55,069 nt of DNA, taken from a virus. Numbering within the stretch: position 1 is the stretch's first letter; each line of letters starts with the position of its first letter. Under the pieces are notes generated by a model, which had not been told where the DNA came from, did not search any database, and saw only the letters and a program-made list of their open reading frames with translations. This document shows, one piece after another, positions 1 through 55,069 of this stretch. The stretch is taken from positions 1 to 55,069 of IMG/VR virus record IMGVR_UViG_3300024999_002465, one strand, 5' to 3'. Position numbers and translations under genes: made by a program.

Positions 1-1
1 C

Positions 2-763
2 ACACAAGAAATTCAAGATATATTTGTAACTGCTAATGATATTTCTCCTGAATGGCATGTGAAAGTATTGGCACAAATTCAAAAATACATATGCTTAAGT
101 ATTAGCAAAACTGTGAATTTGCCAAACGATGCAACTGTTGAAGATGTAGGAAATGTATATTTAATGGCATCCAAATTAGGAATCAAAGGTGTGACTGTAT
201 ATCGCGATGGTTGTAGATCCAACCAAATATTAAGCGTTGGAGAAGTGACTGAAGAAGTTCCTAAACAAGAATTTGTTTTTCCTGCTGAAACATTAAAATA
301 TGCACATGCTGAAAGATTCAAAGTAGATTCTGGATGTGGGAGTTTTTGGTTATTCCTATGTTTTGATGATAATGAAAATCTTAGAGAAATATTTTCTCAA
401 TCAGCAACTCAAGGGGGATGTCAAGGATTAACTGAAGCATTATCACGTATGACTTCATTGGCACTTAAATCTAACATTCATCCTGAAGTAATTATTGATC
501 AACTCAAATCCGTTAGATGCCCAGTGAGCATGATGATGAGAAAAGAAAAAGGGTTGGATTCTAGATCATGTGCAGATGCAATTGGTAATGCTATTAGAGA
601 TTTTATCAAAGGTAAAGATTTAAAAGTAGCAATAGTAAAAGAAACTAAACCAATTCAAATTGAAAACCAAGATTCAACTAAATGTCCTGAGTGTGGTGCA
701 GAATTAGGTATGACCGAGGGTTGTAGAACGTGTCCTAACTGCTTTTATAGCAAGTGTTCCTGA
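2..763 (+). CDS. nrdJ: Class II (B12-dependent) ribonucleotide reductase, C-terminal part
   Basis: The frame is open from the window edge (TQEIQDIFVTANDISPEWH...), so the 5' part lies outside. It reduces ribonucleotides to deoxyribonucleotides using adenosylcobalamin. Seen: SKTVNLP and GVTVYRDGCR, typical of the C-terminal barrel of class II enzymes. A TSCPAD-like domain follows (SGCGSFWL, TSLALKSNIHPEVIIDQL, VRCP, SCADAIGNAI). Last comes a Cys-rich tail (CPECGAEL, CRTCPNC, SKCS) that in this family shuttles electrons to the active site. It heads a run of dNTP-supply genes, fitting phage replication. An internal GTG at 59 is not the true start. Confidence 0.93.
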   Translation, partial: TQEIQDIFVTANDISPEWHVKVLAQIQKYICLSISKTVNLPNDATVEDVGNVYLMASKLGIKGVTVYRDGCRSNQILSVGEVTEEVPKQEFVFPAETLKYAHAERFKVDSGCGSFWLFLCFDDNENLREIFSQSATQGGCQGLTEALSRMTSLALKSNIHPEVIIDQLKSVRCPVSMMMRKEKGLDSRSCADAIGNAIRDFIKGKDLKVAIVKETKPIQIENQDSTKCPECGAELGMTEGCRTCPNCFYSKCS

Positions 764-807
764 TAAATATAAGCCAAAAATAAAATAAATGAAAAGAGGA
801 AAATAAA

Positions 808-1410
808 ATGAATAAAGAACAATTAAAAGCAAAATATGGAGATGTTGAAGTATTTGTAGTAAGTAATGAATTAACAAAGGATTTTGATACATTTGTAGAA
901 TTAGACAAAGATAATAAATACAGTGATATTTTCAATTCAGTAGGTAAATTTATTCCTCGCTACGATGCAGAATTAAATTTTGAGAATCGTCAAATCATTC
1001 CTTATTGCTTAGTTAAATGTGCAGATAACTATTTCATCACTCGCAGACTCGAAGGTGATGCTAGACTCACAGGTAAGTATTCTCTAGGCGTAGGAGGGCA
1101 TCTGGAGCGTGTAGATGGCACAGATAATGACTATATCAAGTCTGGTATGTTACGTGAGCTTAGTGAAGAAATTGATATTAAGTCAAGCATCAAATCTATT
1201 GATCTAATCGGTATGATTTGTTCAAATAATACCGAGGTTGATTCAGTACATTTGGGCCTTGTGTATGTAGTATATGTTGATGGATTAGATGTTGGTGTAA
1301 AAGAAACACAAACATTGGTTGGTGATTGGATTTCTAAGAAAGATTTGCTTAATTTTGAAGGCGAATTAGAAAGTTGGAGTAAAATTGCTGTAGAACAATT
1401 TATTAAATAG
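808..1410 (+). CDS. Nudix-domain hydrolase
   Basis: 200 aa. The central part carries a Nudix-like box: GGHLERVDG, an insertion, then MLRELSEEIDI, matching the REUxEE core. The N-terminal 60 residues are charged; the strand before the box is CLVKCADNYFITRRLEG. Nudix enzymes cleave nucleoside diphosphates linked to another group; the substrate cannot be read from sequence. The start follows an AGAGGAAAATAAA site. It lies 44 bases after the ribonucleotide reductase and probably shares its transcript, suggesting nucleotide-pool cleaning or cofactor turnover. A spacer of several residues between the Gly and REUxEE parts makes the box slightly irregular. Confidence 0.75.
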   Translation: MNKEQLKAKYGDVEVFVVSNELTKDFDTFVELDKDNKYSDIFNSVGKFIPRYDAELNFENRQIIPYCLVKCADNYFITRRLEGDARLTGKYSLGVGGHLERVDGTDNDYIKSGMLRELSEEIDIKSSIKSIDLIGMICSNNTEVDSVHLGLVYVVYVDGLDVGVKETQTLVGDWISKKDLLNFEGELESWSKIAVEQFIK

Positions 1411-1426
1411 AAATTCACAAAATATA

Positions 1427-1456
1427 TGGGATAAAGTGCTAAATTACACTTTATCC
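1427..1456 (+). terminator. Strong stem-loop between Nudix and HNH genes
   Basis: GGGATAAAGTG and CACTTTATCCC form an 11-bp perfect stem with an 8-base loop. No U-run follows on the + strand, so it may be an RNA-stability or partial-termination hairpin that insulates the downstream homing endonuclease. Confidence 0.5.
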
Positions 1457-1493
1457 CAAACCCAAAACCTATACTTAAAAGGAGTGTATTAAT

Positions 1494-2228
1494 ATAGAAG
1501 ATTTAACTGGTAAAACATTAGGTAAATTAAAGGTGATTGAAAGAGACTACACTAAACCATCTAGAAAAGATGTAGAATATTATAGGTGTGAATGTAAATG
1601 CGGAAATAAAAAATATATAACTACTGCAAAAGAACTGTTAGCAGGTAAAAAATCATGTGGATGTATTAGGAAAAAGAAAGGATTTAATAAATATAAAATT
1701 AAAGGTAAAGTAACAACAATATATTTTACAAATCAATTAGACGAAATAATTATGGAGGGTTATATCGATACAGATGATTTACAAACATTAATAGATTTGG
1801 ATTTTCATTGGGCCGTCACTTTAGATCTAGGAGAGCGAGATTATTATGCAAGATATACAATATATTATAAAGACGAAAATAATGTGAAAAAACGTAAAAT
1901 TCATTGTTTACATAGATATCTTATGAATGTTACTGCAAAAGACATAAAAGTAGATCATATAAATCATAAGACTCTAGATAATAGAAAAATTAATTTAAGA
2001 GAATCAAGCGTAGCCAATAATACTAAAAATCGTCACGCTAAAAATACCAACAATAAATCAGGATTCAGAAATGTTAGTTGGAATGGTAGTGGGTGGTCTG
2101 TACAGTTACAAGTGGAAGGAAAGAATACTACATTAAAGAGATTTAAGAAAAATGAACTTGAAGAAGCTGGCAAATTTGCAGAGAAAATGAGACAAAAATA
2201 TTATGGTGAATTCGCAGGTAAGAGTTAA
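1494..2228 (+). CDS. HNH homing endonuclease with AP2-like C-terminus
   Basis: About 244 aa. The N-terminus carries the LTGKTLGKLKVIE motif and paired Cys (CECKCG, KKSCGCI) seen in many phage homing endonucleases. The HNH core is HCLHRYLM...KVDHINHKTLDNRKINLRE, followed by NNTKNRHAKN and GFRNVSWNGSGWSVQL, an AP2-like DNA-binding segment. Translation seems to start upstream of the first GTG (1533), because the conserved N-terminal domain begins in frame at 1494. There, a GGAG (1481-1484) precedes ATA at 9 bases; ATT at 1488 is the other option. No ATG/GTG/TTG is available, so initiation is non-canonical or the true start is lost. It is a free-standing mobile gene. Confidence 0.8.
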   Translation: MEDLTGKTLGKLKVIERDYTKPSRKDVEYYRCECKCGNKKYITTAKELLAGKKSCGCIRKKKGFNKYKIKGKVTTIYFTNQLDEIIMEGYIDTDDLQTLIDLDFHWAVTLDLGERDYYARYTIYYKDENNVKKRKIHCLHRYLMNVTAKDIKVDHINHKTLDNRKINLRESSVANNTKNRHAKNTNNKSGFRNVSWNGSGWSVQLQVEGKNTTLKRFKKNELEEAGKFAEKMRQKYYGEFAGKS

Positions 2229-2274
2229 TATATAATATTTTTGTCTTAACTTAATTATAGCATGAACCTTGTAA

Positions 2275-2300
2275 CTTATCGGATAATCTTATCGGATAAT
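2275..2300 (+). repeat. Tandem 13-bp repeat, operator-like
   Basis: Two perfect head-to-tail copies of CTTATCGGATAAT; each contains the dyad TTATC-G-GATAA. They lie just upstream of the ribosome binding site of the zinc-ribbon gene at 2319, a good place for a repressor operator. Confidence 0.55.
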
Positions 2301-2318
2301 AAAGAAAGGATGATTTAT

Positions 2319-2578
2319 ATGACATTTATAGTACCATTTGAAGGAGAATTTTGTGATAAAATACGAACAATTTATTCAGTAAACAATGATAATCCAAAAG
2401 TGCAACAAGTAGTACAACAACGTCAGAAAAATGTCCTCATTGTGGAGAAAGAAATATCTATAGAGTTTATGATGAACCCATAAAGGAATATGAAGAAGAT
2501 GGATATGTTATTGAAGTTTTTGATTGTAAGTGCCCCAGTTGCAGAAAAGAATTTGATTTAAGAATTGAATGGGAATAG
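2319..2578 (+). pseudogene. Zinc-ribbon protein, single-base frameshift
   Basis: The first frame reads MTFIVPFEGEFCDK...VQQRQKN; then a -1 shift at the A5 run near 2427-2431 is needed to continue as KKCPHCGERNIYRVYDE ... FDCKCPSCRKEFDLRIEWE. The two CxxC knuckles (CPHC, CPSC) mark a small zinc ribbon of about 86 aa. AAAGG lies 10 bases before ATG 2319. A sixth A would restore one frame, so this is homopolymer slippage, programmed recoding or an assembly error. Function unknown. Confidence 0.65.
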
Positions 2579-2600
2579 ATTCAGAAAGGAGTAAAATAAA

Positions 2601-3011
2601 ATGAATAAATATAATTCAGAGATATTAACTACCGAAGAAATAGATAGCCTTCTAGAAGCTCTGTGTGAAGGGCATCCTAAAGAAGAATCTAGTTCTATTA
2701 AAATCAATTATACTCCAGTTAATAAAATGAAATTAATCACAGATATTATTGATAAGAATAGATACAGTGAAAAATATTTCTCATGGTGTATTGCTGATGA
2801 AATTAATCATATTTATAAAAATGCAGGAAAAGAAATATTATCAATAGATTTAGAATTTCTTAATAAAAATACAGTAAATTTCTCTATTTTAGATGGAAAT
2901 GTAAAGTTATTTACAAATATTTCTGAGGATAATCCTGATCTTACACTTAATAAATCAGATTTGATAAGACTTAATATTATAATTCAAAAAATTATTGCAC
3001 AACTTAAATAA
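2601..3011 (+). CDS. Hypothetical protein
   Basis: 136 aa after a good AGAAAGGAG site. Soluble, acidic, no recognised motif. The middle part (SWCIADEINHIYKNAGKEI) is helical and the C-terminus ends in a long amphipathic helix (LIRLNIIIQKIIAQLK). Within the series of small early genes. Confidence 0.7.
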   Translation: MNKYNSEILTTEEIDSLLEALCEGHPKEESSSIKINYTPVNKMKLITDIIDKNRYSEKYFSWCIADEINHIYKNAGKEILSIDLEFLNKNTVNFSILDGNVKLFTNISEDNPDLTLNKSDLIRLNIIIQKIIAQLK

Positions 3012-3042
3012 GAATTAGTAAAGGAGATAAAAATAATGTGGA

Positions 3043-3186
3043 TTGCATACGGTATTATGGATAGCAACTTCTTTAGCAGTATCATTGGGAATTTATTATA
3101 CAAAAAATGCAAATTGCTTATGGGCAATGTTAATTCCAGGAATGATTAGTTTCAGTTCAAAAAGTGATAAAAAAGATAAAGAATAA
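3043..3186 (+). CDS. Small membrane protein, possibly frameshifted at its start
   Basis: 47 aa from TTG: MHTVLWIATSLAVSLGIYYTK then a second hydrophobic stretch and a KSDKKDKE tail. It aligns residue by residue with the small protein at 3787 (W-[IV]-x-T-x-L-x-V-x-[LV]-x-I-Y-x-TK). The SD (AAAGGAG, 3020-3026) is better placed for an ATG at 3036 in another frame (MWIAYG...), so a one-base insertion near 3050 may have separated start and body. Confidence 0.5.
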   Translation: MHTVLWIATSLAVSLGIYYTKNANCLWAMLIPGMISFSSKSDKKDKE

Positions 3187-3210
3187 ATATAAAAGGAGAG
3201 TGTATTCACA

Positions 3211-3519
3211 ATGAAACCATGCATACATTTCGACAGTGGAGTTTGCTATTCACCTGACTGGGGAGAACCTTTTGGTGAAGGATGCGTATTAAATCATAAA
3301 GATTCTTGCCTTCATTATAATCCATGTAATTCTATCAAAGTAAAATACAAAAACTATCAAGGAAATATATCAATCAGAAATATTATTCCTCAAAATATCT
3401 ATTATAGTCATACCGAATTTCATCCAGAAGATCAATGGTTGTTAGAGGTTTGGGATGTTGAAAAGGATGCATTAAGAACATATGCAATGATGGATATTAT
3501 TGAATTTATAAAAGAGTAA
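3211..3519 (+). CDS. Cys-rich hypothetical protein
   Basis: 102 aa with a strong AAAAGGAG site. The N-terminal 45 residues hold six Cys with His and Asp (CIHFDSGVCYSPDWG, GCVLNHKDSCLHYNPC), suggesting metal binding. The C-terminal half (HPEDQWLLEVWDVEKDALRT) looks like a small beta-domain. No family assigned. Confidence 0.7.
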   Translation: MKPCIHFDSGVCYSPDWGEPFGEGCVLNHKDSCLHYNPCNSIKVKYKNYQGNISIRNIIPQNIYYSHTEFHPEDQWLLEVWDVEKDALRTYAMMDIIEFIKE

Positions 3520-3605
3520 ATTATAATCCATAAAATCACCATTGAATTAACATAATATTAATAGCACAGAAAGGAGGTGAAATTAAAAGAAAGGAGCAAA
3601 ACACA

Positions 3606-3773
3606 ATGGAAGAGCTAAAACAATGGCTAATAAACGAAATAAATAATTCTATCTGTGAAGACTATCATAACGAAAGTACATTAATGTGGAACAAAGGGTA
3701 TAGGAAAGCGTGTTTGGAAACTTTAGATTTTATTAAGAGAATTGAAGGTAAAAATATAAAAGAAAAGGAGTAA
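3606..3773 (+). CDS. Small hypothetical protein
   Basis: 55 aa from ATG after AAAGGAG. Sequence MEELKQWLINEINNSIC... YRKACLETLDFIKRIEG is helical and soluble. Its end overlaps the ribosome binding site of the next gene. Confidence 0.6.
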   Translation: MEELKQWLINEINNSICEDYHNESTLMWNKGYRKACLETLDFIKRIEGKNIKEKE

Positions 3774-3786
3774 AAGGAATATAAAT

Positions 3787-3927
3787 TTGAATATCGTAAA
3801 TATAGTATCTTGGGTAGTAACAGGATTGACCGTAGGTGTGAGTATCTATATTACAAAAGAACCTTATTTGGGGTATGTAATGGCATTTCCTGCAATAGTT
3901 AATATAGTTTCTATTATAAATGAGTAA
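3787..3927 (+). CDS. Small membrane protein, paralogue of the one at 3043
   Basis: 46 aa from TTG. Two hydrophobic segments separated by ITKEPYLG (MNIVNIVSWVVTGLTVGVS..., VMAFPAIVNIVSII). It is a clear sequence match to the protein at 3043-3186, so a tandem duplication with one 55-aa gene between. Function unknown. Confidence 0.6.
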   Translation: MNIVNIVSWVVTGLTVGVSIYITKEPYLGYVMAFPAIVNIVSIINE

Positions 3928-3978
3928 AAAATATAACCCATAAGTTAATGATTTTGAAGGAAATAAAGGAATACAAAT

Positions 3979-4125
3979 ATGAAACTTTATGAATTAATTA
4001 TTGAATTAGAAAAGCTTGAACAACAAGGGAAGCGTGATTACGAAGTTAAAGTAGTATTTTGGAGCAATGAAGCAATCTTAGAAGATGTTTTATATAATGA
4101 TACTTCTAAAGAAATAATACTTTAA
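3979..4125 (+). CDS. Small hypothetical protein
   Basis: 48 aa (MKLYELIIELEKLEQQGKRD ... VFWSNEAILEDVLYND). The pattern of a helix followed by a short beta pair resembles small phage proteins with a DYEVKV..ND motif. The SD is AAGGAAATAAAGGA. Confidence 0.6.
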   Translation: MKLYELIIELEKLEQQGKRDYEVKVVFWSNEAILEDVLYNDTSKEIIL

Positions 4126-4152
4126 ATAACCTAATTTAAAGGAGTGTAGAAA

Positions 4153-4365
4153 ATGAAACCATATAATATTAATATTGAAGATATTGACTCAATAAAAGAA
4201 GAAGATTTTCAATATATAGTAGGTAATTTATTGTCAGCAAAATATCCAAATTACCATGAAGTAGATGTTTGGCTTAATCAAGAAATTATTAAGATAGTAG
4301 TTAGTTATCAAAAAGAATTCAGTATTTCATTTTGTAAGGATGTGAAAATATGTTCAGATGGTTAA
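4153..4365 (+). CDS. Hypothetical protein
   Basis: 70 aa after AAAGGAG. Soluble, acidic N-terminus (NINIEDIDSIKEEDF) and a basic beta-rich end. Its last 16 bases overlap the next gene, so the two are probably translationally coupled. Confidence 0.6.
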   Translation: MKPYNINIEDIDSIKEEDFQYIVGNLLSAKYPNYHEVDVWLNQEIIKIVVSYQKEFSISFCKDVKICSDG

Positions 4366-4487
4366 TTGTTTATGGAGACGGTAGTTCAGATGAGAAATGG
4401 GCAGACACTTTAGAAGATGCTTTATTTCAATCAGTTAATAATTGGTTGATCCATTCTATTATTAAATTAGGCATAGTAGAAAAATAA
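4350..4487 (+). CDS. Small hypothetical protein
   Basis: 45 aa (MFRWLIVYGDGSSDEKWADT ...) with AAGGATGTG upstream and a start inside the end of the preceding gene. The core WLIVYGDGSS suggests a small beta-alpha fold. No known family. Confidence 0.55.
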   Translation: MFRWLIVYGDGSSDEKWADTLEDALFQSVNNWLIHSIIKLGIVEK

Positions 4488-4531
4488 TGCCGTGAATCAA
4501 CTGTTTTTAAATTAAGAAAGGAGGAAATTAA

Positions 4532-4723
4532 ATGGACGTTCTACTTTACAACAACAAAGATGAAATAGTCACAATCTATACTCCAAACAATCTAAATTAT
4601 AAAAATGATGAACTACTAACAATCAAAGATGAAAAGAAAAAATACAAAGTCATTTACATTGAAAAATACAGAAAAATGGATTCAATGGAACATGTTTCTC
4701 TTGAATTACAAATCATAAAATAA
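4532..4723 (+). CDS. Hypothetical protein
   Basis: 63 aa after GAAAGGAGG. Beta-rich with Lys-rich turns (LTIKDEKKKYKVIYIEKYRK). No motif recognised. Confidence 0.6.
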   Translation: MDVLLYNNKDEIVTIYTPNNLNYKNDELLTIKDEKKKYKVIYIEKYRKMDSMEHVSLELQIIK

Positions 4724-4745
4724 ACATCTAAAGGAGAATTTAATT

Positions 4746-4991
4746 ATGAAAACTAAAACATCAAAACTTAAAAGTGAAATCATTAATCATCTAAAATATA
4801 TGAATCATTTAGAAGTTTTGTTAAATATGGACACTGATGAATTCCTGGAAGAATATTATCTTCTTACGAATGATGAACAAATTGAATTCATGGAAAAATG
4901 TAGCAATGATCTAAAAGAAGTAAATAATCAATTTGCTGAAATTAAACAAGGAATTGAAGATATAAATGATAAAGAGTGGAGGAGAATTTAA
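4746..4991 (+). CDS. Hypothetical helical protein
   Basis: 81 aa, predicted all-helical and coiled-coil-like (DEFLEEYYLLTNDEQIEFMEKC...LKEVNNQFAEIKQGIEDI). The stop overlaps the next start (TAATG). Confidence 0.6.
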   Translation: MKTKTSKLKSEIINHLKYMNHLEVLLNMDTDEFLEEYYLLTNDEQIEFMEKCSNDLKEVNNQFAEIKQGIEDINDKEWRRI

Positions 4992-5200
4992 TGGATAAGG
5001 ATGAACGTGTTACTTGTACTGACTGTGTTAATTGGGAATTTTTAAAAAAGAAACAAGAAGATTATTTTGGATGCAGAACAGATTGTATAAATAAAAAAGA
5101 TGAGTCTAAAAATTGCCCATGTAATAGTTGTAGCTGTTATGATCCTACGAGCACTAGAAGATTTGAAACTAGACCAATGTTTGTGCCAAAGGATATTTGA
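4991..5200 (+). CDS. Cys-rich small protein
   Basis: 69 aa. The start is ATG 4991, overlapping the previous stop, with GGAGG 8 bases upstream. Nine Cys (TCTDC, FGCRTDC, CPCNSCSC) point to a metal-binding or disulfide-rich fold. A similar Cys-rich style is seen at 3211 and 9872. Confidence 0.65.
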   Translation: MDKDERVTCTDCVNWEFLKKKQEDYFGCRTDCINKKDESKNCPCNSCSCYDPTSTRRFETRPMFVPKDI

Positions 5201-5318
5201 TACCAATTGAATCATATAATCTAACAAAGTGAAATAAAAAGAAATAAATATTTCCCTTATCTCATAAATTACAACAAAAATGAAATAAGCAATAAATTTA
5301 AAAGGAGAAATGATCAAT

Positions 5319-5513
5319 ATGAGAAATAATGTAAATATATCAAACAAAGAAATTTTAACAAATAAGGAATTGGAAGCAAAACATTACGAAAGAATGATGG
5401 AATTTTTAATTGCAGATTTTGAAGGTAAAGATTTTAATGAGTGTGATGTAATTCTTAGACAAATTATTAAAGTTGCATATGACTTGTTAAATGAACCAGA
5501 TGTTATGAAGTAG
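5319..5513 (+). CDS. Small hypothetical protein
   Basis: 64 aa from ATG 5319 (SD AAAGGAG, 11 bases away; an ATG at 5310 is too close). Helical, with HYERMMEFLIADFEGKDF. No family recognised. Confidence 0.55.
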   Translation: MRNNVNISNKEILTNKELEAKHYERMMEFLIADFEGKDFNECDVILRQIIKVAYDLLNEPDVMK

Positions 5514-5520
5514 GAATACT

Positions 5521-5589
5521 ATGAGAGCGACAGAATGGGGTGTAGGTTGAGCTAGAAATTCGTTAAGGTGGGATTGTGTTAAGGATTAA
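5521..5589 (+). pseudogene. Possible 22-codon peptide gene with in-frame TGA
   Basis: After AGGA, ATG opens MRATEWGVG, then TGA, then ARNSLRWDCVKD and TAA. Reading TGA as Trp would give a Trp-rich 22-mer. The stretch 5514-5631 otherwise has no gene and is unusually G-rich. Weak evidence. Confidence 0.25.
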
Positions 5590-5631
5590 TTTGTGAAGGT
5601 TTAGATAGGGTAAATTTAAGGAGTGATAACT

Positions 5632-5868
5632 ATGTCAAGTCTATTATTAAATATGAATATTAAAGTTACAGAAGTTGATGAAATTATGGATATTGCAAAA
5701 TGCTCAATTATGCTTAGTGATCAAATTGAATTAAGTGATTTCACAGATGAATCTGGACATAAATTAAAAATGAATGATGCTTATATAAAATTAAAGGAAT
5801 CTATTCATAAATTTAATGATTTGTTATCAAAATGTAATAAATATGAATTTGTGGATATGAGTAAATAA
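5632..5868 (+). CDS. Hypothetical protein
   Basis: 78 aa from ATG 5632, TAAGGAG 8 bases upstream. Mostly helical (KLKESIHKFNDLLSKCNKYEF). No recognised family. Confidence 0.6.
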   Translation: MSSLLLNMNIKVTEVDEIMDIAKCSIMLSDQIELSDFTDESGHKLKMNDAYIKLKESIHKFNDLLSKCNKYEFVDMSK

Positions 5869-5893
5869 ATTTTGAATTGGAGGATAATACATA

Positions 5894-6100
5894 ATGAAAA
5901 TCAAAATTGGAGATACCATCTATGATTCTACTAAAACCCCTATTCTACTATTATTGAATTCAGAAGAAATAAAACACATGCAAAATATGCCTGACAATAA
6001 TCATAAATATTGCTCATTCCCTGATGATTCAAAAGATGAAGATATTGAAGAATTTATGAATGTAGATACTTCTGAGATTGTTGGTTATGCTCAGTATTGA
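5894..6100 (+). CDS. Hypothetical protein
   Basis: 68 aa after TTGGAGG. Acidic C-terminal half (FPDDSKDEDIEEFMNVDTSEIV). Last gene before a new promoter. Confidence 0.6.
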   Translation: MKIKIGDTIYDSTKTPILLLLNSEEIKHMQNMPDNNHKYCSFPDDSKDEDIEEFMNVDTSEIVGYAQY

Positions 6101-6132
6101 TTGGTAAATATATATATATATAAATAATTATT

Positions 6133-6161
6133 TTGACTTTGTTAGTTAATTAATATATAAT
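6133..6161 (+). promoter_or_regulatory. Sigma-70-type promoter for the thymidylate synthase operon
   Basis: TTGACT, a 17-base spacer and TATAAT. It lies 60 bases upstream of the thymidylate synthase start and would drive the dNTP genes that follow. Confidence 0.7.
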
Positions 6162-6222
6162 GTTATTAGTTAAGGAATACATATGAGGGGATTAAATTTT
6201 AATAAAGAGAGGAAGATGCAAT

Positions 6223-7053
6223 ATGAGTAAGGCAGATATAGTTTTTATTACAATGTGCGAAGATATACTTAAAAATGGTTTTTCTTCTGAAAATGAACAG
6301 GTAAGACCTAAATGGGAAGATGGTAGTTCAGCCCATACTATTAAAAAATTTGCGGTCATAAATAGATATAATCTTGCAGAAGAGTTCCCAATTATGACAT
6401 TAAGACCAACAAATTTAAAATCTACGATTGATGAATTATTATGGATTTGGCAAAAGAAATCTAACAATATTAAGGATTTAAACAGTAATATTTGGGATAG
6501 TTGGACAGATGAAAATGGAACTATAGGTAAGGCATATGGATATCAATTAGGGGTTAAACATCAATACAGAGAAGGCAAATTTGATCAAGTAGATAGAGTA
6601 TTGTATGACTTAAAAAATAATCCATACAGCAGAAGAATTATTACCAATATGTATACCCATGAAAATTTACATGAAATGGGTTTATATCCCTGTGCATGGA
6701 GTATGACTTTCAATGTTGTTGGCAACAAACTCAATGCAATATTAAATCAACGATCACAAGACATCTTAGTAGCAAATAATTGGAATGTATGCCAATATGC
6801 AATTCTTGTACATATGTTTGCTCAAGTAAGCAATTTAGTCGTTGGAGAATTGGTACATGTAATTGCTGATGCTCATATTTATGATAGGCATATTCCATTG
6901 GTTAAAGAATTGATTCAACGACCTCAATATCCATCACCTAAATTAATTATTAATCCAGATATTAAAAACTTTTATGACTTTAAAGTTGAAGATTTTGTAT
7001 TGGAAAACTATCAAAGCAATCCACAAATTAAAAATATCCCTGTTGCTGTTTAA
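6223..7053 (+). CDS. thyA: Thymidylate synthase
   Basis: 276 aa, the usual length for ThyA. It methylates dUMP to dTMP using methylene-tetrahydrofolate. Seen: the catalytic Cys in YPCAWSMTFNV, the phosphate-binding QRSQDI, the NWNVCQYA folate-side helix and the HIYDRHIP dUMP-binding segment. It stands 9 bases before DHFR, which regenerates the folate it consumes. A good AGAGAGGAAG site precedes ATG. Confidence 0.96.
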   Translation: MSKADIVFITMCEDILKNGFSSENEQVRPKWEDGSSAHTIKKFAVINRYNLAEEFPIMTLRPTNLKSTIDELLWIWQKKSNNIKDLNSNIWDSWTDENGTIGKAYGYQLGVKHQYREGKFDQVDRVLYDLKNNPYSRRIITNMYTHENLHEMGLYPCAWSMTFNVVGNKLNAILNQRSQDILVANNWNVCQYAILVHMFAQVSNLVVGELVHVIADAHIYDRHIPLVKELIQRPQYPSPKLIINPDIKNFYDFKVEDFVLENYQSNPQIKNIPVAV

Positions 7054-7062
7054 GGAGGATAT

Positions 7063-7569
7063 ATGAAAATTATTGTTGCGGTTGATTCAAATTGGGGAAT
7101 TGGGCATAGAGGAAATTTGTTGTTTTGGATTCCAGAAGATATGAAATTATTCAAACAAATGACATTGGCTAAAGTTGTTGTCATGGGAAGAGAAACATTT
7201 GAATCATTGCCAAATAAAGAACCTCTAAAGAGTAGAATCAATATTGTGCTAAGTAAGAATGAAAATTTCATCAATGAGAATGTGAATATTTGTCGATCTT
7301 TAGAGGAACTATTTAGTGAGTTAGAAAAGTATGATTCAGATGATATATTTGTTATAGGTGGAGAATCAATATATTTTCAACTTTTAGATTTTTGTGATGA
7401 AGCATATGTAACTAAAATTGAAAAAGAATGTGTTGATGTAGATAAATATTTTATTGATTTAGACGAATATGAACTATGGAGAATAGAATCTATTAGCGAG
7501 AAGAAAAACTTTGAAGACGTTAAATATAGATTTGCAAAATATATTAAAAACAATATTAAGGAGGGATGA
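7063..7569 (+). CDS. folA: Dihydrofolate reductase
   Basis: 168 aa, standard length. Reduces dihydrofolate with NADPH. Seen: AVDSNWGIGHRGNLLFWIPEDM (substrate loop with Trp and catalytic acidic residue), VVMGRETFESLP (NADPH-binding), INIVLSKN, and VIGGESIYFQLL. GGAGG lies just upstream of ATG. It is paired with thymidylate synthase as in many phages. Confidence 0.95.
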   Translation: MKIIVAVDSNWGIGHRGNLLFWIPEDMKLFKQMTLAKVVVMGRETFESLPNKEPLKSRINIVLSKNENFINENVNICRSLEELFSELEKYDSDDIFVIGGESIYFQLLDFCDEAYVTKIEKECVDVDKYFIDLDEYELWRIESISEKKNFEDVKYRFAKYIKNNIKEG

Positions 7570-7572
7570 TAA

Positions 7573-7611
7573 TTGGAAAATAAAGTTGTGGTAATTATTA
7601 ATAAACATTAA
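7573..7611 (+). pseudogene. 12-codon remnant of a gene start before the endonuclease
   Basis: A perfect AAGGAGG precedes TTG, which opens MENKVVVIINKH then stops. It resembles the first residues of the kinase downstream (VNKLVILVGFS), so it may be the old 5' end left behind when the endonuclease gene inserted. Inference only. Confidence 0.3.
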
Positions 7612-7629
7612 AATAAAAGGAGTATTAAT

Positions 7630-8811
7630 TTGACAAAAATTATCGACAAAGACAAGTTGGAATATTACATCAATCAAGACCTATCATTAAAAAATATAGC
7701 ACATGTCTTTAATGTAAGTTCTACATGCATAAGTAACAATTGTATTAAATATAATTTAAAAACTAAAAATATGAGAAATGAAGAAATAATAGATTTGACA
7801 GGGAAAATGTTTGGCAGATTAACAGTGGTAAGACACAATGGTAGAAACAATTTAAATAGAAAGCAATGCCTGTGTCGATGTAATTGCAAAAATAAAACTG
7901 AAATTAACGTGCAAACTAGCTCGTTACTAAATGGGAATACAAAAAGTTGTGGTTGTATATCATCTGAGATCATTATTAAAAGAAACAAAGATAATGTAAA
8001 AGAATTTACTGAAGAAGAAGTATATTTCATTATTCAGTCTTATGTAGACGGAAATAATATTAAATTTATAGAAAATAAATATGATATTAGTGAATATTTT
8101 ATCAAAAATATTTTACATAATGAAAATATTCCAATCAGAGAAAAAATAATACCATTTAACGAAAATTATTTTTATGTAATTGATACTGGAAATAAGGCGT
8201 ATTGGTTAGGGTTTTTGTATGCAGACGGATGTGTAAGTGAAAAGGCATTGGAATTAGGATTGCAGGAAAGAGATAAAAACCATATTGAAAAATTTCTTGA
8301 AGAATTAAACGCAGATGTAGAAATTAAAGATCGAATAACAAGTACAGAGGGTAAAAAATATAAAAGCAATCGTGTTTTATTAAATAGTAAAATATTAGTA
8401 AGTGATTTAATTGATAAAGGTTGTTTTATGAATAAAAGTTCTACAATAAGATTTCCAGACGAGGATATTTTGCCAAAAGATTTACAGAATCATTTTATAA
8501 GAGGTTACTTCGATGGTGATGGTTGTATAGGGTTTTACAAGAATAAAATTGCTATGATTGATATTATTAGCAATGAACCTTTTTTATTAGAAATGCAAAA
8601 AATATTAGTTGAACAATGTGGATTAAATTATGTAAAATTAAGAAAACATTATACATCAACAAAAGTAAAATATTTGAAATATGGAGGAGCGCATAATGTA
8701 TTTAAAATATATAAATACCTATACAAAGATGCAGATGTATTTTTAACTAGAAAATATAATAAATTTCAATTATTTTTAGAATTCTACAAGAGTAAATATA
8801 ATATTTCTTAA
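7630..8811 (+). CDS. LAGLIDADG-family homing endonuclease
   Basis: 393 aa from TTG, AAAGGAG upstream. The order is: N-terminal helix-turn-helix (LSLKNIAHVFNVSSTCISNN); a zinc-type segment (LTGKMFGRLTVV, CLCRCNCKNK, TKSCGCI) like that of the HNH endonuclease at 1494; a second HTH-like stretch; then two LAGLIDADG motifs, AYWLGFLYADGC (about residue 194) and FIRGYFDGDGCI (about 294). It cuts a long DNA site to spread itself. It sits between DHFR and kinase genes as a free-standing insert. Confidence 0.88.
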   Translation: MTKIIDKDKLEYYINQDLSLKNIAHVFNVSSTCISNNCIKYNLKTKNMRNEEIIDLTGKMFGRLTVVRHNGRNNLNRKQCLCRCNCKNKTEINVQTSSLLNGNTKSCGCISSEIIIKRNKDNVKEFTEEEVYFIIQSYVDGNNIKFIENKYDISEYFIKNILHNENIPIREKIIPFNENYFYVIDTGNKAYWLGFLYADGCVSEKALELGLQERDKNHIEKFLEELNADVEIKDRITSTEGKKYKSNRVLLNSKILVSDLIDKGCFMNKSSTIRFPDEDILPKDLQNHFIRGYFDGDGCIGFYKNKIAMIDIISNEPFLLEMQKILVEQCGLNYVKLRKHYTSTKVKYLKYGGAHNVFKIYKYLYKDADVFLTRKYNKFQLFLEFYKSKYNIS

Positions 8812-8836
8812 AATAATAATGAAAGGTGGTCACATT

Positions 8837-9406
8837 GTGAATAAATTAGTAATATTAGTTGGCTTTTCAGCTTCAGGGAAAGACAAAATTCAAAAATACA
8901 TATCAGACAATTACAATTATGAAATGGTAATATCCCACACATCTCGCCCTATGCGACTCAATGAATCAGAAAATAATCCATATCATTTCATTACAAGAAA
9001 ACAATTTGAAGATATGATTGTAGAAAATGAATTCATTGAATGTAGAAAATATAATACACTTGTAAATAATATTCCTGACATTTGGTATTATGGAATTAGC
9101 AAAAATAGCATTGATTTATCAAAACATAGTTACATAGTAGTTCTAGATATTCTTGGATTAATCGAGATCAAAAAACATTTTAAAGATAATGTAATTTCAT
9201 TTTTCATTGATGTAGACGAACCAACTAGAAAACAAAGATGTATCAATAGGTCTGATTTTGATGAATCGGAATGGAATAGGAGGAAATCAGATGATGAAGA
9301 AAAATTCACATACGAGATAGTTAACCAAGAAGTTGATTATATGGTTAGTAATTATGATTTTGATACTTGTGTTGAATATATTTTAGATAAGATTGGAGAG
9401 TGTTAA
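8837..9406 (+). CDS. Guanylate-kinase-like nucleoside monophosphate kinase
   Basis: 189 aa from GTG 8837 (AAAGGTGG 7 bases upstream; ATG 8819 lies inside the SD and is rejected). P-loop GFSASGKDK, then ISHTSRPMR, which binds the nucleotide monophosphate, and the YYGISKNSI region. These match guanylate kinase and phage dNMP kinases. Probable role: phosphorylating dNMPs for phage DNA synthesis. Confidence 0.82.
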   Translation: MNKLVILVGFSASGKDKIQKYISDNYNYEMVISHTSRPMRLNESENNPYHFITRKQFEDMIVENEFIECRKYNTLVNNIPDIWYYGISKNSIDLSKHSYIVVLDILGLIEIKKHFKDNVISFFIDVDEPTRKQRCINRSDFDESEWNRRKSDDEEKFTYEIVNQEVDYMVSNYDFDTCVEYILDKIGEC

Positions 9407-9409
9407 TAA

Positions 9410-9841
9410 ATGTACATTTATGAAGCTAGTTGCATGACTTACTACCATAGAAATAATGAACTGCATAAAGCTAGTGGGTGGAGGAGATTATTAGACAAAT
9501 GGGCATACAATAATGGTGTTCAAACTTTCAATCCTGTTAAAACTTTCTTAAAAGAAATGAATCATACATATAGTGAAAAAATAATAGTAGATCAAAATAA
9601 TTACTACATTAATAAATCAGATATTTGTGTTGTTTGTATAAACGATATAGATTTTTCTCCAGGAACTATATTTGAATTAACGAGATTCAAAGAATTAGGT
9701 AAGCCAGTTATTGCATTTGGAGATCAAGGAAAACATTGGAGTCCACACATCAATTGTTGCATCAGTAATTATTGTGACACATTAGATGACGTAATAGAAT
9801 TATTAAATAATATGTTTGACCAGAATAATTTCGATAGTTAA
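9410..9841 (+). CDS. Nucleoside 2-deoxyribosyltransferase-like protein
   Basis: 143 aa. MYIYEASCMTYY start, ICVVCINDIDFSPGTIFELTRFKELGKPVIAF core. The Glu in the PGTIFEL segment matches the catalytic Glu of the deoxyribosyltransferase family, which swaps bases on deoxynucleosides. It follows the kinase by 3 bases. The start is inferred from an AGAGTG site. Confidence 0.72.
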   Translation: MYIYEASCMTYYHRNNELHKASGWRRLLDKWAYNNGVQTFNPVKTFLKEMNHTYSEKIIVDQNNYYINKSDICVVCINDIDFSPGTIFELTRFKELGKPVIAFGDQGKHWSPHINCCISNYCDTLDDVIELLNNMFDQNNFDS

Positions 9842-9871
9842 TATATTAGCAATATTAATAAGGAGAAACAA

Positions 9872-10264
9872 ATGAATTACTGTGAAAACATAAAATGCCA
9901 GAGAATTAGTTTATGTGACTATCCATGTGAACCATACACAGATTATATAATTAATTTATCATTTAATAAAAATAAAAAGGAGATTAAAATAATGGATGAT
10001 ACAAATATTGAAGATTTTTTAGAATATAATGTTTCAGATATTACATGGCTTCGTGTAATTAATCATCAAATTCCATATACAGAATTAATTAATAAAACAG
10101 GATTTCTTAATTTTCTTATAAGTGAAAATGAGAAATATTGCGAAGAAAATGGTTTATGTACAATATGTAGGAATCCTTTAGAGAAATTTGATAGTTATGA
10201 AGATGTCTGTGGAAGTCAGAGACTAGTGGAATCTGATTTTAGGTGTAGATATGGATGTAATTAG
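9872..10264 (+). CDS. Cys-rich protein with an internal second start
   Basis: 130 aa. The N-terminal Cys cluster (CENIKCQRISLCDYPC) is followed, in frame, by a perfect AAAAGGAG site and ATG at 9991 (MDDTNIEDFL). The C-terminus has CTICRNPL, DVCGSQ and FRCRYGC. Either one gene yields two products, or two genes fused after loss of a stop. Function unknown, probably metal-binding. Confidence 0.6.
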   Translation: MNYCENIKCQRISLCDYPCEPYTDYIINLSFNKNKKEIKIMDDTNIEDFLEYNVSDITWLRVINHQIPYTELINKTGFLNFLISENEKYCEENGLCTICRNPLEKFDSYEDVCGSQRLVESDFRCRYGCN

Positions 10265-10276
10265 TATGAAATTCAA

Positions 10277-10546
10277 ATGTCCTGTAGCTATAATATAAAT
10301 AATTGTTCATCAAAAGAATATGGATTAACTTGTGAAACATGTTTTCATATGGATGATAATAAATACTTAGCAAATGCAATGCAAAATTATGATAAAATAC
10401 AGAAGTGGAAGATAGAGAATGGTTATAATGATATTTTTCCTGAAACTTCTGGTACTCCTACAGATCACGAAGATTGGATTAATGAATTTAGAAATTTTTG
10501 TATAGAAATTAATAGAAAACAAGGAACTCTTAATCCTAATTATTAA
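10277..10546 (+). CDS. Cys-rich hypothetical protein
   Basis: 89 aa (MSCSYNINNCSSKEYGLTC ETCFHMDDNK...). Three N-terminal Cys groups suggest zinc. The SD is poor. An overlapping ATG at 10265 in another frame (MKFKCP) may be the original start if one base was lost. Confidence 0.5.
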   Translation: MSCSYNINNCSSKEYGLTCETCFHMDDNKYLANAMQNYDKIQKWKIENGYNDIFPETSGTPTDHEDWINEFRNFCIEINRKQGTLNPNY

Positions 10547-10564
10547 ATATGAGGGGAATAAATA

Positions 10565-10840
10565 ATGATTATTGATCCAGGACGAAATAGTTGCAAAATA
10601 TGGCTTGTAAACAAAAGTAAAATGCAAAACATAAATGGAAATCCCGAAGAATGTGTTGATAGAATTATAAAATATGCGGTTAAATCTGTTTTAGACAAAG
10701 AGAGTGGAATAGAGGAAAAAGTTCAATGGTGTAAAATTAGATTAGATGTTACGGGTAGTGTTGGGAAATTGTATGCTGATTTGTTTAGAAATAAAGGTAT
10801 TGAGTTTGATGCTGTGAAGATTGTTTTGGATGTTGTTTAG
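10565..10840 (+). CDS. Hypothetical protein
   Basis: 91 aa, GAGGGG upstream. IRLDVTGSVGKLYADLFRNKGIEFDAVKI has a D-x-T-G-x-x-G pattern loosely like the nuclease fold of phage terminases, but the length is too short to assign. Convergent with rep, 17 bases apart. Confidence 0.55.
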   Translation: MIIDPGRNSCKIWLVNKSKMQNINGNPEECVDRIIKYAVKSVLDKESGIEEKVQWCKIRLDVTGSVGKLYADLFRNKGIEFDAVKIVLDVV

Positions 10841-10857
10841 GATTAATCATAAAATCT

Positions 10858-11790
10858 CTAAGATCCATCACACCTAACAATAACCTCGTTAATCCCACAA
10901 TTTTCAGGCAAACAATCTACAATCATACTAAGATATTTTACCTCAATCCAATCTACAGCAAATTCACTTGAGCAATTAAGTATTAATTTTGTCTCCTGTA
11001 TTTCTGGTCTAAGTGGTAATATCCATGCAGACATTGAAGCAGGAGACAATTTCATTTTCAAGTTATCCACAACCTCTTCCCACACGCGATTATTAATAAG
11101 ATACGTATTATCTCTGTAAGTAGTCTCTGGTAATGCTTGCACTATTTCGCTAGTTGCATTGCATATTTGCGGAGATGCATTTCCGTTTTCCGAGAATGCA
11201 ATTATGCCTTCAGCCCCATATTCTATGCCATTATTGTTTTTCGGCTGTGCAATCTCACATTTTGAAGATGCATTTCCGTTTAATGATGTTTGCATTTCCA
11301 CATTCCGAGATTGCTTTTTCTTGTGGATAACTTCCATAAGAGTTTCAAAATTAATTGGACTAGAATATCCATCTAAGACATAGTTATGTTCTAACAGATC
11401 AAGCTGTATTGCTAAAATATTAACACGATATTGTATGGTTCTATCTCTGCGATCAAGAGGATTAGTTCTCTCAGATAAGAATCCTTTGCTTACCAATTCT
11501 TTAATATGTGTTCGCATTGCAGTATGTTTTAATCTAAGTAAAGTTTCCTCTGATAGTTGTTCTGAACTCTTGTATATCCATCCATTTTTCAATTCAGATT
11601 TGTATTCATAGCCACATCTTTCAGCCTGAGTTCTTTCTTCTAAAACAAATTGATCATAATCTTTAGTTCTCTCTGACCAATATATGAATTGCTGAAGAAT
11701 AACTGCTTTAATATAATCACCTGTTATGCAAACTAATTCCTCTTTAATTGGTACACGTTTTAATTTCTTTGGGTCTTTAATAATGCTCAT
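10858..11790 (-). CDS. Plasmid replication initiator with DnaA_N-like C-terminus
   Basis: 310 aa from ATG 11790 (SD GGAGAGAAGG). The N-terminal half (ITGDYIKAVILQQFIYWSER, then a winged helix with MRTHIKELVSKGFLSER) is typical of Firmicute phage/plasmid initiators. A variable low-complexity middle follows (Asn-rich, GNAS repeats at about residues 170-215). The last 75 residues (VWEEVVDNLKMKLSPASMSAW...WIEVKYLSMIVDCL) match the N-terminal domain of DnaA, which contacts helicase-loading partners. Five perfect DnaA boxes lie in and upstream of the gene. An antisense RNA and an SD-sequestering hairpin in its leader imply copy-number control. Confidence 0.82.
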   Translation of the reverse strand: MSIIKDPKKLKRVPIKEELVCITGDYIKAVILQQFIYWSERTKDYDQFVLEERTQAERCGYEYKSELKNGWIYKSSEQLSEETLLRLKHTAMRTHIKELVSKGFLSERTNPLDRRDRTIQYRVNILAIQLDLLEHNYVLDGYSSPINFETLMEVIHKKKQSRNVEMQTSLNGNASSKCEIAQPKNNNGIEYGAEGIIAFSENGNASPQICNATSEIVQALPETTYRDNTYLINNRVWEEVVDNLKMKLSPASMSAWILPLRPEIQETKLILNCSSEFAVDWIEVKYLSMIVDCLPENCGINEVIVRCDGS

Positions 11791-11794
11791 AATA

Positions 11795-11849
11795 AAAACC
11801 TTCTCTCCATGTTTTGCCAACAACAAAAACACACTAGACAGAAGGTTTT
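11795..11849 (-). promoter_or_regulatory. rep leader hairpin that hides the Shine-Dalgarno site
   Basis: On the - strand AAAACCTTCT (11849-11840) can pair with AGAAGGTTTT (11804-11795), 10 bp perfect, burying the rep SD (11808-11799). It lies between the antisense RNA gene and the rep start, as in translational control of Gram-positive theta plasmids. Confidence 0.65.
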
Positions 11850-11863
11850 CTTTTTGTTATAAT
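11835..11863 (+). promoter_or_regulatory. Promoter of the antisense RNA
   Basis: TAGACA, 17-base spacer, TATAAT on the + strand, pointing against rep. Eleven of twelve consensus bases. Confidence 0.75.
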
Positions 11864-11869
11864 AAAAAT

Positions 11870-11941
11870 ACAAATGAAAACAACCTCTGCTGTGGCTCCT
11901 TGAAGTGCTAGTTTGGTCGCGAACACTTCAAGGAGTTTTTG
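11870..11941 (+). ncRNA. Counter-transcribed RNA controlling rep
   Basis: About 72 nt, starting just after the TATAAT box and ending in a terminator: CTCCTTGAAGTG / CACTTCAAGGAG (12 bp), 16-base loop, then TTTTT. It is fully complementary to the rep mRNA leader. The loop contains UUUGG, fitting the YUNR fold that speeds antisense pairing. Known role in such plasmids: limits Rep synthesis. Confidence 0.75.
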
Positions 11942-11994
11942 CTATTATTCTTTTGCTAAAAATTAACATTAATATGGGTTGGACATGTTAATAC

Positions 11995-12023
11995 ATTATA
12001 CTACAAATCGACAAGGCTGTGTA
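11995..12023 (-). promoter_or_regulatory. rep promoter
   Basis: On the - strand TACACA, 17 bases, TATAAT. The -35 box lies inside a DnaA box (12018-12026), so DnaA could affect transcription. It gives a leader of about 200 nt. Confidence 0.6.
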
Positions 12024-12069
12024 TAAGTTTCTAAAATTTCTAGAGATTTTATTATGCACATGTGGATAA
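12018..12069. other. Replication origin, DnaA-box cluster
   Basis: Three exact TTATNCACA boxes: TTATACACA (- strand, 12018-12026), TTATGCACA (+, 12052-12060) and TTATCCACA (-, 12061-12069). The last two abut head to head. Two more TTATCCACA boxes lie inside rep at 11063-11071 and 11332-11340. AT-rich DNA surrounds them. Most likely the plasmid origin. Confidence 0.7.
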
Positions 12070-12111
12070 ATTATTGGGGTCGGATGATACTGATAATAAA
12101 TAGAGAAAAAT

Positions 12112-12152
12112 AAGCACTACTCAACACTTAAATGTGCAATTGAGTAGTGCTT
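12112..12152. terminator. Bidirectional terminator between par and rep
   Basis: AAGCACTACTCAA and TTGAGTAGTGCTT form a 13-bp stem with T-runs on both strands. It ends the parMR transcript. Confidence 0.8.
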
Positions 12153-12173
12153 TTATAAATTCAGTCAAATTAA

Positions 12174-12548
12174 TCACTCAGACATAAGATTGTTCATAGT
12201 CTTAAGAAAAACACTGTCTTTCTTTTTATCAACGACTTCAACTTCAGGAATTTCCTCAATTTGTTCAGGTTGCTCCACAATAACTTCACTTTTCTTTCTA
12301 GTTTTTCTTGGATTTACACTATTTACAGAAACCTTAATATTGCCTGACACAATGTTATCTGTGATTTTTTCATTAAATTCATCCAGTTTAAGCTTTTTTG
12401 GATAATAATCCATGTAAAATTTTAAACAAGTTTTAACCAGTTGTGAATTAGAAATTCCTTGTTCTTCCATTTGATTTACATAATCAATTAGAATTGTATC
12501 ATTTTTTGAACTAAGATTTGTGCCAACATATTTCCTTAAGCTACCCAT
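12174..12548 (-). CDS. parR: ParR-like centromere-binding protein
   Basis: 124 aa, directly after parM (2-base gap). The N-terminal 50 residues (LRKYVGTNLSSKNDTILIDYVNQMEEQGISNSQLVKTCLKFYMDYY) look like a ribbon-helix-helix. The rest is charged and acidic, ending VFLKTMNNLMSE, which could be the filament-contacting tail. Assignment rests on position beside an actin-like gene and on the fold pattern. Confidence 0.7.
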   Translation of the reverse strand: MGSLRKYVGTNLSSKNDTILIDYVNQMEEQGISNSQLVKTCLKFYMDYYPKKLKLDEFNEKITDNIVSGNIKVSVNSVNPRKTRKKSEVIVEQPEQIEEIPEVEVVDKKKDSVFLKTMNNLMSE

Positions 12549-12550
12549 AA

Positions 12551-13528
12551 TTACTCATCCAAATCCCAATATTGTTTGCCACCATCAAGATACGCCAAAG
12601 CATTAGTCAATTGTGGATGTTCGCTAGATAATTTTGCTGTATTATCTAGTTTAATATTAAGATAAGGCAACAATATTTCAGCAGGGCCACCCATTACACA
12701 GGTTTCTAATGCTTGCTGTAAATCGAATGTTTGCTCTAAAGAAGAAATCACATTGTCGATATAATCTATAAGAATTTCATCTTTTGTCTTTTGCAAATCA
12801 TAACTTTGTTTCCGCAATGTAATTTCTGACCGTTTGAGATATTGCAATAATTCATGAGGCTTAAATTTAGTTCCATTTTTAGAATTAAAGGTCGTTGTCA
12901 TTTGTTCTAATATTTGATCAAAACCAAATTGCGTATAACTAACCTTGGAATCTAAAATCACTTCAGTATTTTCAGGGTTAATATCGTCACCTTTACGCCA
13001 CAATGAAGCATCTAAAGTTCCTCCACCAAAATCTAAAACCAATAGGGGATATTCATATTTTTCTTTTTGAGAATCAGTTATTCCAGATTGAATGTAACAA
13101 ATAGAATCAGTTATTTCAATATTAATATTGCCTCTACCATCACCGATATTAATTGTTTGTGGCCCCATAGTTTTTAACTTTTCAAGATATGCCATTGCAT
13201 GTTGTTTATAATACCCTGCAGGAGTACCAACAACTAGTTTTACTTTGATATCTTTACAGTTTGGAAAACTTAAGGCAATTGAAGTTAATGTACATAGGTC
13301 AAAATGTGCTGTAGTGTATTTATCTGGATTGATATAGGTTTTTCCTTCTGGATCTCCTACAAGATGACTTAAACCATCTTTTTTAACCAAGTGAGTGTTG
13401 CTTTTGAGTAGTCCATCACCCTCAGTATTAAACTTAATTCTTGCTCTTAATACTATCCCTTTGCTGGTTTTGTAATAAGAATTTCCTGCATCAAGCCCTA
13501 ATATTACTTCCTCATTCATTTCATTCAT
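12551..13528 (-). CDS. parM: ParM-like actin ATPase for plasmid segregation
   Basis: 325 aa, normal for ParM/Alp proteins. Phosphate-1 loop LGLDAGNSYYKTS near the N-terminus, phosphate-2 LVLDFGGGTLDASL, adenosine site VMGGPAEIL. It forms filaments that push sister plasmids apart. Strong AAGGAGG site; operon parM-parR; centromere repeats lie just upstream. Confidence 0.88.
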   Translation of the reverse strand: MNEMNEEVILGLDAGNSYYKTSKGIVLRARIKFNTEGDGLLKSNTHLVKKDGLSHLVGDPEGKTYINPDKYTTAHFDLCTLTSIALSFPNCKDIKVKLVVGTPAGYYKQHAMAYLEKLKTMGPQTINIGDGRGNINIEITDSICYIQSGITDSQKEKYEYPLLVLDFGGGTLDASLWRKGDDINPENTEVILDSKVSYTQFGFDQILEQMTTTFNSKNGTKFKPHELLQYLKRSEITLRKQSYDLQKTKDEILIDYIDNVISSLEQTFDLQQALETCVMGGPAEILLPYLNIKLDNTAKLSSEHPQLTNALAYLDGGKQYWDLDE

Positions 13529-13583
13529 TAATAAATTCCTCCTTAATCATATTTCAATATAATGTATTTTATCACTGATTGTG

Positions 13584-13728
13584 TACTATTGCAAGTATAC
13601 AATTGTATGTAAATATATCTACAGTTGTAGGTATATGTGTTTGTCTACAATTGTAAGTATATTAATATAGACAGGTTTGTCTAATAAGACAAGTTTATTT
13701 GTATTAATATATCTACTAATTGGAAAGT
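13584..13728. repeat. Centromere-like repeats (parC)
   Basis: Four copies of TACNNTTGYAWGT start at 13584, 13598, 13620 and 13646, with a fifth weaker one (TACTAATTGGAAAGT) at 13714. They sit immediately upstream of parM, where ParR binds in this system and represses the operon. Confidence 0.65.
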
Positions 13729-13841
13729 CAGAAACTTCAGAGATGATTATTTTTTAAACATCAGGGTAAAGTAATACTAGAGGATGAGAAAAGTTAATTA
13801 TATAGAGGATATAAAGGGAATAGTTTAATGATTAATTTATT

Positions 13842-13871
13842 AAGTCCTGAGAAATCAGGGCTTTTTCTTTT
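13842..13871 (+). terminator. Terminator or attenuator upstream of the small-regulator operon
   Basis: AAGTCCTGA, GAAA tetraloop, TCAGGGCTT, then TTTCTTTTT on the + strand. The nearest + gene begins at 13965, so it may end a small RNA or attenuate that operon. The rest of 13729-13964 holds no gene. Confidence 0.7.
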
Positions 13872-13964
13872 TCCCATTTATTACATTTAATAAAAGTGTA
13901 ATAACGTACAATCCATCCTCAATAAGATTAAACATATCACAATCCATCAAAGGAGGATGTAACA

Positions 13965-14216
13965 TTGCTAACTGATAAACTCAACAAATCAGAGATTAAA
14001 GTTCTTCAAGTTCTTCAAGAATCAAATATCACTAATGATATGTCTGCTATGAAAATATCAACTTTATCGGAGAAAACTGGTTTAAGTTATTTCATTGTTA
14101 GAAATATTATCAAATCATTTTATATCGCTAATATATGTAAGAAGGGAAGAAGAGAGGGGAATGGAGAGACATATTATTTAAGTAAAGGGGTTGAAATTAT
14201 TGAAACAAAAACCTGA
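13965..14216 (+). CDS. Winged-helix DNA-binding protein
   Basis: 83 aa from TTG, with AAAGGAGG 8 bases upstream. LNKSEIKVLQVLQE...AMKISTLSEKTGLSYFIVRNIIKSFYIANICKKGRR...YYLSKGVEII is a winged helix-turn-helix, probably a transcription regulator. Heads a four-gene operon. Confidence 0.7.
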   Translation: MLTDKLNKSEIKVLQVLQESNITNDMSAMKISTLSEKTGLSYFIVRNIIKSFYIANICKKGRREGNGETYYLSKGVEIIETKT

Positions 14217-14448
14217 ATGCAAAATTATTTGCAATCAAAATGACGATGATTTTAATTCTGTTTTTACTATTACTGACGAGGTTGCAAAATGTTTAATTAG
14301 AGCAAAAAGAGATTATTCTGCTAAAAATTACATTAGTGAAATTTGTGATATGGAATCTGTAGAAGAAGTTTTAAAATTAAGTTTAGGTTATGTAAATTTT
14401 ATATTTATTTATGAATGCGGAGGAGGAAAAGATTATGAAGAAACCTGA
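14200..14448 (+). CDS. Hypothetical protein
   Basis: 82 aa from TTG 14200, overlapping the previous gene; AAAGGGG 9 bases upstream. Beta-alpha pattern with SVFTITDEVAKCLIRAKRDY. No family. Confidence 0.55.
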   Translation: MKQKPECKIICNQNDDDFNSVFTITDEVAKCLIRAKRDYSAKNYISEICDMESVEEVLKLSLGYVNFIFIYECGGGKDYEET

Positions 14449-14698
14449 AATTGGATTGGTTAAGAAGAAATTTTTTGATTGTTTTAAGTATCCAGAATTA
14501 AAGAAAATTATTATTCCTACTAGATGTCCTAATTTGAAGTGTGGGAGTAAGAATATTATCGGTAGAGGATTGGTTATAGGAATGGCTTATATTAATCTTA
14601 AAACTATGAATGTTGATGAATTAGGTGATGATTTTGAGATTTTGGATAAGGATAATTTAAAGTTTAGGTGTTTTGATTGTGGAGAGGATTGGGAATAG
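14435..14698 (+). CDS. Zinc-ribbon protein
   Basis: 87 aa from ATG 14435 (GGAGGAGG upstream). Two knuckles, CPNLKCGSKNIIGRG and FRCFDCGEDWE, frame a middle insert. This is a classic zinc ribbon; target unknown. Confidence 0.65.
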   Translation: MKKPEIGLVKKKFFDCFKYPELKKIIIPTRCPNLKCGSKNIIGRGLVIGMAYINLKTMNVDELGDDFEILDKDNLKFRCFDCGEDWE

Positions 14699-14717
14699 GG
14701 AAGAGAGGAATTTCATT

Positions 14718-14945
14718 ATGATTAAACAACTTATATCTGATGTTCAAAAGCAAATTCATAGCGTTTTTGTAGGCAGGGCAATTGTTAGACCACCATTTAT
14801 CAATGAAGAAGAATTAATCGATTTTACTGTTAAATTAACAGATATTGATAGGAAAACTGTGTCTAGGGTATTGGAAGCTGAATTTGTTTTTCTTAGATTG
14901 AAAGGAGTTGTTGGGCAAGAAAAAATCCCTCATATAGAGGGATAA
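14718..14945 (+). CDS. Small hypothetical protein
   Basis: 75 aa from ATG 14718 (AGAGAGGA upstream). Helical core (EEELIDFTVKLTDIDRKTVSRVLEAEFVFLRLKGVV), resembling small phage HTH proteins. Not assigned. Confidence 0.6.
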   Translation: MIKQLISDVQKQIHSVFVGRAIVRPPFINEEELIDFTVKLTDIDRKTVSRVLEAEFVFLRLKGVVGQEKIPHIEG

Positions 14946-14947
14946 TC

Positions 14948-15034
14948 TTAATTCAATAAACTTGCTAATGTTAAAAGTCCTGAGTAAACCATTCCACTTC
15001 CTAAAAGAACGTAAGGTATCGCAACTAATGGCAT
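14948..15034 (-). CDS. 28-residue hydrophobic peptide
   Basis: MPLVAIPYVLLGSGMVYSGL... ends LASLLN; AAGGAGATGAG upstream of ATG. One membrane span. It lies opposite to both neighbours. It could be a membrane toxin, a leader or a small accessory of the membrane cassette. The rest of 15035-15234 contains an imperfect hairpin (GGTATA...TATGC/GCATA...TATACC, 15121-15164) and no gene. Confidence 0.5.
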   Translation of the reverse strand: MPLVAIPYVLLGSGMVYSGLLTLASLLN

Positions 15035-15234
15035 AATCTCATCTCCTTAAAATTAATTATGACTGTATTGTTACCAACAATCATAAAAAATATACAAAAA
15101 GAGATGAGATTATAAAATTGGGTATACTTATGCTAAATTTGTTCGGCATAACGAGTTATACCTAACAATATGCTACAGATCGTTCAATTTAGAACTCTTT
15201 TATTCTATTTCCTTAAAGTAAGGAGTGGTAATTT

Positions 15235-15576
15235 ATGTTAAAGAAAAATTCAATCAAAATCCACTTAAAAAAGCATTGGATTAAATATTTACAAGGAGGA
15301 CTAATGATTGGCTATTTTATCTTAATTGATTCTTCTATTGCACTGGGAGCAAAAAGTATTGAAGATACATCAGACCAATTTTACAGAAAAGTATTAGGTC
15401 TTGGTAGAGCAGTTATTTTAATCAAAGGAGGATTAGAAATAGTCCAACATTCCCTTGCCGGAGACTTCCAAGCTTCTAAAAAAACTGCTTTAAGTTATTT
15501 TGGTATGTATGCTCTTTTACTATTGCTTCCTTACGGCCTAGATCAAATTGATGCTTTAATAGGAGGATTAAAGTAA
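15235..15576 (+). CDS. VirB2/TrbC-like small membrane protein
   Basis: 113 aa: a basic N-terminus, a hydrophobic signal-like segment ending SIALGAKS, then two membrane helices (LGRAVILIKGGLEIVQ; YFGMYALLLLLPYGL). The layout fits the pilin or small channel subunits that precede the ATPase in Gram-positive conjugation modules. Family call is inference from topology and the neighbouring ATPase. Overlaps the next gene by 1 base. Confidence 0.5.
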   Translation: MLKKNSIKIHLKKHWIKYLQGGLMIGYFILIDSSIALGAKSIEDTSDQFYRKVLGLGRAVILIKGGLEIVQHSLAGDFQASKKTALSYFGMYALLLLLPYGLDQIDALIGGLK

Positions 15577-15818
15577 TGGTAAATTATGCTGATTGGTTTA
15601 CTACTGCTATAAAAACTGCACTTAAAGAAAGTGTTACTGAAAGCTTTAATTGGGCTATGACAGGGATAATTTCAAATATTGTATATATGTCTCACGCTGT
15701 TACTTTAATCGGTTGTGGGATACTTATAATCCTTTACATTGGGGGTTATAAGTCAGGATTACAGAAGGTTGGAATACTAATTATTAGCAACACAATGATC
15801 AAATATTTATTAGGATGA
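15576..15818 (+). CDS. Small membrane protein of the transfer-like cassette
   Basis: 80 aa. N-terminal amphipathic helix (DWFTTAIKTALKESVTESFNW) then two close membrane spans (AVTLIGCGILIILYIGGYK; VGILIISNTMIKYLL). SD AGGAGG. Probably works with the preceding protein and the ATPase. Confidence 0.55.
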   Translation: MVNYADWFTTAIKTALKESVTESFNWAMTGIISNIVYMSHAVTLIGCGILIILYIGGYKSGLQKVGILIISNTMIKYLLG

Positions 15819-15830
15819 GGAGGTTATAAA

Positions 15831-18203
15831 ATGAAGGGAATTAAATTAAGCAATTATTTTAAAATCATTAATCCCGAATATGTTTATCTAAAATTAACTC
15901 CAAATAATTCCATTGAAAACAAAAGTACAGATCGAATTGCAAAATCAATTTCAACTATTTTTCAAGGTGTATCTCGCCATATTAAAGTAGAGGAAGGTAA
16001 ATTAATTAAATTATATCCATTTAAAAGACAATTTATGGTTGGAACTAAATACAGTTATCAATTACCAGAAAAAGTGTCTTATTTTATTTTTATTGAAAAA
16101 GAAAGTGTAGAATTCTATTTTATCATTCCAAAAAGTTACTTACCACTATTAAAAGAAAAGATTAAAGATTCATGGGCAAATGTCACTATTAAGGAAGTTG
16201 ATTCAATTCCTATATTTAGTGAAAAATCAACTAAGTATCAATTAGTTTATTCTAAAGAAAATGCACTTAGTTTATCTATTGATAAGCGTAGTAGTGAACT
16301 TCTTAGTTCAAATCTTAATGTCATAGATGTATTAGAGGATGATGATAAAGTAGGGATATTCTATAATTTTATCCCTACTAATCAATTTCCATGGAAATCT
16401 GAGTATAAAAACACGATTCAAAAAGTAAGAGATGGTTTACCAACTGACAGGCAAAAAGTAAGTGTGAATTTTATATTTAAATTCCTCATTGCTATTGTTG
16501 TTGAAATAAGTGATTTACTAGGAGAAGTTACTTCTGGTAAATCATCTAAAAAGAAAGGATTATCAACAGATAGTTTGGTTCAAATGGAAAAAGTTATTGA
16601 AAGGATGAATAAATCAGTAGTTAGTAAATCAACTTATTCTAAAGCAACAGACACCATATTGAACACTCAAATTATTATATTGTCAGAAAGCATAGATAAA
16701 TTAAGAGAAATTAATCATGCTAAAAGTTTATCTCAAAGTTTTGAGGTAATAAATGAAGATGATGGTGGTAACTCCCTAAAAGCAAAGTATTATAGTCAGA
16801 AATTTAATCCTACTGATTATTCTATAAAAGGAGCAGAAATTAATAAAATTTCATCTGGAGAATGTCAAAATTTTATTGCTTTAGCAGGTAGAAAAATTCT
16901 TGATAGATTTAATTTTATTGATAAAGTTAATACTCAAGAAACACAAGTTCCTGAAGATTTAAGAACAGGTATTATGTGTGTAGGAACAAACACATATAGA
17001 GGAATTATACAGGAAGCATTTCTTAGTACAGATAAAGAATATCAGCAATTGTGTTTGGTCTTGGTTGGGCCTACTAGAAGTGGTAAGAGTATATTAATTC
17101 AGAACCTCGCAAAAAATGCAATGGAGCATAATGAATGCTGTTTAATATTTGATTTCATAGAAAACTGTGAATTATCAATGGAAATTGCTAGTGTATTTCC
17201 TGATGATAGAGTTAAAATTATTGAATGTGGAGATATAAGCAAACTTCAAGGACTTGGATACAATGAAGTGGGAATAGATTCTGATGTATTTATTCAATAT
17301 GATAATGCTAAAAAACAAACTACTCAATTATTAACTCTTATCAATTCTGTTAATTCAGATGAAAAAACTCTTGCTCCAAGGATGGAGAGGTATCTTACGG
17401 CATCTTCATTAATCACATTTATTCAAGGAGGAAATATTAAAGATGTTTTCGATGTTTTAGTAGATCATTCAGTAAGAAGTAATTTTATTCACAATGCTCC
17501 TTCTAATCAGAAAGAGAATTTATCAGAGTACATTTCTGCACTTGAAGAATTAGATGAAGTAAATAAGGAAGGATATGTAACTGGCACAAAACATTCTTAT
17601 ATTACAGGAATTTTAGATCGTTTGCAAAAACTTAAATCTAATACCTATATGGAATTAATGCTGAAAAAGGGAACTGAAGATAATATTAATTTAATTGATG
17701 AAATTCAAAAACCACAATTAATATGCCTTAGAATGCCCGAATCAATGTTTGGGACTGATACAGAAAGGGACGTATACTGCACTTATTGGATGACAAAATT
17801 ATGGCTATCATTGCAATTAAGAGCAGAAAAATTTAGAGATAAAAACGACAGAGTAAAGGTCAATCTTTTTATTGACGAGCTTTATCAAGTTAATCATACA
17901 GAATTGTTTCTGACTGAAAAATTAAGTAGATTAGCTAAATTTAGATTAAAACCTATTATATCGTGTCATTATTTAAATCAAATTAAAGGTATTAGAGATG
18001 AGTTACGAAGTGCAAATGCGAGTTATATGTTGCTATCTGGTTGTGACAAGCAAAATTATAATGAATTAAAGGATGAACTTCAACCTTATGAGATGGAAGA
18101 TTTATTAAAATTGCCAAGATATCATAGTTTAAATTTAATTAAATGCAAAGAAGGATATTCAAAGTTTATTACCAAATTACCTGCTCCTATAAAGGGTGTG
18201 TGA
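15831..18203 (+). CDS. HerA/VirB4-like ATPase
   Basis: 790 aa. The N-terminal 370 residues are a non-ATPase domain with one hydrophobic stretch near 210. Walker A GPTRSGKS lies at about residue 410; Walker B VNLFIDELYQVN near 685. ISCHYLNQIKG matches the sensor region following Walker B in HerA/FtsK and type IV secretion ATPases. Such hexameric motors move DNA or protein at the membrane. Two small membrane genes precede and a peptidoglycan peptidase follows, the usual order of a conjugation cassette. No relaxase is visible in the window. Confidence 0.75.
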   Translation: MKGIKLSNYFKIINPEYVYLKLTPNNSIENKSTDRIAKSISTIFQGVSRHIKVEEGKLIKLYPFKRQFMVGTKYSYQLPEKVSYFIFIEKESVEFYFIIPKSYLPLLKEKIKDSWANVTIKEVDSIPIFSEKSTKYQLVYSKENALSLSIDKRSSELLSSNLNVIDVLEDDDKVGIFYNFIPTNQFPWKSEYKNTIQKVRDGLPTDRQKVSVNFIFKFLIAIVVEISDLLGEVTSGKSSKKKGLSTDSLVQMEKVIERMNKSVVSKSTYSKATDTILNTQIIILSESIDKLREINHAKSLSQSFEVINEDDGGNSLKAKYYSQKFNPTDYSIKGAEINKISSGECQNFIALAGRKILDRFNFIDKVNTQETQVPEDLRTGIMCVGTNTYRGIIQEAFLSTDKEYQQLCLVLVGPTRSGKSILIQNLAKNAMEHNECCLIFDFIENCELSMEIASVFPDDRVKIIECGDISKLQGLGYNEVGIDSDVFIQYDNAKKQTTQLLTLINSVNSDEKTLAPRMERYLTASSLITFIQGGNIKDVFDVLVDHSVRSNFIHNAPSNQKENLSEYISALEELDEVNKEGYVTGTKHSYITGILDRLQKLKSNTYMELMLKKGTEDNINLIDEIQKPQLICLRMPESMFGTDTERDVYCTYWMTKLWLSLQLRAEKFRDKNDRVKVNLFIDELYQVNHTELFLTEKLSRLAKFRLKPIISCHYLNQIKGIRDELRSANASYMLLSGCDKQNYNELKDELQPYEMEDLLKLPRYHSLNLIKCKEGYSKFITKLPAPIKGV

Positions 18204-18206
18204 TTT

Positions 18207-18764
18207 ATGGATATTATTATGGATATTTTAAGGAATAATAGATATTTTATTATTGTGATGGTTTTATTGATTTATTTATGTAGTAGGAAATATGTTGGTA
18301 ATGATATGAAGGATACTTGGATTATGCCTGTAGATGGAGTAATTACACAAGAGTTTAAGGGGGATTTACATCATGGAATTGATATAGGTTGTGGGACAAC
18401 TCTTATTCGTGCGTCTAATAATGGAATAGTTTCTTTTGTTGGATGGAAAGTCGTGTATGGTAATTGTGTGATGATTTCTCATAGTGACAACGCAGAAACA
18501 TTATATGGTCATAATAGTGAAATTTTAATTAAAGTTGGAGATAAAGTTAAACAAGGAGATACCATTGCAATTAGCGGAAATTCTGGAAGAAGTTTTGGGA
18601 TACATTGTCACTGGGAATACAGGAAAAATGGTATTTGTTACAATCCATTAGATTTTGTTGGTAAGAATATACAAAATATAAAAATGGACAAGAGTAATAT
18701 TTTGCCTGATTTTGATGCTAATGTGTATTTACCACAGAATATTGATGGGTTTAAAGATGAGTAA
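18207..18764 (+). CDS. Membrane-anchored M23 metallopeptidase
   Basis: 185 aa. Membrane span at residues 11-28, then the LytM/M23 domain: HHGIDIG (first His and Asp), GWKVVYGNCVMISH, LYGHNSEI, GDKVKQGDTIAISGNSG, and GIHCHWEY (HxH). All zinc ligands are present, so it should cut peptide cross-links. In conjugation modules it opens the wall for the channel. Starts 3 bases after the ATPase stop. Confidence 0.85.
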   Translation: MDIIMDILRNNRYFIIVMVLLIYLCSRKYVGNDMKDTWIMPVDGVITQEFKGDLHHGIDIGCGTTLIRASNNGIVSFVGWKVVYGNCVMISHSDNAETLYGHNSEILIKVGDKVKQGDTIAISGNSGRSFGIHCHWEYRKNGICYNPLDFVGKNIQNIKMDKSNILPDFDANVYLPQNIDGFKDE

Positions 18765-18939
18765 TTGGACATGCTCATCTTTTTAATAAAATATATTAAA
18801 AACTATCATTAAAAAGTTGCATTTCGAATAGATAATCAATATAATAGTGTGAAAGGGTTGATTTTAGATGATTATTCGATTGAACGATATGGTGAATCAA
18901 TTGGTTGATGAAAATATGGCAAATAAAGGAGATAATGAA

Positions 18940-20430
18940 ATGGGTAGAAAGGCTAAGACAAGAGTGGAATTGTACGGTCAGGATGTTAAGGACGAAGTTA
19001 AGGAAGAGGTAATTAATATGGCACAAGATGCGTTGAATCAGGTAGCAGTTGGGTTTCAAGAGGTATTGGATGAGGAAGATAGGATTGAAGATGAAGATAT
19101 GGTACAGCAACATGATGTGGAATTGGTTAAGGAAATGGAAAATGAGAGTGATAAAATTTGGGATAAAGGAGTTAAGGATGGAGAAATGCCTCCAATGATG
19201 ACTTTGAGTGAAAAGATGAAATTGGAATCAGAAGGTGAAGAGGATAAAGGGCAAATGAAGAATGAGGAATTTAATGAAGAGAAGGATGAAGCTCAAAGGA
19301 AAAAAGATGAGTTGGCTAAAAAACGCGAACTGCGTAAACTTAAACAAGAATTAAAACAAAACGACTTAAAATTAAAAGAAAGTACAAGTTGGTCATTTTC
19401 TCCGGTAATTCCTGTTTACAATCAAGGAGAAATTATCAAGTACATTTGTACAATATCCTCATTTGACCTTGCCTCCTACTTTGAAAATTTTATTATACGC
19501 TTCATTCCTAGCATTCAGAGAGGAAGCGTTGTTACCCCATCAGGTAAAGAAAAGGATAATTTCTCCAATAAACACGTAAACGATATTTTTCAAGCTTTTA
19601 CAAAAAGAAAAATTTTTGGAAATACAATTGTGTTAAATTATTCAACGAGTAATGAATCAGATTTAGTGTATAATCCAGAAGATAATAGTATTACTGGAGA
19701 AGGGTACTTACAGGGGATCGACTTTTCTCACAGGGCTAGGGCATCCATTAAATGGAAAAATGCGTGGATCAAAAATCCAGACCAATATGACGATCCTAGA
19801 CAATTTCAATTTAATTGTGAGGTAAATACCATTTCTGACGAAGATGCAAGACAAATGTTCGCAGAATTGAATAATTTTTCGCTTAAGGTCAACCCCACAA
19901 GAACACACTATCTTGATAATAGTAATTATGCTAACAAAATTGCAAGAAGAATTGAAAAGGAGTCAGATTTAAAAAACAAAATCGAAACAGTTAGCACAAC
20001 AATCAAGAGTTCTAGCCCTAATATTTGCAGTTATGGAGTTTTAACAAATTCAATCAAAAAAAATTATAAAGAACCTCAAACTAAATTAGAGCAAACAAAT
20101 GTTGAAAATTGGTTAATAGAATATATTGATGAACTTGTATCAATCTTCCCACAATTTATGGCTAATTCTGATTTAGAATCTAAGAATAGTTTAAAGAAAT
20201 TATATTTCACAATCGAACCTCTCGCTATGGGGGCAATGATAGCATTGAGTGCTGTTTTAAAAGATGATCCTGACTGGAAGATTAAACTTGCTAAATTAGC
20301 AAAAGATGATTTCTTTTTGAGAACAGATAAGCGTTGGAGACCAGTCCTTAAAGAAGGTGGAAAAATTATTAATGGCACATCAAGCGTTAAGTATTTTAAT
20401 GAAACCGTAATAAATTGGTGTACTAAGTAA
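18940..20430 (+). CDS. DGQHR/DndB-like protein with acidic N-terminal region
   Basis: 496 aa from ATG 18940 (AAAGGAG well placed; an in-frame ATG at 18868 would add 24 residues). Residues 1-140 are very charged, predicted coiled-coil (KKRELRKLKQELKQNDLKLKE). The rest contains GIDFSHRARASIKW, in place of the DGQHR signature, and FAELNNFSLKVNPTRTHYLD, the segment that follows it in DndB-type proteins. In DndB it acts in DNA phosphorothioation control; here no dnd genes are present. Role unknown, last gene of the transfer-like cassette. Confidence 0.5.
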   Translation: MGRKAKTRVELYGQDVKDEVKEEVINMAQDALNQVAVGFQEVLDEEDRIEDEDMVQQHDVELVKEMENESDKIWDKGVKDGEMPPMMTLSEKMKLESEGEEDKGQMKNEEFNEEKDEAQRKKDELAKKRELRKLKQELKQNDLKLKESTSWSFSPVIPVYNQGEIIKYICTISSFDLASYFENFIIRFIPSIQRGSVVTPSGKEKDNFSNKHVNDIFQAFTKRKIFGNTIVLNYSTSNESDLVYNPEDNSITGEGYLQGIDFSHRARASIKWKNAWIKNPDQYDDPRQFQFNCEVNTISDEDARQMFAELNNFSLKVNPTRTHYLDNSNYANKIARRIEKESDLKNKIETVSTTIKSSSPNICSYGVLTNSIKKNYKEPQTKLEQTNVENWLIEYIDELVSIFPQFMANSDLESKNSLKKLYFTIEPLAMGAMIALSAVLKDDPDWKIKLAKLAKDDFFLRTDKRWRPVLKEGGKIINGTSSVKYFNETVINWCTK

Positions 20431-20433
20431 AAA

Positions 20434-20491
20434 CAAATAATATTATAGAGAGCAATACAAATTAATGTATTGCTCTCTATAATATTATTTG
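20434..20491. terminator. 26-bp perfect inverted repeat, bidirectional terminator
   Basis: Arms 20434-20459 and 20466-20491 are exact complements around a 6-base loop. The right arm overlaps the stop codon of the convergent endonuclease. Longer than usual terminators. Confidence 0.75.
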
Positions 20492-21984
20492 TTGATTTCT
20501 AAATATTCATCATAATACATCCATACCAATTTAGTTCCATCTGGTAATTTTCCTGCCGATTTTTGTCCGCTATTATTTCTACAACACGCGGATATGCTTG
20601 TCGCAGGTATATCGTATCTTTCACTAGCTTCTTTTTGTGAATTAAACACATCTCCTGTTGTTAAACATATTATTTGATTATTTCTTTTTCCGTAAACACA
20701 CCATCCCATCTCTGATCCTTTTCTAAGGTATCTTCTAATTGTAGAATTGCTTATTTTTAAAATTTCTTTTATAGTTTCAATATTATCAATTCCACTATTC
20801 CATAAATTACAAACCAATTTTATATCCCCAGAGTAAGCATACTCTGAACATTTTAACCAATCAATGTCGTTCTCTTTAAAGTTTAATATTGTAGGAAGTG
20901 TGCTTGATAATATTTTCTTCTTTATCCATTCCATATCAGACTTCCTACAATCTAAAATTATATAATTTTCAATACCATTTTCCTTTGCTAATTGCTCTTT
21001 TAATTTATCATTTCCTTGTGTTTCACTTAAAACCATATTCCAACTACTCTTAATTTCCTTATAATGTTGCAACCCGTGTGTCTCTATAATTCCTACAGAC
21101 GGTATGTAGAAATCATATTTATAATCTTTGCACCACTCTAATGTAGTTTTTGATAATTGTGTTATAAAATCAATTGTATTCAATTGTTCTAAAACACTAA
21201 ATAGAAATCTTTCTGGATATGTCCCAGAAGAACATTTTGGGCATCCAAATCCAAATCTTCTAAGGTTTGTGATTATAATTTCTTTTTCAAATCCACAAGT
21301 TATGCAAATTGCAGAAACACTTAACCCAGAACCAGATGAATATTTTAATGCATCCTCTTTATTTACCAAATATTTTACCAAATGTGGGTGAGTGACTGCT
21401 AATACATTTGTATCACATTGGATACAAACAACACTTCCTTTTTGACCAGCAACGAATCCGCTGATACGCTTTTGCTCAGATTTATGATTTTTATGATTTA
21501 GACATTTAAACCAATAACCCACCCCATTTAATCCACTAGAGCTACAACTAACATCTTTAGGGCTTAATTTGTTCCCACTCTTATCAATATTCAATTCATA
21601 ATCCCATCGAGATATTATCGCACTAGCTTCTTCACTAGTTAAGTTTATATAACACCATTCGTAAAAAGAAACCCATTTTTTATATCCATTTTGAGCGCAT
21701 TTTTGACAATAATACTCTCCATTTTCTCGTACATATCTTTTGTAATCCTGCCATTTTATGCCTATCATTATAACTCCACAACCATCACATTGAGTATCAA
21801 CTAATACATCGGAACCATCGGACAAATCTTCTACTTTAACTAATATATTTTTATTGCAATCTACAACCATAATATTTTTTCTTTGTGAATGACACTTTTC
21901 AGGTAATGAATATCCTTTATCTTTATACCAAGTTATAACTCTTGAGCTTAACCCAACTTCAACTTCTTTTGTAATCAATCCCAT
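20485..21984 (-). CDS. EDxHD-type (Vsr-like) homing endonuclease with NUMOD-type C-terminus
   Basis: 499 aa from ATG 21984. The N-terminal half has several zinc knuckles (CDGCG, YCQKCA, CIQCD, CITCG, CPKCSSG). A nuclease core follows: YPERFLFSVLEQL, KYDFYIPSVGIIETHGLQHY, then NDKLKEQLAKENGIENYIILDC. This arrangement fits the Vsr-related endonucleases of phages. The C-terminus has a helix-turn-helix (ETIKEILKISNSTIRRYLRKG) and a NUMOD1-like repeat (FNSQKEASERYDIPATSISACCRN). A free-standing selfish gene. Confidence 0.75.
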   Translation of the reverse strand: MGLITKEVEVGLSSRVITWYKDKGYSLPEKCHSQRKNIMVVDCNKNILVKVEDLSDGSDVLVDTQCDGCGVIMIGIKWQDYKRYVRENGEYYCQKCAQNGYKKWVSFYEWCYINLTSEEASAIISRWDYELNIDKSGNKLSPKDVSCSSSGLNGVGYWFKCLNHKNHKSEQKRISGFVAGQKGSVVCIQCDTNVLAVTHPHLVKYLVNKEDALKYSSGSGLSVSAICITCGFEKEIIITNLRRFGFGCPKCSSGTYPERFLFSVLEQLNTIDFITQLSKTTLEWCKDYKYDFYIPSVGIIETHGLQHYKEIKSSWNMVLSETQGNDKLKEQLAKENGIENYIILDCRKSDMEWIKKKILSSTLPTILNFKENDIDWLKCSEYAYSGDIKLVCNLWNSGIDNIETIKEILKISNSTIRRYLRKGSEMGWCVYGKRNNQIICLTTGDVFNSQKEASERYDIPATSISACCRNNSGQKSAGKLPDGTKLVWMYYDEYLEINK

Positions 21985-22125
21985 TATCAATCATTCCTCT
22001 TTCCTTTATAAAGACAAGTAAAACGAGAAATTCCAATTATAAATACCAAATAAAAATTTCTCATTTTACTTTCATTAAATTTACAATCAACAAAACTAAA
22101 ACCTTCACAAACCAAACCACAATGA

Positions 22126-22548
22126 TTATGTATTCTTACTCTTATACTTTCTATAAATATCCCTAACTGCCTTACGATACGCTCCTATACATCCCTTCTT
22201 AATCTCTTTAATTACAATAGAAGAATTATAATGCCAATTTAACATTCGATCTCTTCTCAGTTCATCATGCTTCTTACAATTCTCTGTAATAAGATCCGTC
22301 CACTCTTGCTTAGTAAACTCAATTACTTCCCAATCTAAATTCTCATATTCAGCAAGTAAATTTAATTCCCTAAGTTTCTTAATTTTACGCTCAACATCTT
22401 CTCTACCCAAATTAACTGACATTGGATAAGTTTGTGAATAATAGTCCCATTTCCAGTCTGCGTTGCGTTTAATCATTGAATTTGAACAGATATTGATCGA
22501 ACCATTATAGCTACCATTATTATCCTTAACGCAATATATCTTTTCCAT
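22126..22548 (-). CDS. Hypothetical protein
   Basis: 140 aa, SD TAGGAGG. Basic, Trp- and Lys-rich, with REDVERKIKKLRELNLLAEY and a basic C-terminal helix (YRKAVRDIYRKYKSK). No family recognised. Confidence 0.65.
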   Translation of the reverse strand: MEKIYCVKDNNGSYNGSINICSNSMIKRNADWKWDYYSQTYPMSVNLGREDVERKIKKLRELNLLAEYENLDWEVIEFTKQEWTDLITENCKKHDELRRDRMLNWHYNSSIVIKEIKKGCIGAYRKAVRDIYRKYKSKNT

Positions 22549-22662
22549 GTAAAATTCCTCCTAAAATTTAATTAGCAAAGTCATCCTTTACTAATTAATA
22601 TTATACAGGAGAATGTGGATTATGTCAACATTAAATTTACTAAATACAACAAAAAGTTTTCC

Positions 22663-22869
22663 TTAATCCTCATTGACTAATTCGAATATATCTTCCATCT
22701 TTAAATCTAAGACATGAGCAATACGCATAGCAGTTTCTAAATTTGTTCCTTTTCTATTTGCAATCACAGACGATAATGTGCTTCTATCTATACCAATCTT
22801 TTCTGCTAACCAAATCTGTTTCAGACCTCTCTCATCCATAATCTCTTTTAATCTATTTTTTACTACCAT
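22663..22869 (-). CDS. Xre-family repressor
   Basis: 68 aa from ATG 22869 (GGAG 11 bases upstream; the upstream in-frame ATG has no SD). NRLKEIMDERGLKQIWLAEKIGIDRSTLSSVIANRKGTNLETAMRIAHVL is a complete helix-turn-helix_3 domain, like the Cro/C1-type Xre regulators. Its promoter region is related to that of the regulator at 49737. Confidence 0.88.
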   Translation of the reverse strand: MVVKNRLKEIMDERGLKQIWLAEKIGIDRSTLSSVIANRKGTNLETAMRIAHVLDLKMEDIFELVNED

Positions 22870-22912
22870 ACTGTTTATCACTCCAATCTCTAATCTATTA
22901 TACCAGAAACAC

Positions 22913-23008
22913 ATATGCCATAACCACATATAAAAGTGAAGTGAAACAACAATAAGTACACGAACAACTTATACTAATATTATATCACGAGACATAATAC
23001 AAAGTCAA
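22913..23008 (-). promoter_or_regulatory. Promoter and operator of the Xre gene
   Basis: On the - strand TTGACT (23008-23003), 18 bases, TATAAT (22984-22979). Downstream, + strand CATATGCCATAACCAC (22913-22928) nearly repeats CATATGTTATAACCAC at the second Xre gene, a shared operator candidate. Confidence 0.65.
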
Positions 23009-23054
23009 ATAACATTATTTATTGATTTGTAATCCAATCCAAAACCAAAAAACC

Positions 23055-23083
23055 TTTACATTCCTCTCACTCCATGCTAAAAT
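23055..23083 (+). promoter_or_regulatory. Promoter of a small RNA
   Basis: TTTACA, 17-base spacer, TAAAAT, on the + strand, divergent from the Xre promoter. Confidence 0.6.
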
Positions 23084-23089
23084 AAACAT

Positions 23090-23188
23090 GAGTTATCATC
23101 TAACTAACTCATCTAGCTTCTAACCAAATATCGTCTCTGCTTCAAAGTAATTATGGTTAATGCATGACTATAATTACTTTCTTTTTTA
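23090..23188 (+). ncRNA. Candidate small RNA of about 99 nt
   Basis: Begins after the TAAAAT box. A 5' hairpin ATGAGTTA/TAACTCAT, a single-stranded linker (CTTCTAACCAAATATCGTC), then a terminator AAAGTAATTAT/ATAATTACTTT followed by CTTTTTT. No open reading frame of note. The remaining bases to 23285 hold no gene. Confidence 0.55.
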
Positions 23189-23285
23189 TGTTTATATAGA
23201 TTTACATACAAAAATAAACCACACAATCCAATTAGAAACATGTGGTTTATAAATTTATAATTATTTATTAATTTCATTATAAAAT

Positions 23286-23356
23286 AGAGGAAGTTGTTTA
23301 GAACTCCCTCTGAGGATGAAAGAAAGAGAGTGTAAATGAAAATGAATCACTTACAC
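23286..23356 (-). terminator. Two terminator hairpins after the GIY-YIG gene
   Basis: On the - strand GTGTAA/TTACAC followed by TCTCTTTCTTTC, then AGAGGGAGTT/AACTTCCTCT followed by ATTTTAT. Confidence 0.55.
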
Positions 23357-23403
23357 ATTCATTGTAACATTATTTCTATAGTTGTATCAAGTGTGGTGTT
23401 TAT

Positions 23404-24210
23404 TTATTGGTTTATTGATTTCTCAATAATAATCTTAGGATAACTCCTTACTGGACAATCAATATTGTATTTTTCCTTAATCTCTTTATTAGCAGTCACT
23501 TTAACCAATCCATAACTATCTAATATTTCCTGAATACTACCAATTAACTCTCTAGTATAAATTGCATTAGATGTAGAATGAGTACAGTCATATACTTTTG
23601 CAAATTCTTCTATTATATCTTCTGTCATAAAATACTCTTGATTAATATTTTCTTTCAGGTTGCTAATTGCAATACTTAATGCTTCTAACTTATCAGATTT
23701 TGTCCTTATTACTTGTTTATCTATTAATCCTAAATCCATCAAATGCATCTTAATTGTATATGGAGACCTATTTGCAATTGTTGCAATTTCTTTTATAGTA
23801 TTGCCTTTAAGATATAATTCACTTACTTTATCAATATCTATTTTATCATTAATATTGATTATTTTATTTGTTGACCTAAATCTAGGTTTAATTATGACAT
23901 AATCTTTAAACAATAAATTAACAATCTCAAAATTTATTTTGCCACCATCTATAAAATCTATATTATATTTTGGTTTTTCATTAGCAATATAATATATCTC
24001 ATAAATATGTGCCTCATTGCGATTTAATTTATCAGAAGTAGTTATTTTTGTAATTTCTTCAAACCAATATTTATCCTGTTTGTGTTTTGTTAATCTAATT
24101 TTCATATTATTTGTAATGCCAACATACAACAATTCATTGTTTATATTATGGAATTTATAAACTAAATTATCCTGTATGTTATTTTGCTCATTTATATTAT
24201 TAATAATCAT
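23404..24210 (-). CDS. GIY-YIG homing endonuclease
   Basis: 268 aa from ATG 24210, AGGAGG 6 bases upstream. N-terminal GIY-YIG domain: VYKFHNINNELLYVGITNNMKIRLTKH, with Glu in NRNEAHIYEIYYI. Middle HTH (KEIATIANRSPYTIKMHLMDLG). The last 75 residues (MTEDIIEEFAKVYDC...YPKIIIEK) form a domain also found in the two proteins at 54246 and 54747. Confidence 0.8.
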   Translation of the reverse strand: MIINNINEQNNIQDNLVYKFHNINNELLYVGITNNMKIRLTKHKQDKYWFEEITKITTSDKLNRNEAHIYEIYYIANEKPKYNIDFIDGGKINFEIVNLLFKDYVIIKPRFRSTNKIININDKIDIDKVSELYLKGNTIKEIATIANRSPYTIKMHLMDLGLIDKQVIRTKSDKLEALSIAISNLKENINQEYFMTEDIIEEFAKVYDCTHSTSNAIYTRELIGSIQEILDSYGLVKVTANKEIKEKYNIDCPVRSYPKIIIEKSINQ

Positions 24211-24225
24211 CAAATTCCTCCTATA

Positions 24226-24345
24226 TCATGAAGATAATGCATGACATTTTCCGCAAAGTGTTCTATATCCTATTTTCATCTGAACTCCTATCATCCAATT
24301 AGTTATATTTTGCAATTGAACTTCTGTATAATATTTCTTATTCAA
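24226..24345 (-). pseudogene. Remnant ending in an HNH-like LCxxCH motif
   Basis: 39 codons from TTG, no SD: ...ITNWMIGVQMKIGYRTLCGKCHALSS. LCxxCH is the usual end of HNH endonucleases, so this may be the tail of a decayed one, squeezed between two GIY-YIG genes. Confidence 0.3.
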
Positions 24346-25102
24346 GTATATAATTTATTACATCGAAACCATCATAAACCCTAATTCCCATATAACCATC
24401 TTTACTTTCTTTTATTTCATAAAACTCAAAGTTATTCTTATAAAAAACTTCTCTTTGGCCTCCATGCCCATTTTCAATAATAACTTTTTTGAAGTTTAAT
24501 TTATAAATACTGTCTTTACATATTTTTATATTTATTCCTTGGAAATCTTTCATAGCTAAATTACCTTTATCTGTAAACAATGTTATGTTATCAAAAGATT
24601 CAAAATCAATACTCGCAAAATATCTATATAGATAATATATAAAGTCATTAAATATATGCTCAACTGGATCTCTATCCTGTATACCTCTATAAATCAATTC
24701 TTCGTTTTGCTTATTTATAATCATATATATTATTTTATATTTATTTACTAATTCATTTTCTTCTTGTATAATTTCTTTAAAATCATAATTATCATTCATT
24801 AAACAAGCATTGGCTAATAGTGAAATATTATAACCATTCTTTGGATTATAACATTGTAAAGTATCCATCCAATGTTGTTCTCTTGTGAATAAATCCTCTT
24901 GTATAATTACATCTTCGACAATATCAAATTTGAAATTACTTTCATTATATTTATCCCACGCATATTGCAGATGCCGTGAGTGATGTTTTCCTGATTTTAG
25001 TAAACTTCTATGTTGACTCCATCTATTTTCTATATTTTTAGAACTACCTATGTATATCTTCCCATTAATCATATTTTCTATTTTATAAATTCCCATACTC
25101 AT
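24338..25102 (-). CDS. GIY-YIG homing endonuclease
   Basis: 254 aa. GIYKIENMINGKIYIGSSKNIENRWSQHRSLL, HSRHLQYAWDKYNESNFKFDIVE and FTREQHWMDTLQCYNPKNGYNIS are the complete catalytic domain (Tyr pair, Arg, Glu). The C-terminal 130 residues are unlike usual NUMOD modules. SD GGAGG. Confidence 0.85.
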   Translation of the reverse strand: MSMGIYKIENMINGKIYIGSSKNIENRWSQHRSLLKSGKHHSRHLQYAWDKYNESNFKFDIVEDVIIQEDLFTREQHWMDTLQCYNPKNGYNISLLANACLMNDNYDFKEIIQEENELVNKYKIIYMIINKQNEELIYRGIQDRDPVEHIFNDFIYYLYRYFASIDFESFDNITLFTDKGNLAMKDFQGINIKICKDSIYKLNFKKVIIENGHGGQREVFYKNNFEFYEIKESKDGYMGIRVYDGFDVINYILE

Positions 25103-25127
25103 AATTAAATGACCTCCTCAAATTTAT

Positions 25128-25775
25128 TTATTCCGTATCAAATAATTCCATAGTTTCTTCTTCTATTTCGGACATAAAATAAGAAGGTATTTCACCTTCA
25201 ATAATTGCTCCTGCACACATATAATGAGGATTTACAAATATTTTCTTATGTAATCCATCTTTATATCTCTTGATTAGATTTTTCTTTTCTAAAGACTTTA
25301 TAATATCATTTGCTTTTCTAGGACTCATCCCTGCTAACTCTGCAAGATATTCTACCGTAGGAAATTCTCTGTCTATAATTACACAATTTGTTCTGAACTC
25401 AACAAATGGCTGAATAGTGAACATGAATCCCTTTTCAAAAATATCCAATGTCTTATTCATAATTAACTCGACTCCTTCACCCCTATATACTTTAATGAAT
25501 AAGTCCTTCTTTGTGTCTTTCCAAGCAATACATGTTGTTTCAATTGGTACTTTATCACTTTTATTCTTTATTTTTCTATTTACATCAATACCATATTTTC
25601 TTAATAATTTTGAATGTTCATGAAAATCTTTTAACTGAGCATTTTCAATTTCTCTCTTGACTGCTCCCAAATATTCTAAATTATTAAATGATTCTCCAGT
25701 AAGAAGATAAACATAACGATCATCATCAATTTTGTGCCATTGTATATCAATTTGTTTTTCTAAATCAGTTGGCAT
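25128..25775 (-). CDS. RepL-like replication or regulatory protein
   Basis: 215 aa from ATG 25775. The C-terminal half is a winged helix (FPTVEYLAELAGMSPRKANDIIKSLEKKNLIKRYK) followed by KKIFVNPHYMCAGAII, the same order as Firmicute RepL proteins. A second initiator beside the rep gene at 10858 would be unusual, so a regulatory role is possible. The gap 25776-25927 is upstream of the start and shows a short hairpin (ACTGCATGTGGTGCAGT) near 25829. Confidence 0.5.
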   Translation of the reverse strand: MPTDLEKQIDIQWHKIDDDRYVYLLTGESFNNLEYLGAVKREIENAQLKDFHEHSKLLRKYGIDVNRKIKNKSDKVPIETTCIAWKDTKKDLFIKVYRGEGVELIMNKTLDIFEKGFMFTIQPFVEFRTNCVIIDREFPTVEYLAELAGMSPRKANDIIKSLEKKNLIKRYKDGLHKKIFVNPHYMCAGAIIEGEIPSYFMSEIEEETMELFDTE

Positions 25776-25927
25776 AATCAAATGCAACCCCTTCCTTTAT
25801 GAGTATTTACGAATATTCCTAAACTAACTGCATGTGGTGCAGTAAGAAAACTCTAATATGCAAAATATATTTATTTTAAAACCTGCAAATGTGCTTATAT
25901 CAATGGTTTCAAAACAAGTTTCTCAAT

Positions 25928-26203
25928 TTACTTCTTACTTCTTAAATAGTTCCCCAAGTATTCTCGAACAGTTTTGAGAATACTATTTTTGCATTTTCCA
26001 AACTCAATAAGATTTAATGAAATATTATTAGAATTATAATTTTTATAAATATTGATAAATTCATTTTTATTTCCTTCAAAATGTAAAAATACTTTTGGTT
26101 TATTACCACGTTTTTCTACAACATCAAATCCAACATGTTTAAATCCAAGATAATTTAAATAAGCACAAAAATTAGAATCACTATACCTAAATAAAACTTC
26201 CAT
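25928..26203 (-). CDS. Hypothetical protein
   Basis: 91 aa, SD AAGGAGG. MEVLFRYSDSNFCAYLNYLGFKHVGFDVVEKRGNKPKVFLHFEG resembles small phage proteins of the DUF5659 type; the C-terminus is a basic helix. Function unknown. Confidence 0.6.
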   Translation of the reverse strand: MEVLFRYSDSNFCAYLNYLGFKHVGFDVVEKRGNKPKVFLHFEGNKNEFINIYKNYNSNNISLNLIEFGKCKNSILKTVREYLGNYLRSKK

Positions 26204-26237
26204 AATTAAATGTCCTCCTTTAATAATTTTATATTTT

Positions 26238-26372
26238 CTAAACTAAATCTTTAATTACTTGTGATACTCTGTGCTTTAATTTTCTTTCAAATTGATTTTC
26301 TTGGTCTTCTATTATTTCACCAGTTTCTTTATTAATAATTTGATTATCATTTGTTTTTATGTATTTTGACAT
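26238..26372 (-). CDS. Small hypothetical protein
   Basis: 44 aa (MSKYIKTNDNQIINKETGEII ... RVSQVIKDLV), AAGGTGG upstream of ATG. The DNQIINKETGEII beta pair is common in phage small proteins. Confidence 0.55.
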   Translation of the reverse strand: MSKYIKTNDNQIINKETGEIIEDQENQFERKLKHRVSQVIKDLV

Positions 26373-26420
26373 ATTTATTAACACCACCTTAATTTTTATT
26401 AAATAATTAAATAATCAATC

Positions 26421-26470
26421 CTAGTCATTGAGCGTCAGCGAAATGGCTAGAAGAGTGCAACGCTTTGCAC
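26421..26470. other. Structured non-coding stretch, GC-richer than surroundings
   Basis: CTAG-CATT paired with AATG-CTAG (26421-26450) and the hairpin GTGCAA/TTGCAC (26455-26470). Lies in the leader of the 44-aa gene. The rest of 26373-26578 has no gene. Confidence 0.35.
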
Positions 26471-26578
26471 GATACACTTGTTTTTGTTAGGGTTCTCTTA
26501 TACTTTGTCAATAATTAATTTAATTTTCATTTCTTAAACATCTCCTTTAATATTTTATTTGTTTCCTTAAAAGTATAT

Positions 26579-26630
26579 AAAGGGAATGCACTAAGGATTG
26601 TGCAGTTCGGATGGCCTATCCTATCCCTTT
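26579..26630. other. Three-way-junction-like element
   Basis: Closing stem AAAGGGA/TCCCTTT encloses two hairpins, TGCAC/GTGCA and GGAT/ATCC. The GGAT arm can also pair with the loop of the other hairpin, so a switch is conceivable. Confidence 0.45.
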
Positions 26631-26647
26631 ACTGTGTTATTTCAACA

Positions 26648-26677
26648 CAAAAAGAAACACTTCAAATTAATGAAGTG
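26648..26677 (-). terminator. Terminator after the 94-aa gene
   Basis: CACTTCA/TGAAGTG stem followed on the - strand by TTTCTTTTT. Confidence 0.75.
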
Positions 26678-26717
26678 CCTCAATTTCTATTGTAATATTA
26701 AATTATAAAATCACCAA

Positions 26718-27002
26718 TCAAAATGGACAAGTATCATCTATAATATCCTTATCCTTTGATTTATCTTTTACTTTCTTCATAGAATCAATCAACTCTTCAC
26801 ATTCCCATGGAGTTAGTTCTCTATATTCACTATCCTCAATATCTTTTTCATAATATCTATCATTCTCGTAACATAAAATATGTAGATAATCATGTATTTC
26901 TTTTGCAGTCGTATTATCACTTTCATTCTCATATTGAGATTTAGACAATAAATCAATGAGAAATTTTGCTTCATATTCGTTTAATCCTAAGAATTTTTTC
27001 AT
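26718..27002 (-). CDS. Hypothetical protein
   Basis: 94 aa, AGGAGAG upstream. Acidic and helical (LNEYEAKFLIDLLSKSQYENE ... TPWECEELIDSMKK). No known family. Confidence 0.65.
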   Translation of the reverse strand: MKKFLGLNEYEAKFLIDLLSKSQYENESDNTTAKEIHDYLHILCYENDRYYEKDIEDSEYRELTPWECEELIDSMKKVKDKSKDKDIIDDTCPF

Positions 27003-27042
27003 GTTGTTTTTATCTCTCCTTTTGTTTATTAATTAATAAAGA

Positions 27043-27061
27043 GTTGTCCAGATCGGACAAC
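27043..27061 (-). terminator. Hairpin after the antirepressor
   Basis: GTTGTCC/GGACAAC with a 5-base loop, then TCTTTATT on the - strand. Confidence 0.6.
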
Positions 27062-27093
27062 CCCTTATATAGATGTGTAACATTTATGCATAA

Positions 27094-28233
27094 TCAATCT
27101 ACATTCCTTATGTAGCAATATATCTTCCCATCTTTATAATTCTCTACATCCATATTCTTCTCAACAATAATTTTATCAATTATGCAATCATCTTCCCCAT
27201 ACTCTCTTGTTATAATTTGATCGAAAGCACTCTTCAATAGATTTTGTTTGTCAAATTTTGCCAAGCAATCAAATTTTATATAAACAACAATTGGCATATC
27301 CCAATTAACATCCAACTCTTCTTTTGGTATTAATTGATGCGAGGGAAAATTTCTAATCCAATTGTTATATGTGTTAGTTTTGACTGTAATATTCTTGCCA
27401 GTATAATCGCTCACAACAGTCTGATAGAGATAGTTTTCCGACATTCCATGTACATTTAAGCACATATATTCTGATAATGAAGGGTTTAATATAGCAATTC
27501 TATTTTCTAAACTATTTAATGCTTCCTCTTTATCATCAATTATTTGCAATTGTTTGCTAATAATTTTATTTTTATATGATATTGTTTGTCCTCTACTTTT
27601 ATTTCCAGTTTCTTTTTGTTTCTTACCTATGATAGATATTACTTCAGCAAGTACCAAAGCGAAAGATCCTTTGCCATTATCAATTAATATTTGTTTTCTA
27701 TCTTTTAAAGATTTAATAATCAAATTCTGAATATTATTCTTTTCTTTTCCGTCTTTATTTTTATGATATATCATACATTCTTTATACTCTAACTCAATTG
27801 ATTCTATATTACATATCCTGAACGTATTTCTTATCTTTTTATTTGTAGAGTATTTATCAAGTTTCATCTCTTGTTCTTCTGTAATATCTTTAGACACATA
27901 AGCACCATTTTGACGAATTTCTGTCAACACCTTGCCAACCCATATCATAAATTGTGTTGCTCTATTATTGCTCGCTTTGCCAATTAGTGGATACATTATG
28001 TATTCTGGGATAAAATCACCCGTCGACACAAGTGTCGATGCTCCTAAATCAGCTAAATGCTTATTAACTCTTGCCCACTTAATACACTCATTTCCACTCT
28101 TTGCAATTTCTGTCCAACCACAAAATCTAGCAACTTCATCAATTCTAACTTCACTACCAGAAATTCCTTCTCTAAATGCTACCTCTTGATCCTCATAGAT
28201 TTTTGTTAATACATTGTTATTATTGTTAATCAT
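27094..28233 (-). CDS. BRO-N-type antirepressor-like protein
   Basis: 379 aa. Residues 25-120 (VRIDEVARFCGWTE...WARVNKHLADLG...ATQFMIWVGKVLTEIRQNGAYV) fit the BRO-N DNA-binding domain of phage antirepressors. The middle has a coiled coil (KQLQIIDDKEEALNSLENRI). The C-terminus (TNTYNNWIRNFPSHQLIPKEEL) is like the DNA-binding end of such proteins. Probably antagonises a phage repressor. Confidence 0.7.
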   Translation of the reverse strand: MINNNNNVLTKIYEDQEVAFREGISGSEVRIDEVARFCGWTEIAKSGNECIKWARVNKHLADLGASTLVSTGDFIPEYIMYPLIGKASNNRATQFMIWVGKVLTEIRQNGAYVSKDITEEQEMKLDKYSTNKKIRNTFRICNIESIELEYKECMIYHKNKDGKEKNNIQNLIIKSLKDRKQILIDNGKGSFALVLAEVISIIGKKQKETGNKSRGQTISYKNKIISKQLQIIDDKEEALNSLENRIAILNPSLSEYMCLNVHGMSENYLYQTVVSDYTGKNITVKTNTYNNWIRNFPSHQLIPKEELDVNWDMPIVVYIKFDCLAKFDKQNLLKSAFDQIITREYGEDDCIIDKIIVEKNMDVENYKDGKIYCYIRNVD

Positions 28234-28285
28234 TTACTATTCCTTCTTTCTTTTTAATTTTTAAAATAAATATAATTATTATTTA

Positions 28286-28498
28286 TTAATTATAGGGAAT
28301 GTCTTTATTTCTACTATGTGTTCTCCAAATTTCATAAACGTCTGCCGTATCTTTTCTGTCAAACTTATGCCACATCTTTTTTGTTACATAATGAATTCCA
28401 ACATCCTTGACTACCTTTCCTCTGGAAACATAGAATTGAGTTTGCAATAGGTTATAAACGAAAACATATTTATCTACTGGATCAATTTCTAATTCCAA
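28286..28498 (-). CDS. Small hypothetical protein
   Basis: 70 aa from TTG 28498 (AAAGGAGG 8 bases upstream; GTG at 28507 overlaps the SD). MELEIDPVDKYVFVYNLLQTQFYVSRGKVV...WHKFDRKDTADVYEIWRTH. Basic, no known family. Confidence 0.55.
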   Translation of the reverse strand: MELEIDPVDKYVFVYNLLQTQFYVSRGKVVKDVGIHYVTKKMWHKFDRKDTADVYEIWRTHSRNKDIPYN

Positions 28499-28540
28499 TT
28501 TTCTCACCTCCTTTCAATAAATTGATTAAATTTAAACATA

Positions 28541-28575
28541 ATAAAAGAGAGGAAATTATTTTCATAAGTCCTCTC
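28541..28575 (-). terminator. Terminator upstream of the 70-aa gene
   Basis: GAGAGG/CCTCTC with a 17-base interior and TTTTATTAT after it on the - strand. It follows repeat copy B. Confidence 0.6.
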
Positions 28576-28650
28576 GAAATCACTAAAAATATACAATTAT
28601 CCAATTACTACCAACCATGAAACCTGCCTATAGCTTGATTCTCAAAATCC
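28570..28650. repeat. Dispersed repeat, copy B
   Basis: + strand CTCTCGAAATCACTAAAA ... GAAACCTGCCTATAGCTTGATTCTCAAAA. Related to copies at 28817 and 31293. The gene-free stretch 28499-29110 also holds inverted repeats ATTCTCAA/TTGAGAAT and an 11-codon hydrophobic peptide frame with GGAGG (28962-28997). Confidence 0.4.
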
Positions 28651-28816
28651 CAAAATCTTAAAATATCCCTTAAATTGAGAATTTCATTTTAATTTATGAT
28701 TCTCTCATAGACAGATGAATTATATAAATACTATAAATTAGAATCCCAAATATCACAGAATAAACATAAACCATATTATTGACTTCCCTTGGCATTAAGT
28801 ATTTAAATCAATAAAA

Positions 28817-28870
28817 ACCTCTCTAAAACACAACTCTGAAACCTTACTCTAGCAATGCTTTCAGCCTACA
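28817..28870. repeat. Dispersed repeat, copy C
   Basis: CCTCTCTAAAACACAACTC then TGAAACCTTACTCTAGCAATGCTTTCAG. Shares the order of blocks seen in copies A and B but is shorter. Confidence 0.35.
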
Positions 28871-29110
28871 TATTTTGTCTAATCAACAAATAGACATCTC
28901 TAAGCTTGACAAATTGAAGTATGGTAAGATTGTGTCAGAATTTATAGTTGGAGGCTTATAGATGGTTTTGTTTGTGATATTATTGATTATTGGTTAATAT
29001 TATGTAATAAAAAATAGTCTAATTTAAATATATTGAGTAATCCAAAATATATTTTTATACAAAAATTTGTATAAAGTTTATCAATTTTATTTAAAACATT
29101 TTTCATATAA

Positions 29111-29662
29111 TTATTTCTCCTCTGTAATTGTTATACTTTTTTGTACAGTATCTATAACGCTATTTATGGCATTTTTTGCTTCTTTGTTAGATTTCTCTAA
29201 TATTGCATTATAAACTTCATTCAACATGTCCTCTGGGACAGTTAGTTTATTAGTTTCTGTTTTTTGAATATTTTCAACAGCAATTGTTTCGGTAGAACTA
29301 TAAGATGAAACAACTGTTGGTTTTAAAACTTCATTATAACCTTTATTAAATTCTAACAAACTAGCCTCTATAATTGATCTCCATTGATATTCATCCATGT
29401 TTATTCCATAATTCTTTGAAAGTTTTTGGGCAGAAGTTATAGCAGAACTTAATTTTACACTACTATCAAATTTCATATCTTTAGAAACTTGTTCTGTGAA
29501 AAGAATTGCGTTTCTAGCAATAGATTGTAAAAGTTGTAATTGTTTTGCATTTGTATGTTGTCTGATGAATTTCACAATAAATGTTATTACGATTGGCAAA
29601 CCAGTTGTAATTATAGTAAGAATTAAATTGTAAAGCATTGCTTGAATTTGAGTATTATCCAT
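29111..29662 (-). CDS. Phage holin, LLH type
   Basis: 183 aa from ATG 29662 (AAGGAG 11 bases upstream). One N-terminal membrane span (LYNLILTIITTGLPIVITFIV), then a cytoplasmic helical domain with QLLQSIARNAILFTEQV and KLSSAITSAQKLSKNYGI, the pattern of the LLH holin family. It would let the amidase at 30361 reach the wall. Confidence 0.75.
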   Translation of the reverse strand: MDNTQIQAMLYNLILTIITTGLPIVITFIVKFIRQHTNAKQLQLLQSIARNAILFTEQVSKDMKFDSSVKLSSAITSAQKLSKNYGINMDEYQWRSIIEASLLEFNKGYNEVLKPTVVSSYSSTETIAVENIQKTETNKLTVPEDMLNEVYNAILEKSNKEAKNAINSVIDTVQKSITITEEK

Positions 29663-29687
29663 ATTAATCATTCTCCTTAATTTTTAT

Positions 29688-30167
29688 TTATTTAATAGTA
29701 ATTCCGTACTTCACAGCCACAATTGAAGTTATTAGTAAACTTACAATTCCTATAATTTTCAATGCCATACTCAAATTATTATGTAATTTTATCTTTTTTA
29801 TTTCAGTATCGCTTATTATTTCTTGCTTTTTTATTTCTGTATTACCAGTTGAATTTCCAATGGCTATTTGGCTAATTGTATTTATTAAGAGATTGGAAGT
29901 TTGTAAATTTTGCAATGTAGTATTTTCTACTCTAGCTAAAGTACTATCCAGAGAATTAAATCTACTTTCGTAGGCGATGTCTTTTAACTCAAGTTCATGG
30001 AGTTTTTCACCATGATTAATCATTTTATCAGAAAGTCCACAAATTTTTTCTTCATGTACATTTGTCTTAGTTTGTAAAACTATAATTTTTTCGGAATGAC
30101 TATCTAGAACCTCTTTAATTTCATTTTCATCCACACTCAACACCTCTTCCATAATTATATTTTGCAT
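29688..30167 (-). CDS. XhlA-like coiled-coil membrane protein
   Basis: 159 aa. Long coiled coil (ILQTKTNVHEEKICGLSDKM...RFNSLDSTLARVEN) and one C-terminal span (MALKIIGIVSLLITSIVAV), like XhlA/hemolysin-type proteins near holins. Helps lysis or anchors the tail lysis complex. Confidence 0.6.
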   Translation of the reverse strand: MQNIIMEEVLSVDENEIKEVLDSHSEKIIVLQTKTNVHEEKICGLSDKMINHGEKLHELELKDIAYESRFNSLDSTLARVENTTLQNLQTSNLLINTISQIAIGNSTGNTEIKKQEIISDTEIKKIKLHNNLSMALKIIGIVSLLITSIVAVKYGITIK

Positions 30168-30236
30168 TTGACTTTTACCCCTTTCTGTGTTAACCTTACG
30201 TCAATGGATGCAATATTTAGATTATTGCAAACAGGA

Positions 30237-30266
30237 GACAGTCCAGATCGGGTAAGTCTGGCTGTC
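30237..30266. terminator. Hairpin between the amidase and XhlA-like genes
   Basis: GACAG-CCAGA paired with TCTGG-CTGTC with one bulged T. No long U-run, so perhaps an RNA processing or partial terminator site. Confidence 0.45.
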
Positions 30267-30360
30267 ATACATAAATAATTGAATAAATAAATTTTACTAA
30301 AGAAAAACTAGTAAATTAGATTAAAAGAGGCGTAATTTATTTTTACACCTCTAATTTGAA

Positions 30361-31227
30361 TTATCCGAGATATTTATTAACTTCAGCGCAAGTATCAAAT
30401 TTATTATTTCCACTTAGCAAAATCTCTTGAGGATGTTTTACAGAACTGCCTCCAATTATAAATAATTGCTTTGCTAAAAATGCATCTTTGGGACATGATT
30501 TATCAGCATGACGAATAAAAATAGCACAATTATATTTTAGAGCTACATCGCCTCCTGCAAAGTAATCATCTTTACTATACAAGAGAACGGCTTTTTCTAA
30601 CACATTACCATCTCCTTGATTATTAATTGTTGATTGAGTAGTTGAAGTAGAATTATCTTTATAAACTATCCCTAAATGCTCTAATATCCCCTTACTAATA
30701 GCAATACTCGCTTTATCCATATTTGCTAAAATTACGTCTTCTTCACTATCAATAAACCCATATTCTACTAAACAAGCATCTGTATTTGTTTTATCAAATA
30801 ATCTTAATACATAGAAATTACTTGCTTTAACCTTTCTATCTATCATCATATTTAATGCTGAAACCATATTGTTTTGAATACTTCTACTTAATTTCTCATC
30901 TGTTCCTCCAAATTTGTAACAGTGGCATTCTAAACCTTTTGCTGATTTATTAAACGCATTATTGTGTAATGAGCAGAATACATCAGGATTATATTGTTTT
31001 GCAATTGCAATTCTGTTCTGCAAATCAATATTTTCATCATAACCGTTTGGACAAAAATCTTTGTCGGTTGTCCTTGTATAATTCACTATTACATTGTGTT
31101 GTTGAAGTATTTTTCCAACTTTTAATCCTAAATTTAGATTATTATTTTTTTCTTGTGTCTTTATTCCAATACTGCCTGGATCTCTGCCCCCATGTCCTAT
31201 ATCAAGAACACACGTTTTATTATTCAA
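30361..31227 (-). CDS. N-acetylmuramoyl-L-alanine amidase (endolysin)
   Basis: 288 aa from TTG, GGAAGG upstream. Amidase_3 domain: LDIGHGGRDPGSIG (His ligand), NRIAIAKQYNPDVFCSLHNNA (second His), LVEYGFIDSEEDVILA (catalytic Glu). The C-terminal 80 residues (AVLLYSKDDYFAGGDVALKYN...FIIGGSSVKHPQEIL) are a clostridial cell-wall-binding type 2 repeat. This is the best host clue in the window. Confidence 0.93.
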   Translation of the reverse strand: MNNKTCVLDIGHGGRDPGSIGIKTQEKNNNLNLGLKVGKILQQHNVIVNYTRTTDKDFCPNGYDENIDLQNRIAIAKQYNPDVFCSLHNNAFNKSAKGLECHCYKFGGTDEKLSRSIQNNMVSALNMMIDRKVKASNFYVLRLFDKTNTDACLVEYGFIDSEEDVILANMDKASIAISKGILEHLGIVYKDNSTSTTQSTINNQGDGNVLEKAVLLYSKDDYFAGGDVALKYNCAIFIRHADKSCPKDAFLAKQLFIIGGSSVKHPQEILLSGNNKFDTCAEVNKYLG

Positions 31228-31270
31228 TTATTTCACCTTCCTATATAATTTTCATAAACCAATAAATAAA

Positions 31271-31298
31271 AAGAGACAGTTTAACAAAACCATCTCTT
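31271..31298 (-). terminator. Terminator upstream of the amidase gene
   Basis: AAGAGATGGTTT/AAACTGTCTCTT stem (one mismatch) followed by TTTATTTATT on the - strand. It follows repeat copy A, so the pair could work as an attenuator for the lysis genes. Confidence 0.6.
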
Positions 31299-31388
31299 AA
31301 ATCACTAAAATATCATTAAATTTAACTAAAATTCAAATTATCACGAACCCTATAAACCCTTGCTATAAGCGACTTTCAAATTTACATC
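31293..31388. repeat. Dispersed repeat, copy A
   Basis: CTCTTAAATCACTAAAATA ... GAACCCTATAAACCCTTGC TATAAGCGACTTTCAAA. Matches copies B and C in block order. Confidence 0.4.
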
Positions 31389-31425
31389 TACCTAATCCAT
31401 TAAAACAACTATTTCAAATGGCTTT

Positions 31426-31456
31426 AAGATGGAGATGAATTTATCTCCATCTTTTT
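31426..31456 (+). terminator. Terminator-like hairpin
   Basis: AAGATGGAGAT/ATCTCCATCTT, 11 bp, 6-base loop, TTTTT on the + strand. No + gene reads into it, so it may act as an RNA end for the - strand esterase transcript or an unseen + transcript. Confidence 0.55.
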
Positions 31457-31500
31457 GTTTTTATGAATTATCAACTAATGAACAGTAAAGGTCTACTGCG

Positions 31501-32142
31501 CTACACTCGTAGTATCCTTAATTTTGCCCTGTTGATCGTATCGCCTGTTAAATATGCACCAAGACCATTATTAATCATCTTATTGTACAACTCATTAACT
31601 AATATACTTTGACATAACGGCGAAGGATGCACATTATCATAACCAATAAATAAATCGGCAGGAAGTACACCCCCTGCTATTGCATCAAACATTGCTTGAT
31701 ACCAGTCCGCATAAACTACATCCATAATGGTCGTAATATCAATTATCGCCTGTCTCCAAGGTGCGTAATTTGATTCCATAGGACTTGAAAAGTTTGACAC
31801 AGGGAAATAAGGAATACCACAATATACTATTTTAGCCCCTGTATTATAGCGTATTTCATTTATTGCGAAAGCTATGTCCGTCTTAAATTGTTCTATAGTA
31901 GCAGATGGGGCTCCGTTGCGTAATCTCCAATAATCATTAATTCCAAATTCCAAAACTACCACAGAAGGGTTGGCATCATAGACTTGTCGCAAGCTACTTA
32001 ACCTCATAAACAAAGATGAACCTGATAACCCAAACTTTTTCATATTTGCTGTTGGAAATCCAGTGTGTAATAGCTCGGCAATATTGTAATACTCAGTGTA
32101 GCTATCTCCCATTACCACTAACATTTTAGGGTTTGCAATCAT
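31501..32142 (-). CDS. SGNH/GDSL hydrolase of the tail
   Basis: 213 aa, AAAGGAG upstream. Block I VVMGDSYTEYYN (Ser), block III VVLEFGINDYWRL (Asn), block V GYDNVHPSPLCQ (Asp and His). Catalytic set complete. Such esterases on phage tails remove acetyl groups from surface glycans. Confidence 0.85.
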   Translation of the reverse strand: MIANPKMLVVMGDSYTEYYNIAELLHTGFPTANMKKFGLSGSSLFMRLSSLRQVYDANPSVVVLEFGINDYWRLRNGAPSATIEQFKTDIAFAINEIRYNTGAKIVYCGIPYFPVSNFSSPMESNYAPWRQAIIDITTIMDVVYADWYQAMFDAIAGGVLPADLFIGYDNVHPSPLCQSILVNELYNKMINNGLGAYLTGDTINRAKLRILRV

Positions 32143-32156
32143 ATCATCACACTCCT

Positions 32157-32753
32157 TTACAGATTTACAGGTTGGACAAAAATATTAAATGTCCCATCTG
32201 TCCGTATTAAATTTAAGAAAACCTTGTCAGGAACACCCCTATAACTCCTAACAATATTTTGCTTAATGCCGTTCGTTTGCATGATTACGCCGCTTACATC
32301 CATAATATTAGCCCAATATGTTTGTGTACCAGTATCTAGTGTTGTCAGTCCGTTGACCTGTAAATCCATGCCAGTAACAGGACTATCACTAACTTGTATC
32401 CCAACCATTAAAGCATTAAATCCAGTGCAATCAATTAGTGCAGATTGTCCAGACACAATGACATCTGTAAACACTTGCGTTACAGCACCCTTAGCCACCC
32501 TGCTAACCGTAACGCTGTCATTTTGATACATTAGGCCTGTTGCAAGGTCTACTTGTACGGTATTTACTACCGAAACCCCATTTGTAACTCCAAGAGTTGT
32601 TTGATCAATTCCTATTTTCCCCATTAAATTTGTACCTACTGGCAAAGCTGAACTTATTGTTATTTTTGGAGAAGATACTACATCTATTCCTTTTACCCAA
32701 TCACTTACATTTTTCCAGTAATCTCTAAGAGTTCCTAATTCTATTAAAGCCAT
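32157..32753 (-). CDS. Tail fibre-associated protein
   Basis: 198 aa. MALIELGTLRDYWKNVSDWVKGID then a beta-rich body with SALPVGTNLMGKIGIDQTTLGV. This N-terminus is common in tail-end proteins upstream of host-binding parts in Firmicute phages. Function inferred from context. Confidence 0.6.
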   Translation of the reverse strand: MALIELGTLRDYWKNVSDWVKGIDVVSSPKITISSALPVGTNLMGKIGIDQTTLGVTNGVSVVNTVQVDLATGLMYQNDSVTVSRVAKGAVTQVFTDVIVSGQSALIDCTGFNALMVGIQVSDSPVTGMDLQVNGLTTLDTGTQTYWANIMDVSGVIMQTNGIKQNIVRSYRGVPDKVFLNLIRTDGTFNIFVQPVNL

Positions 32754-32794
32754 ATCTCATTCACTCCATTTCTAAAATTATTATATTTTGTTTA

Positions 32795-33055
32795 TTAGCA
32801 CAACAAAGCAGACCATTTTATTTTAGTCCCAATAGGCATCATTACTTGAATTGTCGTAATAATAACGTCAGTAAAAATACAAAATTTTGTATGTAAAATA
32901 CTATTTGACCCATTAATTTTTAGCAATAATTCTGTATCGGATTCAATCGTTATAGAACTTAATGGAGTTAATGAAAAGTCAATCATTTCATTATTAATTA
33001 CTGTTGTATAAAAACCTTGAGCATCACCTTGTGAAGACAAAACACCTGAACTCAT
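32795..33055 (-). CDS. Small structural-region protein
   Basis: 86 aa from ATG 33055 (AAAGGAGGTGA upstream). All-beta, probably a small tail accessory. No family assigned. Confidence 0.55.
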   Translation of the reverse strand: MSSGVLSSQGDAQGFYTTVINNEMIDFSLTPLSSITIESDTELLLKINGSNSILHTKFCIFTDVIITTIQVMMPIGTKIKWSALLC

Positions 33056-33097
33056 AAAAATCACCTCCTTTCCTCATTTATTTAATAATTACTTTAC

Positions 33098-33550
33098 TTA
33101 ATTTGAAAAAGTAATAAGTTTCACAGAAGATAAATAACCTGTATAACCAGTTGTGTAACAACTAAAACCAAAAGAATAATCATGTCCAGGAATTAAATTA
33201 AAAATAGGCGATCTTTTAGTTGTAGGAGTACTCGCCAAAAGTGTAATATACCCTTTAGTTAAAGCTATATCGTCCCAATCATATAAAAAATAATCAACTC
33301 TCGATCCTGTTGATGAATAACCAACTATTTCCAATGCAAAATTTGTTTTAGGAGGCCAACGAGAATCTAAACTATAAATAAAATTTACATCTGTTGGGGT
33401 ATCATCAAGTGTACTAACTCCTAATCTAATAAATTTTGAAGTATCGACTGCTGTTGAAACTGGCGTATCTCTACTCCAAAGTAGATTGGGTACTTCAAAA
33501 TAATTTGATGTTTTTATTTTTTTTGGTGATGTTGGTATTCCATTAAACAT
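33098..33550 (-). CDS. Beta-sandwich tail protein
   Basis: 150 aa, start overlaps the previous stop (TAATG). Carbohydrate-binding-like composition (WPPKTNFALEIVGYSS, YFLYDWDDIALTKGYI). Likely host-binding. Confidence 0.55.
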   Translation of the reverse strand: MFNGIPTSPKKIKTSNYFEVPNLLWSRDTPVSTAVDTSKFIRLGVSTLDDTPTDVNFIYSLDSRWPPKTNFALEIVGYSSTGSRVDYFLYDWDDIALTKGYITLLASTPTTKRSPIFNLIPGHDYSFGFSCYTTGYTGYLSSVKLITFSN

Positions 33551-33990
33551 TAAAAATCACCACCTGACACAACAATTGAAAATCCAGAAGCTACAGTCGT
33601 GCCAATCGTTACATTTAATTTATATCCTGTTGGCAAAACTTGAATTGGAGGATAAACTTCTGATCCCTTATAAACTAATACATCTATATCTGCTAAAGCA
33701 GCAACTTCTGACAATGTAGTTGAAGGGCATGTAATTTCGTAAACAAGAGCATTATTAGCTGCAGTTGTATTTGCTAATCCATTATTAATAAAAAATCTCA
33801 TTACTGTGGCAACATTAGTTCCTAATGGTCTAACTTTTATTTGATCAATTCGAGTTCCATTCAATCCTCCTGTAGCTAATGTTACAACTGTACCAGTACC
33901 ATCTTTAGCTGTATTGGCAGTTGTTATAGCAGAAGTATTCCATGACACAATAGGGGTTAAAGGGAAAATAGGTTGTGTATTTGCTGACAT
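33550..33990 (-). CDS. Phage structural protein, tail or decoration type
   Basis: 146 aa. TANTAKDGTGTVVTLATGG, IDQIKVRPLGTNVATVMRFFINNG, LPTGYKLNVTIGTTVASGF, GGDF. This repeats the signature of a small structural protein that I recognise in many phages. Exact place in the virion unknown. Confidence 0.65.
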   Translation of the reverse strand: MSANTQPIFPLTPIVSWNTSAITTANTAKDGTGTVVTLATGGLNGTRIDQIKVRPLGTNVATVMRFFINNGLANTTAANNALVYEITCPSTTLSEVAALADIDVLVYKGSEVYPPIQVLPTGYKLNVTIGTTVASGFSIVVSGGDF

Positions 33991-34067
33991 TATAAAACCT
34001 CCTTAAATTTAACAATTGTGTATTCTCCAAATATCTCTTTTGCTTTAGCATCTTTTCTATTTCTCAT
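33990..34067 (-). CDS. 25-residue coupling peptide
   Basis: MRNRKDAKAKEIFGEYTIV then KFKEVL. Start ATGA overlaps the upstream stop and its own stop overlaps the next start (TAATG), the mark of tight translational coupling. Too small to classify. Confidence 0.5.
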   Translation of the reverse strand: MRNRKDAKAKEIFGEYTIVKFKEVL

Positions 34068-34453
34068 AAAGCACCTCCAAAATTATTATAAGAATAAATT
34101 AAACTGCCATTATGTTTTGTACTATTATTTGCATGTAAATTAAATACACTTAAATTTGTTTTTTCAACAGTTCCACTTGTCCCTGCAAGGTTTGATATAT
34201 TTGTTGTTAAGGTATTTAAATCTTCTGCAAAAATAATATAATTTGTTAATGCGTCTTTTAAAATAAGAAGCATTCCATTTTGGCCTTGATTATTATACAA
34301 ACCTCCGCTATACGTAAGTGTTGAATAGGTTACTCCACTGGAAACTGAAACGAAGACAATATCCCCTGAAGAAGTTCTTGTTTCTAAATCAAGCAAAGTA
34401 TTAAATTGCTGATATTCAGAAAGTAAAGAATTAGGAAGATTTAATTTTGCCAT
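34064..34453 (-). CDS. Tail protein
   Basis: 129 aa, SD AAAGGATG. Helical start (LNLPNSLLSEYQQFNTLLDL) and repeated Ser/Thr/Gly beta segments. Position suggests a baseplate or fibre part. Confidence 0.55.
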   Translation of the reverse strand: MAKLNLPNSLLSEYQQFNTLLDLETRTSSGDIVFVSVSSGVTYSTLTYSGGLYNNQGQNGMLLILKDALTNYIIFAEDLNTLTTNISNLAGTSGTVEKTNLSVFNLHANNSTKHNGSLIYSYNNFGGAL

Positions 34454-34479
34454 ATAATCACATCCTTTTATTATTAAAT

Positions 34480-34788
34480 TTATTTTTTAATTGAAATATA
34501 TGCATTACTTAAGGAAGAAATAGAGCATAAATATACTTCATCCCCTGCTATTAAAACTTCTCCACTTTTATTTTTTAAATTAGGGATAATTGTTGCTGAA
34601 TCACCTGCCAATTTAACATTTGCTGTTAAATCTAAATTTATAGAATCAACAGTAGCAACCCATCCTCTAAAATTTCCAAACTTCTCCATTTCATTTTTTA
34701 CTATTGTTTTTATTTTTTTCTCAATAATAGAATTAAGAAAAGAAGCAAATTCTGGAGAATTCAATTGTTCTGAATAATTATCTACCAT
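34480..34788 (-). CDS. Small baseplate-region protein
   Basis: 102 aa. N-terminal coiled helix (FLNSIIEKKIKTIVKNEMEKF) then an OB-like barrel (WVATVDSINLDLTANVKLAGDS...AGDEVYLCSISSLSNAYI). Similar to small proteins in Gram-positive tail clusters that cap the hub. Confidence 0.55.
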   Translation of the reverse strand: MVDNYSEQLNSPEFASFLNSIIEKKIKTIVKNEMEKFGNFRGWVATVDSINLDLTANVKLAGDSATIIPNLKNKSGEVLIAGDEVYLCSISSLSNAYISIKK

Positions 34789-34838
34789 TTTATTTCACCT
34801 ACTTTTGTTATTTAATTATTAATTAACTATTAGAAACA

Positions 34839-35978
34839 TTAAGTTAATATTAACTCTTTCTCTTTTATACACTTTAATGTCATTACGCCTCCAATATTCA
34901 AAGGAATTGTAATAGAATCAATAAGAAAACGCTCTTCAGATAAATTTAAATTATAATCAGTCAATGTACAAATACAGTCTGAATTTAAATGATACATAGG
35001 AATAGCACTAAAACTTAATTCATTTTGCATAGCTATTTTTCTACGCAATATATATTCTGCCAAATCTTTGCATTTTTCATTGCTGTCTAAAAGGTCGGAA
35101 GAATGTATAAATATTCTCTCAAATCCAAGATTAGGTATAGAAACATTAGATGATAAATTGTTATTTTGAGCAGTATAACTATACGTAATTCCATCAATAT
35201 TGCTTCCAATAACTCTGACGCTATTAAATATTTCGCTATATTTGTATGTATTTATAGCATTACCTTGAAAATTAAATTCTTCAGTAGAAAAATTCCAAAG
35301 AGATGATTTTATTTCATCTGGAATGTCTTTTTCTACAACAAGTTGACCATTTTCATTATAATAAACTGAACAAGAATATAATTGAGCTAAATCAATAATA
35401 ATTTTAGAAATATTATCAGAAGTTTCGTAAGTCATGGTATAAGGCGTTGTTTGTCCGATTAATTGAACATCAATAATTGGTTCTTGTGGATCATTAACTA
35501 AAATTAACGTATCCTTAATTGCTTGAATTATATTTGTTCCTATTGGAATAATATATGTGCTAGATAATTCACCTCCTAAAGTCCCATCCATTAAACTAAA
35601 TTTATCAATGCCTTTTATAGAAATAAAACTCTCAGAATAATTTGAACTTACAGAAGGATCTTCCATTACAAATAAACCATTTTTAATCCAATAATCTTCA
35701 CCATTAGGCATTTCTAATCCAAGTTGAACCATGAACTTTTGATGAATAAAGAAATTCTCAATATTTGGGATATATTGACCATCAAGATTCATAATTTGTA
35801 AATCTATTGTTCTTCGTATCCCATTTTTTCTTTCAATATTTAAATTGCCACTTGAATTTATAATTAGAGAAGTTATCTCTTCACGAACAGTTTCATCTGG
35901 ACGAAGTAATTCTACTTTTATTTTTTGTTTATAAGTTCCAGAAAGAAGAGCATTAATATAATCTTGATAAGAGGGCAA
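34839..35978 (-). CDS. Baseplate hub/tail protein
   Basis: 379 aa from TTG. TSLIINSSGNLNIERKNGIRRTIDLQIMNLDGQYIP and the later repeated alpha-beta parts with IDSITIPLNIGGVMTLKCIKEKEL look like the hub family of siphovirus baseplates. Directly overlaps the previous gene's end by one codon region. Confidence 0.6.
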   Translation of the reverse strand: MPSYQDYINALLSGTYKQKIKVELLRPDETVREEITSLIINSSGNLNIERKNGIRRTIDLQIMNLDGQYIPNIENFFIHQKFMVQLGLEMPNGEDYWIKNGLFVMEDPSVSSNYSESFISIKGIDKFSLMDGTLGGELSSTYIIPIGTNIIQAIKDTLILVNDPQEPIIDVQLIGQTTPYTMTYETSDNISKIIIDLAQLYSCSVYYNENGQLVVEKDIPDEIKSSLWNFSTEEFNFQGNAINTYKYSEIFNSVRVIGSNIDGITYSYTAQNNNLSSNVSIPNLGFERIFIHSSDLLDSNEKCKDLAEYILRRKIAMQNELSFSAIPMYHLNSDCICTLTDYNLNLSEERFLIDSITIPLNIGGVMTLKCIKEKELILT

Positions 35979-35979
35979 A

Positions 35980-36840
35980 TTATGTCATCTCCTCGCACTC
36001 AACAAATTCGAATTTGCAAACATAGGGTTGACTCGAAATTCCATTCTCGACTGGAACTGCAGAAAATCCATGAGTTTTAACTTTCATAATTTCTCCTTTT
36101 CGAGATTTAAGAATTTTTGTAGAAATATCTTGAATTCTATTTTCTAAATCTTTAATGTAATCAATAGATTGTAAAAGACCTCCATCAGAAGAAATGCTTC
36201 CAGCTATTGCTTCTATCGTTCCTCTTCGAAATTTTCTCTTTCCTTTAGCAAAAGCATTGTATTGTCCATATGTTTTATATTCTACATAATCTTCTTCTGT
36301 TGTATATCCTCCGAATTGTAAATTTAAATCTAAATGATATACAAAAGTTGTTCCGTCTGCATCATTACCGACAAGATACCATCCATAAAAATTAGTATTA
36401 ATAACTTCACTCTCTAATTGAATCCCTATTTGACTTTCTGTCAAAGGAAATATATCGTAAATATAATCCTTATTTTGCTGACAAGTATAATCAATATAAT
36501 TAATTCTGCTAACATCAATTGTGTCTAAAATTTTTAATGTATCACTATATTGTTCTCTTCTTGTTACTTGCCATTTGATAATTGGATCTGAATTAGCTAT
36601 ATTACCTGCTACTAAATTCCCTTCAAATTCAGATAATGCTAAAGTATTTACATTCCATTTTAAAGCATCTGTTGTATTTATATTTTGGATTTCTGTATTT
36701 GTTAATTCTTTATTTAATATTTGTAATTTATCTATAGTTGAACTACCATAAATCCTTACTTTATTATATTTTCTTCTTATGGGAATATCTTCTAATTTTC
36801 TAAATACACTTATACCTAAAAAGCTTCCTGATAGAAACAA
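35980..36840 (-). CDS. Tail protein
   Basis: 286 aa from TTG, AAAGGAG upstream. Beta-rich with WQVTRREQYSDTLKILDTIDV, a fibronectin-like stretch. The C-terminus (MKVTKH-type GFSAVPVENGISSQ) suits a baseplate part. Family not certain. Confidence 0.55.
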   Translation of the reverse strand: MFLSGSFLGISVFRKLEDIPIRRKYNKVRIYGSSTIDKLQILNKELTNTEIQNINTTDALKWNVNTLALSEFEGNLVAGNIANSDPIIKWQVTRREQYSDTLKILDTIDVSRINYIDYTCQQNKDYIYDIFPLTESQIGIQLESEVINTNFYGWYLVGNDADGTTFVYHLDLNLQFGGYTTEEDYVEYKTYGQYNAFAKGKRKFRRGTIEAIAGSISSDGGLLQSIDYIKDLENRIQDISTKILKSRKGEIMKVKTHGFSAVPVENGISSQPYVCKFEFVECEEMT

Positions 36841-36855
36841 ATTATTTTCTCCTTT

Positions 36856-38040
36856 CTACATATGCAAATATTCATAAATTTGATTATTTACAATAATTAA
36901 TACCTCAATTCCTTTTATACCAATTAAGAAATTAGTATTTGGTAAAACTTTTATATCCCCATTGATTAACTTTCCATTACTAATAAAATAAAATTTCTCT
37001 CCATCATATCCAATTTCATAATTTAAATTTTCTACATCGAAAAATTCTACAATTATACCACTGTGAAAAGTTTCATCTGGAATATAATCAATAGTAAAAG
37101 TGAATAATTCTGGAATATCAACAATGAAGTCAACATAACTTGAAGTAAAATTAGTTCCAAAAAACTGATTAAGAAGAATAGTGGCATCTCCATATTCATC
37201 ATATGTACTAGTTTCGTCATATGTCGTGGATTCATCTAGCAGAGTTGTACTTTCCCATGATGGATATGACCCTATATCTAAATGCAAACCTTTATTATCA
37301 GGAATTAATAAATTGGGAACATATTCATTAACTCCTACAACTGATCCTGTTATTTGAATTGGTTTATTCCAATTAATTTCTACAGCAGATAATTCAGATA
37401 ATAAAGTAACTGTTGGAGTGATATTCATAGAAGGTTGAGAATAACTAATCGAAAAAGTATAAATAGAACTCGATGTAATTACTCCTACTTGACTTTCTAC
37501 AATAGTTTGCACATTTATTACTGCTCCATTAGCAAATCCATCAAATATATATCTTATATTGGAACTGTAGCTATATGGAGTTTGTAATAAAATATTATTA
37601 GATGAGTCTTTAAAAACCATATACCATCTTTTAATAGACATATATTGTGTTTGTGTATAAGTTGCTTGAAATTCATATGTTTTACTATTTATAATAGAAG
37701 GAATAACCATACTTACAATTGGTATTTCATAGCAATAAAAAGGTGTTTCTCTCGATATTGCAGAAATAGAATTTTGAAATGCTTCTAATGTCCATTTGTA
37801 TTGAATGCCATTTTGCAATTGATTTGCAGATACTGTAAAATTAAAAATATCATTTTGATATAATGGAATAGCAAGTTCAATTTTAGTAGAATCATAAATT
37901 AAAGTATTATCCAATTTATAAATTCTAAGCTGATAATTAGTGCAAACATCGCCTTGTATTGTCGCTGAAAATATGATTGGGGATTTTGCATCTACTGAGA
38001 TATTTTGTGGAGTAAGAAAATTAGGTTGGTAAATTGACAA
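36856..38040 (-). CDS. Tail protein with Ig/fibronectin-like repeats
   Basis: 394 aa from TTG. Three beta-sandwich modules (NYQLRIYKLDNTLIY; KRWYMVFKDSSNNILL; INWNKPIQITGSV) and a jelly-roll-like C-terminal part. Downstream of the tape measure, where distal tail proteins lie. Confidence 0.6.
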   Translation of the reverse strand: MSIYQPNFLTPQNISVDAKSPIIFSATIQGDVCTNYQLRIYKLDNTLIYDSTKIELAIPLYQNDIFNFTVSANQLQNGIQYKWTLEAFQNSISAISRETPFYCYEIPIVSMVIPSIINSKTYEFQATYTQTQYMSIKRWYMVFKDSSNNILLQTPYSYSSNIRYIFDGFANGAVINVQTIVESQVGVITSSSIYTFSISYSQPSMNITPTVTLLSELSAVEINWNKPIQITGSVVGVNEYVPNLLIPDNKGLHLDIGSYPSWESTTLLDESTTYDETSTYDEYGDATILLNQFFGTNFTSSYVDFIVDIPELFTFTIDYIPDETFHSGIIVEFFDVENLNYEIGYDGEKFYFISNGKLINGDIKVLPNTNFLIGIKGIEVLIIVNNQIYEYLHM

Positions 38041-38096
38041 ACTTATTTCACTTCCTTTCTATAGGATATAAGGGTAAATATAAGGGAAAGAGAGAA

Positions 38097-41000
38097 TTAA
38101 TAATCCTCTCTTGTTGTCCTTGCTAAACTACTTAATCGAGATTTTAATGCTGAAACATCATTTGCAACAACTGTAAGATTTTCTATTTTAATTCCATAAT
38201 CATTGGTTGTGCTTCTTCCGTTGTTACCTGCAAATATTGGAGTATAATTAGGAATAGAAAAATTAATTGTCGGTAGACTTATATTCTTCAAATTATCCAT
38301 CATAGAAATCAAAGAAGGAAGATTTTTAACTAACTTATTAAATGAAAAAGTTTGCTCTGATGAAAGAATTCGTTCAGGCAAACCTGCCTTACCATCAACC
38401 CAAATTGGACCAGTTTTCGATACTTCTCCACCTGTAATATGAGGAGTTAGCGAAACTGTTATATTTGAATTTTGATTACTATTTGACCCTGATGAACTTC
38501 CAGTTAAACTATTAGATAATTCAGTTTCTCTGTCTAAAATAGCTTGATATTGAGCATTTAATGCAATTAATTTTTCTGATAAAATTTGTGCTGTTTTTTC
38601 TACATTTTCACCATATAATTTAAGCAATTTTTGTGCTTGTGTATCAAGATTTTTCCATTGATCATCAAATGCATTTTGTTCAGAAGTGATTATATCTTGT
38701 TCAAATTTTATATTATCATCTAATGCTTGTTTTTGATGATTTAAAGTGTTGGTTCTTTCCCAATCATTATAGCTTTCTTGTGCTGTTTTAAGATTATCTT
38801 TAGCGGTTTTGACATCATTAGGATTTGATTCCCAAGTCCAACCTTTATTAGCAGAATATACACGAGTATTTTTTTCAGATTCTACATTTGATAAAGCATC
38901 TTGAGCTTTTTTAAGCTCAGTAAGTTTTTTTGTCCTTTCAATTTCTTCATTTTGTAAATCTGCTTGAGTTTGTAGTTTATCAATTTCAGATTGATAACCA
39001 TCAATTTTTGTTTGATGTAAAAGTTTAAATGCTTTTAAATCTTCTTCAGCTAATGATTTTGAAGTGCTAATAATTTGAGTTGCTAGGTCTTGGGAGAGGT
39101 CTGTTAGGGATTGTTTGAGGGATTTAGATGATTCTGCATTTTCATCCATTGATTTCTTATTATCCATCCAAGCATTTCTCAATAATTGAAGAGATTTAAA
39201 TGTCTCATCCATGATTTTACGAGTTTCTTCACTGGATTTGTTCTTTTCATCTATAAAAGCAACAGATTCAGAATTATTATCACCTGTAAACCATCTTGAA
39301 GTATCACCAAATTGTGATGAAGATGATTGGAGGGCAGAATCTTTGAGTTGGTTTATTTTGTCTTTTGCAGAGGAGAGAAGAGATAATTCCTTTGCTTGGG
39401 AGGATATTAGGTCTGTTGTTAGGGAGAGTTGGGATTGGTAATCTTTTTGAGATTGTGCTTGGGAGAGGTCTTTTTGGATTGAGTCTGATTTAGCTTTTTG
39501 GAGAAGATGTTCGATGTTAATTTGGGCTAGGAGGGCAGAGGTTGTGGATTCGATTGAGGGAGTTTGATCTTTGTCTTTAGATGAACCAGATTCTTTTTTG
39601 TCTTTGTCTCCAATACCAGCAACAGAAGCAGGTTTCCAATTTAATACATCATTCATTTTACTAATAGAATCTGCTAATGAATTAGCTTCTTTTTTTGTCT
39701 CTGCAAAATTAGATTGAGCCATTCCTAAATCTTCAGCTATTCTCCAATTACCAGTGCTACCTGCATTATTGGAGCGCGAAGCCCATAAACTATTTAACAT
39801 ATCAATTTCTGCTTGATACATAGCCATATTTTTAACTGCTGTTTCGTAGGCACTCTGAGTAGATTTTGCATTTTCTATTAATTGTGTTCTAGACTGACCT
39901 AATGATTTTTCTGCAAGTTCTACTCTCTTTTTAGATTCTTCTTCTAATAGGGCAATAATTATTTTTCCATTCTTAGACTCTTCTGGAAACATTGCTAAAA
40001 GCATATTCTTTACTTCTGAATATCTTTTAGTTTGTTGCTCATTTTTATCTGTAATAGAGAGCAATTCTTTATATTCATTAACTAAGTCATTTGTGTTGTT
40101 AGCAACATCTAAACTTGTTTGAGATAGTTTAATTTGTTGTGCTTGAAATTCAGTAGAATTTTTCTTTGCTTTTTCAGTAGAATCAGCAAGTTCTTTCTGT
40201 TTTTTTGTAATTTCTGACAGCAATGCATCATATGTTTTAAATGCTCCAATATCAATACGTAGATTAGCCGCAAGATCAATAACTTCATCAGGAATATTTT
40301 TTTTCTGTAATGATACTTGCATAGTTCTAGGATCAACTGTTTTTACTATCTTTTTTGACTCTGCTTCTTTTGATTTTAATATTGCTTCAGTCAACTCATC
40401 ATATCTTTTAATCTGAGCTTCAATATCATTAATATTTTGAAGAGTTGGAGCACCAACTTTATTTATTGATTCGGCTAAAGCATTAAAATTTCTTGTTGAG
40501 TCATTCAATGTCTTATTTAATTTTTCTTGCTCTTCCCTTACTTGTTTTGCATGTCCAAAATATGAAACAATACCAACTATTGTAGCAAAAACAACTGTTC
40601 CAAATATTATCCATGGATTAGTAAGTGTTGCAATAGTGAAGGCTTTTAATGCCACTGTGGCTGCATTAAGCGCAGGAATTAAACTCAATGTTTTTAACAA
40701 CAATCCACCCATTGTTACTACAAGAGCAGTAATTGCAATTGTTCCCCCAGCACCCATATTTGATAATTCTGTCAACCCATTAATAAGTAAAGTTGTCCCT
40801 GATAAAACTCCATACATTACAAATTTTAATCCGCTTTCTCCTAACACATATGAAAGTTCTTGGCCTGCTGACTTCACTTTATTAATCTGACTTTCTAAAC
40901 TGCCCAAATGCTTTCTATTTTCCTCAAGGGCTGAAAATAAAGACCTCTGTGATGTTGTCGTGGCATCTGTAACTATTTGCCAATTATCCATGAGGGCCAA

Positions 41001-43408
41001 AAACCGTGTTAAATGGTATCTTGAGCCAATTGTAAGTCCTATTTGCTGTTTCTGTTCACTGGAAAGTGTCTTGAATTTAACCGCCAATTCTCCCCAGATT
41101 TGATTGACATCTCTTACATTTCCTGAAATATCTTTTATTGCAATTCCTACTCCAGCTAATGCTTTCTCTGAATCTGTCGAAAATGTTCGAGAAATAGTAG
41201 TTTTTAGCGAATTTCCAATGACATTTCCACTCTCTTTTGTGGCGGTTTGGATTGCTGTGGTATAGCCAATGACATCATCGAGCGTTGCCCCATAAATCTG
41301 CGCCGATTCTCCAGCTTTCGACAAACTTTGCGCTAGTCCCTGACTTGTAACTGCGAAATTATTATCACATTCTGTTACTTTCCCTTTATTTAAAGGTACT
41401 GACCACTATATTGTTATAATGGCGAATAGAAATTTCTTTCTATTTCTCTATGATTTCCATAGAAGTTCAGACTATCCCTTATGGTTTAATTTATAAAACC
41501 ACTTCTATTATAGTCGTTGAACGTCCCTCTGTTCTAGAGGTTTCGATGCGTTTGATTACCCAATACTCAATGATATTACCATACCGAGTCCGTTACTACT
41601 CGCCACCATCATATCCCTACAACGGCTTGGTTATTGAGTCTCTAAGGATTTCCCCGCAATTTAAGAATTTTTACTAATACGTCACCATATTAGGAGGCTA
41701 ATTTTCTAACCTCATTGATTTTATTTACTATTGAAACAGAGTCTTCTGCAACAACATTAAATTGTGCCATAGTCGCAGTTAAATACTGAGCCATTTCAGC
41801 AGTTTTTAAACCTGTTACATTCGCTCCCAAAAGTGCCGTATTCGCCATATCAGTTGCTTGAGCTGCCTCAAAACCTTGTTTTCCAAATTCAACAACTGCC
41901 AATTGCGTCTCAGTTATAGTTCTTCCATATGCATTGGCAGATTTTGCAAGGCTGTTCATTAGAACACCATAATCTGTATTAGATGACATTACTTTGGACA
42001 TCTCGACCAATTGTGTATTTATAGAAATAATTGCCTGTGGAATTTGCTGAAGAACATTTAATAATCCGTACATTCCTCCCATGACAACAGACCACACCAT
42101 AGCCTTGGTTGCGGCTGTACTCATGGCCTCTCCCAAACCCCAACTTCTAGTCATTCCATCTCGTAAAGCTTCATTAAATTGATACATTTGACCAGTTGCC
42201 CTATCAATATAAACGCCTAAATTTAAATGTTGACTTCCATTTCTTAATTGCTGTGTTACTCTTATGTATTGTTCTGTTTGTTGAATGTTAGAAGCAATTA
42301 ATCTATGACCTTCCAACAAAGAAGTATTATAATATTGTTGTGCATGGGTAGCATTTGTTATTGCAGGATTTAAACGTGTAAATTGATCATATTGAGTAAA
42401 GTTAAAACCACGAGAATCATTTTGTCCTTGCCTTACAGTTTCATAAAATCTTCTGATTCTATTTTCAAGATTTTGTAACTGTGTTAATTGCTCTGGTCTT
42501 ATACTAATGCCTATTTCATTATTAGCCTGAAATTGCCTAATAATATTTCTATATCTCTCTAATTGATGTTCTAATACTCTAGAACTTTCAGGTGTTAAAG
42601 TATTACTTATACTGTTTCCTAAACCTAAAGAAGATTGCATTCTAGTATTTAACAATCTAGACTGTTGTTGCAAAGACCTTTCAGTTTGATTGAATAATCC
42701 TGCATACAATTGTTGTTGTCTTTGAATGTTTCTTTCAGCAGTCTCTTGTTGCTTTAATTGTTCTTTAGCTAACCTTTCTTCTGCTTTTTTTACGTTGTCA
42801 ATTTCTCTAGCCAATTGTGTCAATATCGTAATTTGATTTCTAATCTCTTGAACATTTGACTTAGATATATTTGACATATCCAATTCTTTTATTTTTTGAG
42901 ATAACTGCTGAACTTCAGTTGCCAATGCAGGATTTAATTTAAATGGTTCTAATGACTGTTGCATTTTGCTTTTAGAAGCATTTAAAGCATCTACTGCTTC
43001 CCGTTGCTTTTTATAATTTGTGGCTTCTTCATTAATGCTTCTTGCCCCAGTTTTAGCATTAATAATTTCAGTAACTTTGATTAATTTACCAAAAGCATTT
43101 TCCAATTCTTTAACTTCTTTTATCTCAGTTAATATCCCATTATGTTTAGTTTCAGAATTAGATACTTTATTAACATTTTCCATGGTTCTTCCTAATGTTT
43201 GCATAGAAGAATTAAGATTGTTAACCTGATTAATAGAAGGAGCAATTGCTTTACTTATTTGATCTAATCCTTTTAATGATGCAGTATCAAAAGCAATATT
43301 TAATTTTTTAGTATCAACATATTCTTGTAACTTTTTAATAGCATTGTCAATATTGTGCTGACTGCTTGCATAATTAACCTGTATGACTAATCCTAAATTA
43401 TCAGCCAA
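38097..43408 (-). CDS. Tape-measure protein, two exons separated by a group I intron
   Basis: Exons 43408..41709 and 41367..38097 join to 1,656 aa; exon 1 ends within codon GT|T, which the exon 2 T completes. The join restores VNKINEV-DNNFAVTSQGLAQSL..., the core of phage tape-measure proteins. Then follow LKTTISRTF, TGYT-type TAIQTATKESGNVIGNSL and long helices. A membrane-like stretch (LVVTMGGLLLKTLSLIPAL) and a C-terminal region that ends ARTTREDY complete it. It sets tail length. TTG start with GAGGTGAAATTAA. Without splicing the upstream part ends at a stop just inside the intron. Confidence 0.9.
41368..41708 (-). ncRNA. Group I intron, 341 nt, no ORF
   Basis: On the - strand the 5' exon GAGGT pairs with guide GCCTC (U.G at the splice site), P1 extended by UA/UA. 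P2 CTAATA/TATTAG. P7 halves GACTAT and ATAGTC are exact complements. P8 GTGGTTT/AAACCAT; P9 CTATG/CATAG. The last intron base is G. The core GCGGGGAAATCC and the CGACTATA and GGGATAGTCTGAAC blocks are typical of phage group I introns. Confidence 0.88.
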
Positions 43409-43445
43409 TTAATTTCACCTCACCTCTCTTTGGTAAATAAAAAAC

Positions 43446-43474
43446 TTGATTTAATATTCTAAAAATTATATAAT
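43446..43474 (+). promoter_or_regulatory. Promoter of the moron-like gene
   Basis: TTGATT, 17 bases, TATAAT, on the + strand against the tail operon. Confidence 0.7.
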
Positions 43475-43509
43475 ATCAATATAATGGTAAAAAGGAGTGT
43501 TAAATAATA

Positions 43510-43977
43510 ATGGAAATATTCTTTATAATTGGTTCTATCTTATTCTTTTATTGGTTATTCCTCATATATCGAATACAAAAAGGCATAGTTAAATCAATAT
43601 CGTTTAAACATATTGAAGGCATAAATAGATTAGCAAAAGGAATAGATGTAAAAATATCCTTTAATAAGGAAACAATTAAGATTGATGATATTACTATACC
43701 GATTTCTAAAATTGATAGATTAGAAACAATTTCTTCTAAGCAATTAGTAGATAAAAATGGAAATGTTGTTGGTGGTGCGATCTTGGGTGGATTATTAGCT
43801 GGTGGCGTAGGAGCTATTGTGGGTGGACTTAGTGGAGTTGGAAACGGAAAAGTAACTCAATTGGTTCACTATTTAACTATATTTTTCAAAGACAATAGTT
43901 CCGCTGTATTTTCATTTAATGGTTATAGTAACAAATTTGGATTAAAAAATGCTTTTAAACGTATTAATATGATGTAA
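43510..43977 (+). CDS. Moron-like membrane protein
   Basis: 155 aa. N-terminal membrane span (FFIIGSILFFYWLFLIYRI), a beta-rich stretch and a Gly-rich hydrophobic zipper (GGAILGGLLAGGVGAIVGGLSGVG). Its own promoter and terminator, and opposite orientation inside the tail operon, are the marks of a moron, a prophage gene expressed in the lysogen. It may change the host envelope or exclude other phages. Confidence 0.65.
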   Translation: MEIFFIIGSILFFYWLFLIYRIQKGIVKSISFKHIEGINRLAKGIDVKISFNKETIKIDDITIPISKIDRLETISSKQLVDKNGNVVGGAILGGLLAGGVGAIVGGLSGVGNGKVTQLVHYLTIFFKDNSSAVFSFNGYSNKFGLKNAFKRINMM

Positions 43978-43987
43978 CGCAAACATG

Positions 43988-44016
43988 TAAGAGACACTTT
44001 AATTAGTGTCTCTTTT
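43988..44016 (+). terminator. Terminator of the moron-like gene
   Basis: AAGAGACAC/GTGTCTCTT with TTTT on the + strand. Confidence 0.8.
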
Positions 44017-44046
44017 ACATTACATACTTATCATCTATACCTATTA

Positions 44047-45114
44047 CTATATATTTATAACTTTCTTTTCTCTAACTTGATGAGTTTTTCCAAAATCAAA
44101 TTTAAAAGTACCTAAACTGTTTATAATAGTATTGGTATCAATATTAAAATTTATCCAACTATGATTATCGGATAGGTAATTCTTGGCATATCCAATTATA
44201 TCAATTATTTTATCATCTTGTGGTATATAATCTAATTTTGATATTATTCTTATCTGCCTCCAACCTAAAGACTTTAAAACATAATTCCTTACTATTTCTT
44301 TTTGATTAAACTCTTTCTCAGTGAGTTGTCCTCTTACAACCCTTAAATCATGGCCACTCCCATCATACTCTATGTAAATTTTTTCATCTAAGAATACAAT
44401 ATCTAAAGATAAATTACCTATCGGATAATTTAATTCTCCATTTATTAGACTACAAATATATCTTTGGGGATATGAACTAACGCCTGTTTTATTTTTATAT
44501 AAACTCATTTTTATTTTTTCTTTAATGATTGGGGATTTCAATACATTATCATATCCGTATCGTTTAAGATTTGTTACTTTTATTTTGTTTTTAACATCTT
44601 CTAACTGAAAAACACATTCCACACCATATCTATCCATGCAAGTTTGTTTAGATTTTTCTTGCACTTCTTTAGATTGAAATGTATATTCTACTCCCAATCT
44701 ATCTAAATTAGTTTGTTTAACTTTATTCATTATAGTTTCACTTTTACATGGACTATCTACTCCATATCTTTCAAGATTAGTTTGTTTAGATTTTTCTTGC
44801 ACAGAATCTAATTGCATTGGATGTATGACTCCATGCACTATTAAATTACATTCTTTTACTTTTATTTGTGTACATTGTTTACAACAATCTTTTTCAACGA
44901 TTTTTCTTCCATCTAGATATTTCTTATATGATTTTGATATCACTTTATCACAATAATCACATTGAACATCAACTTTTGTTTTTGTATTAGGGTATAAATC
45001 CTCAACCTTAACTTCAAATTCATCATTAACTTTAGTAAAAATATATCCTAATTCTTTATAATGGGTACAAGTTGAACGATTCCATTTAATTAATACTGTT
45101 TTTGTTAACAACAT
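44047..45114 (-). CDS. Vsr-like homing endonuclease with DUF7487-type repeats
   Basis: 355 aa. Two zinc knuckles (CDYCDKV, CCKQC), then four repeats of K-x-T-x-x-x-R-(Y/L)-G-(V/Y), e.g. QTNLERYGVDSPCKS, then nuclease core SYPQRYICSLINGEL, LSLDIVFLDEKIYIEYDGSGHD and RNYVLKSLGWRQIRI. These match phage Vsr-like homing endonucleases. Close upstream of the intron-bearing tape measure, so it may be the nuclease that moves the intron. Confidence 0.8.
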   Translation of the reverse strand: MLLTKTVLIKWNRSTCTHYKELGYIFTKVNDEFEVKVEDLYPNTKTKVDVQCDYCDKVISKSYKKYLDGRKIVEKDCCKQCTQIKVKECNLIVHGVIHPMQLDSVQEKSKQTNLERYGVDSPCKSETIMNKVKQTNLDRLGVEYTFQSKEVQEKSKQTCMDRYGVECVFQLEDVKNKIKVTNLKRYGYDNVLKSPIIKEKIKMSLYKNKTGVSSYPQRYICSLINGELNYPIGNLSLDIVFLDEKIYIEYDGSGHDLRVVRGQLTEKEFNQKEIVRNYVLKSLGWRQIRIISKLDYIPQDDKIIDIIGYAKNYLSDNHSWINFNIDTNTIINSLGTFKFDFGKTHQVREKKVINI

Positions 45115-45158
45115 AAAATATTCACACCTTTCCTTAACCTTTCAACAACAATATAAAA

Positions 45159-45220
45159 AGAAGTAGGTTGCCCGAAAGGTAAGGGCTTTCGTGTATTGAT
45201 CAGATACACTACCTACTTCT
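45159..45220. other. Three-way-junction element in the leader of the endonuclease
   Basis: Closing stem AGAAGTAGGT/ACCTACTTCT (10 bp), inner hairpins GCCC/GGGC and GTGTAT/ATACAC. On the - strand TTTTTATATT follows, like a terminator. It lies between tail gene 45245 and the endonuclease. Confidence 0.6.
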
Positions 45221-45244
45221 ATAAATTAACTTTCGATTATTAAA

Positions 45245-45712
45245 TTAATAAGCTTTTCTATTTCTAGAAGCTGTTACAGTTATAATTGCAGTTATCAACA
45301 TTTGTTGCAATTCTTGCTCTATTTTTTTTATAGCAATATTCAAAAAATCTCTTTTTGGATAGTCATGATACATATCATGAGTCCCTTCATATCCTTTTTG
45401 TGTATGTCCGTCATCAGTTAATACCGGAACATAAACTGGCATCCCATAAGGACTATTTGCTATATGATTCATCTTTTCTGGGTCGCAAAATACTCTGATT
45501 TCAAATGAATTTGTATTTAATTTATAACTACTTGTAACGCTGTTTAAAAGTTGATACGTTCTTTCGTACTCAACAGGGGTATAAGTGGCATAAACATTAT
45601 CCCATATTGCTTCATATAATCTTTGCTCTCCAATACCTCTGATATAATCAACTTTCTTCTTGAACTCTGCACTTGACATAAGATTATGCAAACTCATTTG
45701 TTTTACTTGCAT
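45245..45712 (-). CDS. Tail completion-like protein (HK97 gp10-like)
   Basis: 155 aa from ATG 45712, 5 bases after the previous stop. AIWDNVYATYTPVEYERTYQLLNSV followed by HDMYHDYPKRDFLNIAIKKIEQEL resembles gp10-type neck/tail proteins. Family call is tentative. An upstream ATG at 45766 in frame overlaps the preceding gene. Confidence 0.55.
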   Translation of the reverse strand: MQVKQMSLHNLMSSAEFKKKVDYIRGIGEQRLYEAIWDNVYATYTPVEYERTYQLLNSVTSSYKLNTNSFEIRVFCDPEKMNHIANSPYGMPVYVPVLTDDGHTQKGYEGTHDMYHDYPKRDFLNIAIKKIEQELQQMLITAIITVTASRNRKAY

Positions 45713-45716
45713 ATTA

Positions 45717-46214
45717 TCACTCTTCTGCTTCTGTATTAATAGATTGTTCTTCATTAGAATTTTCATCTATATTATCATTACCCAACATTTTATTCATTAA
45801 TGGAATATTATCAGTCATTGTTTTAATCATAGAATTCACTCTCTCTACTTCTTCTTGCGGCAATGCCCCTACTATATGATCAAAAACCTCAATATCCATA
45901 AGTGTTTCTGTTCCTGATATTAATTCTACAATATCATCTGAAAGAGGAACATTTGAAAAGTATTTTACCAATAATGCAGGAAATAGAAATGCAGTATTTC
46001 TAACTAATTCTAAATCAGTAACTATTGCTTGCAATTCTTCCTTGAGAGCAAAATAATCTACAATCATTTTTTGAATTTCTGTTTTCTTAAAATATTTATT
46101 TATTTCTATTGTGTAATAATCTGAAAAACGATCTGTAACTGTTAGGGATACCCTTTCATTGAATTTAGTAGAGATTTTAGATATATTTTGTTGATTTAAT
46201 TTTTTAATTGTCAT
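45717..46214 (-). CDS. Tail assembly chaperone-like protein
   Basis: 165 aa, upstream of the tape measure. Helical body with an acidic disordered tail (DNIDENSNEEQSINTEAEE). The position fits a tail chaperone; the usual slippery heptamer for a frameshifted extension is not evident. Confidence 0.5.
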   Translation of the reverse strand: MTIKKLNQQNISKISTKFNERVSLTVTDRFSDYYTIEINKYFKKTEIQKMIVDYFALKEELQAIVTDLELVRNTAFLFPALLVKYFSNVPLSDDIVELISGTETLMDIEVFDHIVGALPQEEVERVNSMIKTMTDNIPLMNKMLGNDNIDENSNEEQSINTEAEE

Positions 46215-46236
46215 TTTATTTTCCTTCTTTCAATTA

Positions 46237-48093
46237 TTATTTATTAGATAGATTTAATTCTTTAATACGCTGTTCTCTTTGGATATCTAATATTATATTA
46301 TCTTTTAATTGAAATCCAACTCTTTTTTGATATTCATGTTGACATTTTTGGTCACAGAAAAATCTTTTATTGGTAATGTATTTATCTTGAATAACCGATA
46401 TTTCTTCATTGCAGTTATTACAATAAACTATAAACCTTTTTATTTGTGCCTTACCACTACATTCTGTACTACAATAGTGGTGTTCACTTGTATTATATTT
46501 GCCTGTTAATTGTTCTGTTTCAATCCCACAGTATTCACAGTTAAATATAGTCCATTTATCCAACTGTTTATGACTCATTTTTTCTTTTGTTGATGTATCA
46601 ATTATTTTATGTAATTCCTCAATATCCCATGCCATATAAGGCTTAAAAACAACATCGTTTAATTCTAATACGTTTTCGCTATTCAGTTTATAATTAAATG
46701 AGTGGTAGTTATCTAATTTACCATTGTTTTTAACATATAGATTAATCAATTGCTCACACAATAAGGTATTATTATTTATTTCTTCTTCCCATAAATATAA
46801 TACTTCAACATTATGATTATTTCTTAAATATGAATGCTTAATCTTATCCATTCTTATTCTATTAACCTGACGTTCGTATATTATTTGTGGATATTTTCTA
46901 TGGTCGCAATGATAAAATGTTCCCATATTTTCAATCATTAATCCACTATCAATCAGATAATTATCTAATGCTACTTTACCGAAAACCTTTTCTGATTTAT
47001 TGTTTATATTTAACTTACTAAGTAAATCGTTAATAATTATTTGTATACCAGTTACCCTTTGATTAAAAACATCATCTTCTAGCATTTTTACTGCTCTAAT
47101 CGCTGCATTATTTTTAAAATCTTCTGTCTGTGAATATTCTTTTGCAAACCAATCTTGCCTACATTTATCAGAACAAAATCTCCTTCCATTCTCAATTTGA
47201 TATGGTTTTGCTTGATGTTCTAACCCACACCATTCACATACTACTGTTCTATCTTCAATAGACCATTCGTGATTATACCCATTGGCATTTTCACCTGATA
47301 AATTTATAGATTGCCATTTGCCTTGGCATTGAATTGAACACATTATTTGAGGACTTGATTTAAGACATTCAAATTCTTCTTTACATATTTCACATTTTCT
47401 AAACTCCCAATTCTGACTATGTTTATATTCTAATTCACACTCTAAAGAGCAAAAACTATTATCTGATCTTTCTGATTGTTGATGTCTTGTATATTCTTTA
47501 CTACAATTTGTGCATACTTTATTCTCATATTTAGGAGTTACATAATAATAATATTCGCTTTTACATTCTTGACAACAAAATTTTTGATCTGGAACATTGT
47601 TTATAATGTTAAATTCTTTATGACAATTAATACAATCTCTTTGACCAATTATTATTTTTGGAATAGGATTTTCTTTCGTCCAATTATTGTGACATTCTTT
47701 GGTGCAAAAATGAATCTCGCTCCTAATCATACGAGCAGGAGTAGTTTCATAATTATTTTTACAACTTTCGCAATTTAATATTACAGGAAGTTTAGTTTGT
47801 GCATTTAATTTTAGAATTTCTTTTATTCTAAAACAAACATCATATAAAGATTTATTTATATTATTTGAAATATCATTAATATTACCTTTTTTATTTAATA
47901 AATAGTCAATTATATTTATATCATCTTCTAAGTTCCATTCTGCATCGTCATATTTAATTGCTCTAGTTTCAAACCAAACACATACTTTACATTTTGTAGC
48001 ATAATGTCCACTACCCTTTGAATGAAACTCGCCAACTGATTTCTCTTTACCACAAATCTTACAAACCTTTGTCTTATTTTCTTCCACTAACAT
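46237..48093 (-). CDS. Zinc-rich Vsr-like homing endonuclease
   Basis: 618 aa from ATG 48093. Ten or more CxxC/CxxxC zinc knuckles line both ends (CKICGKEK, CNCHK-type NCHKEFN, CTNCSKEY, CEWCGLEH, CEYCGIET, CNNCNEE). The middle holds the nuclease core: LDNYLIDSGLMIENMGTFYHCDHRKYP, then NRIRMDKIKHSYLRNNHNVEVLYLWEEEI. That order (IE-x-x-G, H, D, K, E) is the same family as 20485 and 44047. Very large for this family. Confidence 0.8.
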   Translation of the reverse strand: MLVEENKTKVCKICGKEKSVGEFHSKGSGHYATKCKVCVWFETRAIKYDDAEWNLEDDINIIDYLLNKKGNINDISNNINKSLYDVCFRIKEILKLNAQTKLPVILNCESCKNNYETTPARMIRSEIHFCTKECHNNWTKENPIPKIIIGQRDCINCHKEFNIINNVPDQKFCCQECKSEYYYYVTPKYENKVCTNCSKEYTRHQQSERSDNSFCSLECELEYKHSQNWEFRKCEICKEEFECLKSSPQIMCSIQCQGKWQSINLSGENANGYNHEWSIEDRTVVCEWCGLEHQAKPYQIENGRRFCSDKCRQDWFAKEYSQTEDFKNNAAIRAVKMLEDDVFNQRVTGIQIIINDLLSKLNINNKSEKVFGKVALDNYLIDSGLMIENMGTFYHCDHRKYPQIIYERQVNRIRMDKIKHSYLRNNHNVEVLYLWEEEINNNTLLCEQLINLYVKNNGKLDNYHSFNYKLNSENVLELNDVVFKPYMAWDIEELHKIIDTSTKEKMSHKQLDKWTIFNCEYCGIETEQLTGKYNTSEHHYCSTECSGKAQIKRFIVYCNNCNEEISVIQDKYITNKRFFCDQKCQHEYQKRVGFQLKDNIILDIQREQRIKELNLSNK

Positions 48094-48167
48094 TAACAAC
48101 ACACTCCTTCTAATTAATTATTTTTTCTTCCTACCAACCACACACTCCAAACCAAAACATTATAAAA

Positions 48168-48229
48168 AGGCAACAAAAAAGAAGGGAGGAGTGTATCCCT
48201 TCTACGACTCGCGACTGTCGATGTTGCCT
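48168..48229. other. Three-way-junction element with terminator arm
   Basis: AGGCAACA/TGTTGCCT encloses AGAAGGGA/TCCCTTCT (8 bp) and CGAC/GTCG. On the - strand the AGAAGGGA arm followed by TTTTTTG is a perfect terminator. Lies in the leader of the endonuclease. Confidence 0.6.
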
Positions 48230-48259
48230 AAAACTATCGCCTTAAATCTACACACACAA

Positions 48260-48286
48260 AAAGAACCCATATTCCTATGGATTCTT
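48260..48286 (-). terminator. Terminator of the antirepressor gene
   Basis: AAGAATCCAT/ATGGGTTCTT stem followed by TTTGTG on the - strand. It precedes the three-way-junction element, giving two stops in a row. Confidence 0.7.
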
Positions 48287-48332
48287 CTCTGAAACTATGA
48301 TACAATTCTATTGTAATGAATATAATAAACCC

Positions 48333-49139
48333 TTATACAGCTTGTTGCTCTAACAACAGGCTTTTCTTTTTGTCTAAAATCTTCTTGATAAATTCAAGAG
48401 ACTTCACAGTACACAATGTCGTGCAAATATTTGTCACACCATCACTAGTCCTTCTTGGAATAATCTTAACTTTGAATAAATCAGCCTCAAGATATTGAGA
48501 ATATGGGAGATTCCAATTAAAACCATTGTCAGACAGTACATGTTCCTCTCTCAATATTTTCATGAGTGTATTTCTTCCGCAAAACCCAAACGTATTAGCA
48601 ACTTGCTTAAAATTCATTAAATCTTTTTGATCAATTAACTCATCATAAATCTCAACTTTTGGTCTCTGATCTTCTAATTGTTGTTCAAATAACAATCTCT
48701 TTTGCTTCTCTTCTTTCAACTGGTTTGCTAATTGAATAATAAAATCTGGATCATTTAAAGTCTTTTCAATTACATCTTCGGTCATATAAACACCATGCTT
48801 GCGGATAGAAGGAAGGACTTCAGAAGTAATCCATTTTTTAAATAACTTTGCTTCTGATTTTTTACTACCAAGTATAGCACTATATAATCCAGATTCATTA
48901 ATAAAATACATGCCTTGCGAGTTCACATTTTCGAGTCCGATTGAAACGGAGTCGGAATAATTTAGTTTAATTTTATCGTCTTCATCTAATCTATCTAACA
49001 TATTCGCAGTTTTAGAATAATCAAGAATATCTGCAATATCCTTTGCTATAAACAAGGGTTCTCCATCTTTAATAAATACCCTAAAATTACCAAATTTATC
49101 ATTTTCAAATGATGTTAAATTACTCACAATCAACACCAT
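48333..49139 (-). CDS. Phage antirepressor, BRO-N plus KilAC
   Basis: 268 aa. BRO-N (FRVFIKDGEPLFIAKDIADILDY, DKIKLNYSDS, YFINESGLYSAILGSKKSEAKLFKKWITSEVLPSIRKHG) then KilAC (KVEIYDELIDQKDLMNFKQVANTFGF...LMKILREEHVL). Overlaps the previous gene. Such proteins counteract C1-type repressors in temperate phages. Confidence 0.88.
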   Translation of the reverse strand: MVLIVSNLTSFENDKFGNFRVFIKDGEPLFIAKDIADILDYSKTANMLDRLDEDDKIKLNYSDSVSIGLENVNSQGMYFINESGLYSAILGSKKSEAKLFKKWITSEVLPSIRKHGVYMTEDVIEKTLNDPDFIIQLANQLKEEKQKRLLFEQQLEDQRPKVEIYDELIDQKDLMNFKQVANTFGFCGRNTLMKILREEHVLSDNGFNWNLPYSQYLEADLFKVKIIPRRTSDGVTNICTTLCTVKSLEFIKKILDKKKSLLLEQQAV

Positions 49140-49602
49140 CCTTATACCCTAAAATCTTGTAATACAAGCATGAATCACAAATTGGAATGTCTAGTTTTTC
49201 ATTATCAAACTTAGAACCATACCCACCAATGCCCCGTATAGACCATTTTGTTTCATAAGGTTCATCAATAATCTTACGACATTTAAAGCATCTAATAGGC
49301 ATTGAACTAATACAGAAATCAATTTTGTGATTCTGTAACTCAATACTTATAACCGAACCATAAATATCTTCACCCTCAGTTAACATAATCTCAACAATTT
49401 GATCCTTATCAACCAATATCTCTTGCCTAGTACGAATACTATTATTGCCACCATCATAAAGTGTCAAAGTATCCTCGCTATCATTCCATCTAAAAGATTG
49501 ATAGGTGCTTACTGTCCACAATGGATTCGTGCCAACTTCAATTTGTTTACCTAAATAGTTACCTAAAAACTGAATCATTTCTTGAACATCAATTTTTCTC
49601 AC
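49120..49602 (-). CDS. Hypothetical zinc-binding protein
   Basis: 160 aa from GTG, AAGGGG upstream. Mixed alpha/beta, then PIRCFKCRKIIDEPYETKW...DIPICDSCLYY, two CxxC pairs. Overlaps the antirepressor by 20 bases, suggesting coupling. Family unknown. Confidence 0.6.
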   Translation of the reverse strand: MRKIDVQEMIQFLGNYLGKQIEVGTNPLWTVSTYQSFRWNDSEDTLTLYDGGNNSIRTRQEILVDKDQIVEIMLTEGEDIYGSVISIELQNHKIDFCISSMPIRCFKCRKIIDEPYETKWSIRGIGGYGSKFDNEKLDIPICDSCLYYKILGYKDGVDCE

Positions 49603-49736
49603 GACTTAAGACCCCTTTACTAATTTTTGAGGATTTAATTTCCTCTATCATTAGTATAGGGGTATAGTTTAACAATGTCAACTAAAAGTTTATAGGTATT
49701 GTAAAAAAGTTTATAACTATAAACCATAAATCGATA

Positions 49737-49964
49737 TCATTCTTCGTCTAATATCACATATTCAAAAAGATCAAAAATGCTACAATCTAATACTATACTG
49801 CATTTAATTAACATTTCTATAGGCATATTGGTTGATTTAAAAGCTTTATTTAAATTCTGAGGACTTATTCCCATCTTATTGGCAATCCAAACCTTACTAG
49901 CTCCAGTCCTTTCCTGATATTCATTTACTTTTTCTTCTATCCTATTTGTAATGATAACTTGCAT
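49737..49964 (-). CDS. Second Xre-family repressor
   Basis: 75 aa from ATG 49964 (GGAG 8 bases upstream). NRIEEKVNEYQERTGASKVWIANKMGISPQNLNKAFKSTNMPIEMLIKCSIVLDCSI fits an HTH_3 domain. Its promoter region is related to that of the regulator at 22663. Confidence 0.85.
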   Translation of the reverse strand: MQVIITNRIEEKVNEYQERTGASKVWIANKMGISPQNLNKAFKSTNMPIEMLIKCSIVLDCSIFDLFEYVILDEE

Positions 49965-50001
49965 CTCAATCACTCCTTATCCTATTTATTATACCAAACT
50001 T

Positions 50002-50112
50002 CATATGTTATAACCACTTGATAAAACATATGTATAAGGAGCAAAAATAAAACAAACCATTAACATCTACCTCTATATCAACATAATATCACACAAACAT
50101 ATCACATGTCAA
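50002..50112 (-). promoter_or_regulatory. Promoter and operator of the second Xre gene
   Basis: On the - strand TTGACA (50112-50107), 18 bases, TATTAT (50088-50083). Near 50002, CATATGTTATAACCAC and a second inverted ACATATG 20 bases on are operator candidates. Confidence 0.6.
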
Positions 50113-50154
50113 ATAATTTTATTTATTACTTTACAATCTAAACCAACTAAAAAA

Positions 50155-50292
50155 TCATCTTCTCAATTTCTTCAACAATTCACTTGCTCTCTTATTCCTA
50201 GCAATTGCTTTATCGCTTGGTTTTCTCAACAACTCTTCTCTAATCTTATCTGCATATTCGCCTTCTGCTACGGTTGCTTTTTCAAGTTTCAT
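50155..50292 (-). CDS. Small basic protein
   Basis: 45 aa from ATG 50292, AAAGGTGG upstream. KADKIREELLRKPSDKAI-type basic helix ending KRASELLKKLRR. Could bind nucleic acid. No family. Confidence 0.55.
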   Translation of the reverse strand: MKLEKATVAEGEYADKIREELLRKPSDKAIARNKRASELLKKLRR

Positions 50293-50329
50293 TATAATCT
50301 CCACCTTTCTGAATATATTTATTTTATAC

Positions 50330-50424
50330 TTTACAAACCTCTATCCGTTATGATATACTGTTCTAAGATAGAAAGGAGTGGATATAATTTGATTAGAGAT
50401 GGGCCTGAGAATATAGATACATAA
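50330..50424 (+). promoter_or_regulatory. Promoter and 11-codon leader peptide of the P63C gene
   Basis: TTTACA (50330), 18 bases, TATACT; then AAAGGAG and TTG at 50389 open MIRDGPENIDT. Such a short frame with a strong SD ahead of the main gene suggests a leader or decayed gene. Confidence 0.5.
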
Positions 50425-50500
50425 GGATGTATATTTAATTAATACCCTTACAACCACAGACAAATACAAAAATAAATTATAAGAAAGAAGGAATTAAAAA

Positions 50501-51453
50501 ATGACAAATAATACCACAGAAACAGAACAACAAAATCAACAACCAATTTTAAAAGCAACTCATTTTGGTAAAATAACCATTGGAGATAAAGAATTAACTT
50601 GTGCAGTATTAGAAGATGGAACCAGAATATTATCTACCACAGCAATGTTTAAAGCATTTGATAGACCAAGAAAAGGTAAAAACAAGGAGGAAAATGCATG
50701 GACTGAGATGCCTGTTTTTATGGGTGCAAATAACCTCAAACCCTACGTAGATAAGGCTTTGAGTACAGGGACTCATTTTTCAATTAAGTACATTGCTAAA
50801 GATAAAAGAATATTGGATGGATATAAAGCGGAAATATTACCAATCATCTGTGATATTTATCTTCAAGCTAGACAAGATGGTATTTTACTTCCACAACAAT
50901 TAGATATGGCTCATGCTTCAGAAATTCTTGTTCGTGCTTTATAAGCGTTGTGGGCATCATTGCGCTCATAGATGAATGTACTGGATACCAATCAGAAAGG
51001 GAAAAAGATGAATTGCAGAAACTATTATCTGTATATATTAATTCTGAATTCATTTCTTGGGCTGTTAGATTTCCTGATGAATTTTATAAAGAAATATATA
51101 GATTAAGAGGATGGGAATACAAAGGCAAAGCTAAAACACCATATGTTGGTAAAATTACAAATTGGTTAGCATATTATAGATTGCCAGAAGGGATTTTGGA
51201 AGAATTAAAAAGACTAAATCCAATTCTAAATGAAGCAACAAAATATAGGAAACATAATCTATGGCAAAGATTATCAAAAGAACAAGGTGTTAAGCATTTA
51301 GATATGCTTATTAGTACATTAACCTCAATGATGAGAGGTTGTGACACTTGGGAGGAGTTTGAAAAGTTCTTTAGAAAATCATTTGATGTTTCTATTGAGT
51401 CAACAATAGATAGACCTGTCGTTTTAGAAATTAAAGAAGATCAAGAAGTTTAG
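50501..51453 (+). pseudogene. P63C-domain protein, frameshifted
   Basis: Two frames: 147 aa ending ASEILVRAL and, from GTG 50950, 167 aa starting VGIIALIDECTGYQSEREKDEL. P63C proteins contain this join as one chain (GYQ..R...L then WAVRFPDEFYKEIYRLRGW). A single missing base near 50939-50944 explains the break. Possibly a programmed -1 shift or an assembly error. The domain is common in phages; function not known. Confidence 0.75.
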
Positions 51454-51472
51454 CAAAGGAGGAAATAACTAT

Positions 51473-51512
51473 ATAGAGATTCTAGTGAGATAGAATCTCT
51501 ATTCTCTTTAAT
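51473..51512 (+). terminator. Terminator after P63C
   Basis: AGAGATTCT/AGAATCTCT stem followed by ATTCTCTTT. Confidence 0.7.
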
Positions 51513-51549
51513 AAATTTTAAAAATAGTAAAGAAAGAATGTGATTAATA

Positions 51550-52350
51550 GTGATAATTACCAAACAAGAATATCAACAAAAGATTGTGAATTCCATTGTA
51601 TTTAAGACCAAAATAATTAGTAGAAATACCATTGACTCCATGAACAACATAACGCTAGAGGAAGTAATATTTCACTACATAGACATAATGGAAGCTCCTA
51701 CAACCATTCAACAATGTCATAATCAAATAACTTGGTTTAGGAAGTATAGTATGGGATTGATCAAAAAACTATTTGAACACTCTGATTACTTAAATAAAAC
51801 CAAAGACAAATATAAAAAGTTCATCAAAGACACAGGAATAACCAACATATCCGACTTTTCACCGCAACAATACGATTTATATGAATCATATCTAAAAACA
51901 ATAAATCATTATCAAAGAACTGAAAAAATGCTCGAAGATATGATAATCAGATATTCTTACAAATTGGCAGATATTTGTGATATTTATGATAAGGAAAATT
52001 TATATTTTCATTCGTTTTGCCAAATCTTAAATATGAATCCTATATCAGCTAAACAAAATATCTTAAGAGAACCAGAAGATCGAAAACATTACTACTATAT
52101 CTTCCGTGGCATAGAAAACGATGGAAGTAACTCAGAGTGGAAACAAAACAAATCAAATGACATGCCATTATTTAATTTACTGCATGAGAGCCTAATTTTA
52201 ACAATTGGAAGAAATAAACAGCTAAAAGATAAAATGAGCGACTTCTTTCTCTATGACATGGGATTTGCAGAACATGCAATGGTAATTAAAGAGGATGCAG
52301 ATGGGAATAAGACATTAGAAAAATATTATCCTCCATTGAGAATGGTTTAA
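51550..52350 (+). CDS. Hypothetical protein
   Basis: 266 aa from GTG; AAAGAATGTG upstream is weak. Helical, Tyr-rich (HYYYIFRGIENDGSNSEW), no known motif. Follows P63C with a terminator between, so separately expressed. Could be a phage-specific accessory. Confidence 0.6.
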   Translation: MIITKQEYQQKIVNSIVFKTKIISRNTIDSMNNITLEEVIFHYIDIMEAPTTIQQCHNQITWFRKYSMGLIKKLFEHSDYLNKTKDKYKKFIKDTGITNISDFSPQQYDLYESYLKTINHYQRTEKMLEDMIIRYSYKLADICDIYDKENLYFHSFCQILNMNPISAKQNILREPEDRKHYYYIFRGIENDGSNSEWKQNKSNDMPLFNLLHESLILTIGRNKQLKDKMSDFFLYDMGFAEHAMVIKEDADGNKTLEKYYPPLRMV

Positions 52351-52371
52351 TAATACATAAATAATTATATT

Positions 52372-52397
52372 ATAGACTCTATCCACTTAGAGTCTAT
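52372..52397 (+). terminator. Terminator after the 266-aa gene
   Basis: ATAGACTCTA/TAGAGTCTAT then TTTCTTT. The stretch 52398-52547 has no gene. Confidence 0.75.
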
Positions 52398-52547
52398 TTT
52401 CTTTATTAATTTTATCATTTTATAATACAAACCATCATCTAATCACTTAAATCATTCATACCCATACAATCAACAATCCCACCTCAACACAAGCGATCCT
52501 GACGCTTCTCATCACATCTTATCTTATTGCAAACCAACACACAAAGA

Positions 52548-52577
52548 AAAAGACCCTTTGATCAGGTCTTTTCTTAC
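52548..52577. terminator. Terminator after the secreted protein
   Basis: AAGACC/GGTCTT with TTTTTCTTT on the - strand and TTTTCTT on +. Confidence 0.7.
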
Positions 52578-52606
52578 ACCATACTCAAACAATAAATTTA
52601 TTCCAC

Positions 52607-53494
52607 CTAATCAACCTCAACATAATGAAAATTTATCCACATTGGATTAGCAATACTATTACCAAATAAATCTTTAACATTATCCTTTACAATAACATGA
52701 TATTGCTTACCTTTCTCATATGGAGAATTGTATTTCAAATTAAATGATTTTTTATCATTAGAAACCACAATTGAATAATTTGTTAATTGTTGAATGTTGT
52801 AATCATTTGTTATTAAATTAAAAGTAAGGCTCATCATTCCTGTTGTCTCAAATAATAAAACTGATTCAGTATTTATTGTGGCAGAATCCATTTCTTTAGA
52901 GAATGAAACTTTAACTGTATTTAAAGAATTATTAATATCCAATGGTTGTTTACTATATGGTTTGAAATTAGAAGGAAATACATAAAACTTAAGATTTGAA
53001 AATGATTTTTCTCCTGTATTATTTGAATCATCATTTGCAGTCACTTTATTAATTGTCCAAACTCCAATATCATCAACAGTAAAGTATTTTTGAATAACCC
53101 ATCTCATATCGCCAGCATAAGCATTTAATTTTGTAAGATTTAATGTTTGTTTTCCACTAGGAGTTGTACAATCCATAGAAACATTTGTTATTATGGATGT
53201 TGGAGATGAATTATTTACAGCAATATAAACTGTCATATCTTCTCCAACTATTGCAAAAGAATCTGATGTATTAGCTAAAGAAGCATTCATAGAAGAAATA
53301 TTTAGGGATTGTGTTTCACCATTATCTGATATAACTTGAACGCTAGTAATTTGGATATTAGATGAGGTTGGAGATGGGGTTATTATGGGTATTGGTGATA
53401 TTGTATTGGCAAAAGTTGGAATAATAGATGGGAGTGTGAACAATAGGATGAGAGATAATATGATAGTGGAAATTACGGGTAATAGTTTTTTCAT
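52607..53494 (-). CDS. Secreted Ig-like (SbsA-type) protein
   Basis: 295 aa from ATG 53494, GGAGG upstream. Signal peptide (KKLLPVISTIILSLILLFTLPSIIPTFA) then a Pro/Ser/Thr linker. Two beta-sandwich domains; the last (LNTVKVSFSKEMDSATINTES...YEKGKQYHVIVKDNVKDLFGN) is an SbsA Ig-like repeat. Likely surface-bound, perhaps a lysogenic-conversion factor or adhesin. Confidence 0.75.
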   Translation of the reverse strand: MKKLLPVISTIILSLILLFTLPSIIPTFANTISPIPIITPSPTSSNIQITSVQVISDNGETQSLNISSMNASLANTSDSFAIVGEDMTVYIAVNNSSPTSIITNVSMDCTTPSGKQTLNLTKLNAYAGDMRWVIQKYFTVDDIGVWTINKVTANDDSNNTGEKSFSNLKFYVFPSNFKPYSKQPLDINNSLNTVKVSFSKEMDSATINTESVLLFETTGMMSLTFNLITNDYNIQQLTNYSIVVSNDKKSFNLKYNSPYEKGKQYHVIVKDNVKDLFGNSIANPMWINFHYVEVD

Positions 53495-53755
53495 AAATAT
53501 TTCCTCCATTTACTTTTTTGTGATTATTTGGATTTGTTTGTTGATTGTATTATATAGCAAAAAGGAGGAAATAGCGAGATTTTTATTGTTATTTATTTCG
53601 ACATTATTTTATTTATTGATTTAATTAATAATTTAACTACAATATTACAACAATTGTCGCAAAACAATTAATAATGTCACATACCATACAAAATAACTAA
53701 ATTATGGTATTGTATTAACTGTATTAACAAAAATTAAAGAAAAGGAGAATAAAAC

Positions 53756-54229
53756 ATGAAAATTATTGGGTTTAGGTCAAACAAGTCATGGAAGAAAATA
53801 TTGGCCACAATTGGGTATTTTATGATCTTATCTGTTCTTATGGTCACATTTGTTGGATGCAATAGTGATGTTAGTAGCAAAACTATTCCAACTGTTGCTC
53901 AAGAGCAAAAAGTAGAAGAAATACAAAAAGATAGAACTGAAGCAGAAATGATAAAAGAAGAAATTCCAGTTGTTGATTCTACACCTATTGTGGTTCCTGT
54001 GGTTACACCTGAACCTGAAGTTAAGAATGAAGTTACTGAAAAACCAAAAGAAAATACTGTAACTCAAAATACAAGTCAAGCAAATAGTGAGGTAATTGTC
54101 TATAGAGGGAATACAGGCACAAAATATCATAAAAGTGGTTGTAGGACATTGAAAAATGGTCAAATAGAAATGACATTAAGCGAAGCTAAAAGTATGGGAT
54201 TGGGAGCATGTAAGGTTTGTAATCCGTGA
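53756..54229 (+). CDS. Lipoprotein with Cys-rich metal-binding C-terminus
   Basis: 157 aa. Membrane-anchoring start (YFMILSVLMVTFVGC, lipobox FVGC), a Pro/Glu/Val spacer, then YRGNTGTKYHKSGCRTL...SEAKSMGLGACKVCNP, a small Ada-like zinc motif common at the end of secreted nucleases. Expressed in lysogens with its own terminator. Confidence 0.75.
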   Translation: MKIIGFRSNKSWKKILATIGYFMILSVLMVTFVGCNSDVSSKTIPTVAQEQKVEEIQKDRTEAEMIKEEIPVVDSTPIVVPVVTPEPEVKNEVTEKPKENTVTQNTSQANSEVIVYRGNTGTKYHKSGCRTLKNGQIEMTLSEAKSMGLGACKVCNP

Positions 54230-54235
54230 TTATGG

Positions 54236-54259
54236 AAAGGGAAGACTAATCTTCCCTTT
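54236..54259. terminator. Bidirectional terminator
   Basis: AAAGGGAAG/CTTCCCTTT between convergent genes; U-run on both sides. Confidence 0.75.
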
Positions 54260-54644
54260 TACTTTTGCAAATGATAACCGGATATCCATTACTTTGCACC
54301 ATATATTCTTCTTTTAACTCTTTATTTGCTCTAACTCTTATGTATCCCAATCTCTCCAATTCACCACGCATTTTACGAAGTTGAATATTGGTAACTTCCC
54401 ATCTATATTCTTTAGACAAATATAATACAATTTCTTTTTCAGTTGTATAATTATTTTCACTTACTAACTTCTCAACAACTGAAACGATATTTTCAACTCT
54501 TTCATCGCTTTTCTTAGTTGTGGTTCTATCCTTAACCGATTCTATTATTTCTCCTGTTTCATAATCGATATCCTTAGAAGCAACCTTTTTATATTGAGGA
54601 TAAATATTTTGTGCAACTTCTAAGCCTTCAGTTCTATAAAACAT
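54246..54644 (-). CDS. DNA-binding-like protein with YPxII-ending domain
   Basis: 132 aa from ATG 54644; the open frame continues upstream to the stop at 54747 without a usual start codon. The C-terminal 65 residues (TTEKEIVLYLSKEYRWEVTNIQLRKMRGELERLGYIRVRANKELKEEYMVQSNGYPVIICK) look like a winged helix and match the end of the endonuclease at 23404 and of the protein at 54747. Confidence 0.6.
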   Translation of the reverse strand: MFYRTEGLEVAQNIYPQYKKVASKDIDYETGEIIESVKDRTTTKKSDERVENIVSVVEKLVSENNYTTEKEIVLYLSKEYRWEVTNIQLRKMRGELERLGYIRVRANKELKEEYMVQSNGYPVIICKSKRED

Positions 54645-54746
54645 CTCATATGAAGTTCCTTTAACCGTATATCCATTTTGTTTCCATTTAACTCCTTGGG
54701 ATTCAATATTATTAAGTTGATCAAATACCCATGAAGGAATAGAAGT

Positions 54747-55069
54747 TTATTTATTACAAATTATCAAGGGATATCCACTAGTAGATATATTGTATATTTT
54801 CTTTAATTCACTATTTGCTCTAATCATAGATAGTCCTAAATTTTCAAGTTCTTTGTTAACTAAAGTATTAAATTCTTTTTTATAATACCATTTTGCTGTT
54901 TCTTTCGCACAGTCATAAATAGTTGCAAACTTATTTATAATGTCATCTATAGTAAAGAATATTTCTCCAGAAAAAGATTTAAGGCAATCAACGAATATCC
55001 CAAATCTTTCATCTTGAGTATTTTTACCATGCCTTGGTTTAACCTCACCACATTCTATCAGTTTAAAAT
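54747..55069 (-). CDS. DNA-binding-like protein, partial
   Basis: Runs off the window end; about 106 residues seen. FTIDDIINKFATIYDCAKETAKWYYKKEFNTLVNKELENLGLSMIRANSELKKIYNISTSGYPLII: same domain as the neighbour. Only a TAA separates the two frames, so they may derive from one gene split by a stop codon. Confidence 0.65.
   Translation of the reverse strand, partial: FKLIECGEVKPRHGKNTQDERFGIFVDCLKSFSGEIFFTIDDIINKFATIYDCAKETAKWYYKKEFNTLVNKELENLGLSMIRANSELKKIYNISTSGYPLIICNK

Follow-up and report, generated by a model that had tools for sequence, protein, structure and literature searches.

The window analysed here, the whole 55,069-nt stretch of IMG/VR virus record IMGVR_UViG_3300024999_002465, contains on its minus strand a tape-measure gene interrupted by a group I intron of 341 nt that lacks an ORF and whose position (41708–41368) could be defined to the exact base. 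The 5' exon (43408–41709) comprises codons 1-566 plus two bases of codon 567 and matches phrog_4211 and PhageMin_Tail, and the 3' exon (41367–38097), assigned by the spliced frame and the profile match, runs up to the stop codon. The boundaries read exon GAGGU / intron UAGAAA ... AACAGAAUG (terminal G, 41368) / exon UGAUAAU and the joined site reads GAGGTTGATAAT. The length of the insertion is not a multiple of 3 and stops close all three of its sense frames, the longest open stretch being of 33 codons, so that it has no homing-endonuclease gene of its own. Once 43408–41709 and 41367–38097 are joined, a single ORF of 1,656 amino acids with one terminal stop is obtained, and along this protein the match to phrog_4211, a PHROG tape-measure profile, is unbroken (18–744, E 1.8e-107); the unjoined halves each match their own separate part of the same profile. 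The junction falls in the motif INEV|DNNFAV, the most conserved one of the gene, which shows no variation among the five tape measures that were aligned. A small unknown gene (43510-43977) is encoded on the plus strand, opposite to the tape-measure gene and immediately upstream of it; its position is kept in the related sequences L002, L003, L004, L007 and L008.

Searched with Infernal, the intron matched RF00028 over the full model with 53.2 bits (E 1.2e-12), above the gathering score of 50. It was absent from the results of a whole-window Rfam scan at the gathering threshold, most likely because of the Infernal speed filters and not because the intron is lacking; a 2.4-kb scan of L008 also overlooked an intron that another search scored with 59 bits, probably due to the same filters. 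The fold of the minus strand had a z-score of −5.4, and none of 100 shuffles was equally good. The earlier note, made from the letters of the window, is thus upheld in its description of an ORF-less intron at 41368-41708 that lacks an endonuclease and whose removal restores the conserved motif in a product of 1,656 codons, and every element that it had listed (a 5-bp guide with U·G at the splice site, the P7 halves, P8, P9 and the terminal G) was recovered.

From its 5' end the intron has an internal guide GCCUC (41698–41694) that pairs with the exon end GAGGU to form P1, with the U·G at the splice site; in relatives where the exon reads GAGAU the guide is GUCUC, indicating that guide and exon covary. 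It is followed by a P2 hairpin (41693–41674) common to other tape-measure introns and by a catalytic core of the type found in nrdD, gyrase-like, DNA-polymerase and PhiPA3 introns, of which the P3-P8 segment 41664–41469 was tested. The strands of P3 lie at 41668–41664 and 41506–41502, those of P7, the guanosine-binding helix, at 41515–41510 (GACUAU) and 41475–41470 (AUAGUC), and the fold places the P8 hairpin at 41501–41482. The 3' domain (41468–41368) contains P9, P9.1, P9.2 and the pattern GUCAGUA..GAAAGUAACAG with the terminal G, and is common to tape-measure introns with other core types. A P10 of 4 bp is possible between the 3'-exon UGAU and the AUUA just before the guide. This helix has 4-6 bp in the window-type introns and is absent at that register in L043 and L041; the 3'-site pairing is therefore not uniform, which counts against the explanation that we favour below.

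Covariation was tested on P3, P4, P5, P5a, P6 and P7 in a set of viral loci containing the motif RGACGTTCAACGACTATAA, with their cores aligned to that of the window (the loop region of P8 does not align across introns; L057, extracted at wrong coordinates in alignment A3, adds little). Of the core cells 98.3% were paired, 20 of the 30 pairs changed on both sides and double-sided compensatory changes appeared in 124 cells, compared to 31.6 in shuffles. The covariation score was 0.528 versus 0.07-0.13 for slid versions, and pairing fell to 35–47% when the partners were slid by 1–3 columns. All five pairs of P3, which is half of the pseudoknot, varied on both sides; both strands of P7 were invariant and hence uninformative by themselves on covariation. 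Altogether the covariance score, the P3/P7 pseudoknot with P4, P5 and P6, the U·G of P1 and the terminal G identify the insertion as a member of RF00028.

As the earlier note had proposed, intron-less tape-measure genes could be aligned across the site. The exact empty site was found in the close relative L002 and in about 20 others, and a 55-residue query across the joint was contiguous in more than 20 records; the site is present in L002-L006 and reads AATGAAGT|TGATAATAAT in L002 and AATGAGGT|TGACAATAAT in L003. L002 is devoid of the intron even though it is 93.7% identical to the window over 600 nt downstream. Six further records (L007, L008 and the distant relatives L040-L043) have an intron inserted at precisely this nucleotide, including carriers with only 29-33% tape-measure identity. 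Here a second core type is found in L040, L042 and L043, and a third one in L041, where the intron at the exact window site is 1,250 nt long (L041:2774-4023) and includes a nuclease ORF that resembles Vsr weakly (E 9e-4) and the mobile-intron protein 3R3P very weakly.

Actually, this site is one of about ten positions at which this gene family carries group I introns within some 260 residues (codons 436 to 690), the insertions of the relatives being located at codons about 436, 528, 562, 567, 569, 592, 613, 618, 683 and 690. Many of them match RF00028 and the remainder were assigned by shared cores and ends. Three insertions each were found in L008, L042, L043 and L057. In L008 (6106-8433) the three group I introns interrupt one tape-measure gene and the middle one (6808-8000) encodes a nuclease of Vsr/EDxHD-like type; in L007 (7583-8000) this ORF survives only as a shortened remnant. 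A group II intron (L052:3345-4003; RF02004 104 bits, RF00029 62 bits) was detected in the same motif in a prophage-like region of Saccharibacillus deserti, at about codon 571, within a few codons of the group I site. In L040 the intron at site 683 ends with a short stretch that is duplicated exactly and includes an N (6395-6482), probably an assembly artefact.

The window intron was divided into three segments, each of which we compared with other introns by means of z-scores from letter shuffles, which are not a phylogenetic test. With L007 and L008 excluded, the 5' part (P1–P2) resembled other tape-measure introns (highest z 10.9), as did the P9 region at the 3' end (highest z 14.5), and both parts gave z below 1 against nrdD or PhiPA3 introns. 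The P3–P8 core behaved in the opposite way: its z was 27.7–31.9 for nrdD and PhiPA3 introns, and tape-measure introns stayed at 3.8 or below apart from L057 site 613 (20.6) and one from Vibrio phage ICP1 M4 (15.8). In a control with 54 other viral loci containing the core motif, whose hosts include nrdD-, gyrase-like and polymerase-like proteins as judged by eye from the flanking translations, the ends remained unmatched (5' z at most 3.3, 3' at most 2.3). The window intron therefore looks like a mosaic by these comparisons, with ends like those of tape-measure introns and a core like that of nrdD, gyrase-like and polymerase introns, and recombination would be the simplest reading of the pattern. 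The P5 extension at 41565-41639 is like that of nrdD-type introns, and the same-site introns of L007 and L008 have the shorter P5 type, as in L057 site 613; judging from these sequences, the P5 arm, too, may have been swapped. We considered whether the end GUCAGUA..GAAAGUAACAG is special to tape-measure genes and rejected it because at least 119 stretches of viral contigs contain the same pattern; among the loci listed for it none had an adjacent window core and there was one weak match within 1.5 kb. A more specific proposal is that the site has stayed fixed and the ribozyme has been exchanged, three unrelated cores lying between related ends (P1-P2, P9) and the window representing a swap to the nrdD-type core. 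We would give it an even chance.

Evidence of movement came from the comparison of introns and exons among the relatives. L007 and L008 share 76.5–78.6% identity in their exons, 92.7% in the intron at the window site and about 94% in the one at site 528; for L004 and L008, the intron at site 436 is 95.2% identical and the exons 72–78%. Since intron identity exceeds exon identity in both comparisons, these introns have moved. Patchy presence among close relatives together with transfer into a fixed site characterises a mobile intron, and patchy presence combined with the higher identity of introns points to gain by homologous replacement.

The introns at codons 528 and 567 could have moved jointly in a single conversion tract driven by the nuclease of the 528 intron, given that this ORF is intact in L008, where the 528 intron lies 117 nt upstream, and shortened in L007 and that both introns are about 93-94% identical between the two; yet the 117-nt exon in between is only 78.6% identical, no higher than background, so that no shared tract is visible, and the window itself has no 528 intron, making a joint transfer unlikely. 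Occupation of the site in relatives with 29-33% tape-measure identity implies that it is either old or recurrent, and an old intron inherited purely vertically with repeated loss would account for it, but the three unrelated core types at the same site and the L007 and L008 introns, far more alike than their exons, make this quite improbable.

The earlier note had also suggested that a nuclease encoded at 44047 moves the intron in trans. In collaborative homing, known from the cyanophage psbA/F-CphI pair and from T3-like phages (PMC3984707, PMC10448857), an ORF-less phage intron has a free-standing nuclease gene nearby, as is the case here: the gene at 45114–44047 (minus strand) belongs to a homing-endonuclease family (phrog_12131, DUF7487), is situated 2.3 kb from the intron and would cut the intron-less tape-measure site and spread together with the intron. 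In L006 and L011/L036, relatives of this nuclease do precede tape-measure genes. However, L006, whose copy of the nuclease is 48% identical, and L036 are intron-less, and among the intron carriers no copy of this type was found beside the tape-measure gene in L007 and L008, the sole full-length relative in L008 being some 15 kb upstream, and none in L040, L042 and L043. Moreover, the gene has a clean empty site of its own, as the gap between its flanking genes is 53-77 nt in L002, L003, L004 and L008 versus 1,267 nt in the window; this suggests that the gene homes at the locus where it resides. Unlike in the known systems, nuclease and intron are thus unlinked across relatives, the link between the two is unsupported, and we regard their collaboration as very doubtful. 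A search for close relatives of this nuclease in viral contigs found none and phmmer against PDB gave nothing meaningful. Four more homing-endonuclease-like genes are found in the 55-kb contig, at 1533-2228 and 7630-8811 (plus strand) and 20485-21990 and 46237-48102 (minus strand), with HNH, LAGLIDADG_3 and phrog_1271/phrog_9084 as their types. Finally, that a frameshift or insertion broke the gene, giving two separate proteins or a gap bypassed in translation, is scarcely credible, for a gene caller would indeed list two ORFs but the group I covariance match, the covarying core and guide and the precise empty site in relatives all contradict it.

It is very probable, as far as sequence comparison goes, that this is a self-splicing group I intron, apparently mosaic in structure, and probably gained by replacement and moved by a nuclease of the Vsr/EDxHD type. 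After transcription of the tail genes, the guide GCCUC would be brought opposite the exon end GAGGU in P1, the 5' junction would be attacked by a guanosine bound at P7 and the freed exon would then attack after the terminal G, steps that are predicted from the conserved anatomy. In-frame joining of the exons would yield the 1,656-aa tape-measure protein, and the insertion would therefore be close to neutral for the phage. The intron was probably gained via homologous replacement between co-infecting phages, not inherited throughout the clade. Itself lacking an ORF, it would belong to a pool of tape-measure introns from which its ends (P1-P2 and the P9 domain) would come, the core being contributed by a different type of phage intron. 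Its movement was probably mediated by intron-borne Vsr/EDxHD-type endonucleases at the same or a nearby site, as in L041; given the nuclease of that same-site intron, a lost or in-trans nuclease of this type is the better guess.

Introns in tape-measure genes are not new, since that of ICP1 has four exons and three introns, demonstrated by RNA-seq and RT-PCR, and the gene has been termed frequently interrupted (PMC10448857). ICP1 is similar in having several introns per tape-measure gene with ends that are kept while the nuclease content varies (PMC10448857), and an intron segment of ICP1 M4, as seen above, matches the window core. It differs in that its tape measure has no homology to that of the window recognisable by tblastn, that some of its introns carry HNH ORFs and that its splicing is proven, that of the window being predicted from sequence. 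A closer case is Geobacillus virus E3, whose homologous gene is interrupted within the same NEVDNNFAV motif by a group I intron (RF00028 48.7 bits), inserted 4 nt downstream of the window site and with another core and 3' end. The E3 record annotates N- and C-terminal fragments with no intron feature, and its gp42 and gp43 are the exons of one tape-measure gene split by this intron (L012:3402-3703, KP144388.1 33492-33793); we found no paper on it in the open-access literature. Introns in Enterocloster and Enterococcus phage nrdD and in PhiPA3 have a P3-P8 core like the window's (best z 28-74), and window-type cores also occur in introns of gyrase-like, polymerase and other genes in viral contigs, all with P1-P2 and P9 regions unlike those of the window. 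The novelty raised in the earlier note thus holds for the exact insertion site, of which we found no report in the open-access literature, and not for its surroundings, given the known introns of the ICP1 tape measure and the nearby one of E3. Nor was any report of core swap or mosaic exchange found in the same literature.

With the splice junctions placed exactly, the annotation is corrected for an essential tail gene that automatic callers split. Beyond this, the tape-measure introns, with about ten sites, three cores at one of them and a group II intron alongside, form a natural test series which could be used to study the choice of conserved sites, the spread of ORF-less introns and the modular recombination of cores versus exon-recognition ends. 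If the exchange of cores is true, these introns would keep their address and swap their engine through recombination.
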